Positions 1 to 52,081 of a stretch of 52,081 nt of DNA are shown here, one piece after another (the stretch's first letter is position 1; each line of letters starts with the position of its first letter). The stretch covers positions 1 to 52,081 of the forward strand of contig JAESUM010000081.1 of assembly GCA_016763075.1 (NCBI GenBank), given 5' to 3'. The DNA is from Pseudomonadales bacterium. GTDB lineage: Bacteria; Pseudomonadota; Gammaproteobacteria; Pseudomonadales; JAHRWD01. The position numbers and the translations under genes are program-made. The notes below the pieces were generated by a model that was given only the letters and a program-made list of their open reading frames with translations, searched no databases and was not told where the DNA came from.

Positions 1-6
1 GGATGC

Positions 7-94
7 TCTCACAGTCTCACAGTCTCACAGTCTCACAGTCTCACAGTCTCACAGTCTCACAGTCTCACAGTCTCACAGTCTCACAGTCTCACAG
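7..94. repeat. Octanucleotide tandem array 1 (TCTCACAG, 11 copies)
   Basis: Eleven uninterrupted, identical copies of the 8-base unit TCTCACAG. The unit is not a multiple of three, so loss or gain of a copy shifts any frame through it. On the plus strand the array is open in all three frames. An ATG at 3 starts a 37-codon micro-frame that crosses the array and stops at TGA 114-116. On the minus strand the unit carries TGA. The window starts six bases before the array, so the upstream gene is unseen and the array could also be its tail. Confidence 0.97.
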
Positions 95-104
95 TCATGC
101 TGCT

Positions 105-176
105 ATGATGCAATGATGCAATGATGCAATGATGCAATGATGCAATGATGCAATGATGCAATGATGCAATGATGCT
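105..176. repeat. Octanucleotide tandem array 2 (ATGATGCA, 8 exact copies plus one variant)
   Basis: Eight perfect copies of ATGATGCA (105-168) are followed by a ninth ending in T instead of A. Ten bases separate it from the first array. Each unit contains two ATG triplets, and every plus-strand frame meets a TGA within 24 bases. It is therefore not the N-terminus of the next gene. It lies 26 bases upstream of the ATG at 202, where promoter spacing or the 5' leader would sit. Perfect identity between copies implies recent slippage or homogenisation. Confidence 0.97.
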
Positions 177-201
177 ATGATACTGGATTTTTGGCCCAGC
201 A

Positions 202-855
202 ATGACTACCAGTAAAACAGCCGCCCAGCAATCACAACCTACTATTCTCTCTTTTGTAAAAGACCTTCCCAATCTGTGTTCGTTGGCTGGACTGGCCTGC
301 ACACTATCAGCTATTTATTTCATTATTTTAGGCGTTTATGACGCCGCGATGATAGGTATGGTTTGGGCGGTAGCCTTTGATTGGGGGGATGGATTAATAG
401 CGCGAAAAATGAAAGGCAGGACAGGGGAAGACAGCACATTTGGGGGGCAGCTCGACGTGCTAATAGACATTGTGAGCTATGGGGTAACCCCTGCGATTCT
501 TCTTATGAGCTTTGGAAAATTCGAGCCAATATTTTTAATAGGTGCTTTTTTCATAGTAGCTGCAAGTGCAATAAGGTTAAGTTATTTCAGTACCTTTGGT
601 CTTTCTGGCGGCACCCAATACACAGGGTTAGCCCTTGATAACAATAGTTTGATTTTGGTTTTTGTTTTCATGTTCGAGTGCCTATTCACTCAAACCGTAT
701 TTGCTACGATTTTTTATATTACGGCTTTAGGGCTTGCGGTATTAAATGTCTCTCAAATAAAAACACCGAAGCTTTCTGGTAGCCCTGTCAACGTCTACGC
801 GCTGGCTGTTTATACGACGGCGATAACAGCCTTTTACGTATGGAAACTTGCATAA
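202..855 (+). CDS. CDP-alcohol phosphatidyltransferase family protein
   Basis: Integral membrane enzyme that joins a CDP-activated alcohol or diacylglycerol to an acceptor alcohol to make a phospholipid. The family signature is visible: D60, D63-G64, A67-R68, G81, D85 and D89, which bind the metal and CDP. About six hydrophobic segments follow. The text after the last Asp (VSYGVTPA) resembles phosphatidylserine synthases. One oddity is that the spacer between AR and the G-x3-D-x3-D half is 12 residues, where the classic pattern has 8. The ATG at 202 is chosen because the frame has a TGA at 178-180. No clear Shine-Dalgarno precedes it. The next gene encodes a cytidylyltransferase, so the pair probably makes and uses one CDP-alcohol. 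The alcohol (ethanolamine, glycerol, serine or other) cannot be read from the sequence. Confidence 0.88.
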   Translation: MTTSKTAAQQSQPTILSFVKDLPNLCSLAGLACTLSAIYFIILGVYDAAMIGMVWAVAFDWGDGLIARKMKGRTGEDSTFGGQLDVLIDIVSYGVTPAILLMSFGKFEPIFLIGAFFIVAASAIRLSYFSTFGLSGGTQYTGLALDNNSLILVFVFMFECLFTQTVFATIFYITALGLAVLNVSQIKTPKLSGSPVNVYALAVYTTAITAFYVWKLA

Positions 856-908
856 CAAATATCGAAAAAGAACGTATTATTTTGAACTGCAGAAACGAAG
901 ATAAAACC

Positions 909-1352
909 ATGATTGTATATACCGTTGGCACATTTGATCTGTTGCATGTAGGGCACCTAGCTTTACTAGAATATTGCAAAACCTTGGGAAGCGTAGTTGC
1001 GGTTGGTGTAGCTGCGGATGAGGTGGTGAGTTCCTACAAACCTCATGTGCCTGTTATACCACTCGAAGAACGAATCGAAATGCTACAAGCTTTACGGTGT
1101 GTCGATATCGTGCGCCCATACTTTGAGCTTGAATATGTATCAGGTTGCAAAGACATCGAACCAGATATCTTTGTAATTGGTGAGGATTGGGGGGATAAGC
1201 CACACAATGTAGCCGTTGAATCTTATTTGAAATCTGTGAAGAGCAAAATAATTCAGGTTAGTTACAGCCCTAAAACATCTTCTTCAAAAATTAAACAAAA
1301 CACCATTGCCCAATCACATCGAGGAGAATTTCTCGCCCAAGAGGTTGGATAG
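909..1352 (+). CDS. Cytidylyltransferase-like nucleotidyltransferase (glycerol-3-phosphate / phosphoethanolamine type)
   Basis: Small cytoplasmic enzyme of the HxGH nucleotidyltransferase superfamily, which forms CDP-alcohols from CTP and a phospho-alcohol. The N-terminus carries TVGTFDLLHVGH with the HVGH motif at residues 13-16, and the C-terminal third has TSSSKIK, matching the family ISSSxI/R motif. At 147 residues it is close to single-domain glycerol-3-phosphate cytidylyltransferases (about 130). An in-frame ATG at 840 would add 23 residues and overlap the previous gene. I prefer 909 because the family begins right at the beta strand leading into TVGTFD. It sits 53 bases after the phosphotransferase gene on the same strand, and the two likely form a pathway pair. 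Substrate is unassigned. Confidence 0.85.
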   Translation: MIVYTVGTFDLLHVGHLALLEYCKTLGSVVAVGVAADEVVSSYKPHVPVIPLEERIEMLQALRCVDIVRPYFELEYVSGCKDIEPDIFVIGEDWGDKPHNVAVESYLKSVKSKIIQVSYSPKTSSSKIKQNTIAQSHRGEFLAQEVG

Positions 1353-1491
1353 TCGTCATACGTATTGTGAATAGCGATGGCGCGTTAGGTCGGGCTAAGT
1401 TTGCGAAGCCCAACGCCCGTATTTTCAATCGATTGGGTAAGGTTCATGCTTCAATCGTCAGCCCACCTACGTATGGCTAAATAGACTAGGG

Positions 1492-3069
1492 CTACTCGGG
1501 CATCACTGGTTTTTTGCGCGAATAACCCATCATTAGTGCGGGAATGATCCCGATAAAAAACACAATGCCTATCACTACAAAAGCATCTCTGAATCCAAAC
1601 AGGGTCGCTTTTGCGTATATGACTTTGCCTAAGAAGTGAAATGAGCCAGCGGCAGCGGCTGAATCCGGTAACCCCATTTGGCCGTACAGACCTTTAATGG
1701 TGCTGAGCAACGAGGTGGTGCTGCTGTTGTCTGGTAGTTGTGTTGAGGCTAAGTGGTCTGAATGAAAGCCTATTCTGGTGGCCAAATAAACCGAGATCAG
1801 GTTGACCCCAAAGGAGCCACCAAGCTGGCGCATAAAGTTCACCACGCCGGAGGCTTGGCCAAGCATGGATGGTGGCAATGAGCTTACTGCGCCAACGCTA
1901 ACGGAGGGCATGATGAGCGTTAACCCTATGCGGCCCAATGCGATATAAAATGCCAGCAGAAGGAACGTGGTGCTGACGTCAACGTCGAACAACACCACGC
2001 AGGAGCCGCCAAAAATAATGAAGCCAATAATTATGGGGATATGTGCTGCAATTTTGTCCGAGGCAAACCCTGCAAGCGGGAACAGAAAACTCATCAGTAG
2101 CCCTGCGGGCATCAGCAACAGGCCGGCAAGGGTAGGGCTGTAGCCTAGCGTCGTCTGTACAAACAGTGGGATAAGATAGGTCGAGCCGAGCAATCCTGCG
2201 CCATAAATGAAGCTCACGCCTGATGCAGCGGTAAAACCAAGGCTCTTAAAAACACGCAGTTCAAGCAGTGCGTTATCGGTATACAATTCCCATAATACAA
2301 ATGCAACCGCGGATGCTGCGCCGGTAAATAGCAACGTAAGAATATAATCAGAGCCCCAACCAAAGCGTTGACCGTTGGTCAGCCCAATTAGCGTTGCACT
2401 TAAGAAAACGCCGAGCAATGCTAGGCCGAGCCAATCGAATGCTCGTACTGGGCCGGTGTCTTCGCGGTCCGGTAAGAACAGCATTCCGCAAACCATGCCG
2501 AAAATACAAAAGATGGGTGCTACAAAAAAGGTTGCACGCCAGTTGAATACATCGACCAATATGCCGCCAATAACGGGGCCAAAGGCTGGGGCTAGAATAA
2601 CGCCAATCCCGTAATAGCCCATAGCTTTGCCACGTTGGTCATCCGGAAAAACCCTAAACATGGTGAACATCGCCAGCGGTGCAAGTAGTCCCGCAGCTGC
2701 GCCTTGCATGATGCGGGCGAAGGTCAGTACGTCAATGTGGTTGCCGAAGCCGCCAATTAGCGAGCCCGCAATAAACAGGCCCATGGCCCAAACGTAGGTG
2801 TTGCGTTGCCCAAAAGCATGTACACACCAAGCGTTGACCAGCATGGTCGCGGTGTTGGCGGCAATAAACGCGGTGGACATCCACTGGCCTTGGTCTTGGC
2901 CTACGCCAAAGGTGCCCATAATATCTGGGATCGCTACATTCACCATGGTGGTGGATAACGCCGAGGCGAGCGTGCCCATCACCACGGTCATGGTGGCTAG
3001 CCATTTGTAGGACGGGCCGTACTGCTCAAAAAGTGATTCAGTCGTCCGTAATGTCAATGTCGACCTCAA
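1492..3069 (-). CDS. DHA2-family multidrug efflux MFS transporter (EmrB-like)
   Basis: Inner-membrane proton-driven exporter with about 14 hydrophobic segments over 525 residues, the length of the DHA2 (EmrB/QacA) family. The first helix reads TMVNVAIPDIMGTFG, the family hallmark. RIMQGAAAGLLAPLA and GIGVILAPAFGPVIGG correspond to motifs B and C of drug/H+ antiporters. It overlaps the end of the upstream membrane-fusion gene by 32 bases, so the two are translated as a unit. The start at 3069 is TTG. A second TTG at 3057 has GAGG six bases before it and may be the real start, giving 521 residues. With the HlyD partner it should form an EmrAB-TolC-like pump. The drug or metabolite exported is unknown. 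Confidence 0.92.
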   Translation of the reverse strand: MRSTLTLRTTESLFEQYGPSYKWLATMTVVMGTLASALSTTMVNVAIPDIMGTFGVGQDQGQWMSTAFIAANTATMLVNAWCVHAFGQRNTYVWAMGLFIAGSLIGGFGNHIDVLTFARIMQGAAAGLLAPLAMFTMFRVFPDDQRGKAMGYYGIGVILAPAFGPVIGGILVDVFNWRATFFVAPIFCIFGMVCGMLFLPDREDTGPVRAFDWLGLALLGVFLSATLIGLTNGQRFGWGSDYILTLLFTGAASAVAFVLWELYTDNALLELRVFKSLGFTAASGVSFIYGAGLLGSTYLIPLFVQTTLGYSPTLAGLLLMPAGLLMSFLFPLAGFASDKIAAHIPIIIGFIIFGGSCVVLFDVDVSTTFLLLAFYIALGRIGLTLIMPSVSVGAVSSLPPSMLGQASGVVNFMRQLGGSFGVNLISVYLATRIGFHSDHLASTQLPDNSSTTSLLSTIKGLYGQMGLPDSAAAAGSFHFLGKVIYAKATLFGFRDAFVVIGIVFFIGIIPALMMGYSRKKPVMPE

Positions 3070-4153
3070 CCATCATGCCGGGTTTTAGAAGTGCTTGGTC
3101 GCTATTTACGGAGATGCGAACCGGTATTCGTTGTGTGATTTTGGTGAAGTTGCCGCTTGGGTTGGGGCTAGGAATCAATGCAAACTGGCTGGTTGCCGCG
3201 GTGCCAATGAGTTCGACAGTGCCGCTGAATGTTTGGTCTGGGTAGGCATCCACGTGAATGTCTACGGCTTGGCCATTCCTAAGTTGGCTAATTTCAGATT
3301 CTTTGATGTTGGTGCTCACCCAAATATTGGCTGGGTCATGGATCAAGATTAAGCGCTGGCCGGGTGATACGTATTCTTGGTTGTGAACAAAGGTCTGATC
3401 TACCACACCGTTGATAGGGCTCAAAATGGATCGGTCTTGCATGTCTTTTGCGAGCTGCAGTTTTTGTATTTCTAGTGCTTTAAGGTTGTATTGCAGGGTT
3501 TCTATTTGGTCGTCGAACACTTCTACTTTTTGGCGTGTGGCAATGACTTCTGCATATGAAGCTTGAATAGAAATGGCTCTAGCCTGTGTGGCGCGGTGGT
3601 TTTCGCGTGCTTTGTTGGCAATGCTGCGGGCTTGCTCTAGCTGCCGCGTGGCAATCAACTTCTTTTTGGATAGCGCCAGTGCGCGTTGGTAATCGTTTTC
3701 GGCACGCTGCTTTTCATAGTGTGCTTCTTGAGCCTCAGCGGTCGAAACATCTAAGTTGGCTTTGGCATTGTCTACTTGGCTGGCGGTTTGGTTGTTTACA
3801 ATTTCACGCCTTGTTCGTTGTTCTTTTATTTGGGTTTCCATTGCGCGGATGCGGGCATCAAGTTCGAGGCTCCTGAGGTTGATAGATTCGCTGTCGAGCT
3901 GAGCTATAAGGTCGCCTTTTTTAATCAGCTGTCCTTCTGAAACACTAAATTTAACCAAGCGCCCGGGCACGGTACTGCTGATAAGCGTAATGGCAGATTT
4001 AACCCGTGCGTCAATTTCCGAAACATGAGACGAACGAAACATCAGCCATTGTGCAACTACATATACAACGATGATAGTGAGAAGCACCACAGCGGAAGTG
4101 ACAATGGTTTTACGCGTGTATTTACCCGTAGAAAGGTTTTCTGGTTCTGACAT
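3038..4153 (-). CDS. HlyD/EmrA-family membrane fusion protein of efflux pump
   Basis: Periplasmic adaptor linking an inner-membrane transporter to an outer-membrane channel. It has a short cytoplasmic N-terminus and one membrane anchor at about residues 17-38 (VTSAVVLLTIIVVYVVAQWL). The first lipoyl half-motif is VPGRLVKFSVSEGQLIKKGDLIAQLD. A long alpha-helical hairpin with many Gln/Glu/Ala/Arg follows (about 85-215), then the second lipoyl half, where SPINGVVDQ is visible, and a beta-barrel. Length 371 is typical of EmrA. It is the first gene of the pair with the MFS transporter. An imperfect palindrome about 195-230 bases upstream may be its operator. No regulator gene is adjacent. Confidence 0.92.
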   Translation of the reverse strand: MSEPENLSTGKYTRKTIVTSAVVLLTIIVVYVVAQWLMFRSSHVSEIDARVKSAITLISSTVPGRLVKFSVSEGQLIKKGDLIAQLDSESINLRSLELDARIRAMETQIKEQRTRREIVNNQTASQVDNAKANLDVSTAEAQEAHYEKQRAENDYQRALALSKKKLIATRQLEQARSIANKARENHRATQARAISIQASYAEVIATRQKVEVFDDQIETLQYNLKALEIQKLQLAKDMQDRSILSPINGVVDQTFVHNQEYVSPGQRLILIHDPANIWVSTNIKESEISQLRNGQAVDIHVDAYPDQTFSGTVELIGTAATSQFALIPSPNPSGNFTKITQRIPVRISVNSDQALLKPGMMVEVDIDITDD

Positions 4154-4346
4154 GGGTGCTCTCGGTTTTGTATTGTTTTTGTTTGGTGTTGATCAGCTTG
4201 CTGCAGGGCTGCGCCGCCAGTGAGCGAATCGCTAAGCGGGGAGTGTTAAAAAGGCGGTTTGTGTTTCGCCCTTGGTTTGCAGCTACAAACTATGAAAATT
4301 GCACTGCAATTACGTTGGGCGTTCACGTATAAAAGTAGGGCGTAGA

Positions 4347-4383
4347 AATAGTTCAATTACTAATAGATAGTATTGTAACTATT
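4347..4383. promoter_or_regulatory. Imperfect 37-bp palindrome, candidate operator of the efflux operon
   Basis: The outer arms AATAGTT and AACTATT are perfect inverted repeats. The inner TACT/AGTA pairs symmetrically around a central AATAGAT. The intervening four or five bases are only partly matched. It lies in the AT-rich zone between the acnB terminator and the efflux genes, about 195-230 bases before the emrA-like start. TetR- or MarR-type repressors often bind such dyads near pump promoters. The regulator is not in the window, so its role is inferred from position and symmetry only. Confidence 0.4.
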
Positions 4384-4450
4384 TTATTAGTTTTTATCCA
4401 TTACAGACTTTATGGCTATTGCTGGAGGGAGTTTATAAAACCAAGGTAAA

Positions 4451-4477
4451 AAAAACCCGCCAATTAGGCGGGTTTTT
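4451..4477 (-). terminator. Rho-independent terminator of acnB
   Basis: Perfect 11-base stem (AAAAACCCGCC / GGCGGGTTTTT) around a 5-base loop, 19 bases beyond the acnB stop. Read on the minus strand the GC-rich stem is followed by eight T, a strong intrinsic terminator for acnB transcription. Confidence 0.92.
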
Positions 4478-4495
4478 CTGTAGTGCTGTGGTGAG

Positions 4496-7084
4496 TTAGC
4501 CAACAACACTCACGTTTACGGTTGGAATGGCAACATTTTTAGCTTCTGAAACATAGTCCTGCATTTCGTCGAAGTTCAGGTACTTATAAATGTCATCAGC
4601 CATTGGCTCTAAGTCTTTTGCGTACTCCAAGTATTCTGCTGGAGTAGGCAGTTTACCCATAATTGCGGCAACAGCGGCTAGCTCTGCTGATGCAAGGTAT
4701 ACGTCTGCTTGATCACCAAGGCGGTTAGGGAAGTTACGTGTAGAGGTAGATACAGCCGTTGAACCCTTAGCGATTCGTGCTTGGTTGCCCATGCACAGCG
4801 AGCAACCTGGCATTTCGGTACGCGCGCCAGATTGAGCGAAGATATTATAAATGCCTTCTTCCATCAGCTGACGTTCATCCATTCGAGTAGGCGGTGCGAT
4901 CCAAAGCCGAGACTGGCTTGATCCAGCTTTATCTAACATGGTGGCTGCTGCGCGGAAGTGACCGATGTTGGTCATGCATGATCCGATGAACACTTCGCCA
5001 ATAGCTACGCCAGAAACTTCAGAAAGCGGTTTAACGTCGTCTGGGTCATTTGGGCAGCAAACCAAAGGTTCTTTGATTTCATTCAGATCGATCTCGATGA
5101 TCTCAAAGTATTCCGCGTCTGCATCGGGCTCCATCAGTTGTGGGTCAGCAATCCATTGTTCCATACCTTGAATACGACGTTCAATAGTACGAACGTCGCC
5201 GTAACCCTGAGAGATCATCCACTTCAACATGGTGATGTTGGAGTTGAGGTATTCAATGATGGGTTCTTTGTTAAGACGGATAGAGCAACCACCCGCGGAA
5301 CGTTCTGCTGAGGCATCGGAAAGCTCAAATGCTTGCTCAACCTTAAGGTCAGGCAGGCCTTCAATTTCAAGAATTCGACCGGAGAAAATATTCTTTTTCC
5401 CTTTCTTTTCAACAGTTAACAATCCTTTTTGAATTGCTGCGTAAGGTATAGCATTCACCAAATCACGTAATGTGATACCAGGCTGCATTTCACCTTTGAA
5501 ACGAATCAGTACTGACTCTGGCATATCCAGTGGCATCACACCGGTTGCAGCAGCAAATGCCACTAGGCCAGAACCCGCAGGGAATGAGATGCCGATTGGA
5601 AAACGCGTATGGGAATCACCGCCGGTACCCACGGTATCGGGAAGCAACATACGGTTGAGCCATGAATGAATGATGCCGTCGCCAGGACGCAGTGAAACAC
5701 CACCACGGTTCATAATGAAATCAGGCAGGGTGTGCTGAGTTTCGATATCAACAGGTTTTGGATAAGCAGCTGTGTGACAAAACGACTGCATCACCAAATC
5801 AGCTGAGAAGCCAAGGCAAGCCAGATCTTTCAATTCGTCACGGGTCATTGGGCCAGTAGTATCCTGGGAGCCAACGGTGGTCATGTGAGGTTCGCAATAG
5901 GTGCCCGGGCGAATGCCTTCAACACCACAAGCTTTGCCGACCATTTTTTGAGCCAGGGTAAAACCTTTGCCGGTATCGTTTACCGTGGTTGGGCGACGGA
6001 ATACTTCAGATGCCTCAAGGCCAAGCTCGTTACGTGTGCGCTCTGTTAAGCCACGGCCAATGATCAAAGGAATACGACCGCCAGCCTGAACTTCGTCAAG
6101 AATAACGTTCGACTTTAATGTGAATTCAGAAATCTTTTCGCCGGTTTCGTGGTTTTTAACTACGCCTTCGTATGGGTAAATGTCGATCACATCGCCCATA
6201 TTCATGTTGTCTACATCACATTCAAAGGGCAGGGCGCCTGCATCTTCCATGGTGTTGAAGAAGATAGGTGCGATTTTCCCGCCAATACAAATGCCGCCGC
6301 CTTTTTTGTTCGGTACGAATGGAATGTCATCACCCATGAACCAAAGTACGGAGTTGGTTGCAGATTTACGTGAAGAGCCGGTGCCAACTACGTCGCCAAC
6401 ATAGGCAATTGGGTGGCCTTTGCTTGCCAATTCTTTGATTTGAGCTTCAGGATTGGTAATGCCGTCGCGCTCAATTTTAAGCATCGCTTTAGCGTGCAAC
6501 GGGATATCCGGTCGAGACCAGGCATCTTGTGCTGGTGACAGATCATCGGTGTTGGTTTCGCCAGTTACCTTGAAAACAGTAACGGTAATGACTTCCTCTA
6601 CTTTAGGTCGGCTAGTAAACCACTCAGCATTGGCCCATGCATCAACCACTTGTTTGGCTACCGCATTGCCTGACTTTGATTTTTCGATTACGTCGTGGGC
6701 TGCGTCAAACATTAATAGTGTGTGGGATAACGCTTTGCCCGCAATCGGGGCTAGTTTTTCGTTATCGAGCAGCGCAATCAGCGGCTCGATATTGTATCCG
6801 CCTGCCATAGTGCCCAGCAGTTCGGTTGCCTTTTCAGCTGAAACCAGCGGTGAGCATGTTTCTCCATTGGCAACGGCGGTTAAAAAACCAGCCTTTACGT
6901 ATGCGGCGTCATCAACACCTGGCGGCACTCGATTAGTAAGCAGATCAATGAGAAGTTCTTCTTCACCAGCGGGTGGCTGTTTTAGCAGCTCGACCAATCC
7001 TGAAACTTGAGCAGCATCAAGGGGTTTAGGGACGATGCCTTCAGCGGCGCGTTCTTCTACATGTTTCTTATATGAGTCGAGCAC
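4496..7084 (-). CDS. acnB: Bifunctional aconitate hydratase B / 2-methylisocitrate dehydratase
   Basis: TCA-cycle enzyme interconverting citrate and isocitrate in the cytoplasm through a [4Fe-4S] cluster. At 862 residues it matches AcnB (E. coli 865). The N-terminal HEAT-like domain starts [17 protein letters not shown], followed by the swivelling domain ([16 protein letters not shown]) and the catalytic core. The cluster ligands are C703 (GSCMTNIG), C761 and C764 (PGCSLCMGN). [12 protein letters not shown] and the [11 protein letters not shown] substrate loop are present. Translation starts at ATG 7084 behind AGAGGTAAC-like sequence. A strong terminator follows. In this lineage AcnB also serves propionate breakdown and can bind its own mRNA when the cluster is lost. 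Neither role is shown here. Confidence 0.99.
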
Positions 7085-7425
7085 AGTGTTACCTCTTTAT
7101 GATTGAATTTGTTCCATTATTCTTTGCTGATGTAGCGGATTGCCAAGCTCAACAACAGTGCTTGTTAGTGCAACGCCTATAAATCAGTGTCGCGACTGTA
7201 AAACTGTTGAGCTGAGAGCCCCCGCATCTGTTGGCCTGGCGTCTATTTAACCTATGGTTACTCTACTAGTTACTAGACTAGTAGAAGCGCAGCGCGGCGG
7301 CTGAAAATCAGCATTAAAATTCAGGGCCCAAATTATACAGAAGAACGCGCTCAAGGTTAAGGGGTATGGTTGCTATAGGCTATGAACTGGTATAAAGTTC
7401 GCCCCCTTAAAATCCCGCAACATCT
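7085..7425. other. Divergent control region between acnB and tRNA-Ser
   Basis: No gene. It must hold the acnB promoter (minus) and the tRNA promoter (plus). A plausible plus-strand -10 TATAAA lies at 7391-7396 with a weak TTGCTA at 7370-7375, a short 15-base spacing. The notable structure is the CTACTAGT/ACTAGTAG dyad at 7263-7284. Confidence 0.6.
7263..7284. promoter_or_regulatory. Inverted repeat CTACTAGT-N6-ACTAGTAG upstream of acnB
   Basis: Perfect 8-base arms around TACTAG, which adds a third CTAG core. It sits about 180 bases upstream of the acnB start and 140 before the tRNA. The CTAG-rich make-up recalls operators of TrpR-like proteins, but the 7-base spacing of CTAG cores differs from the 8-base spacing of trp operators. 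A function as an operator is only inferred. Confidence 0.35.
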
Positions 7426-7515
7426 GGAGAGGTGTCCGAGTGGCTTAAGGAGCTCGCCTGGAAAGCGTGTATGGGTTAACACTCATCGAGGGTTCGAATC
7501 CCTCCCTCTCCGCCA
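7426..7515 (+). tRNA. tRNA-Ser(GGA)
   Basis: Class II tRNA of 90 bases with the CCA end encoded. The acceptor stem is GGAGAGG (7426-7432) / CCTCTCC (7505-7511), the discriminator is G, and CCA occupies 7513-7515. The anticodon loop CTGGAAA places anticodon GGA at 7460-7462. There is a long serine-type variable arm, then the T arm GGTTCGAATCC. It closely resembles other gammaproteobacterial tRNA-Ser(GGA). Oddity: the second pair of the anticodon stem (7454 and 7468) is T opposite T, where E. coli has A-T. Confidence 0.97.
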
Positions 7516-7765
7516 ATTAGCCTCGCTGTCCTAGCGTTCGCGAAGTGCAAACCATTAAGTCTTTAAAGATCAAAAGGTTAGAGTCCAGGTTGGGCTTGTA
7601 CACCGCACCTATATTTATTCACTCGGACACTCTCAATATGGCTAGGTGCCTTGGGCGGGAATGTTGCCGTTCACTTTGTCGATCTTCACTTAGCTAGACT
7701 AGCTAGGCACTGTTATTTCACGCAGCTTGGTTTAGATGTCAGATGGGATGTGGTCAGGGCGAGAG

Positions 7766-8194
7766 TTACTCGCAGGCTTCCTTATACACCCCGGAACGTT
7801 TAAGCGTTATTGTGCCGGTTCCGCTGTTTGGCGCAGTTAGTACCATTTCACTAGAATATGCTTTTCCATTAAAAAATATTTCTTGTATTCCGTGCATGTC
7901 TTCTCGGCAATTTACGTAGGCTAAGACGTGGCCCTTGGTGTTCTTGATTTGTTTTACTTAGCATGTAGAGTCGTTAGGCAAGATTTGATCTAAATTGCTA
8001 ATACAGTCTGAACGCACCCTTGTAATGTCTTCTATAACCGGAGTGAATCTTTCTAGATGTTCAGCAGATAACCCTTGTGTTGCTCCTGATCCGGTAGTTT
8101 CCCATTTCCCAAACATGAAGTTGCAATCATCAGCAAACACAGTGGTTGATGAAAATATAACGATGGCGGTTGCAACAATGGATGAGAATTTCAT
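7766..8194 (-). pseudogene. Small secreted cysteine-containing protein, interrupted by an in-frame TAA
   Basis: The reading frame opens at ATG 8194 with a clear signal peptide (MKFSSIVATAIVIFSSTTVFA, cut before DDC). It runs 78 codons to TAA at 7958-7960, after DSTC. The same frame then continues open for another 63 codons to a second TAA at 7766-7768, ending SGVYKEAC-E. The second half reads like protein: it has VNCRED and KEAC, which add cysteines to the three in the first half. The intact product would be about 142 residues, exported to the periplasm. I do not recognise the family. It could be a recent nonsense mutation, or the 78-residue product could still be made. Confidence 0.55.
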
Positions 8195-8984
8195 CGTGTG
8201 CCTTATTGAGAATTAAACGGGGTCAATATTGAATGAAGAATAAGCGTTTATCGTCGGCTGGAGTGATGAATCCAAACAACCTTGAGCGTGTTGAGTCTTG
8301 AGCGCGTTGAGTAAAGGTATCGGCTACGGCGCGAAAACCTTGAGATGTACAGCGCAGGGGTATGCGTTGATTGGCGTGTAAATAGTACCCATTGTTACTG
8401 AATAGTCGTGCCGTAACCGCTATTGCCCGCCCATAAATACCAAGTAAGAATATACGCTAAGGGCGCCAGTGATTCTTTGTTCTCAATTGTATGGTAATGA
8501 TGTTTTGCGGCGTTTCAATTTGAATTTAAGGGTTGTTTTATAGTTGCATCAGTTCGGTGGCTAAAGTTATACGAAAAAACCTCCACTATATTCGCGTTAT
8601 ATGAGGGGCGGCGGATTAATTAGCCGAAGACTATTTTCGATCAAACCTCGCATAATAAAATTTACAACAACCGCTGGATAGGCCTCGCGCCAACGCTCTA
8701 TATTGGCTGTATTGGCGTTGGTTTTGTAGTTGTTATTTGGGGTAAGTAAAGTCTTTGCTGTTGTGTTTGAGAGCTAAACCATGCTGCAACAAAGTAATTG
8801 CTCTCTTGGTATTGTGCGGGTCTATAATTTTCTTCCAAATATCTCGCTAAGCCCCGCAGTTATAGCCATCCTATTTGCTGGTAAGTTCAAGTTTAGATTG
8901 ACCTGAGAGGGAAAAAATGTCTAAATAATGATCAGTTTGTTCGCGTGTTTTTCATAATAACGAAATTGACTTCGAAGCCCTCCG
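8195..8984. other. 790-base stretch without a convincing gene
   Basis: No frame here has both a ribosome site and protein-like content. It must contain the promoters of the broken secreted-protein gene (minus) and of the HDOD kinase gene (plus). Visible structure: a 16-base direct duplication at 8281-8312, and nested inverted repeats at 8666-8734, with inner stem CCAACGC (8690-8696)/GCGTTGG (8715-8721) and outer stem AACAAC/GTTGTT. The latter might be a structured leader or a small RNA, but no promoter and terminator pair frames it. Confidence 0.5.
8281..8312. repeat. Tandem duplication of a 16-base unit
   Basis: CTTGAGCGTGTTGAGT is followed directly by CTTGAGCGCGTTGAGT, with one mismatch in 16. 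A shorter echo (CCTTGAGA) occurs about 15 bases on. It is intergenic and its function is unknown. Confidence 0.8.
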
Positions 8985-11135
8985 ATGCAGAAAGTTGAAC
9001 CCTATAAACTAGCGACTTTGCCGCAGATTCTACTTGCCTTGCAAGAAGAGCTGCTAAGCCCTATGCGTACGTTTAGTTCGGTTTCGGAGATTATTAGCAA
9101 AGACCCTGCATTGATGATGAGGGTTATTGTCGTTGCGACCAGCGCCTGTCCACAGGCAATCCCTCAAGCTGGATCGCTCACTGAGTTATGTTCGACCATC
9201 GGATATGACGAGTTGCAAGCCATTGCAATGAGTTCAGCTACCTACCAAGCGTTTGCAGATTACCAAGACGACCAAATCGCATATTTGGAACATCATTGGT
9301 CCCGGGCGTTTTTTGGTGCACAAGTCGCCCTGTCGCTTGCGAAAATTTCTGCCTACCGTGAACCAGAGCAGGCCTACCTGTGTGCCTTAGTGCGCGAGAT
9401 TGGCCAGTTGGTTATGGAGGTTCAATCGAACGGGCTCGTTAGCGTAAAAATGGCCGCTGGTAGCTCCAGTGCCGAAATGCTGACTTATGAAGTTGAACAG
9501 TTTGGCGTAAACCATCATTTGCTGAGCGCTCAGCTTATTGACGACTGGGGTGTTAACCCTGGGTTTTCTGATGCGGTGAAGTATCAAGCAAAACCTGTCG
9601 ATGCTATTCGAGATGCGCATGATTTAGTTAAGATTGTAAATTTGGCTAGCCGCGCGATTGAGCAAAGTGGCGGGAAATCTGCGCAGTTTATTAACGATGC
9701 AAATACCCTATTTGCGATCGATGCCTCTACAGCCCAAGCTATTTTGGTTAAATCTCGTGGTGATGCGATCAATGAAGCTAACCACTACGGTGTACATTGG
9801 CGTGATGCCTTTACGGCAGATGACCTAACCGAAGATTCCGGCGGTTCATTACAAGTGCTAAAACCAGAGCATATTGGCAGTCAGCGCTTTCGCGAAAAAC
9901 ACCTTGAGCTTAAACGTCAGGTAAAAGATATCTCGTTGATATCGAGTGTTTGCCGAGCCACCAGTGCCACAGACACCGAAGAAGAGTTACTTTCAACCGT
10001 GCGCAACGCGCTTAAATCGCTATTGAATACTTCTGCTTCTATGTTTTTCCTGTATGGAAAACACACCGATACTATAAAAGTAGCCGGGCACCGAGATGTT
10101 CCCGAGTTCTTAAAAGAAATTGCAATACCGGTTGACCACAATAGAAGCTTGTTGAGCAACTCGCTATTAGATAATGAGCCTGTGTATTTCTTCACGGATG
10201 ATGCTGATGAGCTGGAATCACTTGCAGTGGTCGATAGACAGTTTTTAAACCACTTGGGTACGTCAGGTTTTTATGGTTACCCGCTTAGTTTTGAAGGTAA
10301 ACGCCTTGGCGTAATATTGCTTGGAGTTGAGCAAAGTCACGTAGACGGTATTGCTGAAAGTCGGCAACTGGTTCAAATGTTAATGACTAAGCTTGGCGGA
10401 TTATTGAAGGAGTTTTACTGGGTTCAGGAACGCCAGTTAGATATCGCCGAAAACCAAACTAAGACCTACGAAATGTCGGTTAAAAAAGCCATTCATGAGG
10501 CTAACAACCCTTTGAGTGTGGTTCAAAATTATCTTGAAATCATGGGGCAAAAGCTCGACGACAACTCTTCTGCTAAAGAAAACCTGTTGATTGTTAAGTC
10601 GGAAATCACCAGAGTATGCGACATATTAGGGCGAATAGGGCGTCAGAACGTAGCAGAAGACCCCGTTTTTACGCTGTTTGATTTGAATCAACTGGTGTCG
10701 GACCAGGTCAAAATTTTCGATACTTCTAATGTCTATGCGAATCAGGTTGAAACTAAACTAGCGCTCGATGAAGATATGCCCTCGATTTGGGGTTCGGAAA
10801 ACGCACTTAAGCAAATTCTTACGAATTTAATTTTGAATTCAATTGAGGCCATGCCCACCGGCGGTAAGGTCTCTGTTTCAACCGCAGATCAGTTTTACAT
10901 CAACGATACCTGTTACGTTGAGATTTCTATTCAAGATACCGGTCCAGGAATAGATGCGTCTGTCATGCCTCATTTGTTTGAGGTTAAACGCAGTTTGAAA
11001 GGTAAGAAACACTCCGGGGTTGGTTTAAATATTGTCCATAACTTGGTAACCCAGATGAATGGATTAATCACTTGCCGCAATAGTCGGCAAGGTGTGACCT
11101 GGCAAATTTTATTGCCAAGAACGCCAGCCCGTTAG
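8985..11135 (+). CDS. HDOD-GAF sensor histidine kinase
   Basis: Cytoplasmic signalling protein of 716 residues with no membrane segment. An HDOD domain occupies about residues 5-205 (LPQILLALQEELLSP, then KDPALMMRVIVVATSACP). A GAF sensor domain follows at about 325-480, and then an NtrB-like kinase. The phospho-acceptor box is H504 in HEANNPLSVVQNYLEI. The ATP-binding boxes are ILNSIEAM (N), DTGPGID (G1) and GVGLNIVHNL (G2), all intact. Seventeen bases downstream lies a response-regulator gene, and this kinase most likely phosphorylates that receiver. HDOD domains often sit in c-di-GMP and cell-cycle signalling, which fits the GGDEF-EAL module downstream. The signal is unknown. Confidence 0.88.
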   Translation: MQKVEPYKLATLPQILLALQEELLSPMRTFSSVSEIISKDPALMMRVIVVATSACPQAIPQAGSLTELCSTIGYDELQAIAMSSATYQAFADYQDDQIAYLEHHWSRAFFGAQVALSLAKISAYREPEQAYLCALVREIGQLVMEVQSNGLVSVKMAAGSSSAEMLTYEVEQFGVNHHLLSAQLIDDWGVNPGFSDAVKYQAKPVDAIRDAHDLVKIVNLASRAIEQSGGKSAQFINDANTLFAIDASTAQAILVKSRGDAINEANHYGVHWRDAFTADDLTEDSGGSLQVLKPEHIGSQRFREKHLELKRQVKDISLISSVCRATSATDTEEELLSTVRNALKSLLNTSASMFFLYGKHTDTIKVAGHRDVPEFLKEIAIPVDHNRSLLSNSLLDNEPVYFFTDDADELESLAVVDRQFLNHLGTSGFYGYPLSFEGKRLGVILLGVEQSHVDGIAESRQLVQMLMTKLGGLLKEFYWVQERQLDIAENQTKTYEMSVKKAIHEANNPLSVVQNYLEIMGQKLDDNSSAKENLLIVKSEITRVCDILGRIGRQNVAEDPVFTLFDLNQLVSDQVKIFDTSNVYANQVETKLALDEDMPSIWGSENALKQILTNLILNSIEAMPTGGKVSVSTADQFYINDTCYVEISIQDTGPGIDASVMPHLFEVKRSLKGKKHSGVGLNIVHNLVTQMNGLITCRNSRQGVTWQILLPRTPAR

Positions 11136-11152
11136 CCACACTTTTATCCTAA

Positions 11153-11626
11153 ATGCGAACTATCAACATGACACATAAAGGCAATTTGTTACTAGTAGAC
11201 GATGAGCGAAACCTTCTATTAAGCATGGAAGAGTTGCTGAAGTTGCGTGGATATCAAACAACTATTGCCGAAGGTGGGCAAGCTGCGCTTGATTTGTTGG
11301 ATACTCAAGATTTTGATTTAGTCATATTGGACCTCAATATGCCGCATGTGTCTGGCCACGATGTGCTTCGACACATTCAAGAAAACCAGTATAGTTTTAC
11401 CGTCATTGTTGTCAGTGGCGAATCATCCTTCGAGGCTGTCAGCGAAGCGCTAAAATTAGGTGCATATGACTATCTTCGTAAACCGTATGCCGCCGATGGG
11501 TTGCTCACCACAATTGGTAACGCAGTTTCTAAAACTCAGCTTGAACGTCAAAACAAACAGATTCAAAAAAAACTCGCTGACTCTGAAAAATTACACCGGT
11601 ATATCGTTGAGCATCGCCAGACATGA
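11153..11626 (+). CDS. Response-regulator receiver protein (5' part of a split REC-PAS-GGDEF-EAL gene)
   Basis: The receiver domain fills residues 10-130, with acidic pair D16/D17, phospho-acceptor D60 in VILDLNMP, switch residues near VVSGESS and the lysine of YLRKP. A coiled-coil linker follows (LERQNKQIQKKLADSEKLHRYIVEH), and then it stops after RQT. The linker runs straight into what should be a PAS domain. The residues EH then RQT-stop correspond to EHSPDMIY in the usual PAS start, and the rest is found in the next frame. The 4-base ATGA overlap (11623-11626) could couple translation of the two parts. Product as it stands: a 157-residue single-domain regulator. An internal ATG at 11168 is an alternative start. 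Confidence 0.85.
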   Translation: MRTINMTHKGNLLLVDDERNLLLSMEELLKLRGYQTTIAEGGQAALDLLDTQDFDLVILDLNMPHVSGHDVLRHIQENQYSFTVIVVSGESSFEAVSEALKLGAYDYLRKPYAADGLLTTIGNAVSKTQLERQNKQIQKKLADSEKLHRYIVEHRQT

Positions 11627-13299
11627 TTTATATGCTCGATGAGAGCGGCTGCTTCACCTATTTAAATGACCGAACCCGCGTGTTGTTAGGCTACGATAAA
11701 AACCATCTTCTTGGAACACCCATTTCTAAACTCGTGCACGATGAAGATTTAGAACAAGTTGACCAACTCATTCATATTGAAAAATCTGCCAGTTTCGTAA
11801 ACAGAGTATTACGGCTTCATACGGCAGATAACCAAATTCGGCATTTCGATTTTGAAGTGCTTCCCATTCAGCTTGGCGTGACCAACGGGTTAACTTCAAT
11901 TTTGCCTGGAAAAACAAACTTCGAAGGCGTCTTTGGTGTGGCTCGTGATGTAACCGCGCGAATCAAAGCCGAAGAAACGATAAGTTATCAGGCATATCAT
12001 GATCTATTAACCAACTTGCCGAATCGTGGTTTGTTTGAAGATCGAACCGATATGGCGATCGCGCAAGCAAAACGTAACGACCAAATGTTTGCGTTAATGT
12101 TTTTGGATCTTGATCGTTTTAAGTTGATCAACGATACCCTTGGGCATCCGCTGGGTGATTTAATGCTCAAAGCGATTGCGCAACGGTTACAAGCCTGTGT
12201 TCGCGAAGGTGATACATTGGCTCGTTTTGGTGGAGATGAATTTACGCTGCTACTGCCGCTTATTCGTGGTGAAGCCGACGCAGTATTAATTGCCGAAAAA
12301 ATTAAAACAGCACTCAAAACACCATTTCAAATTGAAGGCCATGAACTGTTCACCAGCGTCAGTATCGGTATTGCGTTGTACCCACGCGATGGCCACAATT
12401 TGCGCGAGTTAATCACCCATGCTGACACCGCGATGTACGCAATTAAACAACGTGGTAAAAATGGTCACCAACTGTATCAAAGTGAATTTGATAACCCGTG
12501 CCCCGATCGTATTGTTATCGAAAATGACTTACGCAGAGCGTTAGATCGTGAAGAATTTACGCTTCATTACCAACCACAAGTTGATGTAATGACAGGGAAA
12601 ATGAGCGGGCTTGAAGCATTGGTTCGTTGGGATCACCCTGAACAAGGCCAACTTTTGCCTGTCGAATTTATCGATATTGCCGAGCAAAGCGGAATGGTTG
12701 TTCCGCTTGGTAAATGGGTTATTGAAAAGGCAATTCAAGATTGGACGAGTTGGGAAGCACGCGGGCTACGTATTGATCGAATCGCCGTTAATATTTCGCC
12801 ACTGCAAATAGCGCAACCCAGTTTCGCCGACGATGTGATCGAGGTGCTGGCAAGTTATGCGATGCCCGCAACCTTTTTGGAAATTGAAATTACTGAAGGC
12901 ATGTTGATGGACGACACCAGCGATGCTATCGCTAAATTACGACAGCTAAGTGAACACGGAATTAACATTGCGATTGATGATTTTGGTACCGGGTATTCAT
13001 CGCTAAGCTATCTGAAAAAATTCCCACTTCGAACGCTAAAAATCGATCGCGCGTTCATTGAAGATATCGAAAGCAAAGACGTCGATGCTTACCTTGTGAA
13101 TGCAATTGTGTCGATAGCGAAAGGATTAGAGCTTGAGCTAGTTGCTGAGGGTGTTGAAACTTGGGCGCAATTAGAATATTTGAAGGCTCGCGGTTGCGAT
13201 AAAGTACAAGGGTTCTTGTTTTCAAAAGCCGTTACGGCAAACGAAGTTGAGCGCCTAGTTCGCGCTGATAACGTAAGTAATCGTTTGGTTGGAGTCTGA
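11623..13299 (+). CDS. PAS-GGDEF-EAL cyclic-di-GMP turnover protein (3' part of split gene)
   Basis: Makes and/or degrades the second messenger c-di-GMP. The PAS domain is at residues 1-115 but lacks its first strand, which is encoded out of frame just upstream. The diguanylate cyclase domain has an intact GGDEF (203-207) and an inhibitory-site RxxD (REGD, 194-197). The phosphodiesterase domain has EAL (331-333), DDFGTGYSS (452-460), K473 and E509, so both halves look catalytically competent. The ATG at 11623 overlaps the stop of the receiver gene and has no Shine-Dalgarno. Restoring one base between 11614 and 11617 (CAT to CATT) would join the two frames into one REC-PAS-GGDEF-EAL protein of about 715 residues controlled by the upstream kinase. 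Confidence 0.9.
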   Translation: MIYMLDESGCFTYLNDRTRVLLGYDKNHLLGTPISKLVHDEDLEQVDQLIHIEKSASFVNRVLRLHTADNQIRHFDFEVLPIQLGVTNGLTSILPGKTNFEGVFGVARDVTARIKAEETISYQAYHDLLTNLPNRGLFEDRTDMAIAQAKRNDQMFALMFLDLDRFKLINDTLGHPLGDLMLKAIAQRLQACVREGDTLARFGGDEFTLLLPLIRGEADAVLIAEKIKTALKTPFQIEGHELFTSVSIGIALYPRDGHNLRELITHADTAMYAIKQRGKNGHQLYQSEFDNPCPDRIVIENDLRRALDREEFTLHYQPQVDVMTGKMSGLEALVRWDHPEQGQLLPVEFIDIAEQSGMVVPLGKWVIEKAIQDWTSWEARGLRIDRIAVNISPLQIAQPSFADDVIEVLASYAMPATFLEIEITEGMLMDDTSDAIAKLRQLSEHGINIAIDDFGTGYSSLSYLKKFPLRTLKIDRAFIEDIESKDVDAYLVNAIVSIAKGLELELVAEGVETWAQLEYLKARGCDKVQGFLFSKAVTANEVERLVRADNVSNRLVGV

Positions 13300-13315
13300 T
13301 TTAGGTTATCAGGCT
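13293..13315 (+). terminator. Weak hairpin at the end of the GGDEF-EAL gene
   Basis: AGTCTGAT / ATCAGGCT (eight pairs, one G-T) encloses a 7-base loop, overlaps the stop codon and is followed by TTTT. A short T tract makes this a weak candidate. Confidence 0.35.
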
Positions 13316-13394
13316 TTTAACTTCTACACCTAGAACCATGATGCTAATACACCTCATGCATAGTGAGTAACCCGCTTGCGCAGCGCAATAGATA

Positions 13395-13425
13395 TACCTT
13401 GTAACAGGTGCTGTTTTGCAAGGTA
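13395..13425 (+). terminator. Bulged stem-loop in the EAL-metH convergent gap
   Basis: The outer stem TACCTTG/CAAGGTA and inner stem AACAG/CTGTT enclose a 3-base loop, with small bulges between the stems. GTATTATTTT follows on the plus strand. It lies between convergent genes, about 95 bases after the EAL stop, and is a candidate terminator for the signalling cluster. Confidence 0.4.
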
Positions 13426-13584
13426 GTATTATTTTAAAACACTTGTGATTCTCTATGCGCGCTCTGCCCTTTCGCCCATAAATCTAACGCATCAAAATGT
13501 TAGCTTCTCGGTTACGTTACAATGGGTGAAATTAGAAAGGGCATACACTGAGGGTTGTTTAAGCTCCGCAGTGATACACCCAAA

Positions 13585-16500
13585 TTAGTATCCCAAACTC
13601 TGTTGAAGAAGCCGCTCCATCGCGGCTTCTTCTAGGTTTTTCCTTTCCGCTAAATCAGCCACTTGGTCTTTTCCTATTTTACCCACTCCAAAATAGCGAG
13701 ACTCTGGGTGGCTAAAATAATAGCCACTTACCGAGGCGGCGGGGTTCATTGCGTAATGCTCAGTTAAGGAAACCCCGGTAGCTTCTTCGGCGTTTAGCAT
13801 CCTAAATAGAGTGGATTTTTCGCTGTGCTCTGGGCAGGCGGGGTAGCCTGGGGCAGGGCGTATTCCTTGGTATTTTTCTTTTATAAGCTCTTGGTTGGTT
13901 AAAGCTTCGTTATTGGCAAAGCCCCAAAATTCCTTACGAACCCTTAAATGCAGATGCTCGGCAAAGGATTCTGCAAGCCGGTCGGCCAGCGCTTTAATCA
14001 TGATTGAGCGATAGTCGTCGTGCTGTTTTTCATATTCTTTGGCCAGTTCATCAACACGAATACCGGTAGTTACCACAAAAGCACCGATGTAATCCTGAGC
14101 ATCGCTATCTGCGGGTGCTATGTAGTCTGCCAAGCTTAAATACGGGTTGTCGTTGGGTTTGCGTTGTTGCTGACGAACAAAATGCAGCGTCTCGATGGGA
14201 GTGTTTCGCTCTTCACTTGCATACACCTCAACGTCGTCCGCAGCAGTGCGGCTTGCAGGCCAAACACCAAATGCAGCATTAGCTTTAATCAATTTTTTGT
14301 CGATGATTTCAGCCAGCATCTCTTTGGCATCATCAAAAAGTTGGGTGGCGGCTTCACCTAGTTTTTCATGGGTTAGGATATCTGGATATTTGCCTTTTAA
14401 ATCCCATGTGATGAAAAAGGGGTTCCAATCAATGGTGTCTAACAATGACTCCAGGGGGTAATCCACCAGCACTTGCGTGCCAATTTGTGGTGGCACAGTA
14501 GGCGAGTAGTTCGACCAATCGATATTTGCACCACCAGCGCAGGCGGCTTTGTAGGGCAGTAGGTCTGCTTTTTTTCGTCGGGCCAATACGCGTTCTCTTA
14601 CTTTGGTGTATTCCTCGCGGTGCTCCGCAATAAATTGATCTTTGGATTGAGTCCTCATTAGGTTGGCGGCTACACCCACACTACGTGATGCATCGGCAAC
14701 GTAAATGGCCAAATCGTTTTGATAATTAGGCTCAATTTTTACTGCGGTATGCGCTTTTGAGGTGGTGGCTCCACCAATCATAAGTGGAAGATCAAAGTTT
14801 TGGCGCTGCATTTCAGAGGCTACGTGGGCCATCTCTTCAAGGGATGGCGTAATCAAGCCACTGAGGCCGATAATATCGACATTGTGTGCTTTTGCCTCCG
14901 CGAGGATTTTTTCGCAGGAAACCATGACACCAAGGTCAATCACTTCAAAGTTGTTACATTGAAGTACAACGCCAACAATATTCTTACCGATATCGTGAAC
15001 ATCACCTTTGACGGTAGCCATCAAAATGGTGCCATTAGTTTTGATTTTCCCATCTTTGCTGGCATCGATAAACGGTACTAAATGCGCAACGGCTTGCTTC
15101 ATAACGCGGGCGCTTTTAACCACCTGCGGTAAGAACATTTGGCCCTCTGCGAACAAATCGCCTACGCGGTCCATCCCCGCCATTAGCGGCCCTTCGATGA
15201 CTTCGATGGGCTTGTCCATGCCTAGCCTAGCTTCTTCGGCATCTGCCACGATGAATGTGGTTATACCTTTGACGAGGGCGTAACTGATTCTTTCTTCGAC
15301 GGGCATTTCACGCCATTTTAGGTTCTCGACTTGTTTTTTGCCGGACTCGCCAACGTATTCGTTGGCAATTTCGAGTAATCGATCGGTGCCATCATCTCGG
15401 CGGTTTAACACAACATCTTCTACTGCATCGCGCAGTCGTAGGGGTATCTCGTTGTAAATGGCGAGCTGGCCGGCGTTCACAATGCCCATATCCAAACCTT
15501 CGCGGATACAGTGGTACAAGAACACAGCGTGGATTGCTTCCCGGACAACGTTGTTGCCTCTAAAAGAAAACGAGACGTTACTAACGCCGCCAGAGATCAG
15601 CGCGTGGGGTAGGTTGGTTTTGATATATCGGCAAGCGTTTATAAAGTCGAGCGCATAGTTATTGTGCTCATCAATGCCTGTCGCAATGGCAAAAATATTC
15701 GGGTCGAAAATAATGTCTTGGGGTGGGAATCCGACTTTTTCTACCAGCACGTTATACGAGCGAGTACAGATTTCGATTTTACGTTCAGCGGTATCTGCCT
15801 GGCCGTCCTCATCAAAGGCCATCACGATAACAGCCGCGCCGTAGCACCGGCATAAACGTGCGTACTTAATGAAGCTCTCTTCGCCTTCTTTTAGGCTGAT
15901 AGAGTTGACGATGCCTTTGCCCTGAATGCATTTGAGCCCCGCTTCGATCACTTCCCATTTGGATGAATCGATCATGATGGGAACGCGAGAAATATCGGGT
16001 TCTGATGCGATCAAGTTTAGAAAGGTCACCATCGCCGTTTTGGAGTCGAGCATGCCCTCATCCATGTTGATATCGATGATTTGCGCACCAGACTCAACCT
16101 GTTGCAGTGCGACTTCTAATGCTTCGGTGTAATTGTCATCAAGAATCAAACGTTTAAAGCGCGCTGACCCGGTGATGTTGTTACGCTCGCCAACGTTGAC
16201 GAACAGCGAATTCTCATCAATTACAAAGGGCTCTAATCCGGATAACCGAGTCGCGGGTTTTATATCCGGAGCCACGCGTGGCTTGTGTTTAAGCGCAACA
16301 TCAGCAATCGCGCGGATATGCGCTGGCGAGGTACCACAGCAACCACCGATAATATTTACAAAGCCCGAAGCCATGAATTCGTCGATGATGTGCGCCATTT
16401 GCTCTGGCGTTTGGTCGTACTCACCAAATTCATTGGGTAAGCCGGCATTGGGGTGAGCGGATACGCCGGTACCGACAATGCCTGCTAGCTCTTCAAGGTG

Positions 16501-17277
16501 GGGGCGTAGTTCGGCGGCACCCAGGGCACAGTTGAGGCCAACCGATATAGGCTCGGCATGTTCAACTGAATACCAAAATGCACTTGGAGTTTGCCCGGAT
16601 AAGGTTCTTCCGCTGGCATCGGTAATGGTGCCGGAAATCATGATGGGCAGTTCGAGCTGTTCATCATCAAAGTATTTTTTCACTGCAAAAATTGCGGCCT
16701 TGCAATTGAGCGTGTCGAATACGGTTTCGATTAAAATAATGTCAGAGCCACCTCTTACAAGACCATCAGTGGCTTCGTAATAGTTTTCAACAAGCGCATC
16801 AAAGGTGATACCGCGAAACCCCGGGTCATTCACGTCTGGAGACATGGAGGTGGTTTGCCCTGTGGGCCCTAATACACCGGCGACAAAGCGCGGTTTTTCA
16901 GGGGTTTCGGCGGTAATTTGGTCTGCCGCTTGGCGTGCAGTTTTGGCAGCCTCAAAATTCAAAGCAGGTACTTGGTCTTCTAATTGATAGTCGGCTTGGG
17001 ATACCCGGGTAGAGTTGAAGGTGTTGGTTTCAATGATATCTGCGCCGGCGGCTAGGTACTCAAGATGAATATTGAGAATAATATCTGGCCGGGTGATACT
17101 AAGAAGATCGTTATTGCCTTTTAAGTCGGTGGCATGATCGGTAAATTGTTCGCCCCGAAAGTCATCTTCTTGTAGCTTGTAATCTTGGATCATGGTTCCC
17201 ATCGCGCCATCCAAAACCAGGATGTTTTGTTTCAAACGATTGGAAAGAAGTGTGCTGCGTTGGGTGCGATCGTTCAT
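13585..17277 (-). CDS. metH: Cobalamin-dependent methionine synthase
   Basis: Transfers the methyl group of 5-methyltetrahydrofolate through cobalamin to homocysteine, making methionine in the cytoplasm. At 1230 residues it matches E. coli MetH (1227) with all four modules. The homocysteine domain has zinc ligands C250, C313 and C314 ([10 protein letters not shown]). The folate-binding barrel follows ([14 protein letters not shown]). The cobalamin domain has H761 in [11 protein letters not shown], and the C-terminal activation domain has the SAM-binding [15 protein letters not shown]. The gene is divergent from nfuA. No cobalamin riboswitch is recognisable in the 211-base leader, but a strong inverted repeat lies 37-73 bases before the start. 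No frame damage is seen. Confidence 0.99.
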
Positions 17278-17313
17278 CTAATGCAAATATCCATAAATCA
17301 GGTAAAACTAGCC

Positions 17314-17350
17314 CCTTCGATAGCCAGGGGTTATTGGTGGCTTTCGAAGG
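17314..17350. promoter_or_regulatory. Inverted repeat in the metH 5' region
   Basis: CCTTCGATAGCC and GGCTTTCGAAGG match at 11 of 12 positions with a 13-base loop. The repeat sits 37-73 bases upstream of the metH start on the minus strand, so in the metH leader it would fold into a stable hairpin. As DNA it could be an operator. It matches neither the MetJ box (AGACGTCT) nor the MetR pattern (TGAA-N5-TTCA). Confidence 0.45.
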
Positions 17351-17425
17351 CCTTAATAAGTGCTACTTTAGCAGATTAATCGATGAATTCCCTTATGTTT
17401 GCTGTTGGCCTATGCAGGCCTGCGT

Positions 17426-17431
17426 TATACT
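17426..17431 (+). promoter_or_regulatory. Possible -10 element of nfuA
   Basis: TATACT lies 57 bases upstream of the nfuA start. The best -35 is TTGGCC at 17405-17410, with a short 15-base gap. Plausible, not decisive. Confidence 0.3.
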
Positions 17432-17488
17432 GTCGTTAGTTTTACCCACTCTGTTTATTCACGTTGTTATCGAGTTAGGCCATAGAAG

Positions 17489-18070
17489 ATGTTAACTATT
17501 ACCGAATCCGCCCAGAAATACCTTGCTGAACTGTTGGGTAATCATGATGAGCCCGATGTTGCGGTTCGTATTTTCGTTTCTGACCCCGGTACGCCTAGCG
17601 CAGAAAGCTGCATTGCCTATTGTAAACCCGGCGATGAAGAAGACGACGATATCCCAACAACATACGAAGGTTTTAAAGGGTTTGTTGAGCTGCGTAGCCT
17701 TCCGTTTTTGGAAGATGCGTTGGTTGATTACGCTTCAGATCGTTTTGGCGGTCAGTTAACGATCAAGGCACCGTTCGCGAAAATTGGAAAAATTGACAAC
17801 GACAGCCCGCTTGATGACCGAATCAATCATATTCTTTACACTGAGGTGAACCCTGGTCTTGCCAGTCATGGCGGCGAAGTGAGCTTGGTAGAAGTCGTCG
17901 ACGGCAATGTAGCCGTGCTGCAGTTTGGCGGCGGTTGCCAAGGTTGCGGCATGGTTGACGAAACCCTTAAAGACGGCGTTGAGAAGGTATTGATTGAACA
18001 AGTCACAGAAATTACCGCAGTTCGCGATGTGACGGATCACAGTGTTCGTGATAACGCCTACTATAAGTAA
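17489..18070 (+). CDS. nfuA: Fe-S biogenesis protein NfuA
   Basis: Carrier that receives a [4Fe-4S] cluster and hands it to apo-enzymes in the cytoplasm, especially under oxidative stress or iron limitation. It has 193 residues, as in E. coli (191). The N-terminal degenerate A-type domain (1-95) lacks the A-type cysteine triad. The C-terminal Nfu domain carries the cluster cysteines C150 and C153 in [11 protein letters not shown], preceded by [11 protein letters not shown]. It is transcribed divergently from metH. AcnB, NqrF and other cluster proteins in this window are possible clients, but that is general knowledge of the family and not shown here. Confidence 0.97.
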
Positions 18071-18203
18071 CCTTTACGGCAAATAAATTAGCTGGTCAGC
18101 TCTGGCGTTTGTGGCGGAGCTGGCAAATCTCACCTTTTGATATCAGCGCATTTCTGCGGCCATGAGTGCAGTTGCTGCTTTTGTCGCTACTTAATTCTTA
18201 CCC

Positions 18204-18863
18204 CTACTTAGCTTCGAGTAAGGTTCTTAAATCTTGATTTTCGTTTTCCAGCGTACTGATGCAATTGAGCATCTCTCTGCTTTCCCTTGCAAATTGGTCA
18301 ATGACCTCTTGATGCATACGGTTCTGATTACTTAGCTGCTCTAACTCAACATTTAGATCCGTCTGGGTTGTTTCTACCTGCTCTTGCTGCTCGTCTTCGT
18401 TTTCTTGCCCCTCTTGCGGGGTTGCGGTTTCTTCACTGCTGCCGGCTTGTGCATCTGCCCCTGAAAACAAATGATCAATAGAAGATACAAACGGACCTGC
18501 TAGTTCGCTTTCAATCTCGATGTTTTCGATGACATGTTTTTCGTAGTCCAACACTAAAAAACGAATAATCTTAGCTTGGTCTTGGTCGGAAGCTTCTGCG
18601 AATGCCTGTGGGTCAGAGCAGGGAGCAAGCCCCGGTAAGGCTTCAGAAATTTGCTTGAGCGACTCTTCGAGTTGGTCGTGGTAACTCCCTTTTTTTTCTG
18701 GAGACTCGTCGTTTGGGGTTTTTGTGGTTGCAGTCTCAGCTTGCAGTAATGCATTGTTTTTCTTTTTCTGAGCAAGGAATAGTAGTAACACTGCAATGAG
18801 GCCGACAATCAGTACGATCACCAGCTCAAGTGCTATTAATAGTATTAGTTTGGATAAAAACAT
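18204..18863 (-). CDS. Membrane-anchored acidic coiled-coil protein, function unknown
   Basis: Not recognised. Residues 5-31 form one very hydrophobic N-terminal anchor (LILLIALELVIVLIVGLIAVLLLF) followed by lysines, so the bulk should lie in the cytoplasm. The middle is acidic and rich in Gln/Glu/Thr (about 125-165, low complexity). The last 50 residues (LNVELEQLSNQN to the end) have heptad-like spacing with Leu/Ile and should form a coiled coil. It stands alone between nfuA and the gap gene and may be a scaffold or polar-localised structural protein. Composition and topology are seen in the sequence. Any role is a guess. Confidence 0.75.
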   Translation of the reverse strand: MFLSKLILLIALELVIVLIVGLIAVLLLFLAQKKKNNALLQAETATTKTPNDESPEKKGSYHDQLEESLKQISEALPGLAPCSDPQAFAEASDQDQAKIIRFLVLDYEKHVIENIEIESELAGPFVSSIDHLFSGADAQAGSSEETATPQEGQENEDEQQEQVETTQTDLNVELEQLSNQNRMHQEVIDQFARESREMLNCISTLENENQDLRTLLEAK

Positions 18864-18947
18864 ACAGTTGGCCGCAGTCCGGCTAAAATTTAATTGGTTA
18901 ATAAGTATGGCTGAGCTTCTGGTTTTCAGCGAATTAAGGGAAGAATC

Positions 18948-19085
18948 ATGTTTGAGCGTTTAACTATACGAAAAGCAACCACCGATACTTTGTATCGATT
19001 GAGCTTAATTTTATCGTGCTTGCGTGCCCTAATTAATCGAATAAATTTCCATTCGGGCATTAGCTTTGGGCATACAACCTGTTAG
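18948..19085 (+). CDS. Possible small 45-codon gene, unknown
   Basis: ATG 18948 opens a 45-codon frame ending TAG at 19083-19085 in the 311-base gap before gap. It is preceded by AAGGGAAG, a good ribosome site four to seven bases before the start. The product is basic with a central hydrophobic run (LYRLSLILSCLRALI) and no similarity I recognise. It is divergent from the coiled-coil gene. The rest of the gap (18864-19174) carries a CCTGAA/TTCAGG hairpin and the gap promoter region. The ribosome site supports it, but the length makes chance possible. Confidence 0.3.
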   Translation: MFERLTIRKATTDTLYRLSLILSCLRALINRINFHSGISFGHTTC

Positions 19086-19174
19086 AATTCGCTCGCCTGA
19101 AATTGTATTCAGGGGCTAAACGCCCTCTGAGCGCTATTCTTAGATTGCTTTTTTTAACCTAAAGGGTCGGATTT

Positions 19175-20611
19175 GTGACTAACGAAAACTTCGAAGATAC
19201 ATTGCTGGATTGGAAGAAACGAGAAACCTTAGCTGAAGCGATGATCCCGATGATCGGTAAGCTTGTACGGGAAATGAATGTAGTTACCTATATTTATGAT
19301 CGAGCACTCGTGAATCACTCTGTGATTGGTATTTTGAAGACTCACCGGTTCGCTCGAAAGGTTGCCGGAACTGAACTGACTGTTTTCGATACTTATCCAA
19401 TTATCAAAACTCTTAGCGAGCTTGATTTAGGGCCTGCGCGTATCGATGTTGCGAAGCTTGCCAGCAAGTATGACGGTACCGGTACCATTGAAGATTTTGT
19501 TAAAGCAGAAGTTGCAGACCTTATTGGTAAACGAACTCCGCCGATTGATGAGCCACAAGATGTTGTGTTATATGGTTTCGGTCGAATTGGGCGATTACTG
19601 GCTCGACTGCTCATTGAAAAAACCGGAGGAGGGGATCTTCTTCGCCTGAAAGCAATTGTTGTACGTAAAGGTGGTGCGCCTAGCGATATTAAAAAACGTG
19701 CCAGCCTGCTGCGCCGTGACTCAGTTCATGGGCCGTTCCAAGGTACTATTTCTCTCGATGAAGAAACCAGTGAAATAGTAGCGAATGGAACACGTATAAA
19801 AGTGATCTACTCCAGTGCGCCTGAAGATGTAGATTACACCGAATATGGAATCAACAACGCTATCGTCATCGATAACACTGGCGTATGGCGTGACGAAGAA
19901 GGCCTTTCTCGTCACCTTAAGGCTAAAGGGGTTTCCCGAGTGCTGCTCACAGCTCCGGGCAAAGGCGATATCACCAACGTTGTATTTGGTCTTAATGACG
20001 ACAAAATTGGTGATCAAGCCATCATTTCCGCAGCATCATGCACAACCAACGCAATAGCGCCTGTGCTCAAAGTTATGAATGATAAATACGGCCTACAAAG
20101 TGGTCATGTTGAAACGGTTCATGCGTATACCAATGATCAAAACTTACTCGATAACTACCACACCGGTAGCCGTCGTGGCCGAGCTGCACCCCTTAATATG
20201 GTGATCACAGAAACCGGCGCGGCAACCGCAGTGGCGAAAGCCTTGCCAGAGCTAAAAGGTAAGCTAACCGGTAATGCTATTCGTGTTCCGACGGCTAACG
20301 TTTCGTTGGCTATCATGAACTTGAAGTTAGATAAGACACCGAACGTAGAAGAGTTAAACAGTTATTTAAGAGACTGTGCGCTTCACTCTAACTTGTCTCG
20401 CCAAATTGACTACGTGAACTCGACTGAAATTGTATCTAGCGATTTCGTCGGTTCTGATCATGCCGGAGTGATAGATTCAGAAGCAACCGCGGTCACGCCA
20501 GACGGCGCAGTTTTGTATGTTTGGTATGACAATGAATATGGCTATAGCTGCCAAGTGATACGAGTGCTTCAGCGTATGGCGGGTATTTCTTATCCTGTTA
20601 TACCCTCTTAG
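19175..20611 (+). CDS. gap: Glyceraldehyde-3-phosphate dehydrogenase, long N-terminally extended type
   Basis: Oxidative phosphorylation of glyceraldehyde-3-phosphate (or its reverse in gluconeogenesis), cytoplasmic. Residues 1-125 form an extra helical N-terminal region (NENFEDTLLDWKKRETLAEAM), so the protein is 478 residues where ordinary GAPDH is about 335. The Rossmann motif is YGFGRIGRLLARLL. The active-site cysteine is C289 in SAASCTTNAIAP. GSRRGRAAPLNMVITETGAA and the C-terminal WYDNEYGYSCQV are intact. It starts with GTG behind AAAGGGTCGG. The extended type and its position just before nqr match Pseudomonas. It is probably gluconeogenic in that group; here that is inference. Confidence 0.96.
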   Translation: MTNENFEDTLLDWKKRETLAEAMIPMIGKLVREMNVVTYIYDRALVNHSVIGILKTHRFARKVAGTELTVFDTYPIIKTLSELDLGPARIDVAKLASKYDGTGTIEDFVKAEVADLIGKRTPPIDEPQDVVLYGFGRIGRLLARLLIEKTGGGDLLRLKAIVVRKGGAPSDIKKRASLLRRDSVHGPFQGTISLDEETSEIVANGTRIKVIYSSAPEDVDYTEYGINNAIVIDNTGVWRDEEGLSRHLKAKGVSRVLLTAPGKGDITNVVFGLNDDKIGDQAIISAASCTTNAIAPVLKVMNDKYGLQSGHVETVHAYTNDQNLLDNYHTGSRRGRAAPLNMVITETGAATAVAKALPELKGKLTGNAIRVPTANVSLAIMNLKLDKTPNVEELNSYLRDCALHSNLSRQIDYVNSTEIVSSDFVGSDHAGVIDSEATAVTPDGAVLYVWYDNEYGYSCQVIRVLQRMAGISYPVIPS

Positions 20612-20620
20612 TCAAGGTTG

Positions 20621-20642
20621 TAGCGTCATTTAAGTGGCGCTA
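20621..20642 (+). terminator. Short hairpin after gap
   Basis: TAGCGTCATTT and AAGTGGCGCTA pair over 11 positions with two G-T pairs, giving a tight hairpin ten bases after the gap stop. TTTCGCTT follows. It may partly end gap transcripts before the nqr promoter. Confidence 0.4.
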
Positions 20643-20661
20643 TTTCGCTTCTAACAGGGTA

Positions 20662-20691
20662 GAAATTATATGGTTCTAACTATATAATTTC
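20662..20691. promoter_or_regulatory. 30-bp near-perfect palindrome at the likely nqr promoter
   Basis: The arms GAAATTATAT and ATATAATTTC are perfect inverted repeats, and the 10-base centre GGTTCTAACT continues the symmetry with a single mismatched pair. TATAAT at 20683-20688, a consensus -10, lies inside the right arm, 108 bases before nqrA. The stem is too AT-rich to be a terminator. It is therefore a candidate operator for a dimeric regulator of the nqr operon. No such regulator is encoded nearby. Confidence 0.5.
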
Positions 20692-20796
20692 CGCGCAAAT
20701 TTTTGCCGTTAGGCTCAGCGCAAAGTCAGGTTTTTCTGGCTTGCATAGAGTTGATACCTCCCGGTTAATCAGGAATAGTGTTTTGGATTCATTCAT

Positions 20797-22137
20797 ATGA
20801 TCAAGATCAACAAAGGGTTAGATCTTCCGATAAGCGGTGGTCCGTCGAGCGAGATTGACGACAGTCGTAAAGTTCGGTCGGTTGCTCTTGTAGGATTAGA
20901 CTACGTTGGTTTGAAGCCAACCATGCAAGTCACGGTTGGTGAGTCGGTAAAATTAGGACAAGTCCTATTTACCGATAAGAAAAACCCAGGCGTTAACTTT
21001 TGTGCGCCTTCAGCAGGCACCGTTTCTGCCATCAATCGTGGTGCAAAACGGGTGTTGCAATCAGTCGTCATTGAAATTGAAGGGGATGCCGAAGAATCTT
21101 TCGATGCATATTCAGAAGATCAAGTTTCAAAATTATCTGGCGATCAAGTTCGCAAGAACTTATTGAGATCAGGGTTGTGGACTGCTTTTCGAACCCGGCC
21201 ATACAGTAAGGTTCCTGCGGCAGATAGCTCTCCTGCGTCTATATTCGTAACCGCAATGGACAGCGAGCCGTTGGCTCTTGATCCTACCGTATACATCCGC
21301 GAGCATCAGTCGGCATTTCAGCTTGGCCTTGAAATCGTTTCAAAACTGACATCAGGCAAAACTTTTGTGTGTCATGGCGATAACTTTCCGTCGATTGGCT
21401 CATCAGCAAGTATTGAACTGCAACAGTTTTCTGGGCCGCATCCTGCTGGCTTAAGCGGAACGCACATTCACAACCTAGATCCTGTCAGCGAAACCAAGAC
21501 AGTTTGGACGATTGGCTACCAAGATATTATCGCTATCGGTAAATTGTTTTCTGAAGGCAAGATTTTTGTTGATAGACTAATCTCTTTGGCTGGCCCGCAG
21601 GTTGAAAAGCCACGCCTAATTCGTACTCGTATTGGCGCAAGCATCGATGAAATCGTCGCTGGTGAGCTTCATCCTGCCGATAACCGCGTTATATCCGGCT
21701 CAGTACTTTCTGGCCGTAAAGCAGTGGGCGCTGGCGCATATTTGGGTCGCTATCACAACCAAGTGACCGCGCTTAAAGAAGGGCGTGAACGAGAGTTGTT
21801 GGGTTACCTAACAGCGGGTAGTGATCGTCATTCTGTTACCGGAATTTACATCTCTAAATTCATGAAAGCATTGAAGCTTCCAATGACCACTTCCACGAAT
21901 GGTAGCGAGCGCCCGATGGTGCCGGTTGGTTCGTACGAAGCCGTCATGCCGTTGGATATTTTGCCATCGCATTTGCTTCGCTCACTGGTTGTTGGTGATA
22001 CCGATACCGCTCAGAAACTTGGTTGTCTTGAATTGGACGAAGAAGATTTGGCGCTTTGTACCTATGTGTGCCCAGGCAAATACGAATTCGGACCTATCCT
22101 TCGAGACAATCTCACTACCATCGAGCTTGAAGGCTAA
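20797..22137 (+). CDS. nqrA: Na+-translocating NADH:quinone reductase subunit A
   Basis: Peripheral cytoplasmic subunit of the six-subunit Na+-NQR, which oxidises NADH, reduces ubiquinone and pumps Na+ out. The 446 residues match the family. The N-terminus [16 protein letters not shown] and the HIHNLDPVS segment, followed by [18 protein letters not shown], are typical. There are no membrane helices. It is the first gene of nqrABCDEF-apbE-nqrM, all on one strand, with nqrB 47 bases away. The likely promoter lies in the palindrome upstream. Confidence 0.98.
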
Positions 22138-22184
22138 GTCGCCAGTTTCTGATTTTTACAACATAAAACAAGGTTAATCCAATT

Positions 22185-23375
22185 ATGGGATTGAGAAGTT
22201 TACTCGACAAAATTGAACCTCAGGTTCATGCCGGCGGGAAATATGAAAAATGGTACCCACTGTATGAAGCAGTCGATACCATTTTATACACCCCACCGAG
22301 CGTTACTAAAGGCGGCTCTCACGTACGTGATGGTATCGATCTGAAACGTATCATGATCACAGTTTGGGTGGCAGCATTTCCACCGATGCTATTTGGCATG
22401 TATAACCTTGGGTTTCAGGCGAATACAGCCATGGCTGCTGCTGGTCTAACCGAAGTGGCTGGTTGGCACGGTCTGTTGATCAGCATGTTTGCTGGCTACG
22501 ACCCTAGTAGTCTATGGGATTGCTTTTGGCACGGCGCAGCGTATTTTTTGCCTATCTACCTGGTGACATTTGCAGTGGGTGGTTTTTGGGAGGTGCTGTT
22601 TTGCGTTGTCCGGAAACATGAAATAAGCGAAGGCTTTTTCGTGACGTCAATACTATTTGCATTAATTGTCCCGCCTTCAATTCCTTTATGGCAGGTCGCA
22701 CTGGGTATTACCTTTGGTGTAGTGATTGGCAAAGAAGTATTTGGCGGAACAGGAAAGAACTTCCTAAACCCAGCATTAACTGGCCGAGCATTTTTGTTCT
22801 TTGCTTACCCAGCAGCAATGAGTGGCGACACCATTTGGACTGCAGTTGACGGCTTTACCGGCGCCACCCCGCTAGCACTAGCAGCAAGTGGTGAGCCCAT
22901 GATGATCACTTGGTTTGATGCCTTCGTCGGTAACATGCCAGGGTCCATCGGTGAGACTTCTGTGGTAGCTATTTTAATTGGCGCGGCCATATTGCTAGCC
23001 ACTAAAATTGCTTCGTGGCGCATCATGTCCGGCGTAGCTCTTGGTGTTATTGCAACTTCGTTGCTATTTAACGCGATTGGTTCTGAAACCAACCCCATGA
23101 TGAATATGCCCGCACATTGGCACTTTGTGTTGGGTGGATTGATGTTCGGATTGGTATACATGGCAACCGATCCAGTGTCCGCTTCAATGACCGATACCGG
23201 CAAATGGGTATTCGGCGCGATGATTGGCTTTATGGTAATCCTTATTCGTGTGATCAACCCCGCCTTCCCAGAAGGCATGATGTTAGCCATTTTATTCTGC
23301 AACCTTTTCGCTCCTTTGATCGATCATTTTGTAGTGCAGTCGAATATCAAACGGAGGATTGCTAGAAATGGCTAA
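22185..23375 (+). CDS. nqrB: Na+-translocating NADH:quinone reductase subunit B
   Basis: Main membrane subunit of Na+-NQR, with about ten helices. It forms part of the Na+ pathway and carries a covalent FMN. The attachment site [12 protein letters not shown] is present with the expected threonine, and RnfD/NqrB features such as [17 protein letters not shown] are intact. Length 396 is close to the usual 410-415. The quinone-binding N-terminal stretch ([29 protein letters not shown]) is present in pieces typical of the family. It overlaps nqrC by eight bases. Confidence 0.98.
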
Positions 23376-24138
23376 GAAGGAAACAGTAACTCAGACATTA
23401 ATTGTCGCTTTCGTTCTATGTATTGTTTGCGCAGTCATTGTTTCGTCTGCAGCGGTTGTATTAAAACCAATGCAAGATGCCAACAAAGAGTTTGAACGTA
23501 AGTCAAACATCTTATCGGCTGCTGGCTTGCTTAAAGACGGCGCAGACGTAGAACAACTATTCAGCCAGTTCACGGCTAAAGTAGTTGATCTCGATAGTGG
23601 TGCGTTTTTAACTGACGTCGATGCGGCAAGCATCAACTCACGTAAAGAAGCTAAAGACCCAGCGTTTTCGATAGCATTATCGAAGAAAGACGACATTGCC
23701 AAGATTGGTCGCCGAGTTAATCGCGCTATCGTCTATGTGCTTGAAGAAGAAGGGAAGATTAAGACACTTGTATTACCTATCCATGGGTATGGCCTTTGGT
23801 CTACGCTTTATGGGTTCTTAGCGCTTGAGGGCGATTTGAATACAGTTTCGGGGCTTGCTTTTTATTCCCATACGGAAACTCCAGGCCTCGGTGGTGAAAT
23901 CGATAACCCACGTTGGAAAGCTCAATGGCCGGGTAAAAAGTTATATAACGCAGATGGTGAGCTAGTCCTTAAGGTAACGAAAGGTATTAACAACCCCAAG
24001 TTAAAAGGTGCGATCCACAAGATTGATGGCCTTTCAGGCGCTAGTTTAACCACTAGAGGCGTAGATAACCTTGTACATTATTGGCTTGATGACGGCGGCT
24101 TTGGCCCCTTCCTCGCTCAACTCAAAAACGGTGGGTAG
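23368..24138 (+). CDS. nqrC: Na+-translocating NADH:quinone reductase subunit C
   Basis: Subunit with one N-terminal membrane anchor (residues 10-33) and a periplasmic FMN-binding domain that relays electrons within Na+-NQR. The start is ATG 23368, with GGAGG at 23353-23357. A TTG nine bases earlier is ignored because it lies closer to that site. The flavinylation motif reads [12 protein letters not shown]. The residue usually threonine in NqrC (SGATLT) is Ser226 here, codon AGT at 24043-24045. ApbE can modify serine in some other flavoproteins, so the subunit may still carry FMN. Length 256 is normal and the rest of the domain ([18 protein letters not shown]) is well kept. Confidence 0.97.
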
Positions 24139-24143
24139 GCAAA

Positions 24144-24815
24144 ATGTCTGACGAATCACAAAGTTATAAAGAGTTACTGCTAGGGCCGTTATTTATTAAT
24201 AACCCTATCGGGCTCCAAATTTTAGGTATCTGTTCAGCGTTGGCGGTAACTTCTAGCCTTAGCGTTGCATTGGTCATGTCGGTTGCACTTACATTTGTAA
24301 CTGCATTTTCCAACATGTTGGTTTCATTGGTACGCAACCAAATACCAAACAGTATCCGAATCATCGTTCAAATGACCATTATTGCCTCACTGGTAATTGT
24401 TGTTGATCAAATTCTTCAAGCATATGCATTCGATACTTCTAAAAAGTTAAGTGTATTTGTTGGTTTGATTATCACCAACTGTATCGTGATGGGTCGTGCT
24501 GAAGCCTTCGCAATGAAAAACGGCCCAGTCAGCAGTTTCATCGATGGTATCGGCAATGGCCTTGGCTATAGTGTTGTACTGATATTCGTTGGTACCATAC
24601 GTGAATTATTAGGTGCCGGTACATTGCTTGGTTATGAAATCCTACCATTGGTTACCAATGGTGGCTGGTATGTTAGTAACGGTTTGTTGCTATTACCTCC
24701 GAGCTCTTTCTTCATTATTGGCTTGCTGATATGGGTCTTGCGTGAATGGAAAACGGATCAAGTTGAAGAGTCCGAATATAAGCTTGCGCCGCACTCACGC
24801 ACTCAGGAGGTCTAA
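24144..24815 (+). CDS. nqrD: Na+-translocating NADH:quinone reductase subunit D
   Basis: Inner-membrane subunit with about six helices, homologous to NqrE and RnfE. The pair forms a pseudo-symmetric core that holds a [2Fe-2S] cluster in the membrane. Recognisable stretches are [21 protein letters not shown] in pieces, [19 protein letters not shown] with its conserved cysteine, and the [14 protein letters not shown] loop. The 223 residues match the family (about 210). Five bases separate it from nqrC and three from nqrE. Confidence 0.98.
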
Positions 24816-24818
24816 TCG

Positions 24819-25427
24819 ATGGAACAGCTATTAGCGATTTTTATACAGGCCGTATTTGTTGAAAACATGGCCCTCGCATTCTTTCTTGGCATGTGTACGT
24901 TTATTGCTCTATCAAAGAAAATTGACGCGGCCATTGGGCTCGGCATTGCAGTCATTGTGGTTCAATTGATCACGGTTCCCGTTAACAATTTGATCTTCAA
25001 ATACCTACTGCAACCCGGTGCGCTAACGTGGGCCGGCTTTCCTGATGTTGACTTAAGTTTCCTTGGGTTCTTAAGCTATATCGGTGTTATCGCTGCGATC
25101 GTACAAATTCTAGAAATGTTTTTAGATAAGTATGTTCCGGCACTGTACAACGCGTTAGGCGTGTTTTTGCCACTGATCACGGTTAACTGTGCAATCCTTG
25201 GTGCTTCGTTGTTCATGGTCGAGCGCGATTACAACCTGTCAGAAAGTGTTGTTTACGGTGTTGGCGCAGGTGTCGGTTGGGCACTAGCCATTGCTGCACT
25301 TGCAGGCGTTCGAGAAAAACTAAAGTACAGTGATGTACCTAAGGGACTTGAAGGCTTAGGGATTACTTTTATCACCGTTGGCTTAATGTCTCTTGGCTTT
25401 ATGTCTTTCGGCGGAATAGCGCTGTAA
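24819..25427 (+). CDS. nqrE: Na+-translocating NADH:quinone reductase subunit E
   Basis: Second core membrane subunit, about six helices over 202 residues. Family marks include [21 protein letters not shown], with the first membrane cysteine, and [17 protein letters not shown], with the second. These cysteines, together with those in NqrD, bind the intramembrane iron-sulfur cluster. It starts three bases after nqrD, so translation is likely coupled, and 58 bases separate it from nqrF. Confidence 0.98.
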
Positions 25428-25485
25428 GTGAATCGAACGATTAATTTTGCTTTATAACAAAAACAGTTTTTTAAAGGCTTTCTAG

Positions 25486-26715
25486 ATGGTTGATACAGGT
25501 GTAATTTTTGGTGGTGTGGGAATGTTCACCGCCATTGTCATGTTGCTTGTAGTTATTATTTTACTGGCTCGTAGGAGTTTGGTAAGTGGCGGAGACGTCA
25601 CGATTAATATCAACAACGATAAAGATGTTGTGAGCGAAGCAGGCGGAAAGCTTATGCAATCGCTTGCTGCGGCTGGGCTGTTTGTACCCTCTGCGTGCGG
25701 CGGCGGCGGTAGCTGCGGCCAATGCCGGGTAACGATTACTGAAGGTGGCGGTAGTATTTTGCCAACCGAAGAAGCTCACATTTCTAAACGTGACGCACGT
25801 GATCATGTTCGTTTGGCTTGCCAAGTTGCTGTTAAGCAAGACATGAAAATACAAGTACCCGAAGAAGTTTTTGGTGTCAAAAACTGGGAGTGCGTAGTCG
25901 GATCAAACGACAATGTAGCTACATTCATTAAAGAATTAGTTTTGGTTCTTCCTGAAGGCGAGGACGTAAATTTCCAAGCAGGTGGTTATGTTCAGCTAGA
26001 GATTCCAGCTTATGAAATGAAGTACAGCGAGATTGACGTCGATGACGAATATCGCGGTGACTGGGAGCGCTTTAAAGTATTTGAAAATGAATCGGTGGTT
26101 ACTGAACCTACCATTCGTGCTTACTCGATGGCGAACTACCCTGAAGAAAAAGGCATCATTAAGTTTAATATCCGTGTTGCTTCGCCACCTCCTGGCACCA
26201 CCGGTATTCCAGCAGGAAAAATGTCTTCTTACCTGTTCAAGCTTAAAACTGGCGACAAGGTAAATGTATTTGGTCCTTTCGGTGAATTCTTCGCAAAAAA
26301 GACCGAAGAAGAAATGGTATTTGTTGGTGGCGGTGCCGGAATGGCTCCACTGCGTTCACACATTTTCGATCAGCTACTTCGATTAAACTCTACTCGTAAG
26401 ATATCTTACTGGTACGGCGCTCGAAGCTTGAAAGAGATGTTTTATGCTGATGAGTTCGATGCACTTGCTGAAAAGTATGACAATTTTGAATGGCATGTCG
26501 CGTTGTCTGACCCACAGCCTGAAGACAACTGGAAAGGCCTCACTGGCTTTATCCATAATGTCTTATATGACAATTATCTTAATGAACATGAAGCTCCAGA
26601 AGACTGTGAGTTCTACATGTGTGGTCCACCGCCTATGACAGCCGCGGTTATTACCATGCTGCATGATCTTGGTGTTGAGCCTGACAATATTCTTCTTGAT
26701 GATTTCGGTGGTTAA
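25486..26715 (+). CDS. nqrF: Na+-translocating NADH:quinone reductase subunit F
   Basis: NADH-oxidising entry subunit. The N-terminal membrane anchor (residues 3-28) is followed by a plant-type [2Fe-2S] domain with cysteines in [12 protein letters not shown] and LACQ. The FAD domain has RAYSMANYP. The NADH-binding ferredoxin-reductase domain has [15 protein letters not shown] and [13 protein letters not shown], and the C-terminal LLDDFGG is the family ending. Length 409 is normal. apbE follows after 11 bases. Confidence 0.99.
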
Positions 26716-26726
26716 CTGAAGCATTA

Positions 26727-27770
26727 ATGGATAATCAAAAAAGGCTACTACCGTTCGCAGCAGGGTTGTTGCTTCTGGGAGTGGCCTTTTTTTTGCTCTA
26801 CCAGAAGCCGATTCATGTCGAGTTTTCTGATGCGACGATGGGTACCCGCTACCAAGTTAAGATTAGCGATCTACCAAGATCGCTCAATCAAAACCAAATT
26901 TCGAACGCGGTTTATCAAGCTTTAACCGAGGTTGATCAACTGATGTCAACCTACAAACCCAACTCCGATATCAGCCGATTTAATCGTTCGAAAATTAACG
27001 AACCTGTACTAATTGACCCCAAAACGTTAGAAGTTATCCAATTATCGAAGCAGATATATAATGCTACCAATGGAGCCTTCGATATTACGGTTGGGCCGAT
27101 TGTTCGGCTGTGGGGTTTTGGTCCTGAGGTCAAAGATGACCAAATACCTTCGGTTCACAGTATCGAGTTAGCCTTAAGTAAAGTTGGTTTCTCGAAGATT
27201 CAGATCACCGAATATCCGCCAACATTATCGAAATTAGAGCAGGTCGAAATCGATTTATCTGCCATTGCCAAAGGGTATGGGGTAGATCAAGTCGCAGCAG
27301 TATTGGACAGCTACCAGCTGCAACATTACTTGATTGAAGTAGGTGGAGAGATACGAGTAAAGGGCCACAACAAAGATGGACAACTTTGGCGAATAGGTAT
27401 TGAAGCGCCATCATTGATTCGAACCGGTGCTCAAAAAGCCATCGCGATCAAGAGCGCGTCGGTAGCAACCTCCGGAGATTATCGTAATTTCTTTGAAATT
27501 TCAGGCCAGCGGTTTTCCCATACCATTGATCCGTATACAGGCGCACCGGTAAAACACGATTTAGCTTCAGTTACATTGATAAGCGATTCTTGTGCGCAAG
27601 CAGATGCGTACGCAACAGCGATTAGTGTACTTGGACCCATACATGGTTTTGCATTGGCCGAAAAATTGAACCTTAGCGCATATTTTTTAGTCAGAGACGG
27701 CGATAAGTTTCAACAGTTAATGACTTCAGAGTTTCGTGCACATGTCGAAGATGATTCAACTCTGCACTAG
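26727..27770 (+). CDS. apbE: FAD:protein FMN transferase
   Basis: Uses FAD to attach FMN covalently to Thr/Ser in proteins such as NqrB and NqrC. An N-terminal hydrophobic segment (7-25) without a lipobox cysteine anchors it, so the catalytic domain faces the periplasm. Motifs are MGTRYQVKI, GAFDITVGPIVRLWGFG, VEIDLSAIAKGYGVDQ, EVGGEIRVKG and the magnesium-binding HTIDPYTGAPV. Length 347 fits. Its place inside the nqr operon shows its target. It must handle both the normal NqrB threonine and the unusual NqrC serine if that subunit is flavinylated. Confidence 0.98.
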   Translation: MDNQKRLLPFAAGLLLLGVAFFLLYQKPIHVEFSDATMGTRYQVKISDLPRSLNQNQISNAVYQALTEVDQLMSTYKPNSDISRFNRSKINEPVLIDPKTLEVIQLSKQIYNATNGAFDITVGPIVRLWGFGPEVKDDQIPSVHSIELALSKVGFSKIQITEYPPTLSKLEQVEIDLSAIAKGYGVDQVAAVLDSYQLQHYLIEVGGEIRVKGHNKDGQLWRIGIEAPSLIRTGAQKAIAIKSASVATSGDYRNFFEISGQRFSHTIDPYTGAPVKHDLASVTLISDSCAQADAYATAISVLGPIHGFALAEKLNLSAYFLVRDGDKFQQLMTSEFRAHVEDDSTLH

Positions 27771-27801
27771 CACCCAATAACCGATTCTTAGGTATCGAAT
27801 T

Positions 27802-28035
27802 ATGGCTACACTGTTTCTTACATTAATAGTTGTTTTTGTTCTTGTGGGGCTGATGTCTATCGGCGTGATTATGGGTCGAGACCCGATAAAAGGCTCCTGT
27901 GGTGGGATTAACGCATTAGAAGGGGGCGACTGCTCACTGTGTGGCGGAGACCCAGACAAGTGCGATGAAATTGAGCTTGGTGCGCCAGTGATGCCATCGA
28001 GCCGCAACCAATCTTACGATGCAACGCAAAAATAG
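27802..28035 (+). CDS. nqrM: Na+-NQR maturation protein NqrM
   Basis: Small membrane-bound factor (77 residues) required to assemble Na+-NQR, thought to deliver iron to the NqrD/NqrE cluster site. One N-terminal helix (residues 4-25) precedes a cysteine-rich tail with cysteines in KGSCGGINALEGGDCSLCGG and DKCDE, the hallmark of the family. It lies 31 bases after apbE, the usual operon place. The last 20 residues after the final cysteine are polar and probably flexible. Confidence 0.96.
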   Translation: MATLFLTLIVVFVLVGLMSIGVIMGRDPIKGSCGGINALEGGDCSLCGGDPDKCDEIELGAPVMPSSRNQSYDATQK

Positions 28036-28105
28036 ACGGCGTCGAAGACGTACAATTTGAACCAACCGTAATAGCCATATTTTATTGAAAAAGGTGAAGT
28101 GACTT

Positions 28106-29500
28106 ATGCCAACGTCCGAATATGATGTAGTGATTATTGGTAGCGGACCAGCAGGTGAGGGTGCTGCAATGAATGCAGCTAAGCATGGCAAGCGCGTCGC
28201 AATGGTCGAATCCTTTGATAGCGTCGGCGGCGCATGTACACATAAAGGTACTATCCCTTCAAAAGCACTTAGACACTCGGTCAAACAAATAATCGAATTT
28301 AATACCAACCCGATGTTTCGTGATATCGGAGAGCCCCGTTGGTTTTCTTTTCCGCGGGTATTAAAAAGTGCGGAAAAAGTAATAGAGAAACAAGTAAAAC
28401 TGCGTACAGAATTCTATAGCAGAAACCGCATTGACCTTTTCTTCGGCGAAGCGCATTTTTTAGATGAAAAAAGAATTGAAGTCCGTGAGACCTCCCGTGG
28501 AAATGAAATATTAAAGGCCGACGATTTTATTATCGCGACGGGCTCTTCTCCGTACCGACCAGACGATGTGGATTTCACCAATCCACGCATATACGACAGC
28601 GATACCATTCTTAACCTCAGTCACACACCACGAAATTTAATCATTTATGGTGCAGGAGTTATTGGTTGCGAATACGCATCGATATTCGCCGGGTTAGGCG
28701 TCAAAGTCGATTTAGTAACGAGTCATGATGAGCTGCTTTCATTTTTAGACGATGAAATCATAGACGCCCTGAGTTATCACCTTCGTGATAATGGCGTGAT
28801 GCTAAGAATGAACGAAGAGTATGATGAAATTACCGCAGACGATCGGTTTGCTTATCTGCGGCTTAAATCAGGTAAACGTATCAAGGCTGACGCCATACTG
28901 TGGTGTAACGGCCGAACCGGCAATACAAAACAATTAGAAATTGAAACGATTGGGTTAGCTGCCGATAGCCGTGGCCGATTAGAAGTTAATGAACAGTATC
29001 AAACATCGCTGCCTCATATATACGCGGTAGGCGATGTGGTTGGTTGGCCAAGCCTTGCCAGCGCTGCTTATGACCAAGGCTGCTCAAGCTCCAATGCGAT
29101 TCTTGATAACGGCGAAAGCTACTTCGTGACGGACGTAGCCAATGGTATTTATACCATTCCTGAAATCAGTTCAGTAGGTGCTACGGAACAGCAATTAACG
29201 GAACAAAAAGTGCCGTACGAAGTGGGTAGGGCGCTGTTCAAAAACACAGCGCGTGCACAGATATCTGGCGAGACCGTTGGGATGCTGAAGCTACTGTTTC
29301 ACGTCGATACCTATCAATTACTTGGGATCCATTGTTTTGGAGATAGAGCCGCAGAAATCATTCACATTGGCCAAGCCATCATGAATCAAAAAGGCGATGC
29401 AAACACCATTAAGTACTTCACCAACACAACATTTAATTATCCCACCATGGCAGAAGCATACCGAGTTGCTGCGCTGGATGGTCTGAATCGGCTGGCTTAG
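28106..29500 (+). CDS. sthA: Soluble pyridine nucleotide transhydrogenase
   Basis: Cytoplasmic FAD enzyme exchanging hydride between NADPH and NAD+, adjusting the redox pools. The 464 residues match E. coli SthA (466). The FAD site is [19 protein letters not shown]. The region around the former disulfide reads [16 protein letters not shown]. The second cysteine of lipoamide dehydrogenase is replaced, as expected in SthA. The NAD site [17 protein letters not shown] and the C-terminal dimer interface [21 protein letters not shown] are complete. It stands 70 bases after nqrM, a neighbourhood also seen in Pseudomonas, and functionally links to NADH use by Na+-NQR. Confidence 0.98.
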
Positions 29501-29587
29501 TAACGTTAAGCTAAGTTCGAAGATGGTCAATAATATGACCGAAAATAAAAATAAATCTATGTTTTCAAACATTCTAACAAGGTACTT

Positions 29588-30214
29588 ATGATGATAATAA
29601 ATATAATACGTCGTTACTGTAAACCTGCTGGATTTAGCATTCTTGGATTGGCGCTTTCGGTTCCCGCATTCGCTACCGATCAACAAGTCCAGCAATGCTT
29701 TTTAGATGTTAAATATAAAGATTTCCAACGCGCTCAAGTTAGCTGCTTAATTGCTGCTAATACTGGTGACGCCGACGCTCAGCTTGAATACGGCAGCTTG
29801 TATTATTTTGGCTATAAAGAAGTCCCAGTCGACTATGCAAAAACAATGACGTGGATTAGTAAATCCGCTGCTCAAGGCAACCCAGATGCAGAGCACACGA
29901 TGGGTGAGATGTTTGATTTTGGATTGGGCGTAAAAGTTGATAAAGCCATCGCGTTTGATTGGTATGAGAAAGCAGCTAACCAACGCGTTGTTGGTGCACA
30001 AGTCAATATCGGCATTATGTATTTTGATGGTTCCGGCAGAGCGCAAGACAGGGTTCTTGGTTACGCGTGGACCAAAGTCGCGGTACAGCGCGCAGGACAA
30101 ATGGCTGAGACTATTTTAGATGGCATGAGACCAAAGCTTAGTGAAGCACAGGTTTCTGCTGCGTCAAAACAGGCAGAATCAATTTTAGAAGGTCTATATC
30201 CTTCAGCTCAATAA
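29588..30214 (+). CDS. Exported Sel1-repeat protein
   Basis: A basic N-terminus and hydrophobic stretch (about 12-29, ending PAFA before TDQQ) form a signal peptide, so the protein is periplasmic. About three Sel1-like helical repeats follow: DADAQLEYGSLYYFGYKEVP, then NPDAEHTMGEMFDFGLGV, then GAQVNIGIMYFDGSGRAQD. These are solenoids used as protein-protein adaptors. The C-terminal 40 residues form a further helix pair. Length 208. It is a lone gene between sthA and trxB, function unknown. The start could be either of the two initial ATG codons. Confidence 0.85.
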   Translation: MMIINIIRRYCKPAGFSILGLALSVPAFATDQQVQQCFLDVKYKDFQRAQVSCLIAANTGDADAQLEYGSLYYFGYKEVPVDYAKTMTWISKSAAQGNPDAEHTMGEMFDFGLGVKVDKAIAFDWYEKAANQRVVGAQVNIGIMYFDGSGRAQDRVLGYAWTKVAVQRAGQMAETILDGMRPKLSEAQVSAASKQAESILEGLYPSAQ

Positions 30215-30280
30215 CTTCGCATAAACTATATTATGTTAAATAGATGATTTTGTCTTAACCGCCGAATGATTCATTAATAA

Positions 30281-31255
<975 letters not shown>

Positions 31256-31291
31256 ATTAGAGGCAACGAACCTGGGGCAGTAATTATACCG

Positions 31292-32005
31292 ATGACGGAT
31301 ATTTCGGACGATACAATCTACCTACCCTGGTTAAATGAAGATTTTCAGGTGTTCCCTGCCCTTGGTTCGGCCTTAACTGAGCCAAACGGTTTGTTGGCTG
31401 CTGGCGGCGACTTGTCGCCAGCGCGAATACAGGCGGCATATCGCCAGGGAATTTTTCCATGGTTTGAAGATGACCAGCCAATTTTATGGTGGTCCCCTAA
31501 CCCTCGTAGCGTTATCTACACTGACGACTTTAGACCCTCTCGGAGCCTAGCGAAACGGCTTCGAAAGCAGCAATACGAAGTACGATTCAATACAGCATTC
31601 GAACAAGTCATGCGAGCTTGTGCCCAGCCACGTACAGAGCAGCTTGATACCTGGATTACCGATGAAATGATTTCAGCCTATTGCGAACTACATTCAATGG
31701 GCGTTGCGCATTCAATTGAAAGTTGGGTCGATGGAGAGCTGGTTGGCGGTTTATACGGTTTAGCTATTGGGCAAGTTTTTTTCGGTGAATCTATGTTTAG
31801 CCGATCAACTGATTCATCTAAAGTAGCATTTGCAACACTTGTGGATGCGCTGAAAAACTGGGGCTACCCTCTTATCGATTGCCAAGTTTCAAACCCGCAT
31901 TTATCCAGTTTAGGGGCGGTGGAAATCTCCCGAGAGTCATTTGTTTTGCTTCTCGACAAATACGTAACACAAGCGCCGTTATCAACGGCTTGGTTTAAGG
32001 CATAA
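31292..32005 (+). CDS. aat: Leucyl/phenylalanyl-tRNA--protein transferase
   Basis: Adds Leu or Phe from charged tRNA to the N-terminus of proteins starting with Arg or Lys, creating N-degrons for ClpAP through ClpS. The family signature is intact: YRQGIFPWFEDDQPILWWSPNPRSV, PRTEQLDTWITDEM, SIESWVDGELVGGLYGLAIG with FFGESMFSR, and LIDCQVSNPHLSSLGAVEISR. Length 237 fits E. coli (234). It is followed after 24 bases by bpt and lies close to clpA and clpS, so the whole pathway is clustered. Confidence 0.98.
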   Translation: MTDISDDTIYLPWLNEDFQVFPALGSALTEPNGLLAAGGDLSPARIQAAYRQGIFPWFEDDQPILWWSPNPRSVIYTDDFRPSRSLAKRLRKQQYEVRFNTAFEQVMRACAQPRTEQLDTWITDEMISAYCELHSMGVAHSIESWVDGELVGGLYGLAIGQVFFGESMFSRSTDSSKVAFATLVDALKNWGYPLIDCQVSNPHLSSLGAVEISRESFVLLLDKYVTQAPLSTAWFKA

Positions 32006-32029
32006 CGTCACGGTTATTTCACTATCGCA

Positions 32030-32737
32030 ATGAATGAAATATCGAAGATCAAGTTTTATTCCACCCTCCCCCACCCTTGCAGCTACTTGGAAGGTGAGCA
32101 GGCGGTCACCATTTTCATGGACCCGAAAGCGCAGGTGGATCGCGCTCAGGCAACCATGCTGTCAGAATTAGGCTTTCGGCGTAGTGGCACACATATTTAT
32201 CGCCCCAATTGCTTAGCATGCAAGGCATGTACTTCTGTGCGGGTATCCGCCCAAACATTCAAACCTAAACGCTCTTACCGCCGAATTATTAACAAAAATG
32301 CTGACCTAACGGTAGAGTTCGTCGAGTCTATTGATAATGAAGAGTGTTATGCCCTTTATAGTGGTTATATCGCGCAACGCCATTCTGACGGCGATATGTA
32401 CCCTGCAACCCGTGAACAGTACGAGCAGTTCCTCGTAGATGGGCTGGAAATCACTCAATACGTGACGTTTCGATTAGACGGTGAGTTAGTCGCAGTAGCG
32501 GTAATGGATCAACTCGAAGATGGTTACTCAGCGGTTTACACATTTTTCCACCCAGGTATGGGCGAGCGCAGCTTAGGTCGTAACGCAATCTTGTGGCAGA
32601 TTGAGCATTGCCGTAACCAAGATTTGCCCTATATTTACCTAGGGTATTGGATAAAAGATTGTGAAAAGATGAGCTATAAAACTCAATTTCGGCCATTAGA
32701 GCTGTATATAGACAACCGATGGCTACGCCTTGAGTAA
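32030..32737 (+). CDS. bpt: Aspartate/glutamate leucyltransferase (bacterial arginyltransferase family)
   Basis: Transfers Leu from Leu-tRNA onto N-terminal Asp or Glu, a second route to N-degrons recognised by ClpS. This family (Bpt) is related to eukaryotic arginyltransferases. Visible marks: HPCSYLEGEQA, NCLACKACTSVRVS with its cysteine pair, RSYRRIINKN, and C-terminal YIYLGYWIKDCEKMSYKTQF followed by RPLELY. The 235 residues are typical. It is probably co-transcribed with aat, with clpA/clpS just beyond infA. Confidence 0.97.
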   Translation: MNEISKIKFYSTLPHPCSYLEGEQAVTIFMDPKAQVDRAQATMLSELGFRRSGTHIYRPNCLACKACTSVRVSAQTFKPKRSYRRIINKNADLTVEFVESIDNEECYALYSGYIAQRHSDGDMYPATREQYEQFLVDGLEITQYVTFRLDGELVAVAVMDQLEDGYSAVYTFFHPGMGERSLGRNAILWQIEHCRNQDLPYIYLGYWIKDCEKMSYKTQFRPLELYIDNRWLRLE

Positions 32738-32840
32738 CCTGAGCGCTTAACAGCAGACTTTTTTGCTTCTTGTGATGAAATCAGGCAAAATCCCTCACCA
32801 AATTACTGCATAGTTTTCTTATTGGAAGGTATTAAATTTA

Positions 32841-33059
32841 ATGGCTAAAGAAGAGTCGATCGAAATGGAAGGAGAGGTTATTGATACCCTCCCCAATACT
32901 ACGTTTCGGGTTAAACTGGAAAACGGCCACATCGTTACCGCCCACATTTCCGGAAAAATGAGAAAGAATTACATTCGTATTCTAACTGGGGATCGTGTGA
33001 GAGTTGATCTAACACCTTACGATCTGACCAAAGGCCGCATCACCTACCGAGAGCGTTAA
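32841..33059 (+). CDS. infA: Translation initiation factor IF-1
   Basis: Small OB-fold protein (72 residues) that binds the A site of the 30S subunit and aids start-site selection. The sequence [20 protein letters not shown], then [19 protein letters not shown] and RGRITYR-like ending, leaves no doubt. It is preceded by GGAAGG and followed by a strong terminator shared with clpA. Confidence 0.99.
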
Positions 33060-33093
33060 AGCTTTTAGCCATTTTCTTGGTTCAGCCGACATA

Positions 33094-33121
33094 AAAAAAG
33101 GAGCTATAAAGCTCCTTTTTT
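33094..33121. terminator. Bidirectional terminator between infA and clpA
   Basis: GGAGC/GCTCC extended by six A/T pairs on each side, with loop TATAAA. A and T tracts on both flanks let it work for infA (plus) and clpA (minus), whose stops lie 34 and 31 bases away. Confidence 0.92.
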
Positions 33122-33152
33122 GTGTGCACTGATTAAGCTGCGGTCTATCTGT

Positions 33153-35423
33153 TCAATGCACTTTCTCTGGCTCAATGGCTGCAACAGAGATTTTATCGTC
33201 AACAACCGTGATTTTGGCGACACCACCTTTATCGGATAGCTTACCAAACAAGATTTCTTCAGCGAGCGACTTTTTGATCTTTTCTTGAATCAAACGCTGC
33301 ATCGGCCTTGCACCCATTTTTTCACTGTAACCGTGCTCAGCAAGCCAGCGCCTGGCGTCGTCATCAACCTCCAACGTTACTTTTTTGTCATCCAGCTGAG
33401 CTTGAAGCTCGACCAAGAATTTGTCGACAATGGTATCAATGACACTTGGAGGTAATACACCAAATTGAATGATGCCATCTAAGCGGTTACGGAACTCCGG
33501 TGTAAACAGTTTCTTTATACTTTCCATCGAGTCACTAGAATGATCTTGATGGGTAAACCCGAGTGATGATCGGCTGGCTTCTTGGGCTCCAGCATTTGTT
33601 GTCATGATGATAATAACGTTTCTGAAATCAGCTTTTCGGCCATTGTTATCCGTCAGCGTTCCGTGATCCATCACTTGTAGCAATATATTGAACACATCAG
33701 GGTGAGCTTTTTCAATCTCATCCAACAACAAAACTGAATGTGGGTGTTTATTCACTGCTTCAGTTAAGAGCCCACCTTGATCGTACCCAACATAACCCGG
33801 TGGTGCGCCGATCAACCTAGAAACGGTGTGTCGCTCCATGTATTCAGACATATCAAAACGAATTAACTCAATGCCCAGCACGTTAGATAACTGACGCGTG
33901 ATCTCTGTTTTGCCAACACCTGTAGGGCCGGATAATAGAAATGAGCCAATCGGTTTTTGAACAGGCTTTAATCCCGAGCGCGATAGCTTCATGGCTGAGC
34001 CTAGGGCTTCGATGGCTGCATCTTGGCCAAACGCAACACGCTTAAAGTTTTCTTCAAGTTTAAATAAAGCTTTCTTATCCGACGTTGAAACGCTTTTTGC
34101 AGGAATGCGTGCAATAGATGCAACGATATTTTCGACGTCAGTAATGCCGATACGTTTTTTACGTTTACTAGGGCTTTGCATATTCTGATATGCGCCGGCT
34201 TCATCGATAACATCGATCGCTTTATCCGGTAAGAACCGGTCAGTGATGTATCGTGCTGACAATTCAGATGCAGCTTTTAATGCGCCATCGGTGTAATGAA
34301 TTTTGTGGTGTTCTTCAAAACTGCCGCGTAAGCCTTTAAGTATTTTATAGGTTTCATCAACTGAGGGTTCTTTCACATCGATTTTTTGAAACCTGCGAGA
34401 CAGTGCGGTGTCTTTTTCGAAGATGCCGCGAAACTCCTGAATCGTTGTTGAGCCAATACAGCGCAGTTCGCCCGTTGCTAGTAACGGTTTCAGTAGGTTT
34501 GAAGCATCCATAACACCGCCAGAAGCGGCACCAGCACCGATGATGGTATGAATTTCATCAATAAACAGGACAGCACCCGGTTCGTTTTTCAGCTCATTTA
34601 ATAATGCTTTGAGGCGTTTTTCAAAATCGCCACGATATTTGGTGCCCGCTAAAAGCGCGCCCAAATCCATCGAATAGACCGTAGCGTCTTTGATGATTTC
34701 TGGAGCTTCGCCATCAACGATGAGTCGTGCTAGTCCTTCAGCTATAGCTGTTTTTCCAACACCAGACTCCCCCACTAATAACGGGTTGTTCTTGCGTCGC
34801 CTGGTAAGTGTTTGAACCAATCGTTGAACTTCATATTCACGACCGATTAACGGGTCAATACGGTTTTGTTTCGCTTGTTCGTTTAGGTTTACCGTGTAGG
34901 CATCCAATGGGTTTGTGCCAGTGGACTCGCCAGACTCACCACCTTCGTTGTTTTCGTTGCGATGCTCAACTTGGTCTTCATGGCCGGGGACTTTTGAAAT
35001 TCCGTGAGAGATGTAATTGACGATATCTATGCGAGCAACACTTTGCGTTTTAAGCAGGAATACTGCTTGGCTCTCTTGTTCGTTGAACAGAGCAACTAAA
35101 ACGTTTGCGCCAGTGACTTCTTTTTTTCCTGAGGATTGCACGTGAAAAACAGCACGTTGCAGCACACGCTGAAAACCTAACGTTGGCTGGGTCTCTCGCG
35201 CTTGCTCTCCTTCGGGAATTAACGGTGTTGTTGATTCGACAAAATCGGTTAATTCTTGGGTTAGCGCGGACAAATCAATGCCGCAAGCCGTCAGCACATC
35301 AGCTGCGACACGATTGGCTAATAGAGCAAGTAGTAAATGCTCGACTGTCATGAACTCATGCCGACGGGTTCTAGCCCCTTTGAAAGCATCGTTCAGTGTA
35401 ATCTCTAGATCTTTACTTAACAT
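33153..35423 (-). CDS. clpA: ATP-dependent Clp protease ATP-binding subunit ClpA
   Basis: AAA+ unfoldase that feeds substrates, including N-degron proteins brought by ClpS, into ClpP. The start is ATG 35423 ([12 protein letters not shown]), matching E. coli ClpA. An upstream TTG frame extension is not used. It has 756 residues. The Clp-N repeats span about 1-145 ([14 protein letters not shown]). D1 has Walker A GESGVGKT and Walker [16 protein letters not shown]2 has Walker A GPTGVGKT and Walker [15 protein letters not shown]. It is clpA and not clpB because the long middle coiled coil is absent. It follows clpS after 38 bases. Confidence 0.98.
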
Positions 35424-35461
35424 CAGACTTCTCAGATACGCTCGTTTCAAATATTTACAAT

Positions 35462-35842
35462 CTAATCCAGCCGTTCGATTTCGCAAAGCAGCGGGTGCTG
35501 GTGTTCCCGTGCATATTCATTCACTAACAGAGATTTTGTCTCGGCAATATCTCTTGTAAACACTCCGCAGGCAGCTTTGCCTTTCGTATGAACTGTTCGC
35601 ATCACTTGGGCGGCAAGCTCTTCGTTCATCCCGAAAAACTGCTCCAAAACAGTAACTACAAACTCCATCGGTGTGTAGTCATCATTGAGCATTAATACAC
35701 GGTACATCGACGGTCGTTTTAGCTGAGGCTTTGCAGTTGCGACCGCAAAATCGTCCTCCCTGTCTTCATCCAAACCATCACTCGAATGCTCTTCGTCTTT
35801 GCTTAAGACTAGATCAAGTTTTGAAAATTTTCCTGGCTTCAT
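35462..35842 (-). CDS. clpS: ATP-dependent Clp protease adaptor ClpS
   Basis: Adaptor that recognises N-terminal Leu, Phe, Tyr and Trp and delivers the protein to ClpAP. The conserved core is RVLMLNDDYTPMEFVVTVLEQFF, then HTKGKAACGVFTRDIAETK, with the N-degron pocket residues in NDDYTPM and the HTKG loop. The first 35 residues are an acidic extension (EEHSSDGLDEDREDD) longer than in E. coli (106 total there, 126 here). It is the first gene of clpS-clpA and divergent from csp. Confidence 0.98.
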   Translation of the reverse strand: MKPGKFSKLDLVLSKDEEHSSDGLDEDREDDFAVATAKPQLKRPSMYRVLMLNDDYTPMEFVVTVLEQFFGMNEELAAQVMRTVHTKGKAACGVFTRDIAETKSLLVNEYAREHQHPLLCEIERLD

Positions 35843-36216
35843 TATGAAATAACCAAAGTATTGTAGAAAAGAGATCGATGTTACCAGCGGAGAAAAGAAG
35901 CCCTATCAACTAACTCAAAATGCCGTCACATAAACCCAAGATTACCGCCTTAATTTTGACGGGGTCGGTTTTTTGCTCGGCAATATGATAGCCCAAATTA
36001 AACTAAAATTGCAGAAGTATGCCGCTTTGCGACGCCGTACACAGACTTATATTTGAATGCGTGGGCTTAAGCCGTTCATAGGGGGTTGACTATTGTAGTG
36101 AATTAGGTAATTTAGGTACTAGTGGTGCTTCTTTATCATTGGTATCCACGATCCACAGAAAGTCTAAATAAACAAATAATTATAATAAATTCAAAAGACT
36201 AGGTAGGGTTTCAGTC
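35843..36216. other. Divergent control region between clpS and the cold-shock gene
   Basis: No gene. A consensus -10 TATAAT lies at 36181-36186 in an AT-rich stretch, 31 bases before the csp start, with no good -35. A transcript from it would have a short leader (about 25 bases) holding GGTAGGGTTT as ribosome site. The clpS side shows GGGGTCGGTTTTTTGCTCG but no clear palindrome. Confidence 0.5.
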
Positions 36217-36501
36217 ATGCATTTAGGTACCGTTAAGTGGTTCAATAACTCGAAAGGATACGGCTTCATCATTCCAGACCAGGGAGGAAAGGATCTATTC
36301 GTCCACTATTCATCTATAAACATGGAAGGCTACAAGACGCTCAAAGCAGGGCAAGCCGTTCAGTATGAAGTAATAGATGGGCCCAAAGGTCAGCACGCGA
36401 CAGATATCGTGTTTACACCGGAAGCCGGCCAAGAACCGTCGAATGACGCTAGTCAAGTAGCTGAAGAAGAGCCTGCTGCACCCACTGCTGAATTGGCATA
36501 A
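36217..36501 (+). CDS. cspD: Cold-shock domain protein (CspD-like)
   Basis: Single-stranded nucleic acid binding protein. The cold-shock domain is at residues 1-68, with RNP1 as KGYGFI and RNP2 as DLFVHY. A 25-residue Ala/Glu-rich acidic tail follows (EAGQEPSNDASQVAEEEPAA), making it 94 residues against about 70 for classic Csp. The place next to clpS/clpA is that of cspD in gammaproteobacteria, where it inhibits replication in stationary phase. That role is inferred from position. Confidence 0.9.
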   Translation: MHLGTVKWFNNSKGYGFIIPDQGGKDLFVHYSSINMEGYKTLKAGQAVQYEVIDGPKGQHATDIVFTPEAGQEPSNDASQVAEEEPAAPTAELA

Positions 36502-36514
36502 TAGGCCGAATAAA

Positions 36515-36555
36515 TTACCGACACCTCGCTAAATGCGGCTTTGCGGTGTCGGTAA
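36515..36555 (+). terminator. Hairpin after the cold-shock gene
   Basis: TTACCGACACC and GGTGTCGGTAA are perfect 11-base arms around a 19-base loop that holds a short CGC/GCG stem. It starts 13 bases past the csp stop. There is no T tract directly after it, so termination may be weak or need other factors. Confidence 0.6.
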
Positions 36556-36578
36556 CAGCAGTAATGCTTATTTTTCTG

Positions 36579-36616
36579 CCAGTTAATCAGGAATTGAATA
36601 ACTCCTGATTAACTGG
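36579..36616. terminator. Second hairpin between convergent csp and crotonase genes
   Basis: CCAGTTAATCAGGA and TCCTGATTAACTGG are perfect 14-base arms with a 10-base loop, ending 30 bases before the crotonase stop. It sits in a convergent gap, as bidirectional terminators do. T-rich sequence on both sides is only modest. Confidence 0.6.
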
Positions 36617-36645
36617 GGTTGATGTTTTCTTTGTTCTAGAATTCG

Positions 36646-37485
36646 TTACTCATCTCGAAAGACTGGTCGTCGTTTTTCTGCGAAGGCTGCTAACCCCTCA
36701 ACAGTATCCGTCATACCCCTTAGATTTTGCTCCAGCGCGCTTCCCCAACGCTGAGACTCTAATGGGTCCATGTAGGCGCCGCGGTAAACCATTTCTTTGT
36801 TGTTTCGGACTGATCTTGGGCCCATGTCTAGCATGCGATCAGCATATTCGAGTGCTTTATCAAGTAGTTCTTCTTTAGGGACTACCGCTTGCGCCCAGCC
36901 AATTTGATAGCAACGTTCTGCGGTGTATTGCGTGTCGCCCCACATGGTTAACTCAAGTGCACAACCTTGTGGCATTTGCCGACATAGCGGCGCCATCCAC
37001 ATCGCGCCAGGCATATTCCAGCGAGTCTCGCCAATCCCTACTTTGGCATTTTCGGCCATGATTCGAATGTCACAGTTCATGGCTAGCATGAACCCGCCAG
37101 CAATCGCGTAACCATTAATCGCAGCGATTGTTGGTTTCCAGAGATTCATATTCTCTGCCATGTTCATGAAGTCGAGCGGCCCCATACCCTTAACTGGCGA
37201 CTCAACACCATTCTTTTTAGCTTCGCCCATTGCGGCAGCTTCTAATAAATCTGCACCGGCACAAAAAGCTTTGGTTCCCGCCCCGGTGATGATGGCAACT
37301 CTGGCTTGTTTGTCATCACGGTAAGCCGCTAGGGTGTCAGACAGTAAGCCACCAAGGTTGTCTCCAAGAGAGTTCATGCGATGAGGGCGGTTCAGGGTGA
37401 TGACCCAAATACGCCCTTCAGACCTTTTGTCTACCAGAATTACTTCGCCTTGTTGCTCGGTATCACGGTTACTAACTTCACCCAT
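36646..37485 (-). CDS. Enoyl-CoA hydratase/isomerase family (crotonase) protein
   Basis: Cytoplasmic CoA-ester enzyme of the crotonase fold, 279 residues. The oxyanion-hole loops are AFCAGADLLE and NGYAIAGGFMLAMNCD. In true enoyl-CoA hydratases the second loop reads GGGxELA with a catalytic Glu. Here that position is Met, so one of the two catalytic glutamates is missing. The second is kept (GIGETRWNMPG). This suggests an isomerase, hydrolase or other crotonase reaction and not plain hydration. AAGGAGA precedes the start. It is followed on the same strand by nothing, and a GST gene lies upstream. The substrate is unknown. Confidence 0.9.
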   Translation of the reverse strand: MGEVSNRDTEQQGEVILVDKRSEGRIWVITLNRPHRMNSLGDNLGGLLSDTLAAYRDDKQARVAIITGAGTKAFCAGADLLEAAAMGEAKKNGVESPVKGMGPLDFMNMAENMNLWKPTIAAINGYAIAGGFMLAMNCDIRIMAENAKVGIGETRWNMPGAMWMAPLCRQMPQGCALELTMWGDTQYTAERCYQIGWAQAVVPKEELLDKALEYADRMLDMGPRSVRNNKEMVYRGAYMDPLESQRWGSALEQNLRGMTDTVEGLAAFAEKRRPVFRDE

Positions 37486-37599
37486 TGTGGATCTCCTTGA
37501 TTATTATTTTGATGTTCGGGTTGTGTTAAATATTACAGTGAATTGCACTTGCAGGCTTATACAATTTTTAAGCGTGGGTGCAAAATATTTGCATTGCGG

Positions 37600-38235
37600 T
37601 TATGGATTACTCAACACGGCGGGCCGTGCTGAAACCGTTTCATACCAACGGCGTAGGTGTGCACAGTCTTCTGGGATATCCGCTTTTACCCATTTAGCGA
37701 AATCACAAGTCACAAGGGTTGTGATGTCCGCCATCGAATAATGATCCCCTGCGATATATTCATTTGAGGCGAGTTGCTGATTAAAGTCTTGAAAAAAGTT
37801 CAGTATTCGAGCCGCACCGCGTGATGCAAGTTCACTGGACTGTTCATAATTATGTGGCCCGACGACAGCCCTGCCAACGAATCCCTTGCCAGTATTTCTA
37901 AACACTTCTGCTACGGCCAACATGCCATTGATAAAGGCTAAATGTTCCCACATTTCAACAACGCCCTTCTCGGCGGCGTTTCGCCCTAACAAAGGTGTTG
38001 CTGGAAATTGCTCTTCGAGATAACGGGTAATGCCTCTAATTTGGCTGATGTAAACGCCATCGGCAGTCTCGAGCATTGGAACATCGCATGCCGGGTTCTT
38101 TGCTTTGTATTCGTCAGTGCGGTGCTCGCCAGCAGAAAAATCAATCAAGACTCGTTCAATCTCGATATTTTTTTCAGCGATGAAGATATTAACTCGCCTT
38201 GGGTTCGGTGCAGGTGGGAAATCATACAGTTTCAT
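37600..38235 (-). CDS. Glutathione S-transferase family protein
   Basis: 211 residues. The N-terminal thioredoxin-like domain (MKLYDFPPAPNPRRVNIFIAEK, then CDVPMLE with the cis-proline) is followed by an all-helical domain (NEYIAGDHYSMADITTLV, the N-capping box). In most GSTs the glutathione gamma-glutamyl group is held by an E-S pair in a motif like I-S-E-S-x-A-I. Here the text is ISQIRGI, lacking both, so glutathione binding may be altered. It lies upstream of the crotonase gene on the same strand, about 115 bases apart, perhaps co-transcribed. It is divergent from trpR. Confidence 0.9.
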   Translation of the reverse strand: MKLYDFPPAPNPRRVNIFIAEKNIEIERVLIDFSAGEHRTDEYKAKNPACDVPMLETADGVYISQIRGITRYLEEQFPATPLLGRNAAEKGVVEMWEHLAFINGMLAVAEVFRNTGKGFVGRAVVGPHNYEQSSELASRGAARILNFFQDFNQQLASNEYIAGDHYSMADITTLVTCDFAKWVKADIPEDCAHLRRWYETVSARPAVLSNP

Positions 38236-38388
38236 TATCAGGCTCCATTAATGGATAGTTTGTAAAAAACACTCGCAAACTAGGGTAATTAGCTCGCTGC
38301 AAAATGTACACGGCGCAGTAGGTATTTATTCACATCTAAAGCATGTCGATCGACAAGAGTAAAAAGAAGCGTAGAACTATAGCCACCA

Positions 38389-38426
38389 CTGTATTCATGT
38401 ACTATTATGCTAGTACATGAATACAG
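38389..38426. promoter_or_regulatory. 38-bp palindrome resembling a TrpR operator and containing the trpR start codon
   Basis: CTGTATTCATGTACTA and its exact inverse TAGTACATGAATACAG flank six bases (TTATGC). The inner 18 bases match the E. coli trp operator consensus GTACTAGTTAACTAGTAC at 14 positions. The right arm contains the trpR ATG (38417-38419). A possible -10 TATTAT (38403-38408) would place transcription start at or next to the ATG, giving a leaderless mRNA. No Shine-Dalgarno is seen. It probably mediates autorepression of trpR-trpE-trpG. Confidence 0.7.
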
Positions 38427-38695
38427 CGACCCAAATAACAGCTTTTGCCGGGCTGCTAAAAAGGCTCGAATCAGAGGATCAAATCCTCGAATTCTTGAGC
38501 GCTCTACTGACACCAAAGGAACTCGATGAAATATCGAACCGGATGGCTATTATTCAATTATTGCGCGAGGGCCAATCACAGCGAGAAGTCGCGCAACAGC
38601 TTGGGGTTGGCATAGCCACTGTAACCCGTGGTGCGCGAGTCCTTAAAACCCGGGCACTTGAAGAACTATTACTTAAATTCGATGACCAATCATGA
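38417..38695 (+). CDS. trpR: Trp operon repressor homologue TrpR
   Basis: 92-residue DNA-binding repressor that needs tryptophan as corepressor. The TrpR/YerC fold is clear: LSALLTPKELDEISNRMAII, then QSQREVAQQLGVGIATVTRG as helix-turn-helix, ending LEELLLKFDD as in E. coli TrpR. It lacks about 15 N-terminal residues of the E. coli protein (108). The ATG at 38417 lies in the palindrome, and no other start fits because the helices begin at once. Its stop overlaps trpE (ATGA). Heading an operon with trpE and trpG implies direct feedback control of anthranilate synthesis. Confidence 0.92.
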   Translation: MNTATQITAFAGLLKRLESEDQILEFLSALLTPKELDEISNRMAIIQLLREGQSQREVAQQLGVGIATVTRGARVLKTRALEELLLKFDDQS

Positions 38696-40086
38696 AGCAT
38701 TTAATACCCAAACTATCACTGCCAGGAAAACCTCAGTACCGGAATGTAGAGATCGAAATCGATTTTTTCGAGCTGTTTCAACGGATCGAACCACAATTTG
38801 AAAACTGCTTTCTGCTTGAGTCTCTTGGCGAAGACGGAGATCGCGCGCGTACCCATGTTATTGGCTTTGACCCGGATACACTGGTCTACGCAAACGATAT
38901 TGATGAACTCATCATCACAGACACTCGTTCGGGAGAGGCAACGCAGTACCCTACTGATAACGCCTATTACGCGCTGCGCGAATTAATACCTCAAGATATT
39001 ATTGCACGGCGCTACTGCGGCGGATTGGCAGGCTACATTGGTTACGATAGCGTTCGTTTTTTTGAACCAAGTCTTGATATACAGACCAGTACTGAGTTCG
39101 AAGCCTTTAAATTTGGCATCTATAGAGACGGTCTATTGCTCGACAAAATGACCGGGCAAATCACTTATTTTTACTACGAAACTGACCGTTTCAGTCAAAT
39201 ACTAGACATTCTGCAACAACCAGAGCCCATCACTGGCCCGCTACACGTAGAGTTTATAAACGACGGTATGAATAAAGAAGATCATGCCAAAGCAGTAGAG
39301 CGGGCGCGCAACGACATCTGCGCTGGGTTGATTTTTCAAGTACAGCTTGGGTTTAAATCCCATTACCGCGTTAAAGGCGACACACTGCAAATCTACCAAA
39401 AACTACGCGACGTAAACCCTTCTCCCCACATGAACTACTTTAAATTTGGAGATCAGCGGGTCATTGGTGCAAGCCCTGAGTTATTGTTTCGTTTGCAGCA
39501 AGGCGAGATGGAAACCTACCCACTTGCCGGTACAGCGAAACGCGGAAAAAACCTGCGCGAAGATCAATTGCTTGCACGAACCCTACTAAACGACCCAAAA
39601 GAAATCGCCGAGCACAACATGCTGGTAGATTTACACCGCAACGATATTGGCCGGGTCGCTCAGTTTGGAACCGTCAAAGTGCGTAACCTCATGGATATCA
39701 AAAAATTCAGCCATGTTCAGCATATCTCTAGCGAGATTGTCGGCATTATCCGTAACAGTGACGATATGTTTTCAGCGTTAGCGGCTAACTTTCCCGCAGG
39801 TACTCTTACCGGCGCCCCGAAAATAGAAGCTATGAAAATCATCAACGATATTGAGCCCGAAGGCCGCGGCCCTTATGGAGGCGCTGTGGGCCATTTTGGC
39901 TTCAACGGAGACTGCGCCTTCGCGATACCGATTCGTTCGGTTTTTATAAACGCCGAAAAAGCCTACGTGCAGACATGCGGAGGCAATGTGTACGACTCTA
40001 ATGCAGAAGGTGAATACCAAGAAATACAGCGTAAATTTGCAGCCATGAAGCAAGTGCTAGCAAGTTTTGAGGTGGCCGAGTCATGA
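38692..40086 (+). CDS. trpE: Anthranilate synthase component I
   Basis: Converts chorismate with ammonia from TrpG to anthranilate, the first tryptophan-specific step. 464 residues. The feedback-inhibition motif LLES is at about residue 41. The chorismate-binding core has YPLAGTAKRG, GASPELLFRLQ, EHNMLVDLHRNDIGRV and FPAGTLTGAPK with GGAVGHFGF. The AGT (not KGT) at the lysine-bearing position of PabB favours TrpE over aminodeoxychorismate synthase. It overlaps trpR and trpG by four bases each. No leader peptide attenuator is present upstream, as trpR occupies that place. Confidence 0.92.
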   Translation: MKHLIPKLSLPGKPQYRNVEIEIDFFELFQRIEPQFENCFLLESLGEDGDRARTHVIGFDPDTLVYANDIDELIITDTRSGEATQYPTDNAYYALRELIPQDIIARRYCGGLAGYIGYDSVRFFEPSLDIQTSTEFEAFKFGIYRDGLLLDKMTGQITYFYYETDRFSQILDILQQPEPITGPLHVEFINDGMNKEDHAKAVERARNDICAGLIFQVQLGFKSHYRVKGDTLQIYQKLRDVNPSPHMNYFKFGDQRVIGASPELLFRLQQGEMETYPLAGTAKRGKNLREDQLLARTLLNDPKEIAEHNMLVDLHRNDIGRVAQFGTVKVRNLMDIKKFSHVQHISSEIVGIIRNSDDMFSALAANFPAGTLTGAPKIEAMKIINDIEPEGRGPYGGAVGHFGFNGDCAFAIPIRSVFINAEKAYVQTCGGNVYDSNAEGEYQEIQRKFAAMKQVLASFEVAES

Positions 40087-40736
40087 AAGTGCTAATCATA
40101 GATAACTACGACTCTTTCACCTTTAACTTGTACCAATACATTGGCGAAGTGCTGACGCGTAAAACCGCTGATTTGAATGGCTCGCAGGCTTTTGAAGTAC
40201 TGGTAAAACGAAACGACGAGCTAACCCTTGAGCAAATAAAAGCACTCAAGCCAGATCGCATCATCATCTCCCCTGGCCCTGGTAGCCCAGAAAACCCCGA
40301 CTACTTCGGTGTGTGCCGGCAGGTGATTACCGAGCTGGGCCAAACCACCCCACTGCTGGGTATCTGCCTCGGCATGCAAGGCATTGCATATGCCTTTGGT
40401 GGCGAAGTAGTGCGCGCGCCCGTGCCTATGCACGGCAAAACCTCAGATATTCAGCACAGCGGCACTAATGTGTTCAAAGGCTTGCCTCAGCCATTAGAAA
40501 TTATGCGGTATCACTCGTTGATGGTGAACCCCAAAAACCTACCTGACTGCCTTGAAATGACGGCAGTTGTTTCAGTGAATAATCATAATTTATTCGATAA
40601 AACAATTACACAAACCACTGAAATAATGGGGATTAAACACAACAAGTATCCTATTCAAGGGGTACAGTTTCACCCCGAGTCTTTTGCCAGTGAGGCTGGT
40701 ATGCTGATGCTGAGTAATTTTTTATTTCAGGAATAA
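40083..40736 (+). CDS. trpG: Anthranilate synthase component II (glutamine amidotransferase)
   Basis: Class I glutaminase that supplies ammonia to TrpE. Motifs: DNYDSFTFNLYQYIGE at the start, SPGPGSPENP, the catalytic cysteine in LLGICLGMQG, and the His/Glu pair in GVQFHPESFASEAG. 217 residues, slightly longer than the usual 190-200 because of an insert near residues 26-35 and another near 170-185 (NHNLFDKTITQTTEIMG). It overlaps trpE by four bases. In other genomes this subunit can also serve PabB; here its fixed partner is the adjacent trpE. trpD and trpC are not in the window. Confidence 0.95.
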   Translation: MKVLIIDNYDSFTFNLYQYIGEVLTRKTADLNGSQAFEVLVKRNDELTLEQIKALKPDRIIISPGPGSPENPDYFGVCRQVITELGQTTPLLGICLGMQGIAYAFGGEVVRAPVPMHGKTSDIQHSGTNVFKGLPQPLEIMRYHSLMVNPKNLPDCLEMTAVVSVNNHNLFDKTITQTTEIMGIKHNKYPIQGVQFHPESFASEAGMLMLSNFLFQE

Positions 40737-40740
40737 TTCA

Positions 40741-41604
40741 GTGAGCTTTTCAGAGTTTGTTAGCCAGCATGAAGTCAGCATTCGGCTGGGGTTTTTCTTT
40801 GGCGGTTTGATGTTAATGGGCCTGTGGGAGCTGGCTGCACCGCGTCGGCAGTCAAGTCAGTCTAAAGCAATACGTTGGGCTAACAACCTGGCACTGGTCA
40901 TATTCAACAGTATTATTCTTCGTTTGATATTCCCCGCAGCTGCAGTAACCATGGCGGCTTTTGCAGCGAGCCAGGGCTGGGGCATGTTTAACTACTGGCA
41001 GCTCCCCATGCCTGTTGCGGTCGTTCTATCGATCATCGCTATGGATATGATTATCTATCTCCAGCACGTAATGGTGCATGCGGTCCCTACCCTTTGGCGC
41101 GTACACCGTGTTCACCATGCGGATCTTGACTACGACGTCACCACCGGTGCTCGTTTTCATCCGCTAGAAATTATCTTCTCAATGCTTATTAAGTTTTCGG
41201 CCATTATCGTATTGGGTGCGCCGGTTATTGCAGTGATTATATTCGAAGTGCTGCTCAGCACTATGGCCATGTTTAACCACGGCAACGTTGGTTTGCCACG
41301 TAAGTTTGACCAAATCTTGCGTCTGCTCGTGGTAACCCCCGATATGCACCGGGTACACCATTCCACCGAAGACAACGAAACCAACAGTAATTTTGGGTTT
41401 TGCTTATCGCTGTGGGATAGAATATTTGGCACTTATATTGACCAGCCTCGAAGCGGGCATACAAAAATGAACATTGGCATTCATGAATACCGTGACCAAA
41501 AACAAACTACCTCGGTGCCAAGCATGCTAATACTGCCCTTTAAGGGGAGCGTCGATGGTTATGCGATAAATCGCCGGGAATGGTCTGATAACAAAAAACC
41601 GTAG
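40741..41604 (+). CDS. Sterol desaturase / fatty acid hydroxylase family membrane protein
   Basis: Di-iron membrane oxygenase family. About four hydrophobic segments and the histidine clusters are visible: LQHVMVH, VHRVHHADLDYD, then FNHGNVGLP and the final DMHRVHHSTED. Length 287 is normal. It starts with GTG, four bases after the trpG stop, so it is probably part of the trp operon transcript although no link to tryptophan is obvious. Substrate (a lipid or carotenoid-like chain) is unknown. A hairpin overlapping its stop ends the unit. Confidence 0.9.
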   Translation: MSFSEFVSQHEVSIRLGFFFGGLMLMGLWELAAPRRQSSQSKAIRWANNLALVIFNSIILRLIFPAAAVTMAAFAASQGWGMFNYWQLPMPVAVVLSIIAMDMIIYLQHVMVHAVPTLWRVHRVHHADLDYDVTTGARFHPLEIIFSMLIKFSAIIVLGAPVIAVIIFEVLLSTMAMFNHGNVGLPRKFDQILRLLVVTPDMHRVHHSTEDNETNSNFGFCLSLWDRIFGTYIDQPRSGHTKMNIGIHEYRDQKQTTSVPSMLILPFKGSVDGYAINRREWSDNKKP

Positions 41605-41639
41605 CAACGGTCGCCTGCACGGCAGTCATTGCTACGGTT
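41597..41639. terminator. Hairpin at the end of the trp-hydroxylase unit
   Basis: AACCGTAGCAA and TTGCTACGGTT are perfect 11-base arms with a 21-base loop. The left arm contains the TAG stop of the hydroxylase gene. On the plus strand only TTTT follows after GCAGA. On the minus strand a T6 tract follows directly. Likely a terminator, possibly more active against antisense transcription. Confidence 0.55.
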
Positions 41640-41763
41640 GCAGATTTTGGTGCACGAGCGCACTTTTAAGCGCTCTAGTGCCTATTACGAGAATCTATTA
41701 CGAGCGCCTATTGCAAACATCGAACAATCCGTACATTCATCAATACGAACCGAGATAATTACA

Positions 41764-42912
41764 ATGTTGAGCTTCGCTGACAACTTCACACTCTTCAAGA
41801 AAGATAACCCGCAACTTATTGATATTGAAAATAAAATACAAGAATTCGTGCAGGCATCAGAGGGGCTTCAACCCGACCAACAGCTTGAAAAGCTTAAAGA
41901 ATTGGGTGTCCACCAAATTGGTTTTCCGTCGCAATACGGTGGTACGCCAACCAATACCGCAGGCCTGGTAGCCGTTTGTTCAGCCATGACTTCTTCTTTG
42001 GTGCCACGTGGCGTGGTAACCACATGGTTAATGAATATCATGGTTAGTCGCTGCTACCTGTTGAACCATGCCTCGAAAGAGCTTTGTGAGCAGTGGCTGC
42101 CGCAAGTGGTTCGGGCAGAAAAAGTAATTTCAATTGCCGTGTCTGAACCTGAGGGCGGCGCAAACCCTAAAACCATAAAGACTGAAGCCAAAATTCAGGG
42201 CGATAACGTCGTTATTAACGGTACGAAAACCTTTATTACCAACGGAATGATTGCGGATGCCTACGTGGTAATGGCCATTACAGATGTTGATGCTACAGGC
42301 AAAAAAGCATTCAGCACCTTTTTAGTACCGCGCGATACCGCTGGTCTTAGCGCAGTGCCAATGAAAGAATTCGACCACATGAAGCCTGCAACGCATGCAA
42401 CTATCACGTTAGAAAATTGCGAAGTACCGGTGAGTAACCGTGTAGGTAAGCCCGGCATTGCCTACGACAAATACGCACGGCCCTTCCCTATTTTTGAGTC
42501 TGTTGTACAAATGGGCACACAACTTGGAAACCTGCGAATTTTGATTCGTGAATGTGTGCAAGCGATGAAAGAGCCAAGCCTGTATAACGATAAAATTGGG
42601 TTGCTTGCTAGTGCATTGAGCACCCTTGAATTAACCGCAGCAGAATCAGGCAACATCGTTGACAGCGCGGCGATGTCATCTGAGCTAAACCGACACCTGC
42701 TAGCGTTTAATCAGCAAGTTGAGCACCTTGTTGATGCAGGCAACGGCTTGTTTGCGGCGCTGGTTAAGGCAATGTCTGAAAATGACGAGCACTTCGAACT
42801 AGATTCAAACCCAGCCTATAAAAACCTGGCGACCTTAGCTAAATTTGGCCGCCGAGCAAACCTAGCACGCAGTAAACGCGCTGCAACGGAACTTGTTTCA
42901 GAAATACGTTAA
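41764..42912 (+). CDS. Acyl-CoA dehydrogenase-like protein with atypical C-terminus
   Basis: 382 residues from ATG 41764. A longer frame from 41629 would add 45 residues unlike the family. The N-terminal helical and middle beta domains are typical: FPSQYGGTP, ISIAVSEPEGGANPKTIKTEA (FAD and substrate contact), NGTKTFITNGMIADAYVV, and FDHMKPATHATITLENCEVP. The last helical domain lacks the usual GG-x-G-Y/F-x-x-E-Y-P motif with catalytic Glu and the final R-x-x-x-I-Y-x-G-T-S. Instead it ends NLARSKRAATELVSEIR. It may be a divergent or non-dehydrogenase member. It stands alone after the trp unit. Confidence 0.82.
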   Translation: MLSFADNFTLFKKDNPQLIDIENKIQEFVQASEGLQPDQQLEKLKELGVHQIGFPSQYGGTPTNTAGLVAVCSAMTSSLVPRGVVTTWLMNIMVSRCYLLNHASKELCEQWLPQVVRAEKVISIAVSEPEGGANPKTIKTEAKIQGDNVVINGTKTFITNGMIADAYVVMAITDVDATGKKAFSTFLVPRDTAGLSAVPMKEFDHMKPATHATITLENCEVPVSNRVGKPGIAYDKYARPFPIFESVVQMGTQLGNLRILIRECVQAMKEPSLYNDKIGLLASALSTLELTAAESGNIVDSAAMSSELNRHLLAFNQQVEHLVDAGNGLFAALVKAMSENDEHFELDSNPAYKNLATLAKFGRRANLARSKRAATELVSEIR

Positions 42913-43084
42913 ACGGTAACGCCAGGGTTCGCTGAATGGTTTGCTATCGTTAACGGTAAGGTTATTGATCACAGTTGTGAGTTCATTTAACCTGTAAACA
43001 CCTTAATTTAATTGATCACTAGTCAAGTCAATAACTCAGGTTAATAACTCAAGTTAATACCAACGGGTTACAACGGAGGTTTCT

Positions 43085-43483
43085 GTGGAAAAACGATTCT
43101 ATTTTGTGTTTGGAGACTTGCTCTCCAACTTGGTTGCTGGCGGGTTAGTCGGCCTTATTTGCGCGGCCGTGTTTAGCAGTTCATGGAATATGATCATCGC
43201 GATGGTGGTTGGCATGGCGCTAGGAATGCTGATTGCATTGATAGTTACCGTAGCGTTATTCCTAATGCTCTTCGGTGCCATGGAAATAATGATTCCCAAC
43301 ATGCTAACTGGCATGGTGGTGGGAATGATTATCAGCATGGCCGCGTCTATGCACGAGGTCCCGTTACTCACCGGGCTTCAAGATGGCGCAATGGTTGGTT
43401 TTATCGTATTTATAATTATTTACTGTTTGCAAAGTCGTATGAGCGGTAAAGTAAATTTAACCGAAACTGGCTCAGGCGAATAA
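43085..43483 (+). CDS. Met/Gly-rich integral membrane protein, unknown
   Basis: Not recognised. 132 residues, starting with GTG behind a strong AACGGAGG. Four likely helices: about 10-31 (LLSNLVAGGLVGLICAAVF), 36-66 with GxxxG-type packing (MIIAMVVGMALGMLIALI), 71-88 (MLTGMVVGMIISMAASM) and 100-120. Very rich in Met and Gly. The tail is short and polar. It lies three bases before a methyltransferase gene, so the two are almost certainly co-translated. Met-rich helices sometimes bind soft metals, but no such motif (CxxC, His clusters) is present. Confidence 0.8.
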   Translation: MEKRFYFVFGDLLSNLVAGGLVGLICAAVFSSSWNMIIAMVVGMALGMLIALIVTVALFLMLFGAMEIMIPNMLTGMVVGMIISMAASMHEVPLLTGLQDGAMVGFIVFIIIYCLQSRMSGKVNLTETGSGE

Positions 43484-43486
43484 ATA

Positions 43487-44095
43487 ATGGATACCGCAAC
43501 CAGAGATAAATGGGATAAAACCTCCAAACGTTACGACCTAATGGTCAGCAAAGGCGCTGAAAAACGCTGGGAGCCCAGCAAGCGCGATCTGTATTCGCAT
43601 ATGAAAGGAAAAATTTTGTTTTTGGCGTTAGGCACCGGGTTAGATATAGCCCTTTTTCCAGTTGGGTTAGACATCACGTGCATTGATATCAGCCCTAAAA
43701 TGCTTGAGCAAGCACAACCCAGAGTTGCGGCTTACGATGGCACTATGGTTGCGCACTGCATGGATGTGCACGATATGGAATTCGACGACAATAGCTTTGA
43801 TCAAATTTATACCGCTTGTACGTTTTGCTCAGTACCAGACCCCATCAATGGTTTAAAATCACTCGCTCGAGTGCTTAAACCCGGCGGAGTAATGCGTATG
43901 TTTGAACACACCGGTAGTACACTATTTCCCTTCAATCTGATGATGAATATCATGACACCTCTGAGCTCAATATCCGGCCCAGAAATGAACCGCAAAACGG
44001 TTGATAACGTGCGTGCTGCTGGTTTTAAGGTTACAGAAGTGGACAACGTATTTTTGGATGTGGTTAAAACCATAACGGCTAATTTACCGAAATAA
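43487..44095 (+). CDS. Class I SAM-dependent methyltransferase
   Basis: 202 residues, Rossmann-like. Motif I reads FLALGTGLDIALFP, acidic loop ITCIDISPKMLEQA, motif II-like DVHDMEFDDNSFDQIYTACTFCSVPD, then LARVLKPGGVMRMFEHT. This resembles the UbiE/phospholipid methyltransferase group. Partner to the membrane protein gene three bases upstream. Substrate unknown; the association with a small membrane protein could mean a lipid or membrane-bound substrate, which is inference. Confidence 0.9.
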   Translation: MDTATRDKWDKTSKRYDLMVSKGAEKRWEPSKRDLYSHMKGKILFLALGTGLDIALFPVGLDITCIDISPKMLEQAQPRVAAYDGTMVAHCMDVHDMEFDDNSFDQIYTACTFCSVPDPINGLKSLARVLKPGGVMRMFEHTGSTLFPFNLMMNIMTPLSSISGPEMNRKTVDNVRAAGFKVTEVDNVFLDVVKTITANLPK

Positions 44096-44175
44096 CGAAA
44101 TAACGAACTAGCGGCCGGTGCGGCCGTTATGCCGCTTGTGTGTTTAACACTCAGAAGCCCTGGGAAAACGCTATT

Positions 44176-46119
44176 TTAATTCGATAGCGTTTCAGTCGAT
44201 AGGGCCTTAGATAGTACATCGGTTAAGTCATCCATCAAAAAAGGTTTAACCAAGCAGGCTACGAAGACATAGTCGTCGTAATTGGCCATTACTGGGTCAT
44301 TTGAGTAGCCGCTTGAAACAATCGCTTTTACACTCGGGTCCAACTGCTTGAGCTTTGCCATGGCCTCTTTTCCGCCCATTCCGCCAGGAATCGTCAAATC
44401 CATGATTACCGCATCGAACGGTTCTCCTGTATTCATTGCTGTTTCATATAAAACCAACGCTTCACTACCGTCTTTTGCGTGTATTACGGTATAACCACAC
44501 CGGCTGAGCATGGCATCAGTTACGGACCTAATCATCAGCTCATCATCCATAATCATGACCTTGCCAGCGCCATGGTGTCCGCCACGTACCTGACTTGTAT
44601 CCGTTACGGCGGTTTTTACTGCGGGTAAAAAAAACGTAAAACAGGTGCCTTCGCCTAGTATTGAGCTGCATTCAATACTGCCCCGGTGTTTATGAATAAT
44701 CGATTGGGTAATGGCCATTCCTAATCCGCTACCTTCTTGTTTAGTAGAAAAATAAGGATCGAATATTTTCTCTAATAAACTGGATTGAATACCTACACCT
44801 TCATCGGTAATGGCTACGCAAACGTAGTCGCCGATTTCTATCTGAGGCGCATTATGGTCAGCTTCGAGCTTGGTGAAGTTTTCACAGACAATATGAATGG
44901 TCCCACCTTCAGGCATGGCCTGACGTGCATTGAGCACAATATTTTGAATCACTTGGTCTATTTGGCCGCGGTCAATATCTGCTGACCATAATTCCCGATC
45001 TTGCTCGATGCGACATGCAATGCCTGAACCGGTAAGGGTGAACTCTGCGGACTCGCGAACAACGTCGTAAATCGAATTCACCTCAAGAATAGGAGCGCCA
45101 CCTTTAGAAAATGTCAGTAATTGCCTGGTCAGTTTTCCTGCTCGTATAGCGGCACGCTCAGCCGCTTCTAATAAATCGTATGACTTGTGAATTGTGTCCA
45201 TCTTTATTCGAGCAAGGCTAATATTCCCCATAATGCCTGTAAGAATATTATTGAAATCATGAGCAATGCCACCGGCCAAAATACCGACTGACTCAAGTTG
45301 TTTTGTTTTTGCTAGTTCTGCATTAACCTTGTTTTTCAGTGTGACGTCACGAAATACCAGCACGGTACCGATCACTTCGCTATCACGATTGCGTATCGGT
45401 GCTGCACTATCTGCAATACTGTGTTCAGCACCATCCTTAGATATTAACGCGGTGTGATTAGCCAACCCGATGATACGCCCAGTAGCGAGTACTTTCGCCA
45501 CTGGGTTTTCGCAAGGCTTGCGGGTTTTCTCGTTAATGATATTAAACACTTCGCTCAGTGGTTTCCCCCGTGCATCGCGCGCTGACCAGCCTGTTAATTC
45601 TGACGATATTTTATTTAGCATCGTTACGTTTCCATCTAGGTCGGTCGCTATCACACCATCGCCTATACTATTTAACGTAACTGATAGTAATTCTTTCTCT
45701 TTTTCAAGATCTCTTATCGAAGCATTTAATGTCTGACGAAGGTGCCACTTTTCTGCTGATGAATTAAGTGACAGTAGCAATACTTTAGGGTCAATTGGCT
45801 TTTGCAAAAAATCTACTGCACCTATTTTTAATGCTTCTACCGCACTTTCAACATCACCATGAGCTGAAATAATAATGACTTGAGTGGCGGGGTATAACTC
45901 CATTACATGCTGGCATAATTCGAAGCCATCCATTTCTGGCATACGTATATCAGTAACTACTATTTCTACTGGGCGTTCTTTTAGTGTTTTTAAAGCTTCG
46001 GGCCCAGAGGTGGCAGTCTCAATAATGTATTGCTCTTTTCTTAACGAAAAAGCGAGTAACTCGGTGATTCGAGGTTCATCATCAACGAGTAAAACTCTAA
46101 TGTTTTTGTCGTTATTCAT
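44176..46119 (-). CDS. Hybrid two-component protein REC-PAS-histidine kinase-REC
   Basis: 647 residues, soluble. An N-terminal receiver (1-120, D57 in VVTDIRMPEMDG, lysine in FLQKPI) leads by a coiled coil into a PAS domain (about 145-265, LLSVTLNSIGDGVIATDLDG). An NtrB-like kinase follows, with H in GGIAHDFNNILTGIMG, then NIVLNARQAMPEGG, DEGVGI and GSGLGMAITQSI. A C-terminal receiver ends it (MIMDDELMIRS, phospho-acceptor in AVIMDLTIPGGMGG). Its start overlaps the end of the giant kinase gene by eight bases, so they are translationally coupled. The N-terminal receiver is the natural target of the giant kinase, and the hybrid then passes phosphate onwards. No output regulator is seen. Confidence 0.93.
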   Translation of the reverse strand: MNNDKNIRVLLVDDEPRITELLAFSLRKEQYIIETATSGPEALKTLKERPVEIVVTDIRMPEMDGFELCQHVMELYPATQVIIISAHGDVESAVEALKIGAVDFLQKPIDPKVLLLSLNSSAEKWHLRQTLNASIRDLEKEKELLSVTLNSIGDGVIATDLDGNVTMLNKISSELTGWSARDARGKPLSEVFNIINEKTRKPCENPVAKVLATGRIIGLANHTALISKDGAEHSIADSAAPIRNRDSEVIGTVLVFRDVTLKNKVNAELAKTKQLESVGILAGGIAHDFNNILTGIMGNISLARIKMDTIHKSYDLLEAAERAAIRAGKLTRQLLTFSKGGAPILEVNSIYDVVRESAEFTLTGSGIACRIEQDRELWSADIDRGQIDQVIQNIVLNARQAMPEGGTIHIVCENFTKLEADHNAPQIEIGDYVCVAITDEGVGIQSSLLEKIFDPYFSTKQEGSGLGMAITQSIIHKHRGSIECSSILGEGTCFTFFLPAVKTAVTDTSQVRGGHHGAGKVMIMDDELMIRSVTDAMLSRCGYTVIHAKDGSEALVLYETAMNTGEPFDAVIMDLTIPGGMGGKEAMAKLKQLDPSVKAIVSSGYSNDPVMANYDDYVFVACLVKPFLMDDLTDVLSKALSTETLSN

Positions 46120-49100
46120 ATATAGCCTCGTATTCTAACGATGTCGATGCATTTCCAAGAACAGGCATGGTCACCTGAAATAAGCTACCGATTCCAGCCT
46201 CACTGGTTACGGTTATCGAAAAATTAAATTCATCAATCAAGCCATGCACAATAGATAAACCTAGGCCTGTTCCCTCACCTACTTTTTTCGTTGTGAAAAA
46301 CGGATCCATGCATTTTAATCGCGTTCGATCATTCATTCCCACGCCGTTATCTTGAACTTCTAGTATTACCGCATTGTTATCGTCTGATAGGTAAAGCCGA
46401 GCATCTATTTTTTTCTGGTAATCATGAAGGTTTGTCTTCAATTTACTATCCACCGCATGGCGAGCATTGGATAGTAAATTGACAACAATTTGTTGGAACT
46501 TTTGCGGGCTAACCAAAACATGTGGTAGGTCTTCTTCAATATGCAATTTTAATTCAATCTGGTGTTGGCGGAATTGCTCGATGAAGAACACCATGCTTTG
46601 ATTAAATGGCTCAACAATGTCGATGCTTTCAATAATTAGGTTGTCATCATTTCTGCCATAGGCACGCATATTTCTAACAATGCCCGATGCCCTATCGACT
46701 TGCTCGATGATGTCTTTGGCAAAGGGGATTAGCTCTGCTTGGTCAAAAGCATCACTCGCACATTCTTCTTGAATGATACGCGAAGCGACCTGAATGATTT
46801 GAAGTGGTTGTCCTAATTCGTGAGCAATACCTGTGGCCAGCTCTCCCATAGATGCAAGCCGGCCGGCATGGGTGAGTTCCAACTGTTTACGTTGCAGTTC
46901 TTGGGTTCTAGCTTCTATGGTGGATTCTAAGTCACGATTCATTGCTTGAATGGTTTCTTGGGCCGCAATGGTCTCTTGCAATAAGTTGGAGTTTTGTAAG
47001 GCAATGGCAGATTGAGCCGTCAGTAAATCCGCTTGTTTTACCTGAGCCGTGGTAAATACAGCATCAATAAAACTATTTTCAAAGTACAGCACGCCAAGTA
47101 CTGTTTTGTGCATAACGATAGGTAAGCAAAGTATAGAGCGTAGTTTGCACGCTTGAACCACCGCATCGGTAACGAAATCGCCTGTTTCGAAGGCATTATC
47201 TAATATTAAAAGTTCTCCAGAATTAAATACGTAGTTGGCGATGCCAGAACTCAGATTTTCGAGATTGAAGGTGAAATCATCTTTATCGGTTACCGTAATG
47301 TCTTCATATTTAATCGCTTTTAAACGCGGAACTAATACGTTATGTTCGGGTATTAATAAGTAGCCAGTTTTTGCACCTAGCCGTGCCATTACAGCCGTTA
47401 GAATTGTGCTTTGTAATTTATTAAGATCAAGCTCTGAAGTGATGGTTTTGATAGCGTCAAATAGGAACTGCACATCCAGTTTACTGTCCATACTAGATTC
47501 AGATGTCAAAACTGAATGCTGTTCGCTTGGAATGTTTTGTTCTGGGCTTCGTGCTTCATCTGCGTTTAATGTCATTATGCGAGTAGCAACGCCACAGCTT
47601 TGATACAAATTATTGGCCTGCTTACGATAACTATCACTTGAATGGTGCTGACATTCATCGAGGTACTCAAACAACCTCTCGTTTAAAAAAGCCTCCAATA
47701 AAACGTAATTCTCGTTATGGGCACTGTCAATGGCATCCAAATATAGGCTTCTTATTTCTTTGAAATCACCTTGTTTGACGGCGGTTTCGGCTTCCATAAG
47801 CATCGTATAAGGGATTAGCATAGGCCCATGAGAAGCCCATTCTAGAACCTTTTTTTGATAAAACTCTTCGTCACCCTTAAATCCAATTTGTAACCCAACT
47901 AAATACCGAAAGATATACCATAATTTTTCAACAATACCGGTAGACAGTCCTGGCAAAAAACTTTCGGCCTGGGTCAGATGAAACTCAGCTTCTGTGTAAC
48001 GGTGATGGTAATAGGAAACGATGCCGGAAAAGGTGTGGTAACAGGCTACGGAAACCGACATTCCCGCGGCACTCCATTGTTCAACTAATGCCGGAATTTG
48101 TGGGTCAGGAATACCTTCTTTTTGGTTTGGTGTTTGATCTCGGCCGAAAAGTAGAGGCCGAAGACTGAGCCTCATGGCTTCGCTCAGTGATAAAGGCAAC
48201 GCCAAATTACATTGCTTAGAAAATGTATGGGTATTTTTTAACTCGGCATCGAGTGTTGGGATATCGTCTGCCTGGACAAAGGCAAACCACTGCTCGACAC
48301 ATTTCGCGAGGCCCCCATATCGTAATTCACCGCACCTCAGACCTTCGGACGCGGCGGCTGCAGCATAATCACGCAGCTCGGTGACCGGGTGTCGCATATG
48401 CATCACTGCCCACGATAAGGCTCCTTTTGATTTTACCGAGCCAAAGCTATCGGGGAATTGCAGCATCAATGTATTGGCAGCGGCTTCATATTCGTAGGCC
48501 AAAACGTATTCGTTCTCAATGCATAAAATATAACTGATACATGCAAGCGCGTAACAAACGAAATCGTCATTGCCAAATTCGAAAGAGCAATTCATTGCTC
48601 TAAAAGCAGTTAGTCGGGTCATTTCAATCTGGCCGCTAAAAAACAAATACCCTAGCAGCTCACCATAGAGCTTATGCAGCAAAACACCGAGCTGATTATT
48701 TGCTCTCGGTAGAGCAGTTATTTGCTCAAGTAGCCTGTTGTCGGAATGGTATATGCGGCTTTCCATTGCGGAAATTTCTTGTTTGATTTCAGTTTCGTCC
48801 GTTGGCAACGGACGGCCTAATAATATCAGCGCTTGTGATGCAATATTAATAGCAGCATTTAAATCACCGAATACAGCATGGGCGACGGACTGTTCGTATA
48901 AAAATTCGGCTTTCTCTACATCGTCCCGTACGTATTTAAGGGATCGTTCGACAATGACACTTGCTTCACTCTGGTTGGCATTGATTATCGAAGCATGTGC
49001 CAGTTTTTTGTGTAATGACAGCATGAATTCATAATGGCTATCCCACATGGATTCGGTGCTTAGTTTTGCGGCTTCATTTAGGTAGTGGATGCCAGCTTCC

Positions 49101-51406
49101 AGCGCTAAACTTTCTAAGGCTGCTGCACCGGCCAGATAATTGAATTTAGCCTCTTCAATGCGCTCCGTTACAGGTGCTTTTTTGCTTCGGCTTCGAGCTA
49201 AGTGTTCAGCTATGGTAAAGAATAAAGAAGTCGCTCTGTGAGCGTCTGGGTGGTGTTGCTGTATTTCATTGACGCGCTCAATGTAGTTACGCGCAATACG
49301 CCGATGATACTGCTTGGTTTCATCTATTGTTAAATACTTGGCGGCAGCAGCTTGTATTTGATCGTGAAAAAAATAGGTAAATTCTTTGTCATGTAAAAGA
49401 ATACGTTGATCAAATACATCAATAAATAAGTTGTGAAGATCGCTAACCGAAAGCTGAGCCACTTCTGCAAGATCGACGAGTTTGAATTGAGCGCCAAGTA
49501 ATGCACCGGCAGCCAATAAATTTTGAATATTCTCCGGGAGATTTTTAAGTTTTTCGATAAATATATCGGTAGCGTTTGCAGGGATATCTAGGTGTTGAAT
49601 AGCATCCTCATTCCAGACCCAATTGCCCTCTTCAGATATTTTTAACCCTTCTTTATCGTGAAGCCAACGTAGGCTTTCGCAGATATAAAGTGGATTTCCG
49701 GCATTGACGGAAAAAATGGTTTTGGTGAGTAGTTCGGACCGAATGGGCTTTGTGTTTAGGATGTATGCGACCATCTGATTCGTCGCTGTAATATCAATGG
49801 GTTCTAAGCGTAGGTTAAGTATTTCGACCGATGAGCGCTCAGCTACTTTTTCTAGCTTATTGATTCTATGGGTGTCATCTACCTCGTCGTAGCGATAGGC
49901 ACCAATCAGCAATAGGTACGGGTGTTTTTCTGGTGTGGCAAGGATCAGCTCAAGTAGGTCGAAGGTTGCGTGGTCGCACCATTGCATATCATCAATAAAC
50001 AGAACTATGGGGTGCGCTTTCGTTGCTAAGCAGCCCAAAAAACGTGTAAACACGTCGTTAAACCTACTCTTTGCATCTATGGCGGGCAGCTCTTGTGGGG
50101 TAGGCTGTGGGCCAATGATTCTCTCGAGTTCAGGTGCGATATGGGTGAGTAGCTGCCCGTTGGGTCCAAGCACTGCAAGTATGCTTTCATGCCACGCAAG
50201 CACTCTGGTTTGATTTTCTGTCATTATTTGACGAATGAGTCGATTGAGCGCCTCGACCAGTGTGCTGTAGGGCAATTGGCTTGCAAACTGATTGAACTTC
50301 CCCGAGGTATAGTAACCACGCTGGGCGACGATGGGGAGTTCTAGCTCTTGTACCAACCGAGTTTTACCAATGCCTGATAAACCAGATAGCATGACCAATC
50401 CAAATTTTCCGGTGCTGACACGCTGGTATTGGTCTAACAGGCTTTTTTGTTCGGTGTCTCGCCCTACGATTATTGACGGGATCGAAATATGGTAACTAGC
50501 TTCGTGCTGTTTTAACGTAAATGAGGGGATAATTACTCGCGCATGATCGGTGTTGTCCGCTTTTATGGTGTCTAAACAAGTACGTAAATCAGCACTTAGC
50601 CCAACCGCACTCTGGTAGCGTTTTTCTCTTTTTTTGCGTAGCAAGGTATCGATAATATCGCTTAATATTAAGGGGCATGAAGTATTTAACTCCGTGAGCT
50701 GGCGAGGTTCTTCTGCTAAGTGAGAGTGCACAATACTAAGAGAATCGTTTGACAAAAACGGCGGTGCGCCTGCAATGCATTCATACAAAACAATGCCAAC
50801 CGCATATAGGTCAGTCGAGTAGCCTTCATAGCTTTTGATTCGCCCTGTCATTTCTGGCGCAAGATACGGTAGGGTTTGGCGTAAGTAGTGGGCGTTATCT
50901 ATAAATTGACTGAGCTGTATGCTGTCGATGATTTGTACTTCGTCAACAAGCTGAACCCGAATTGGGTTCTCCAAGATAAGAATATTATTGGGTTTGATTG
51001 CTTTGTGAGTAAGTGTGGCGCGGTGCCTGCTAGCTATAGCGTCAACTAACGCAATGCCAATTTCGAGAATCGTACGAATTGAAATCTGTTTATTTTCTGG
51101 TAACCATAGGCTTAATAATTGCCCGTTAGGGTAAGGTTGTATTAGCTGAAGGTTGGTGCCGTCTGTTTGTAATTCTGGTATTGATAAGTCAGGTATATTT
51201 AATGTGCGTAGATGCTGTAGTTGCAGTTCGATGTGGTCTTTTACGTCAGGGCTTACAAAATCAGCATGTATTTGCTTGATAAGAAACTCAATACCGGATT
51301 TACGTTCCTGAGCCAAATAGGTATTGGCGACCAGACTACGGCCAAGAAGTTGGGTGCTTTTGAAGCGTTTTCGCGCAGATCTTTTTGGCATACAGTAATC
51401 AATCAT
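46112..51406 (-). CDS. Giant multidomain signalling protein: kinase-like domain, AAA ATPase, helical repeats, GAF, histidine kinase
   Basis: 1764 residues, soluble. Residues 15-285 have the Ser/Thr kinase fold (K44, APE at 183-185, DLYAVGIVLYECIAGAPPF). The catalytic loop reads THKAIKPNN with Ala136 where the HRD aspartate should be, and the metal-binding DFG is DEV (155-157). The ATPase has Walker A GLSGIGKT (342-349) and Walker B IVLFIDDMQW (467-476). A long helical TPR-like region follows (about 600-1270), then GAF (about 1290-1450), a coiled coil, and a complete histidine kinase with H1529 in GIAHELGQPL, NLLSNARHAV, DNGVGM and GTGLGLSI. It resembles the cyanobacterial/myxobacterial STPK-AAA-GAF-HK family. 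The start could also be ATG 51391. It feeds the overlapping hybrid kinase gene. Confidence 0.92.
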   Translation of the reverse strand: MIDYCMPKRSARKRFKSTQLLGRSLVANTYLAQERKSGIEFLIKQIHADFVSPDVKDHIELQLQHLRTLNIPDLSIPELQTDGTNLQLIQPYPNGQLLSLWLPENKQISIRTILEIGIALVDAIASRHRATLTHKAIKPNNILILENPIRVQLVDEVQIIDSIQLSQFIDNAHYLRQTLPYLAPEMTGRIKSYEGYSTDLYAVGIVLYECIAGAPPFLSNDSLSIVHSHLAEEPRQLTELNTSCPLILSDIIDTLLRKKREKRYQSAVGLSADLRTCLDTIKADNTDHARVIIPSFTLKQHEASYHISIPSIIVGRDTEQKSLLDQYQRVSTGKFGLVMLSGLSGIGKTRLVQELELPIVAQRGYYTSGKFNQFASQLPYSTLVEALNRLIRQIMTENQTRVLAWHESILAVLGPNGQLLTHIAPELERIIGPQPTPQELPAIDAKSRFNDVFTRFLGCLATKAHPIVLFIDDMQWCDHATFDLLELILATPEKHPYLLLIGAYRYDEVDDTHRINKLEKVAERSSVEILNLRLEPIDITATNQMVAYILNTKPIRSELLTKTIFSVNAGNPLYICESLRWLHDKEGLKISEEGNWVWNEDAIQHLDIPANATDIFIEKLKNLPENIQNLLAAGALLGAQFKLVDLAEVAQLSVSDLHNLFIDVFDQRILLHDKEFTYFFHDQIQAAAAKYLTIDETKQYHRRIARNYIERVNEIQQHHPDAHRATSLFFTIAEHLARSRSKKAPVTERIEEAKFNYLAGAAALESLALEAGIHYLNEAAKLSTESMWDSHYEFMLSLHKKLAHASIINANQSEASVIVERSLKYVRDDVEKAEFLYEQSVAHAVFGDLNAAINIASQALILLGRPLPTDETEIKQEISAMESRIYHSDNRLLEQITALPRANNQLGVLLHKLYGELLGYLFFSGQIEMTRLTAFRAMNCSFEFGNDDFVCYALACISYILCIENEYVLAYEYEAAANTLMLQFPDSFGSVKSKGALSWAVMHMRHPVTELRDYAAAAASEGLRCGELRYGGLAKCVEQWFAFVQADDIPTLDAELKNTHTFSKQCNLALPLSLSEAMRLSLRPLLFGRDQTPNQKEGIPDPQIPALVEQWSAAGMSVSVACYHTFSGIVSYYHHRYTEAEFHLTQAESFLPGLSTGIVEKLWYIFRYLVGLQIGFKGDEEFYQKKVLEWASHGPMLIPYTMLMEAETAVKQGDFKEIRSLYLDAIDSAHNENYVLLEAFLNERLFEYLDECQHHSSDSYRKQANNLYQSCGVATRIMTLNADEARSPEQNIPSEQHSVLTSESSMDSKLDVQFLFDAIKTITSELDLNKLQSTILTAVMARLGAKTGYLLIPEHNVLVPRLKAIKYEDITVTDKDDFTFNLENLSSGIANYVFNSGELLILDNAFETGDFVTDAVVQACKLRSILCLPIVMHKTVLGVLYFENSFIDAVFTTAQVKQADLLTAQSAIALQNSNLLQETIAAQETIQAMNRDLESTIEARTQELQRKQLELTHAGRLASMGELATGIAHELGQPLQIIQVASRIIQEECASDAFDQAELIPFAKDIIEQVDRASGIVRNMRAYGRNDDNLIIESIDIVEPFNQSMVFFIEQFRQHQIELKLHIEEDLPHVLVSPQKFQQIVVNLLSNARHAVDSKLKTNLHDYQKKIDARLYLSDDNNAVILEVQDNGVGMNDRTRLKCMDPFFTTKKVGEGTGLGLSIVHGLIDEFNFSITVTSEAGIGSLFQVTMPVLGNASTSLEYEAIYE

Positions 51407-51445
51407 CTTAGAAAAACGTTAATGCCGCCTTAAGGCACACTCACA

Positions 51446-51484
51446 ATGCGCTATAGCTTCAGACTGCTGCCAAAACTATAGCGC
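51446..51484. terminator. Hairpin between the alcohol dehydrogenase end and the giant kinase gene
   Basis: TGCGCTATAG and CTATAGCGCA are perfect 10-base arms around a 19-base loop, 17 bases past the dehydrogenase stop. No T tract follows on either strand. It may end the dehydrogenase transcript or act in the leader of the kinase gene. Confidence 0.45.
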
Positions 51485-51500
51485 AAGTACTGATAGAGTA

Positions 51501-52081
51501 TTAACTATCAAACATGATCACTTGGCGCGCTAACTTTCCTGTTTCAAGGTCATCCAGCGCAGTGTTTACATCTTCTAGTTTGATATGTGCAGATATCAGC
51601 TGATCAAGGTGTAACTTCCCTGCAAGATAAAACTCGATGTATCGAGGCATATCGATGGGGAATCGGTTTGAACCCATCATCGAGCCTTGTAAGCGGCGCT
51701 CAGCAAGTAAATCCGCTCCGTGAAGTTCAACATGAGTACCAACCGGAATCATGCCAATCACGGTAGCTACCCCGCCACTTTTAAGCATACGAAAAGACTG
51801 CTCAGCGGTTACTTTCATGCCAATGGCTTCAAAGGAATAATGTACCCCGCCGTTTGTCATATCGACGACTTGAGCAACCGGGTCGCCTTCACTGGCGTTT
51901 ACCACATCCGTTGCACCAAATTGCCTCGCAAGCTCTAGTTTGTTGGCGTGCATATCTACCGCAATGATTCGCCCAGCACCAGCGAGCGCCGCACCGTTAA
52001 TGGCAGATAACCCGACACCACCACAGCCAATGACAGCAACGGTTGAACCCGGGCGTACTTTCGCCGTATTGATGACCGCAC
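51501..52081 (-). CDS. Zinc-type alcohol dehydrogenase, C-terminal part (cut by window end)
   Basis: The frame is open to the window edge, so only the last 193 residues or so are visible and the start lies outside. The NAD-binding Rossmann motif VIGCGGVGLSAINGA is followed by the acidic residue in IIAVDMHANKLELA, then YSFEAIGMKVTAEQ and the C-terminal substrate domain (LDQLISAHIKLEDVNTALDDLETGK). This belongs to the medium-chain dehydrogenase family. The zinc-ligand cysteines would lie in the missing half. Substrate cannot be assigned. Confidence 0.92.
   Translation of the reverse strand, partial: AVINTAKVRPGSTVAVIGCGGVGLSAINGAALAGAGRIIAVDMHANKLELARQFGATDVVNASEGDPVAQVVDMTNGGVHYSFEAIGMKVTAEQSFRMLKSGGVATVIGMIPVGTHVELHGADLLAERRLQGSMMGSNRFPIDMPRYIEFYLAGKLHLDQLISAHIKLEDVNTALDDLETGKLARQVIMFDS

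Follow-up and report, generated by a model that had tools for sequence, protein, structure and literature searches.

Whether the kinase domain at the head of a giant bacterial signalling protein still acts as a kinase, and what it would contribute there if it does not, is the question raised by the window, the whole 52,081-nucleotide stretch of Pseudomonadales DNA that was analysed. The protein, of 1764 amino acids, is encoded on the minus strand (46112-51406), as are all features of the window given below, and its reading frame and Pfam matches give the order pseudokinase, AAA_16 ATPase, long middle region, GAF, HisKA and HATPase_c. The ATPase domain covers residues 314-501 (49904-50467; E 3e-38) with intact Walker A (GLSGIGKT) and Walker B (LFIDDMQW) motifs. 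It is followed by a GAF domain (GAF_2/GAF) at residues 1326-1471 (46994-47431), HisKA at residues 1520-1588 (46643-46849), with the predicted phospho-acceptor His1529 at 46820-46822, and HATPase_c at residues 1634-1749 (46160-46507). The histidine-kinase boxes H, N, G1, F and G2 are all intact in a motif check, which bears out the description of both the ATPase and the histidine kinase as complete in a sequence-only reading of this DNA. The protein has no transmembrane region by a crude test (the highest Kyte-Doolittle mean over 19 residues is 1.69, for a segment starting at residue 1424, inside the GAF domain). A single-sequence structure model had a mean pLDDT of 35 and was unusable.

The protein-kinase fold occupies residues 17-265 (50612-51358; PF00069, 77.3 bits, E 1.7e-21) and carries the fold marks that had been reported for it: the beta-3 lysine Lys44 (51275-51277), APE at residues 183-185 and DLYAVG at residues 199-204 (50795-50812). 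The range previously assigned to it, 50850-51406, ends just past APE, and the second half of the C-lobe lies outside. The catalytic loop reads HKAIKPNN (residues 134-141; 50984-51007), with Ala136 in place of Asp, as claimed, and with Lys138 and Asn141 kept. The DFG position holds DEV (residues 155-157; 50936-50944). The claim that DFG is lost stands for Phe and Gly, which are replaced, and fails for the metal-binding Asp, which appears to be kept as Asp155; this Asp aligns with the DFG Asp in the family alignment. The assignment depends on that alignment, because a phmmer pairing with PDB 4eqm leaves Asp155 gapped and sets Glu156 opposite the DFG Asp. Measured against an active Ser/Thr kinase, the domain lacks the catalytic Asp and the alpha-C Glu but retains three residues, namely beta-3 Lys, loop Asn and DFG Asp; a kinase fold with at least one degraded catalytic motif places it among the pseudokinases.

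The loss is neither isolated nor an assembly error, both of which were ruled out by an orthologue and two paralogues that agree. Sequencing error is unlikely, since the only other genome available for the genus has an orthologue that also carries HKAIKPNN and DEV. The window genome contains four kinase-domain matches, of which two besides the window protein are giant relatives: C94 (a 1985-amino-acid frame), with HQGIKPSN and DDL, and C64, with HKGITPNN and DDL, interrupted by stop codons. The window protein, C94 and C64 are all without the catalytic Asp; the fourth match, C45, has HQDLKPEN and DFG. The third giant paralogue, of the Asp-less type and broken by stops, corresponds to L073 (G000:C64, about 19560-20984) and L009. 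L078 (G021:C61, 8116-9138), in an 86 kb contig, is probably another broken clade member; its two short fragments share 51% and 59% identity with the window protein. In L068 (G090:C57) the giant frame stops at 1481 amino acids and a same-strand frame of 766 amino acids with kinase similarity starts 22 bases before its end, which reads as a split gene, a frameshift or an assembly error.

Relatives were sought with the first 520 residues of the giant protein as query. Matches were found in 2 of 2 genomes of the family, 33 of 194 of the order, 19 of 369 of the class and 41 of 398 of the phylum, in 30 of 101 genomes of a second order of the class, and in two further families (2 of 2 and 5 of 5); E-value cut-offs varied among the searches, the genome draws overlap, and the family, order, class and phylum draws contain the window's own genome. 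A plasmid search yielded 222 records, 12 of which were examined, and a search of genome contigs gave one distant, partial relative (L005). From 239 ORF pieces, 19 without both parts (including the broken C64 copy and L005) were dropped to leave 220, and removal of 74 duplicates left 146 distinct rows with kinase and ATPase parts, the window included.

The catalytic Asp is present in 87 of these rows and absent in 59, one of which (L047) has Glu at the position; before the set was enlarged, 33 of 116 rows lacked it. Loss is frequent in the kinase-ATPase architecture, because the Asp state changes at least 15 times on the 146-row tree, a parsimony minimum tied to a rapidly built tree in which many deep forks are weak and several branches are long. 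Additionally, of the 110 rows that fall outside the window's clade, 36 have at least one of the Lys, the catalytic Asp and the DFG Asp replaced, a share comparable with the about 40% that a recent review gives for pseudokinases, with degraded motifs, in the bacterial Ser/Thr kinase family CP1 (O'Boyle et al. 2025, PMC12599244). A head without the Asp is thus no exception among proteins of this build. The catalytic Asp is kept in a separate group of seven rows (L153, L157, L122, L123, L160, L227 and L128), where GFG stands in place of DFG, the beta-3 Lys is Val or Ala and the loop Asn is His in 6 of 7. On these motifs it is a second stable pattern with other residues lost, and it resembles the DLHK kinase example given in the same review (PMC12599244).

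The window protein itself belongs to a supported clade of 36 rows, all without the catalytic Asp (SH-aLRT 99, 146-row tree), so that the loss noticed in one protein is common to the whole clade. A careful 62-row tree gave the clade a support of 100/100, with 22 of 22 clade rows lacking the Asp; neither tree used the four motif columns. L229 is a long branch, and its place within the clade is unsure. Resemblance to the window protein was one of the grounds for choosing the enlarged set, and 36 of 146 is therefore too high a share for the clade; as the rows are related, 36 of 36 represents one lineage and not 36 observations. In the second order, all 28 places scoring at least 350 bits (26 of 101 genomes) are without the Asp.

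The clade has one fixed pattern. The position of the catalytic Asp is occupied by Gly in 27 rows, Ala in 5, Ser in 3 and Asn in 1. None of the 36 clade rows has the alpha-C Glu (K in 21, Q in 13, R in 2; Gln62 in the window protein), compared with 76 of 86 rows keeping the Asp, and the Gly/Ser of DFG is gone in 36 of 36. Conversely, Lys44, Asn141 and Asp155 are each kept in every row, while all three are kept in 5 of 23 other Asp-less rows (Fisher p 5e-11, a descriptive value since the rows are related, and not a test). Lys138 is present in 34 of 36 clade rows versus 12 of 73 intact rows, and the APE Glu, alpha-F Asp and alpha-H Arg are retained throughout. In the 13-row branch of the window protein, 11 rows have an acidic residue after Asp155 (DEV, DEI, DDL, DDI, DDV) and the other 2 have His. 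The motif reads DFI, DFL or DFV in the sister branch of 22 rows. Another acidic residue, Asp161 (50924-50926), lies six residues past Asp155 in 30 of 36 clade rows and in fewer than 30% of intact relatives; it is missing from the five-row branch of the C94 paralogue. Tree-aware pair tests of Asp loss against loss of other site residues were not significant: supported branches gave 8 independent pairs, too few for such a test (the median p was at least 0.25 in the seven tests with listed results), and outside the clade the alpha-C Glu even leaned slightly in the opposite direction. Judged by its motifs, the clade is a stable lineage of predicted pseudokinases.

A shift of the catalytic Asp within the loop was considered and ruled out: no clade row has an acidic residue at positions 130-144. 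The domain would have to work by a non-canonical mechanism if it were an active Ser/Thr kinase, as in the dual-kinase model for such proteins. Some kinases without the catalytic Asp do have weak activity, and Lys44, Lys138, Asn141 and Asp155 are all retained here; the loop is nonetheless free of acid in all 36 rows, Asp161 is found in only 30 of 36 rows and is missing from the C94 branch, and constraint on the domain, taken relative to the ATPase, is weaker than in intact rows. We regard such activity as very unlikely, and the domain would not be expected to transfer phosphate to proteins by the usual route. The kinase fold might instead carry a new enzyme activity, such as AMP or glutamate transfer by analogy with SelO or SidJ, the precedents named in the review (PMC12599244), and this would fit the invariant nucleotide-site residues; the scan for a replacement residue covered acidic positions only, and we hold this possibility to be slight, a shade below that of a non-canonical kinase.

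If the domain is not an enzyme, it may or may not still bind nucleotide. It could be a purely structural pseudokinase that has given up nucleotide binding and offers a docking or dimerisation surface beside the ATPase. The absence of the alpha-C Glu and of the DFG Gly from all clade rows agrees with this, as does the grouping of CP1 with families that are nearly always without ATP binding; the same review adds, however, that some CP1 pseudokinases may keep it (PMC12599244). Since no clade row retains the alpha-C Glu, the partner of the beta-3 Lys, the case for ordinary ATP binding is weakened. Yet Lys44, Asn141 and Asp155, often lost in other Asp-less rows, are invariant in the clade, and a purely structural role is in our judgement unlikely. 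Nucleotide binding by the pseudokinase is probably retained on this residue pattern, and the proposed role as a sensor or docking head is plausible from the sequence.

Selection on the domain was examined by dN/dS. Twelve pairs were tried, and nine close ones had dS below 1.4 in both domains; these share rows and all come from the 22-row sister branch in the second order. Among them the kinase domain gave 0.010-0.139 and the ATPase 0.049-0.094, the kinase value exceeding that of the ATPase in 6 of 9. The sole usable pair on the window's side, L070/L068, gave 0.132 for the kinase versus 0.061 for the ATPase at a dS of about 1.8, near saturation; dS was undefined for the other two window-side pairs. 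Compared with its two nearest complete relatives, the window protein shows identities of 59% and 54% in the kinase, 62% and 56% in the ATPase and 53% and 49% in the middle region. At ATPase identities of 40-50%, kinase identity fell below ATPase identity by 14.3 points across 177 clade pairs, by 10.5 across 44 pairs of other Asp-less rows and by 4.2 across 1143 pairs of intact rows, the pairs not being independent. The kinase domain is under purifying selection, measured mainly in the sister branch. Because low dN/dS goes together with a wider kinase-ATPase identity gap than in intact rows, the domain is maintained under a constraint that is looser than, or different from, that of an active kinase. 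A decaying remnant without function might seem to explain the wider gap, and copies do decay, as the C64 paralogue broken by stops demonstrates. Low dN/dS in the sister branch and the occurrence of the domain across two orders with invariant site residues speak against it, and we consider it the least probable of the explanations weighed here.

The four front parts (pseudokinase, ATPase, middle/helical region and GAF) are present in all 28 long clade members besides the window, and what follows them changes. Identity to the window's histidine kinase is 63-68% in L065 and L066 and 23-33% in 24 others, and no histidine kinase was detected in L214 and L229, which have GGDEF and EAL behind the GAF domain (Pfam). 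Pfam analysis of the tails of 14 of the 28 long members found HisKA and HATPase_c in 12 and GGDEF and EAL in 2. The C94 paralogue and L069-L071 are histidine kinase-receiver hybrids with PAS domains, and L215 has the order histidine kinase, receiver, Hpt. The H-boxes are of the types IAHELGQPL, VSHDLKAPL, IAHQWRQPL, VAHEINNPL, MGHELRTPL and MSHEIRTPM. On plasmids, loci L156 and L158 also have the kinase-ATPase-GAF front end fused to GGDEF/EAL, by their record annotation 'EAL domain-containing protein'.

The swap of output is plain for GGDEF-EAL and for the added PAS and receiver domains. A swap of histidine kinase type is suggested by the H-box types and the drop in identity behind the GAF domain, part of which could be fast divergence. 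The pseudokinase head appears to travel with the ATPase, middle region and GAF and not with any one output. On domain order, the front end is a portable input module that would not be specific to histidine kinases. The idea of a head controlling a histidine kinase was thus too narrow, as the same front end precedes distant histidine kinases, histidine kinase-receiver hybrids and, in 2 of 28 long members, GGDEF-EAL. With outputs changing behind a constant front end, the dead kinase would seem to belong to the input side.

We therefore lean towards a regulatory role without catalysis: the domain would be part of a fixed input unit that sets output activity, and it probably still binds nucleotide. 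The pseudokinase would be the first element of the front end, followed by the AAA_16 ATPase, the middle region and GAF. The front end would sense a ligand or nucleotide state and respond by a change in the arrangement of ATPase and GAF, and this arrangement would in turn set the activity of the following output, here HisKA-HATPase, as domain order and gene adjacency suggest. On the same basis, phosphate from His1529 could pass to the receivers of the neighbouring hybrid histidine kinase (44176-46119), a protein of 647 amino acids with a receiver, PAS, HisKA, HATPase_c and a second receiver match (Pfam). Its gene and the end of the giant gene share 8 bases on the same strand, and it is a possible co-transcribed partner. 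A hybrid relative, 70.5% identical, lies directly downstream of the same-genus orthologue L065. An operon partner conserved clade-wide was not found among 16 loci; downstream matches of 25-37% identity occur in 6 other loci of the 16, that of L068 being possibly the giant gene's own tail, while L067 has a weak match far upstream and the closest relative, L066, has none. The relay would be a local proposal only, because a close hybrid neighbour was found in the same genus only.

A more specific version of the regulatory reading, which we put forward tentatively, is a nucleotide gauge that would bind Mg-ATP/ADP without phosphotransfer, as a fixed input with ATPase and GAF repeatedly plugged into different outputs. 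Regulatory pseudokinase domains are exemplified by JAK JH2. If the gauge reading were true, the clade would be a bacterial counterpart of such domains, with swappable outputs.

Comparable layouts are known. Two plasmid relatives are annotated 'trifunctional serine/threonine-protein kinase/ATP-binding protein/sensor histidine kinase', and for the window's clade the Ser/Thr-kinase part of such an annotation is very likely wrong. The cbSTKIII or HstK-type STK-GAF-HisKA proteins of cyanobacteria have the same order of kinase, GAF and HisKA, and the domain shuffling behind this kinase type has already been noted there; they are termed dual protein kinases, in a survey that left out proteins lacking catalytic parts (PMC2176072). 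The fungal hybrid kinase Chk1 of Candida likewise carries Ser/Thr-kinase-like, AAA_16 and GAF parts before its histidine kinase, and its function is altered without the kinase-like and AAA_16 parts (PMC9069115). Fungal Mak2 and Mak3 have kinase-like and GAF domains (PMC5383687). Chk1 and Mak2/Mak3 differ in being eukaryotic and receiver-fused, the comparison being one of domain layout.

Another close parallel is CP1, in which the kinase is joined to a predicted ATPase (COG3899) and frequently accompanied by GAF/FhlA or PAS; the family is described as having no transmembrane region and as occurring in cyanobacteria and proteobacteria (PMC12599244). The window protein has the ATPase, as judged by its AAA_16 match, and the GAF domain, a frequent and not universal feature of the family; its architecture matches CP1 on domain layout, as distinct from the family-specific residue constraints of the 42-family atlas. 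The architecture and the tendency to lose catalytic motifs are thus already published, as CP1; in the review, 'histidine kinase' appears once, in the introduction (PMC12599244). A literature search, with the primary 42-family atlas outside its reach, found no description of the 36-row clade, which may already be within that atlas. A CP1 example listed in the review, with VLIK, HKSLCPGN and DFS, comes near the window's pattern (PMC12599244). Unlike CP1, whose losses are described as varied (PMC12599244), the window's clade shows a single pattern, without catalytic Asp, alpha-C Glu and DFG Gly and with Lys, Asn and Asp invariant, and a lineage of this kind offers a cleaner test system for bacterial pseudokinase function than scattered single losses.
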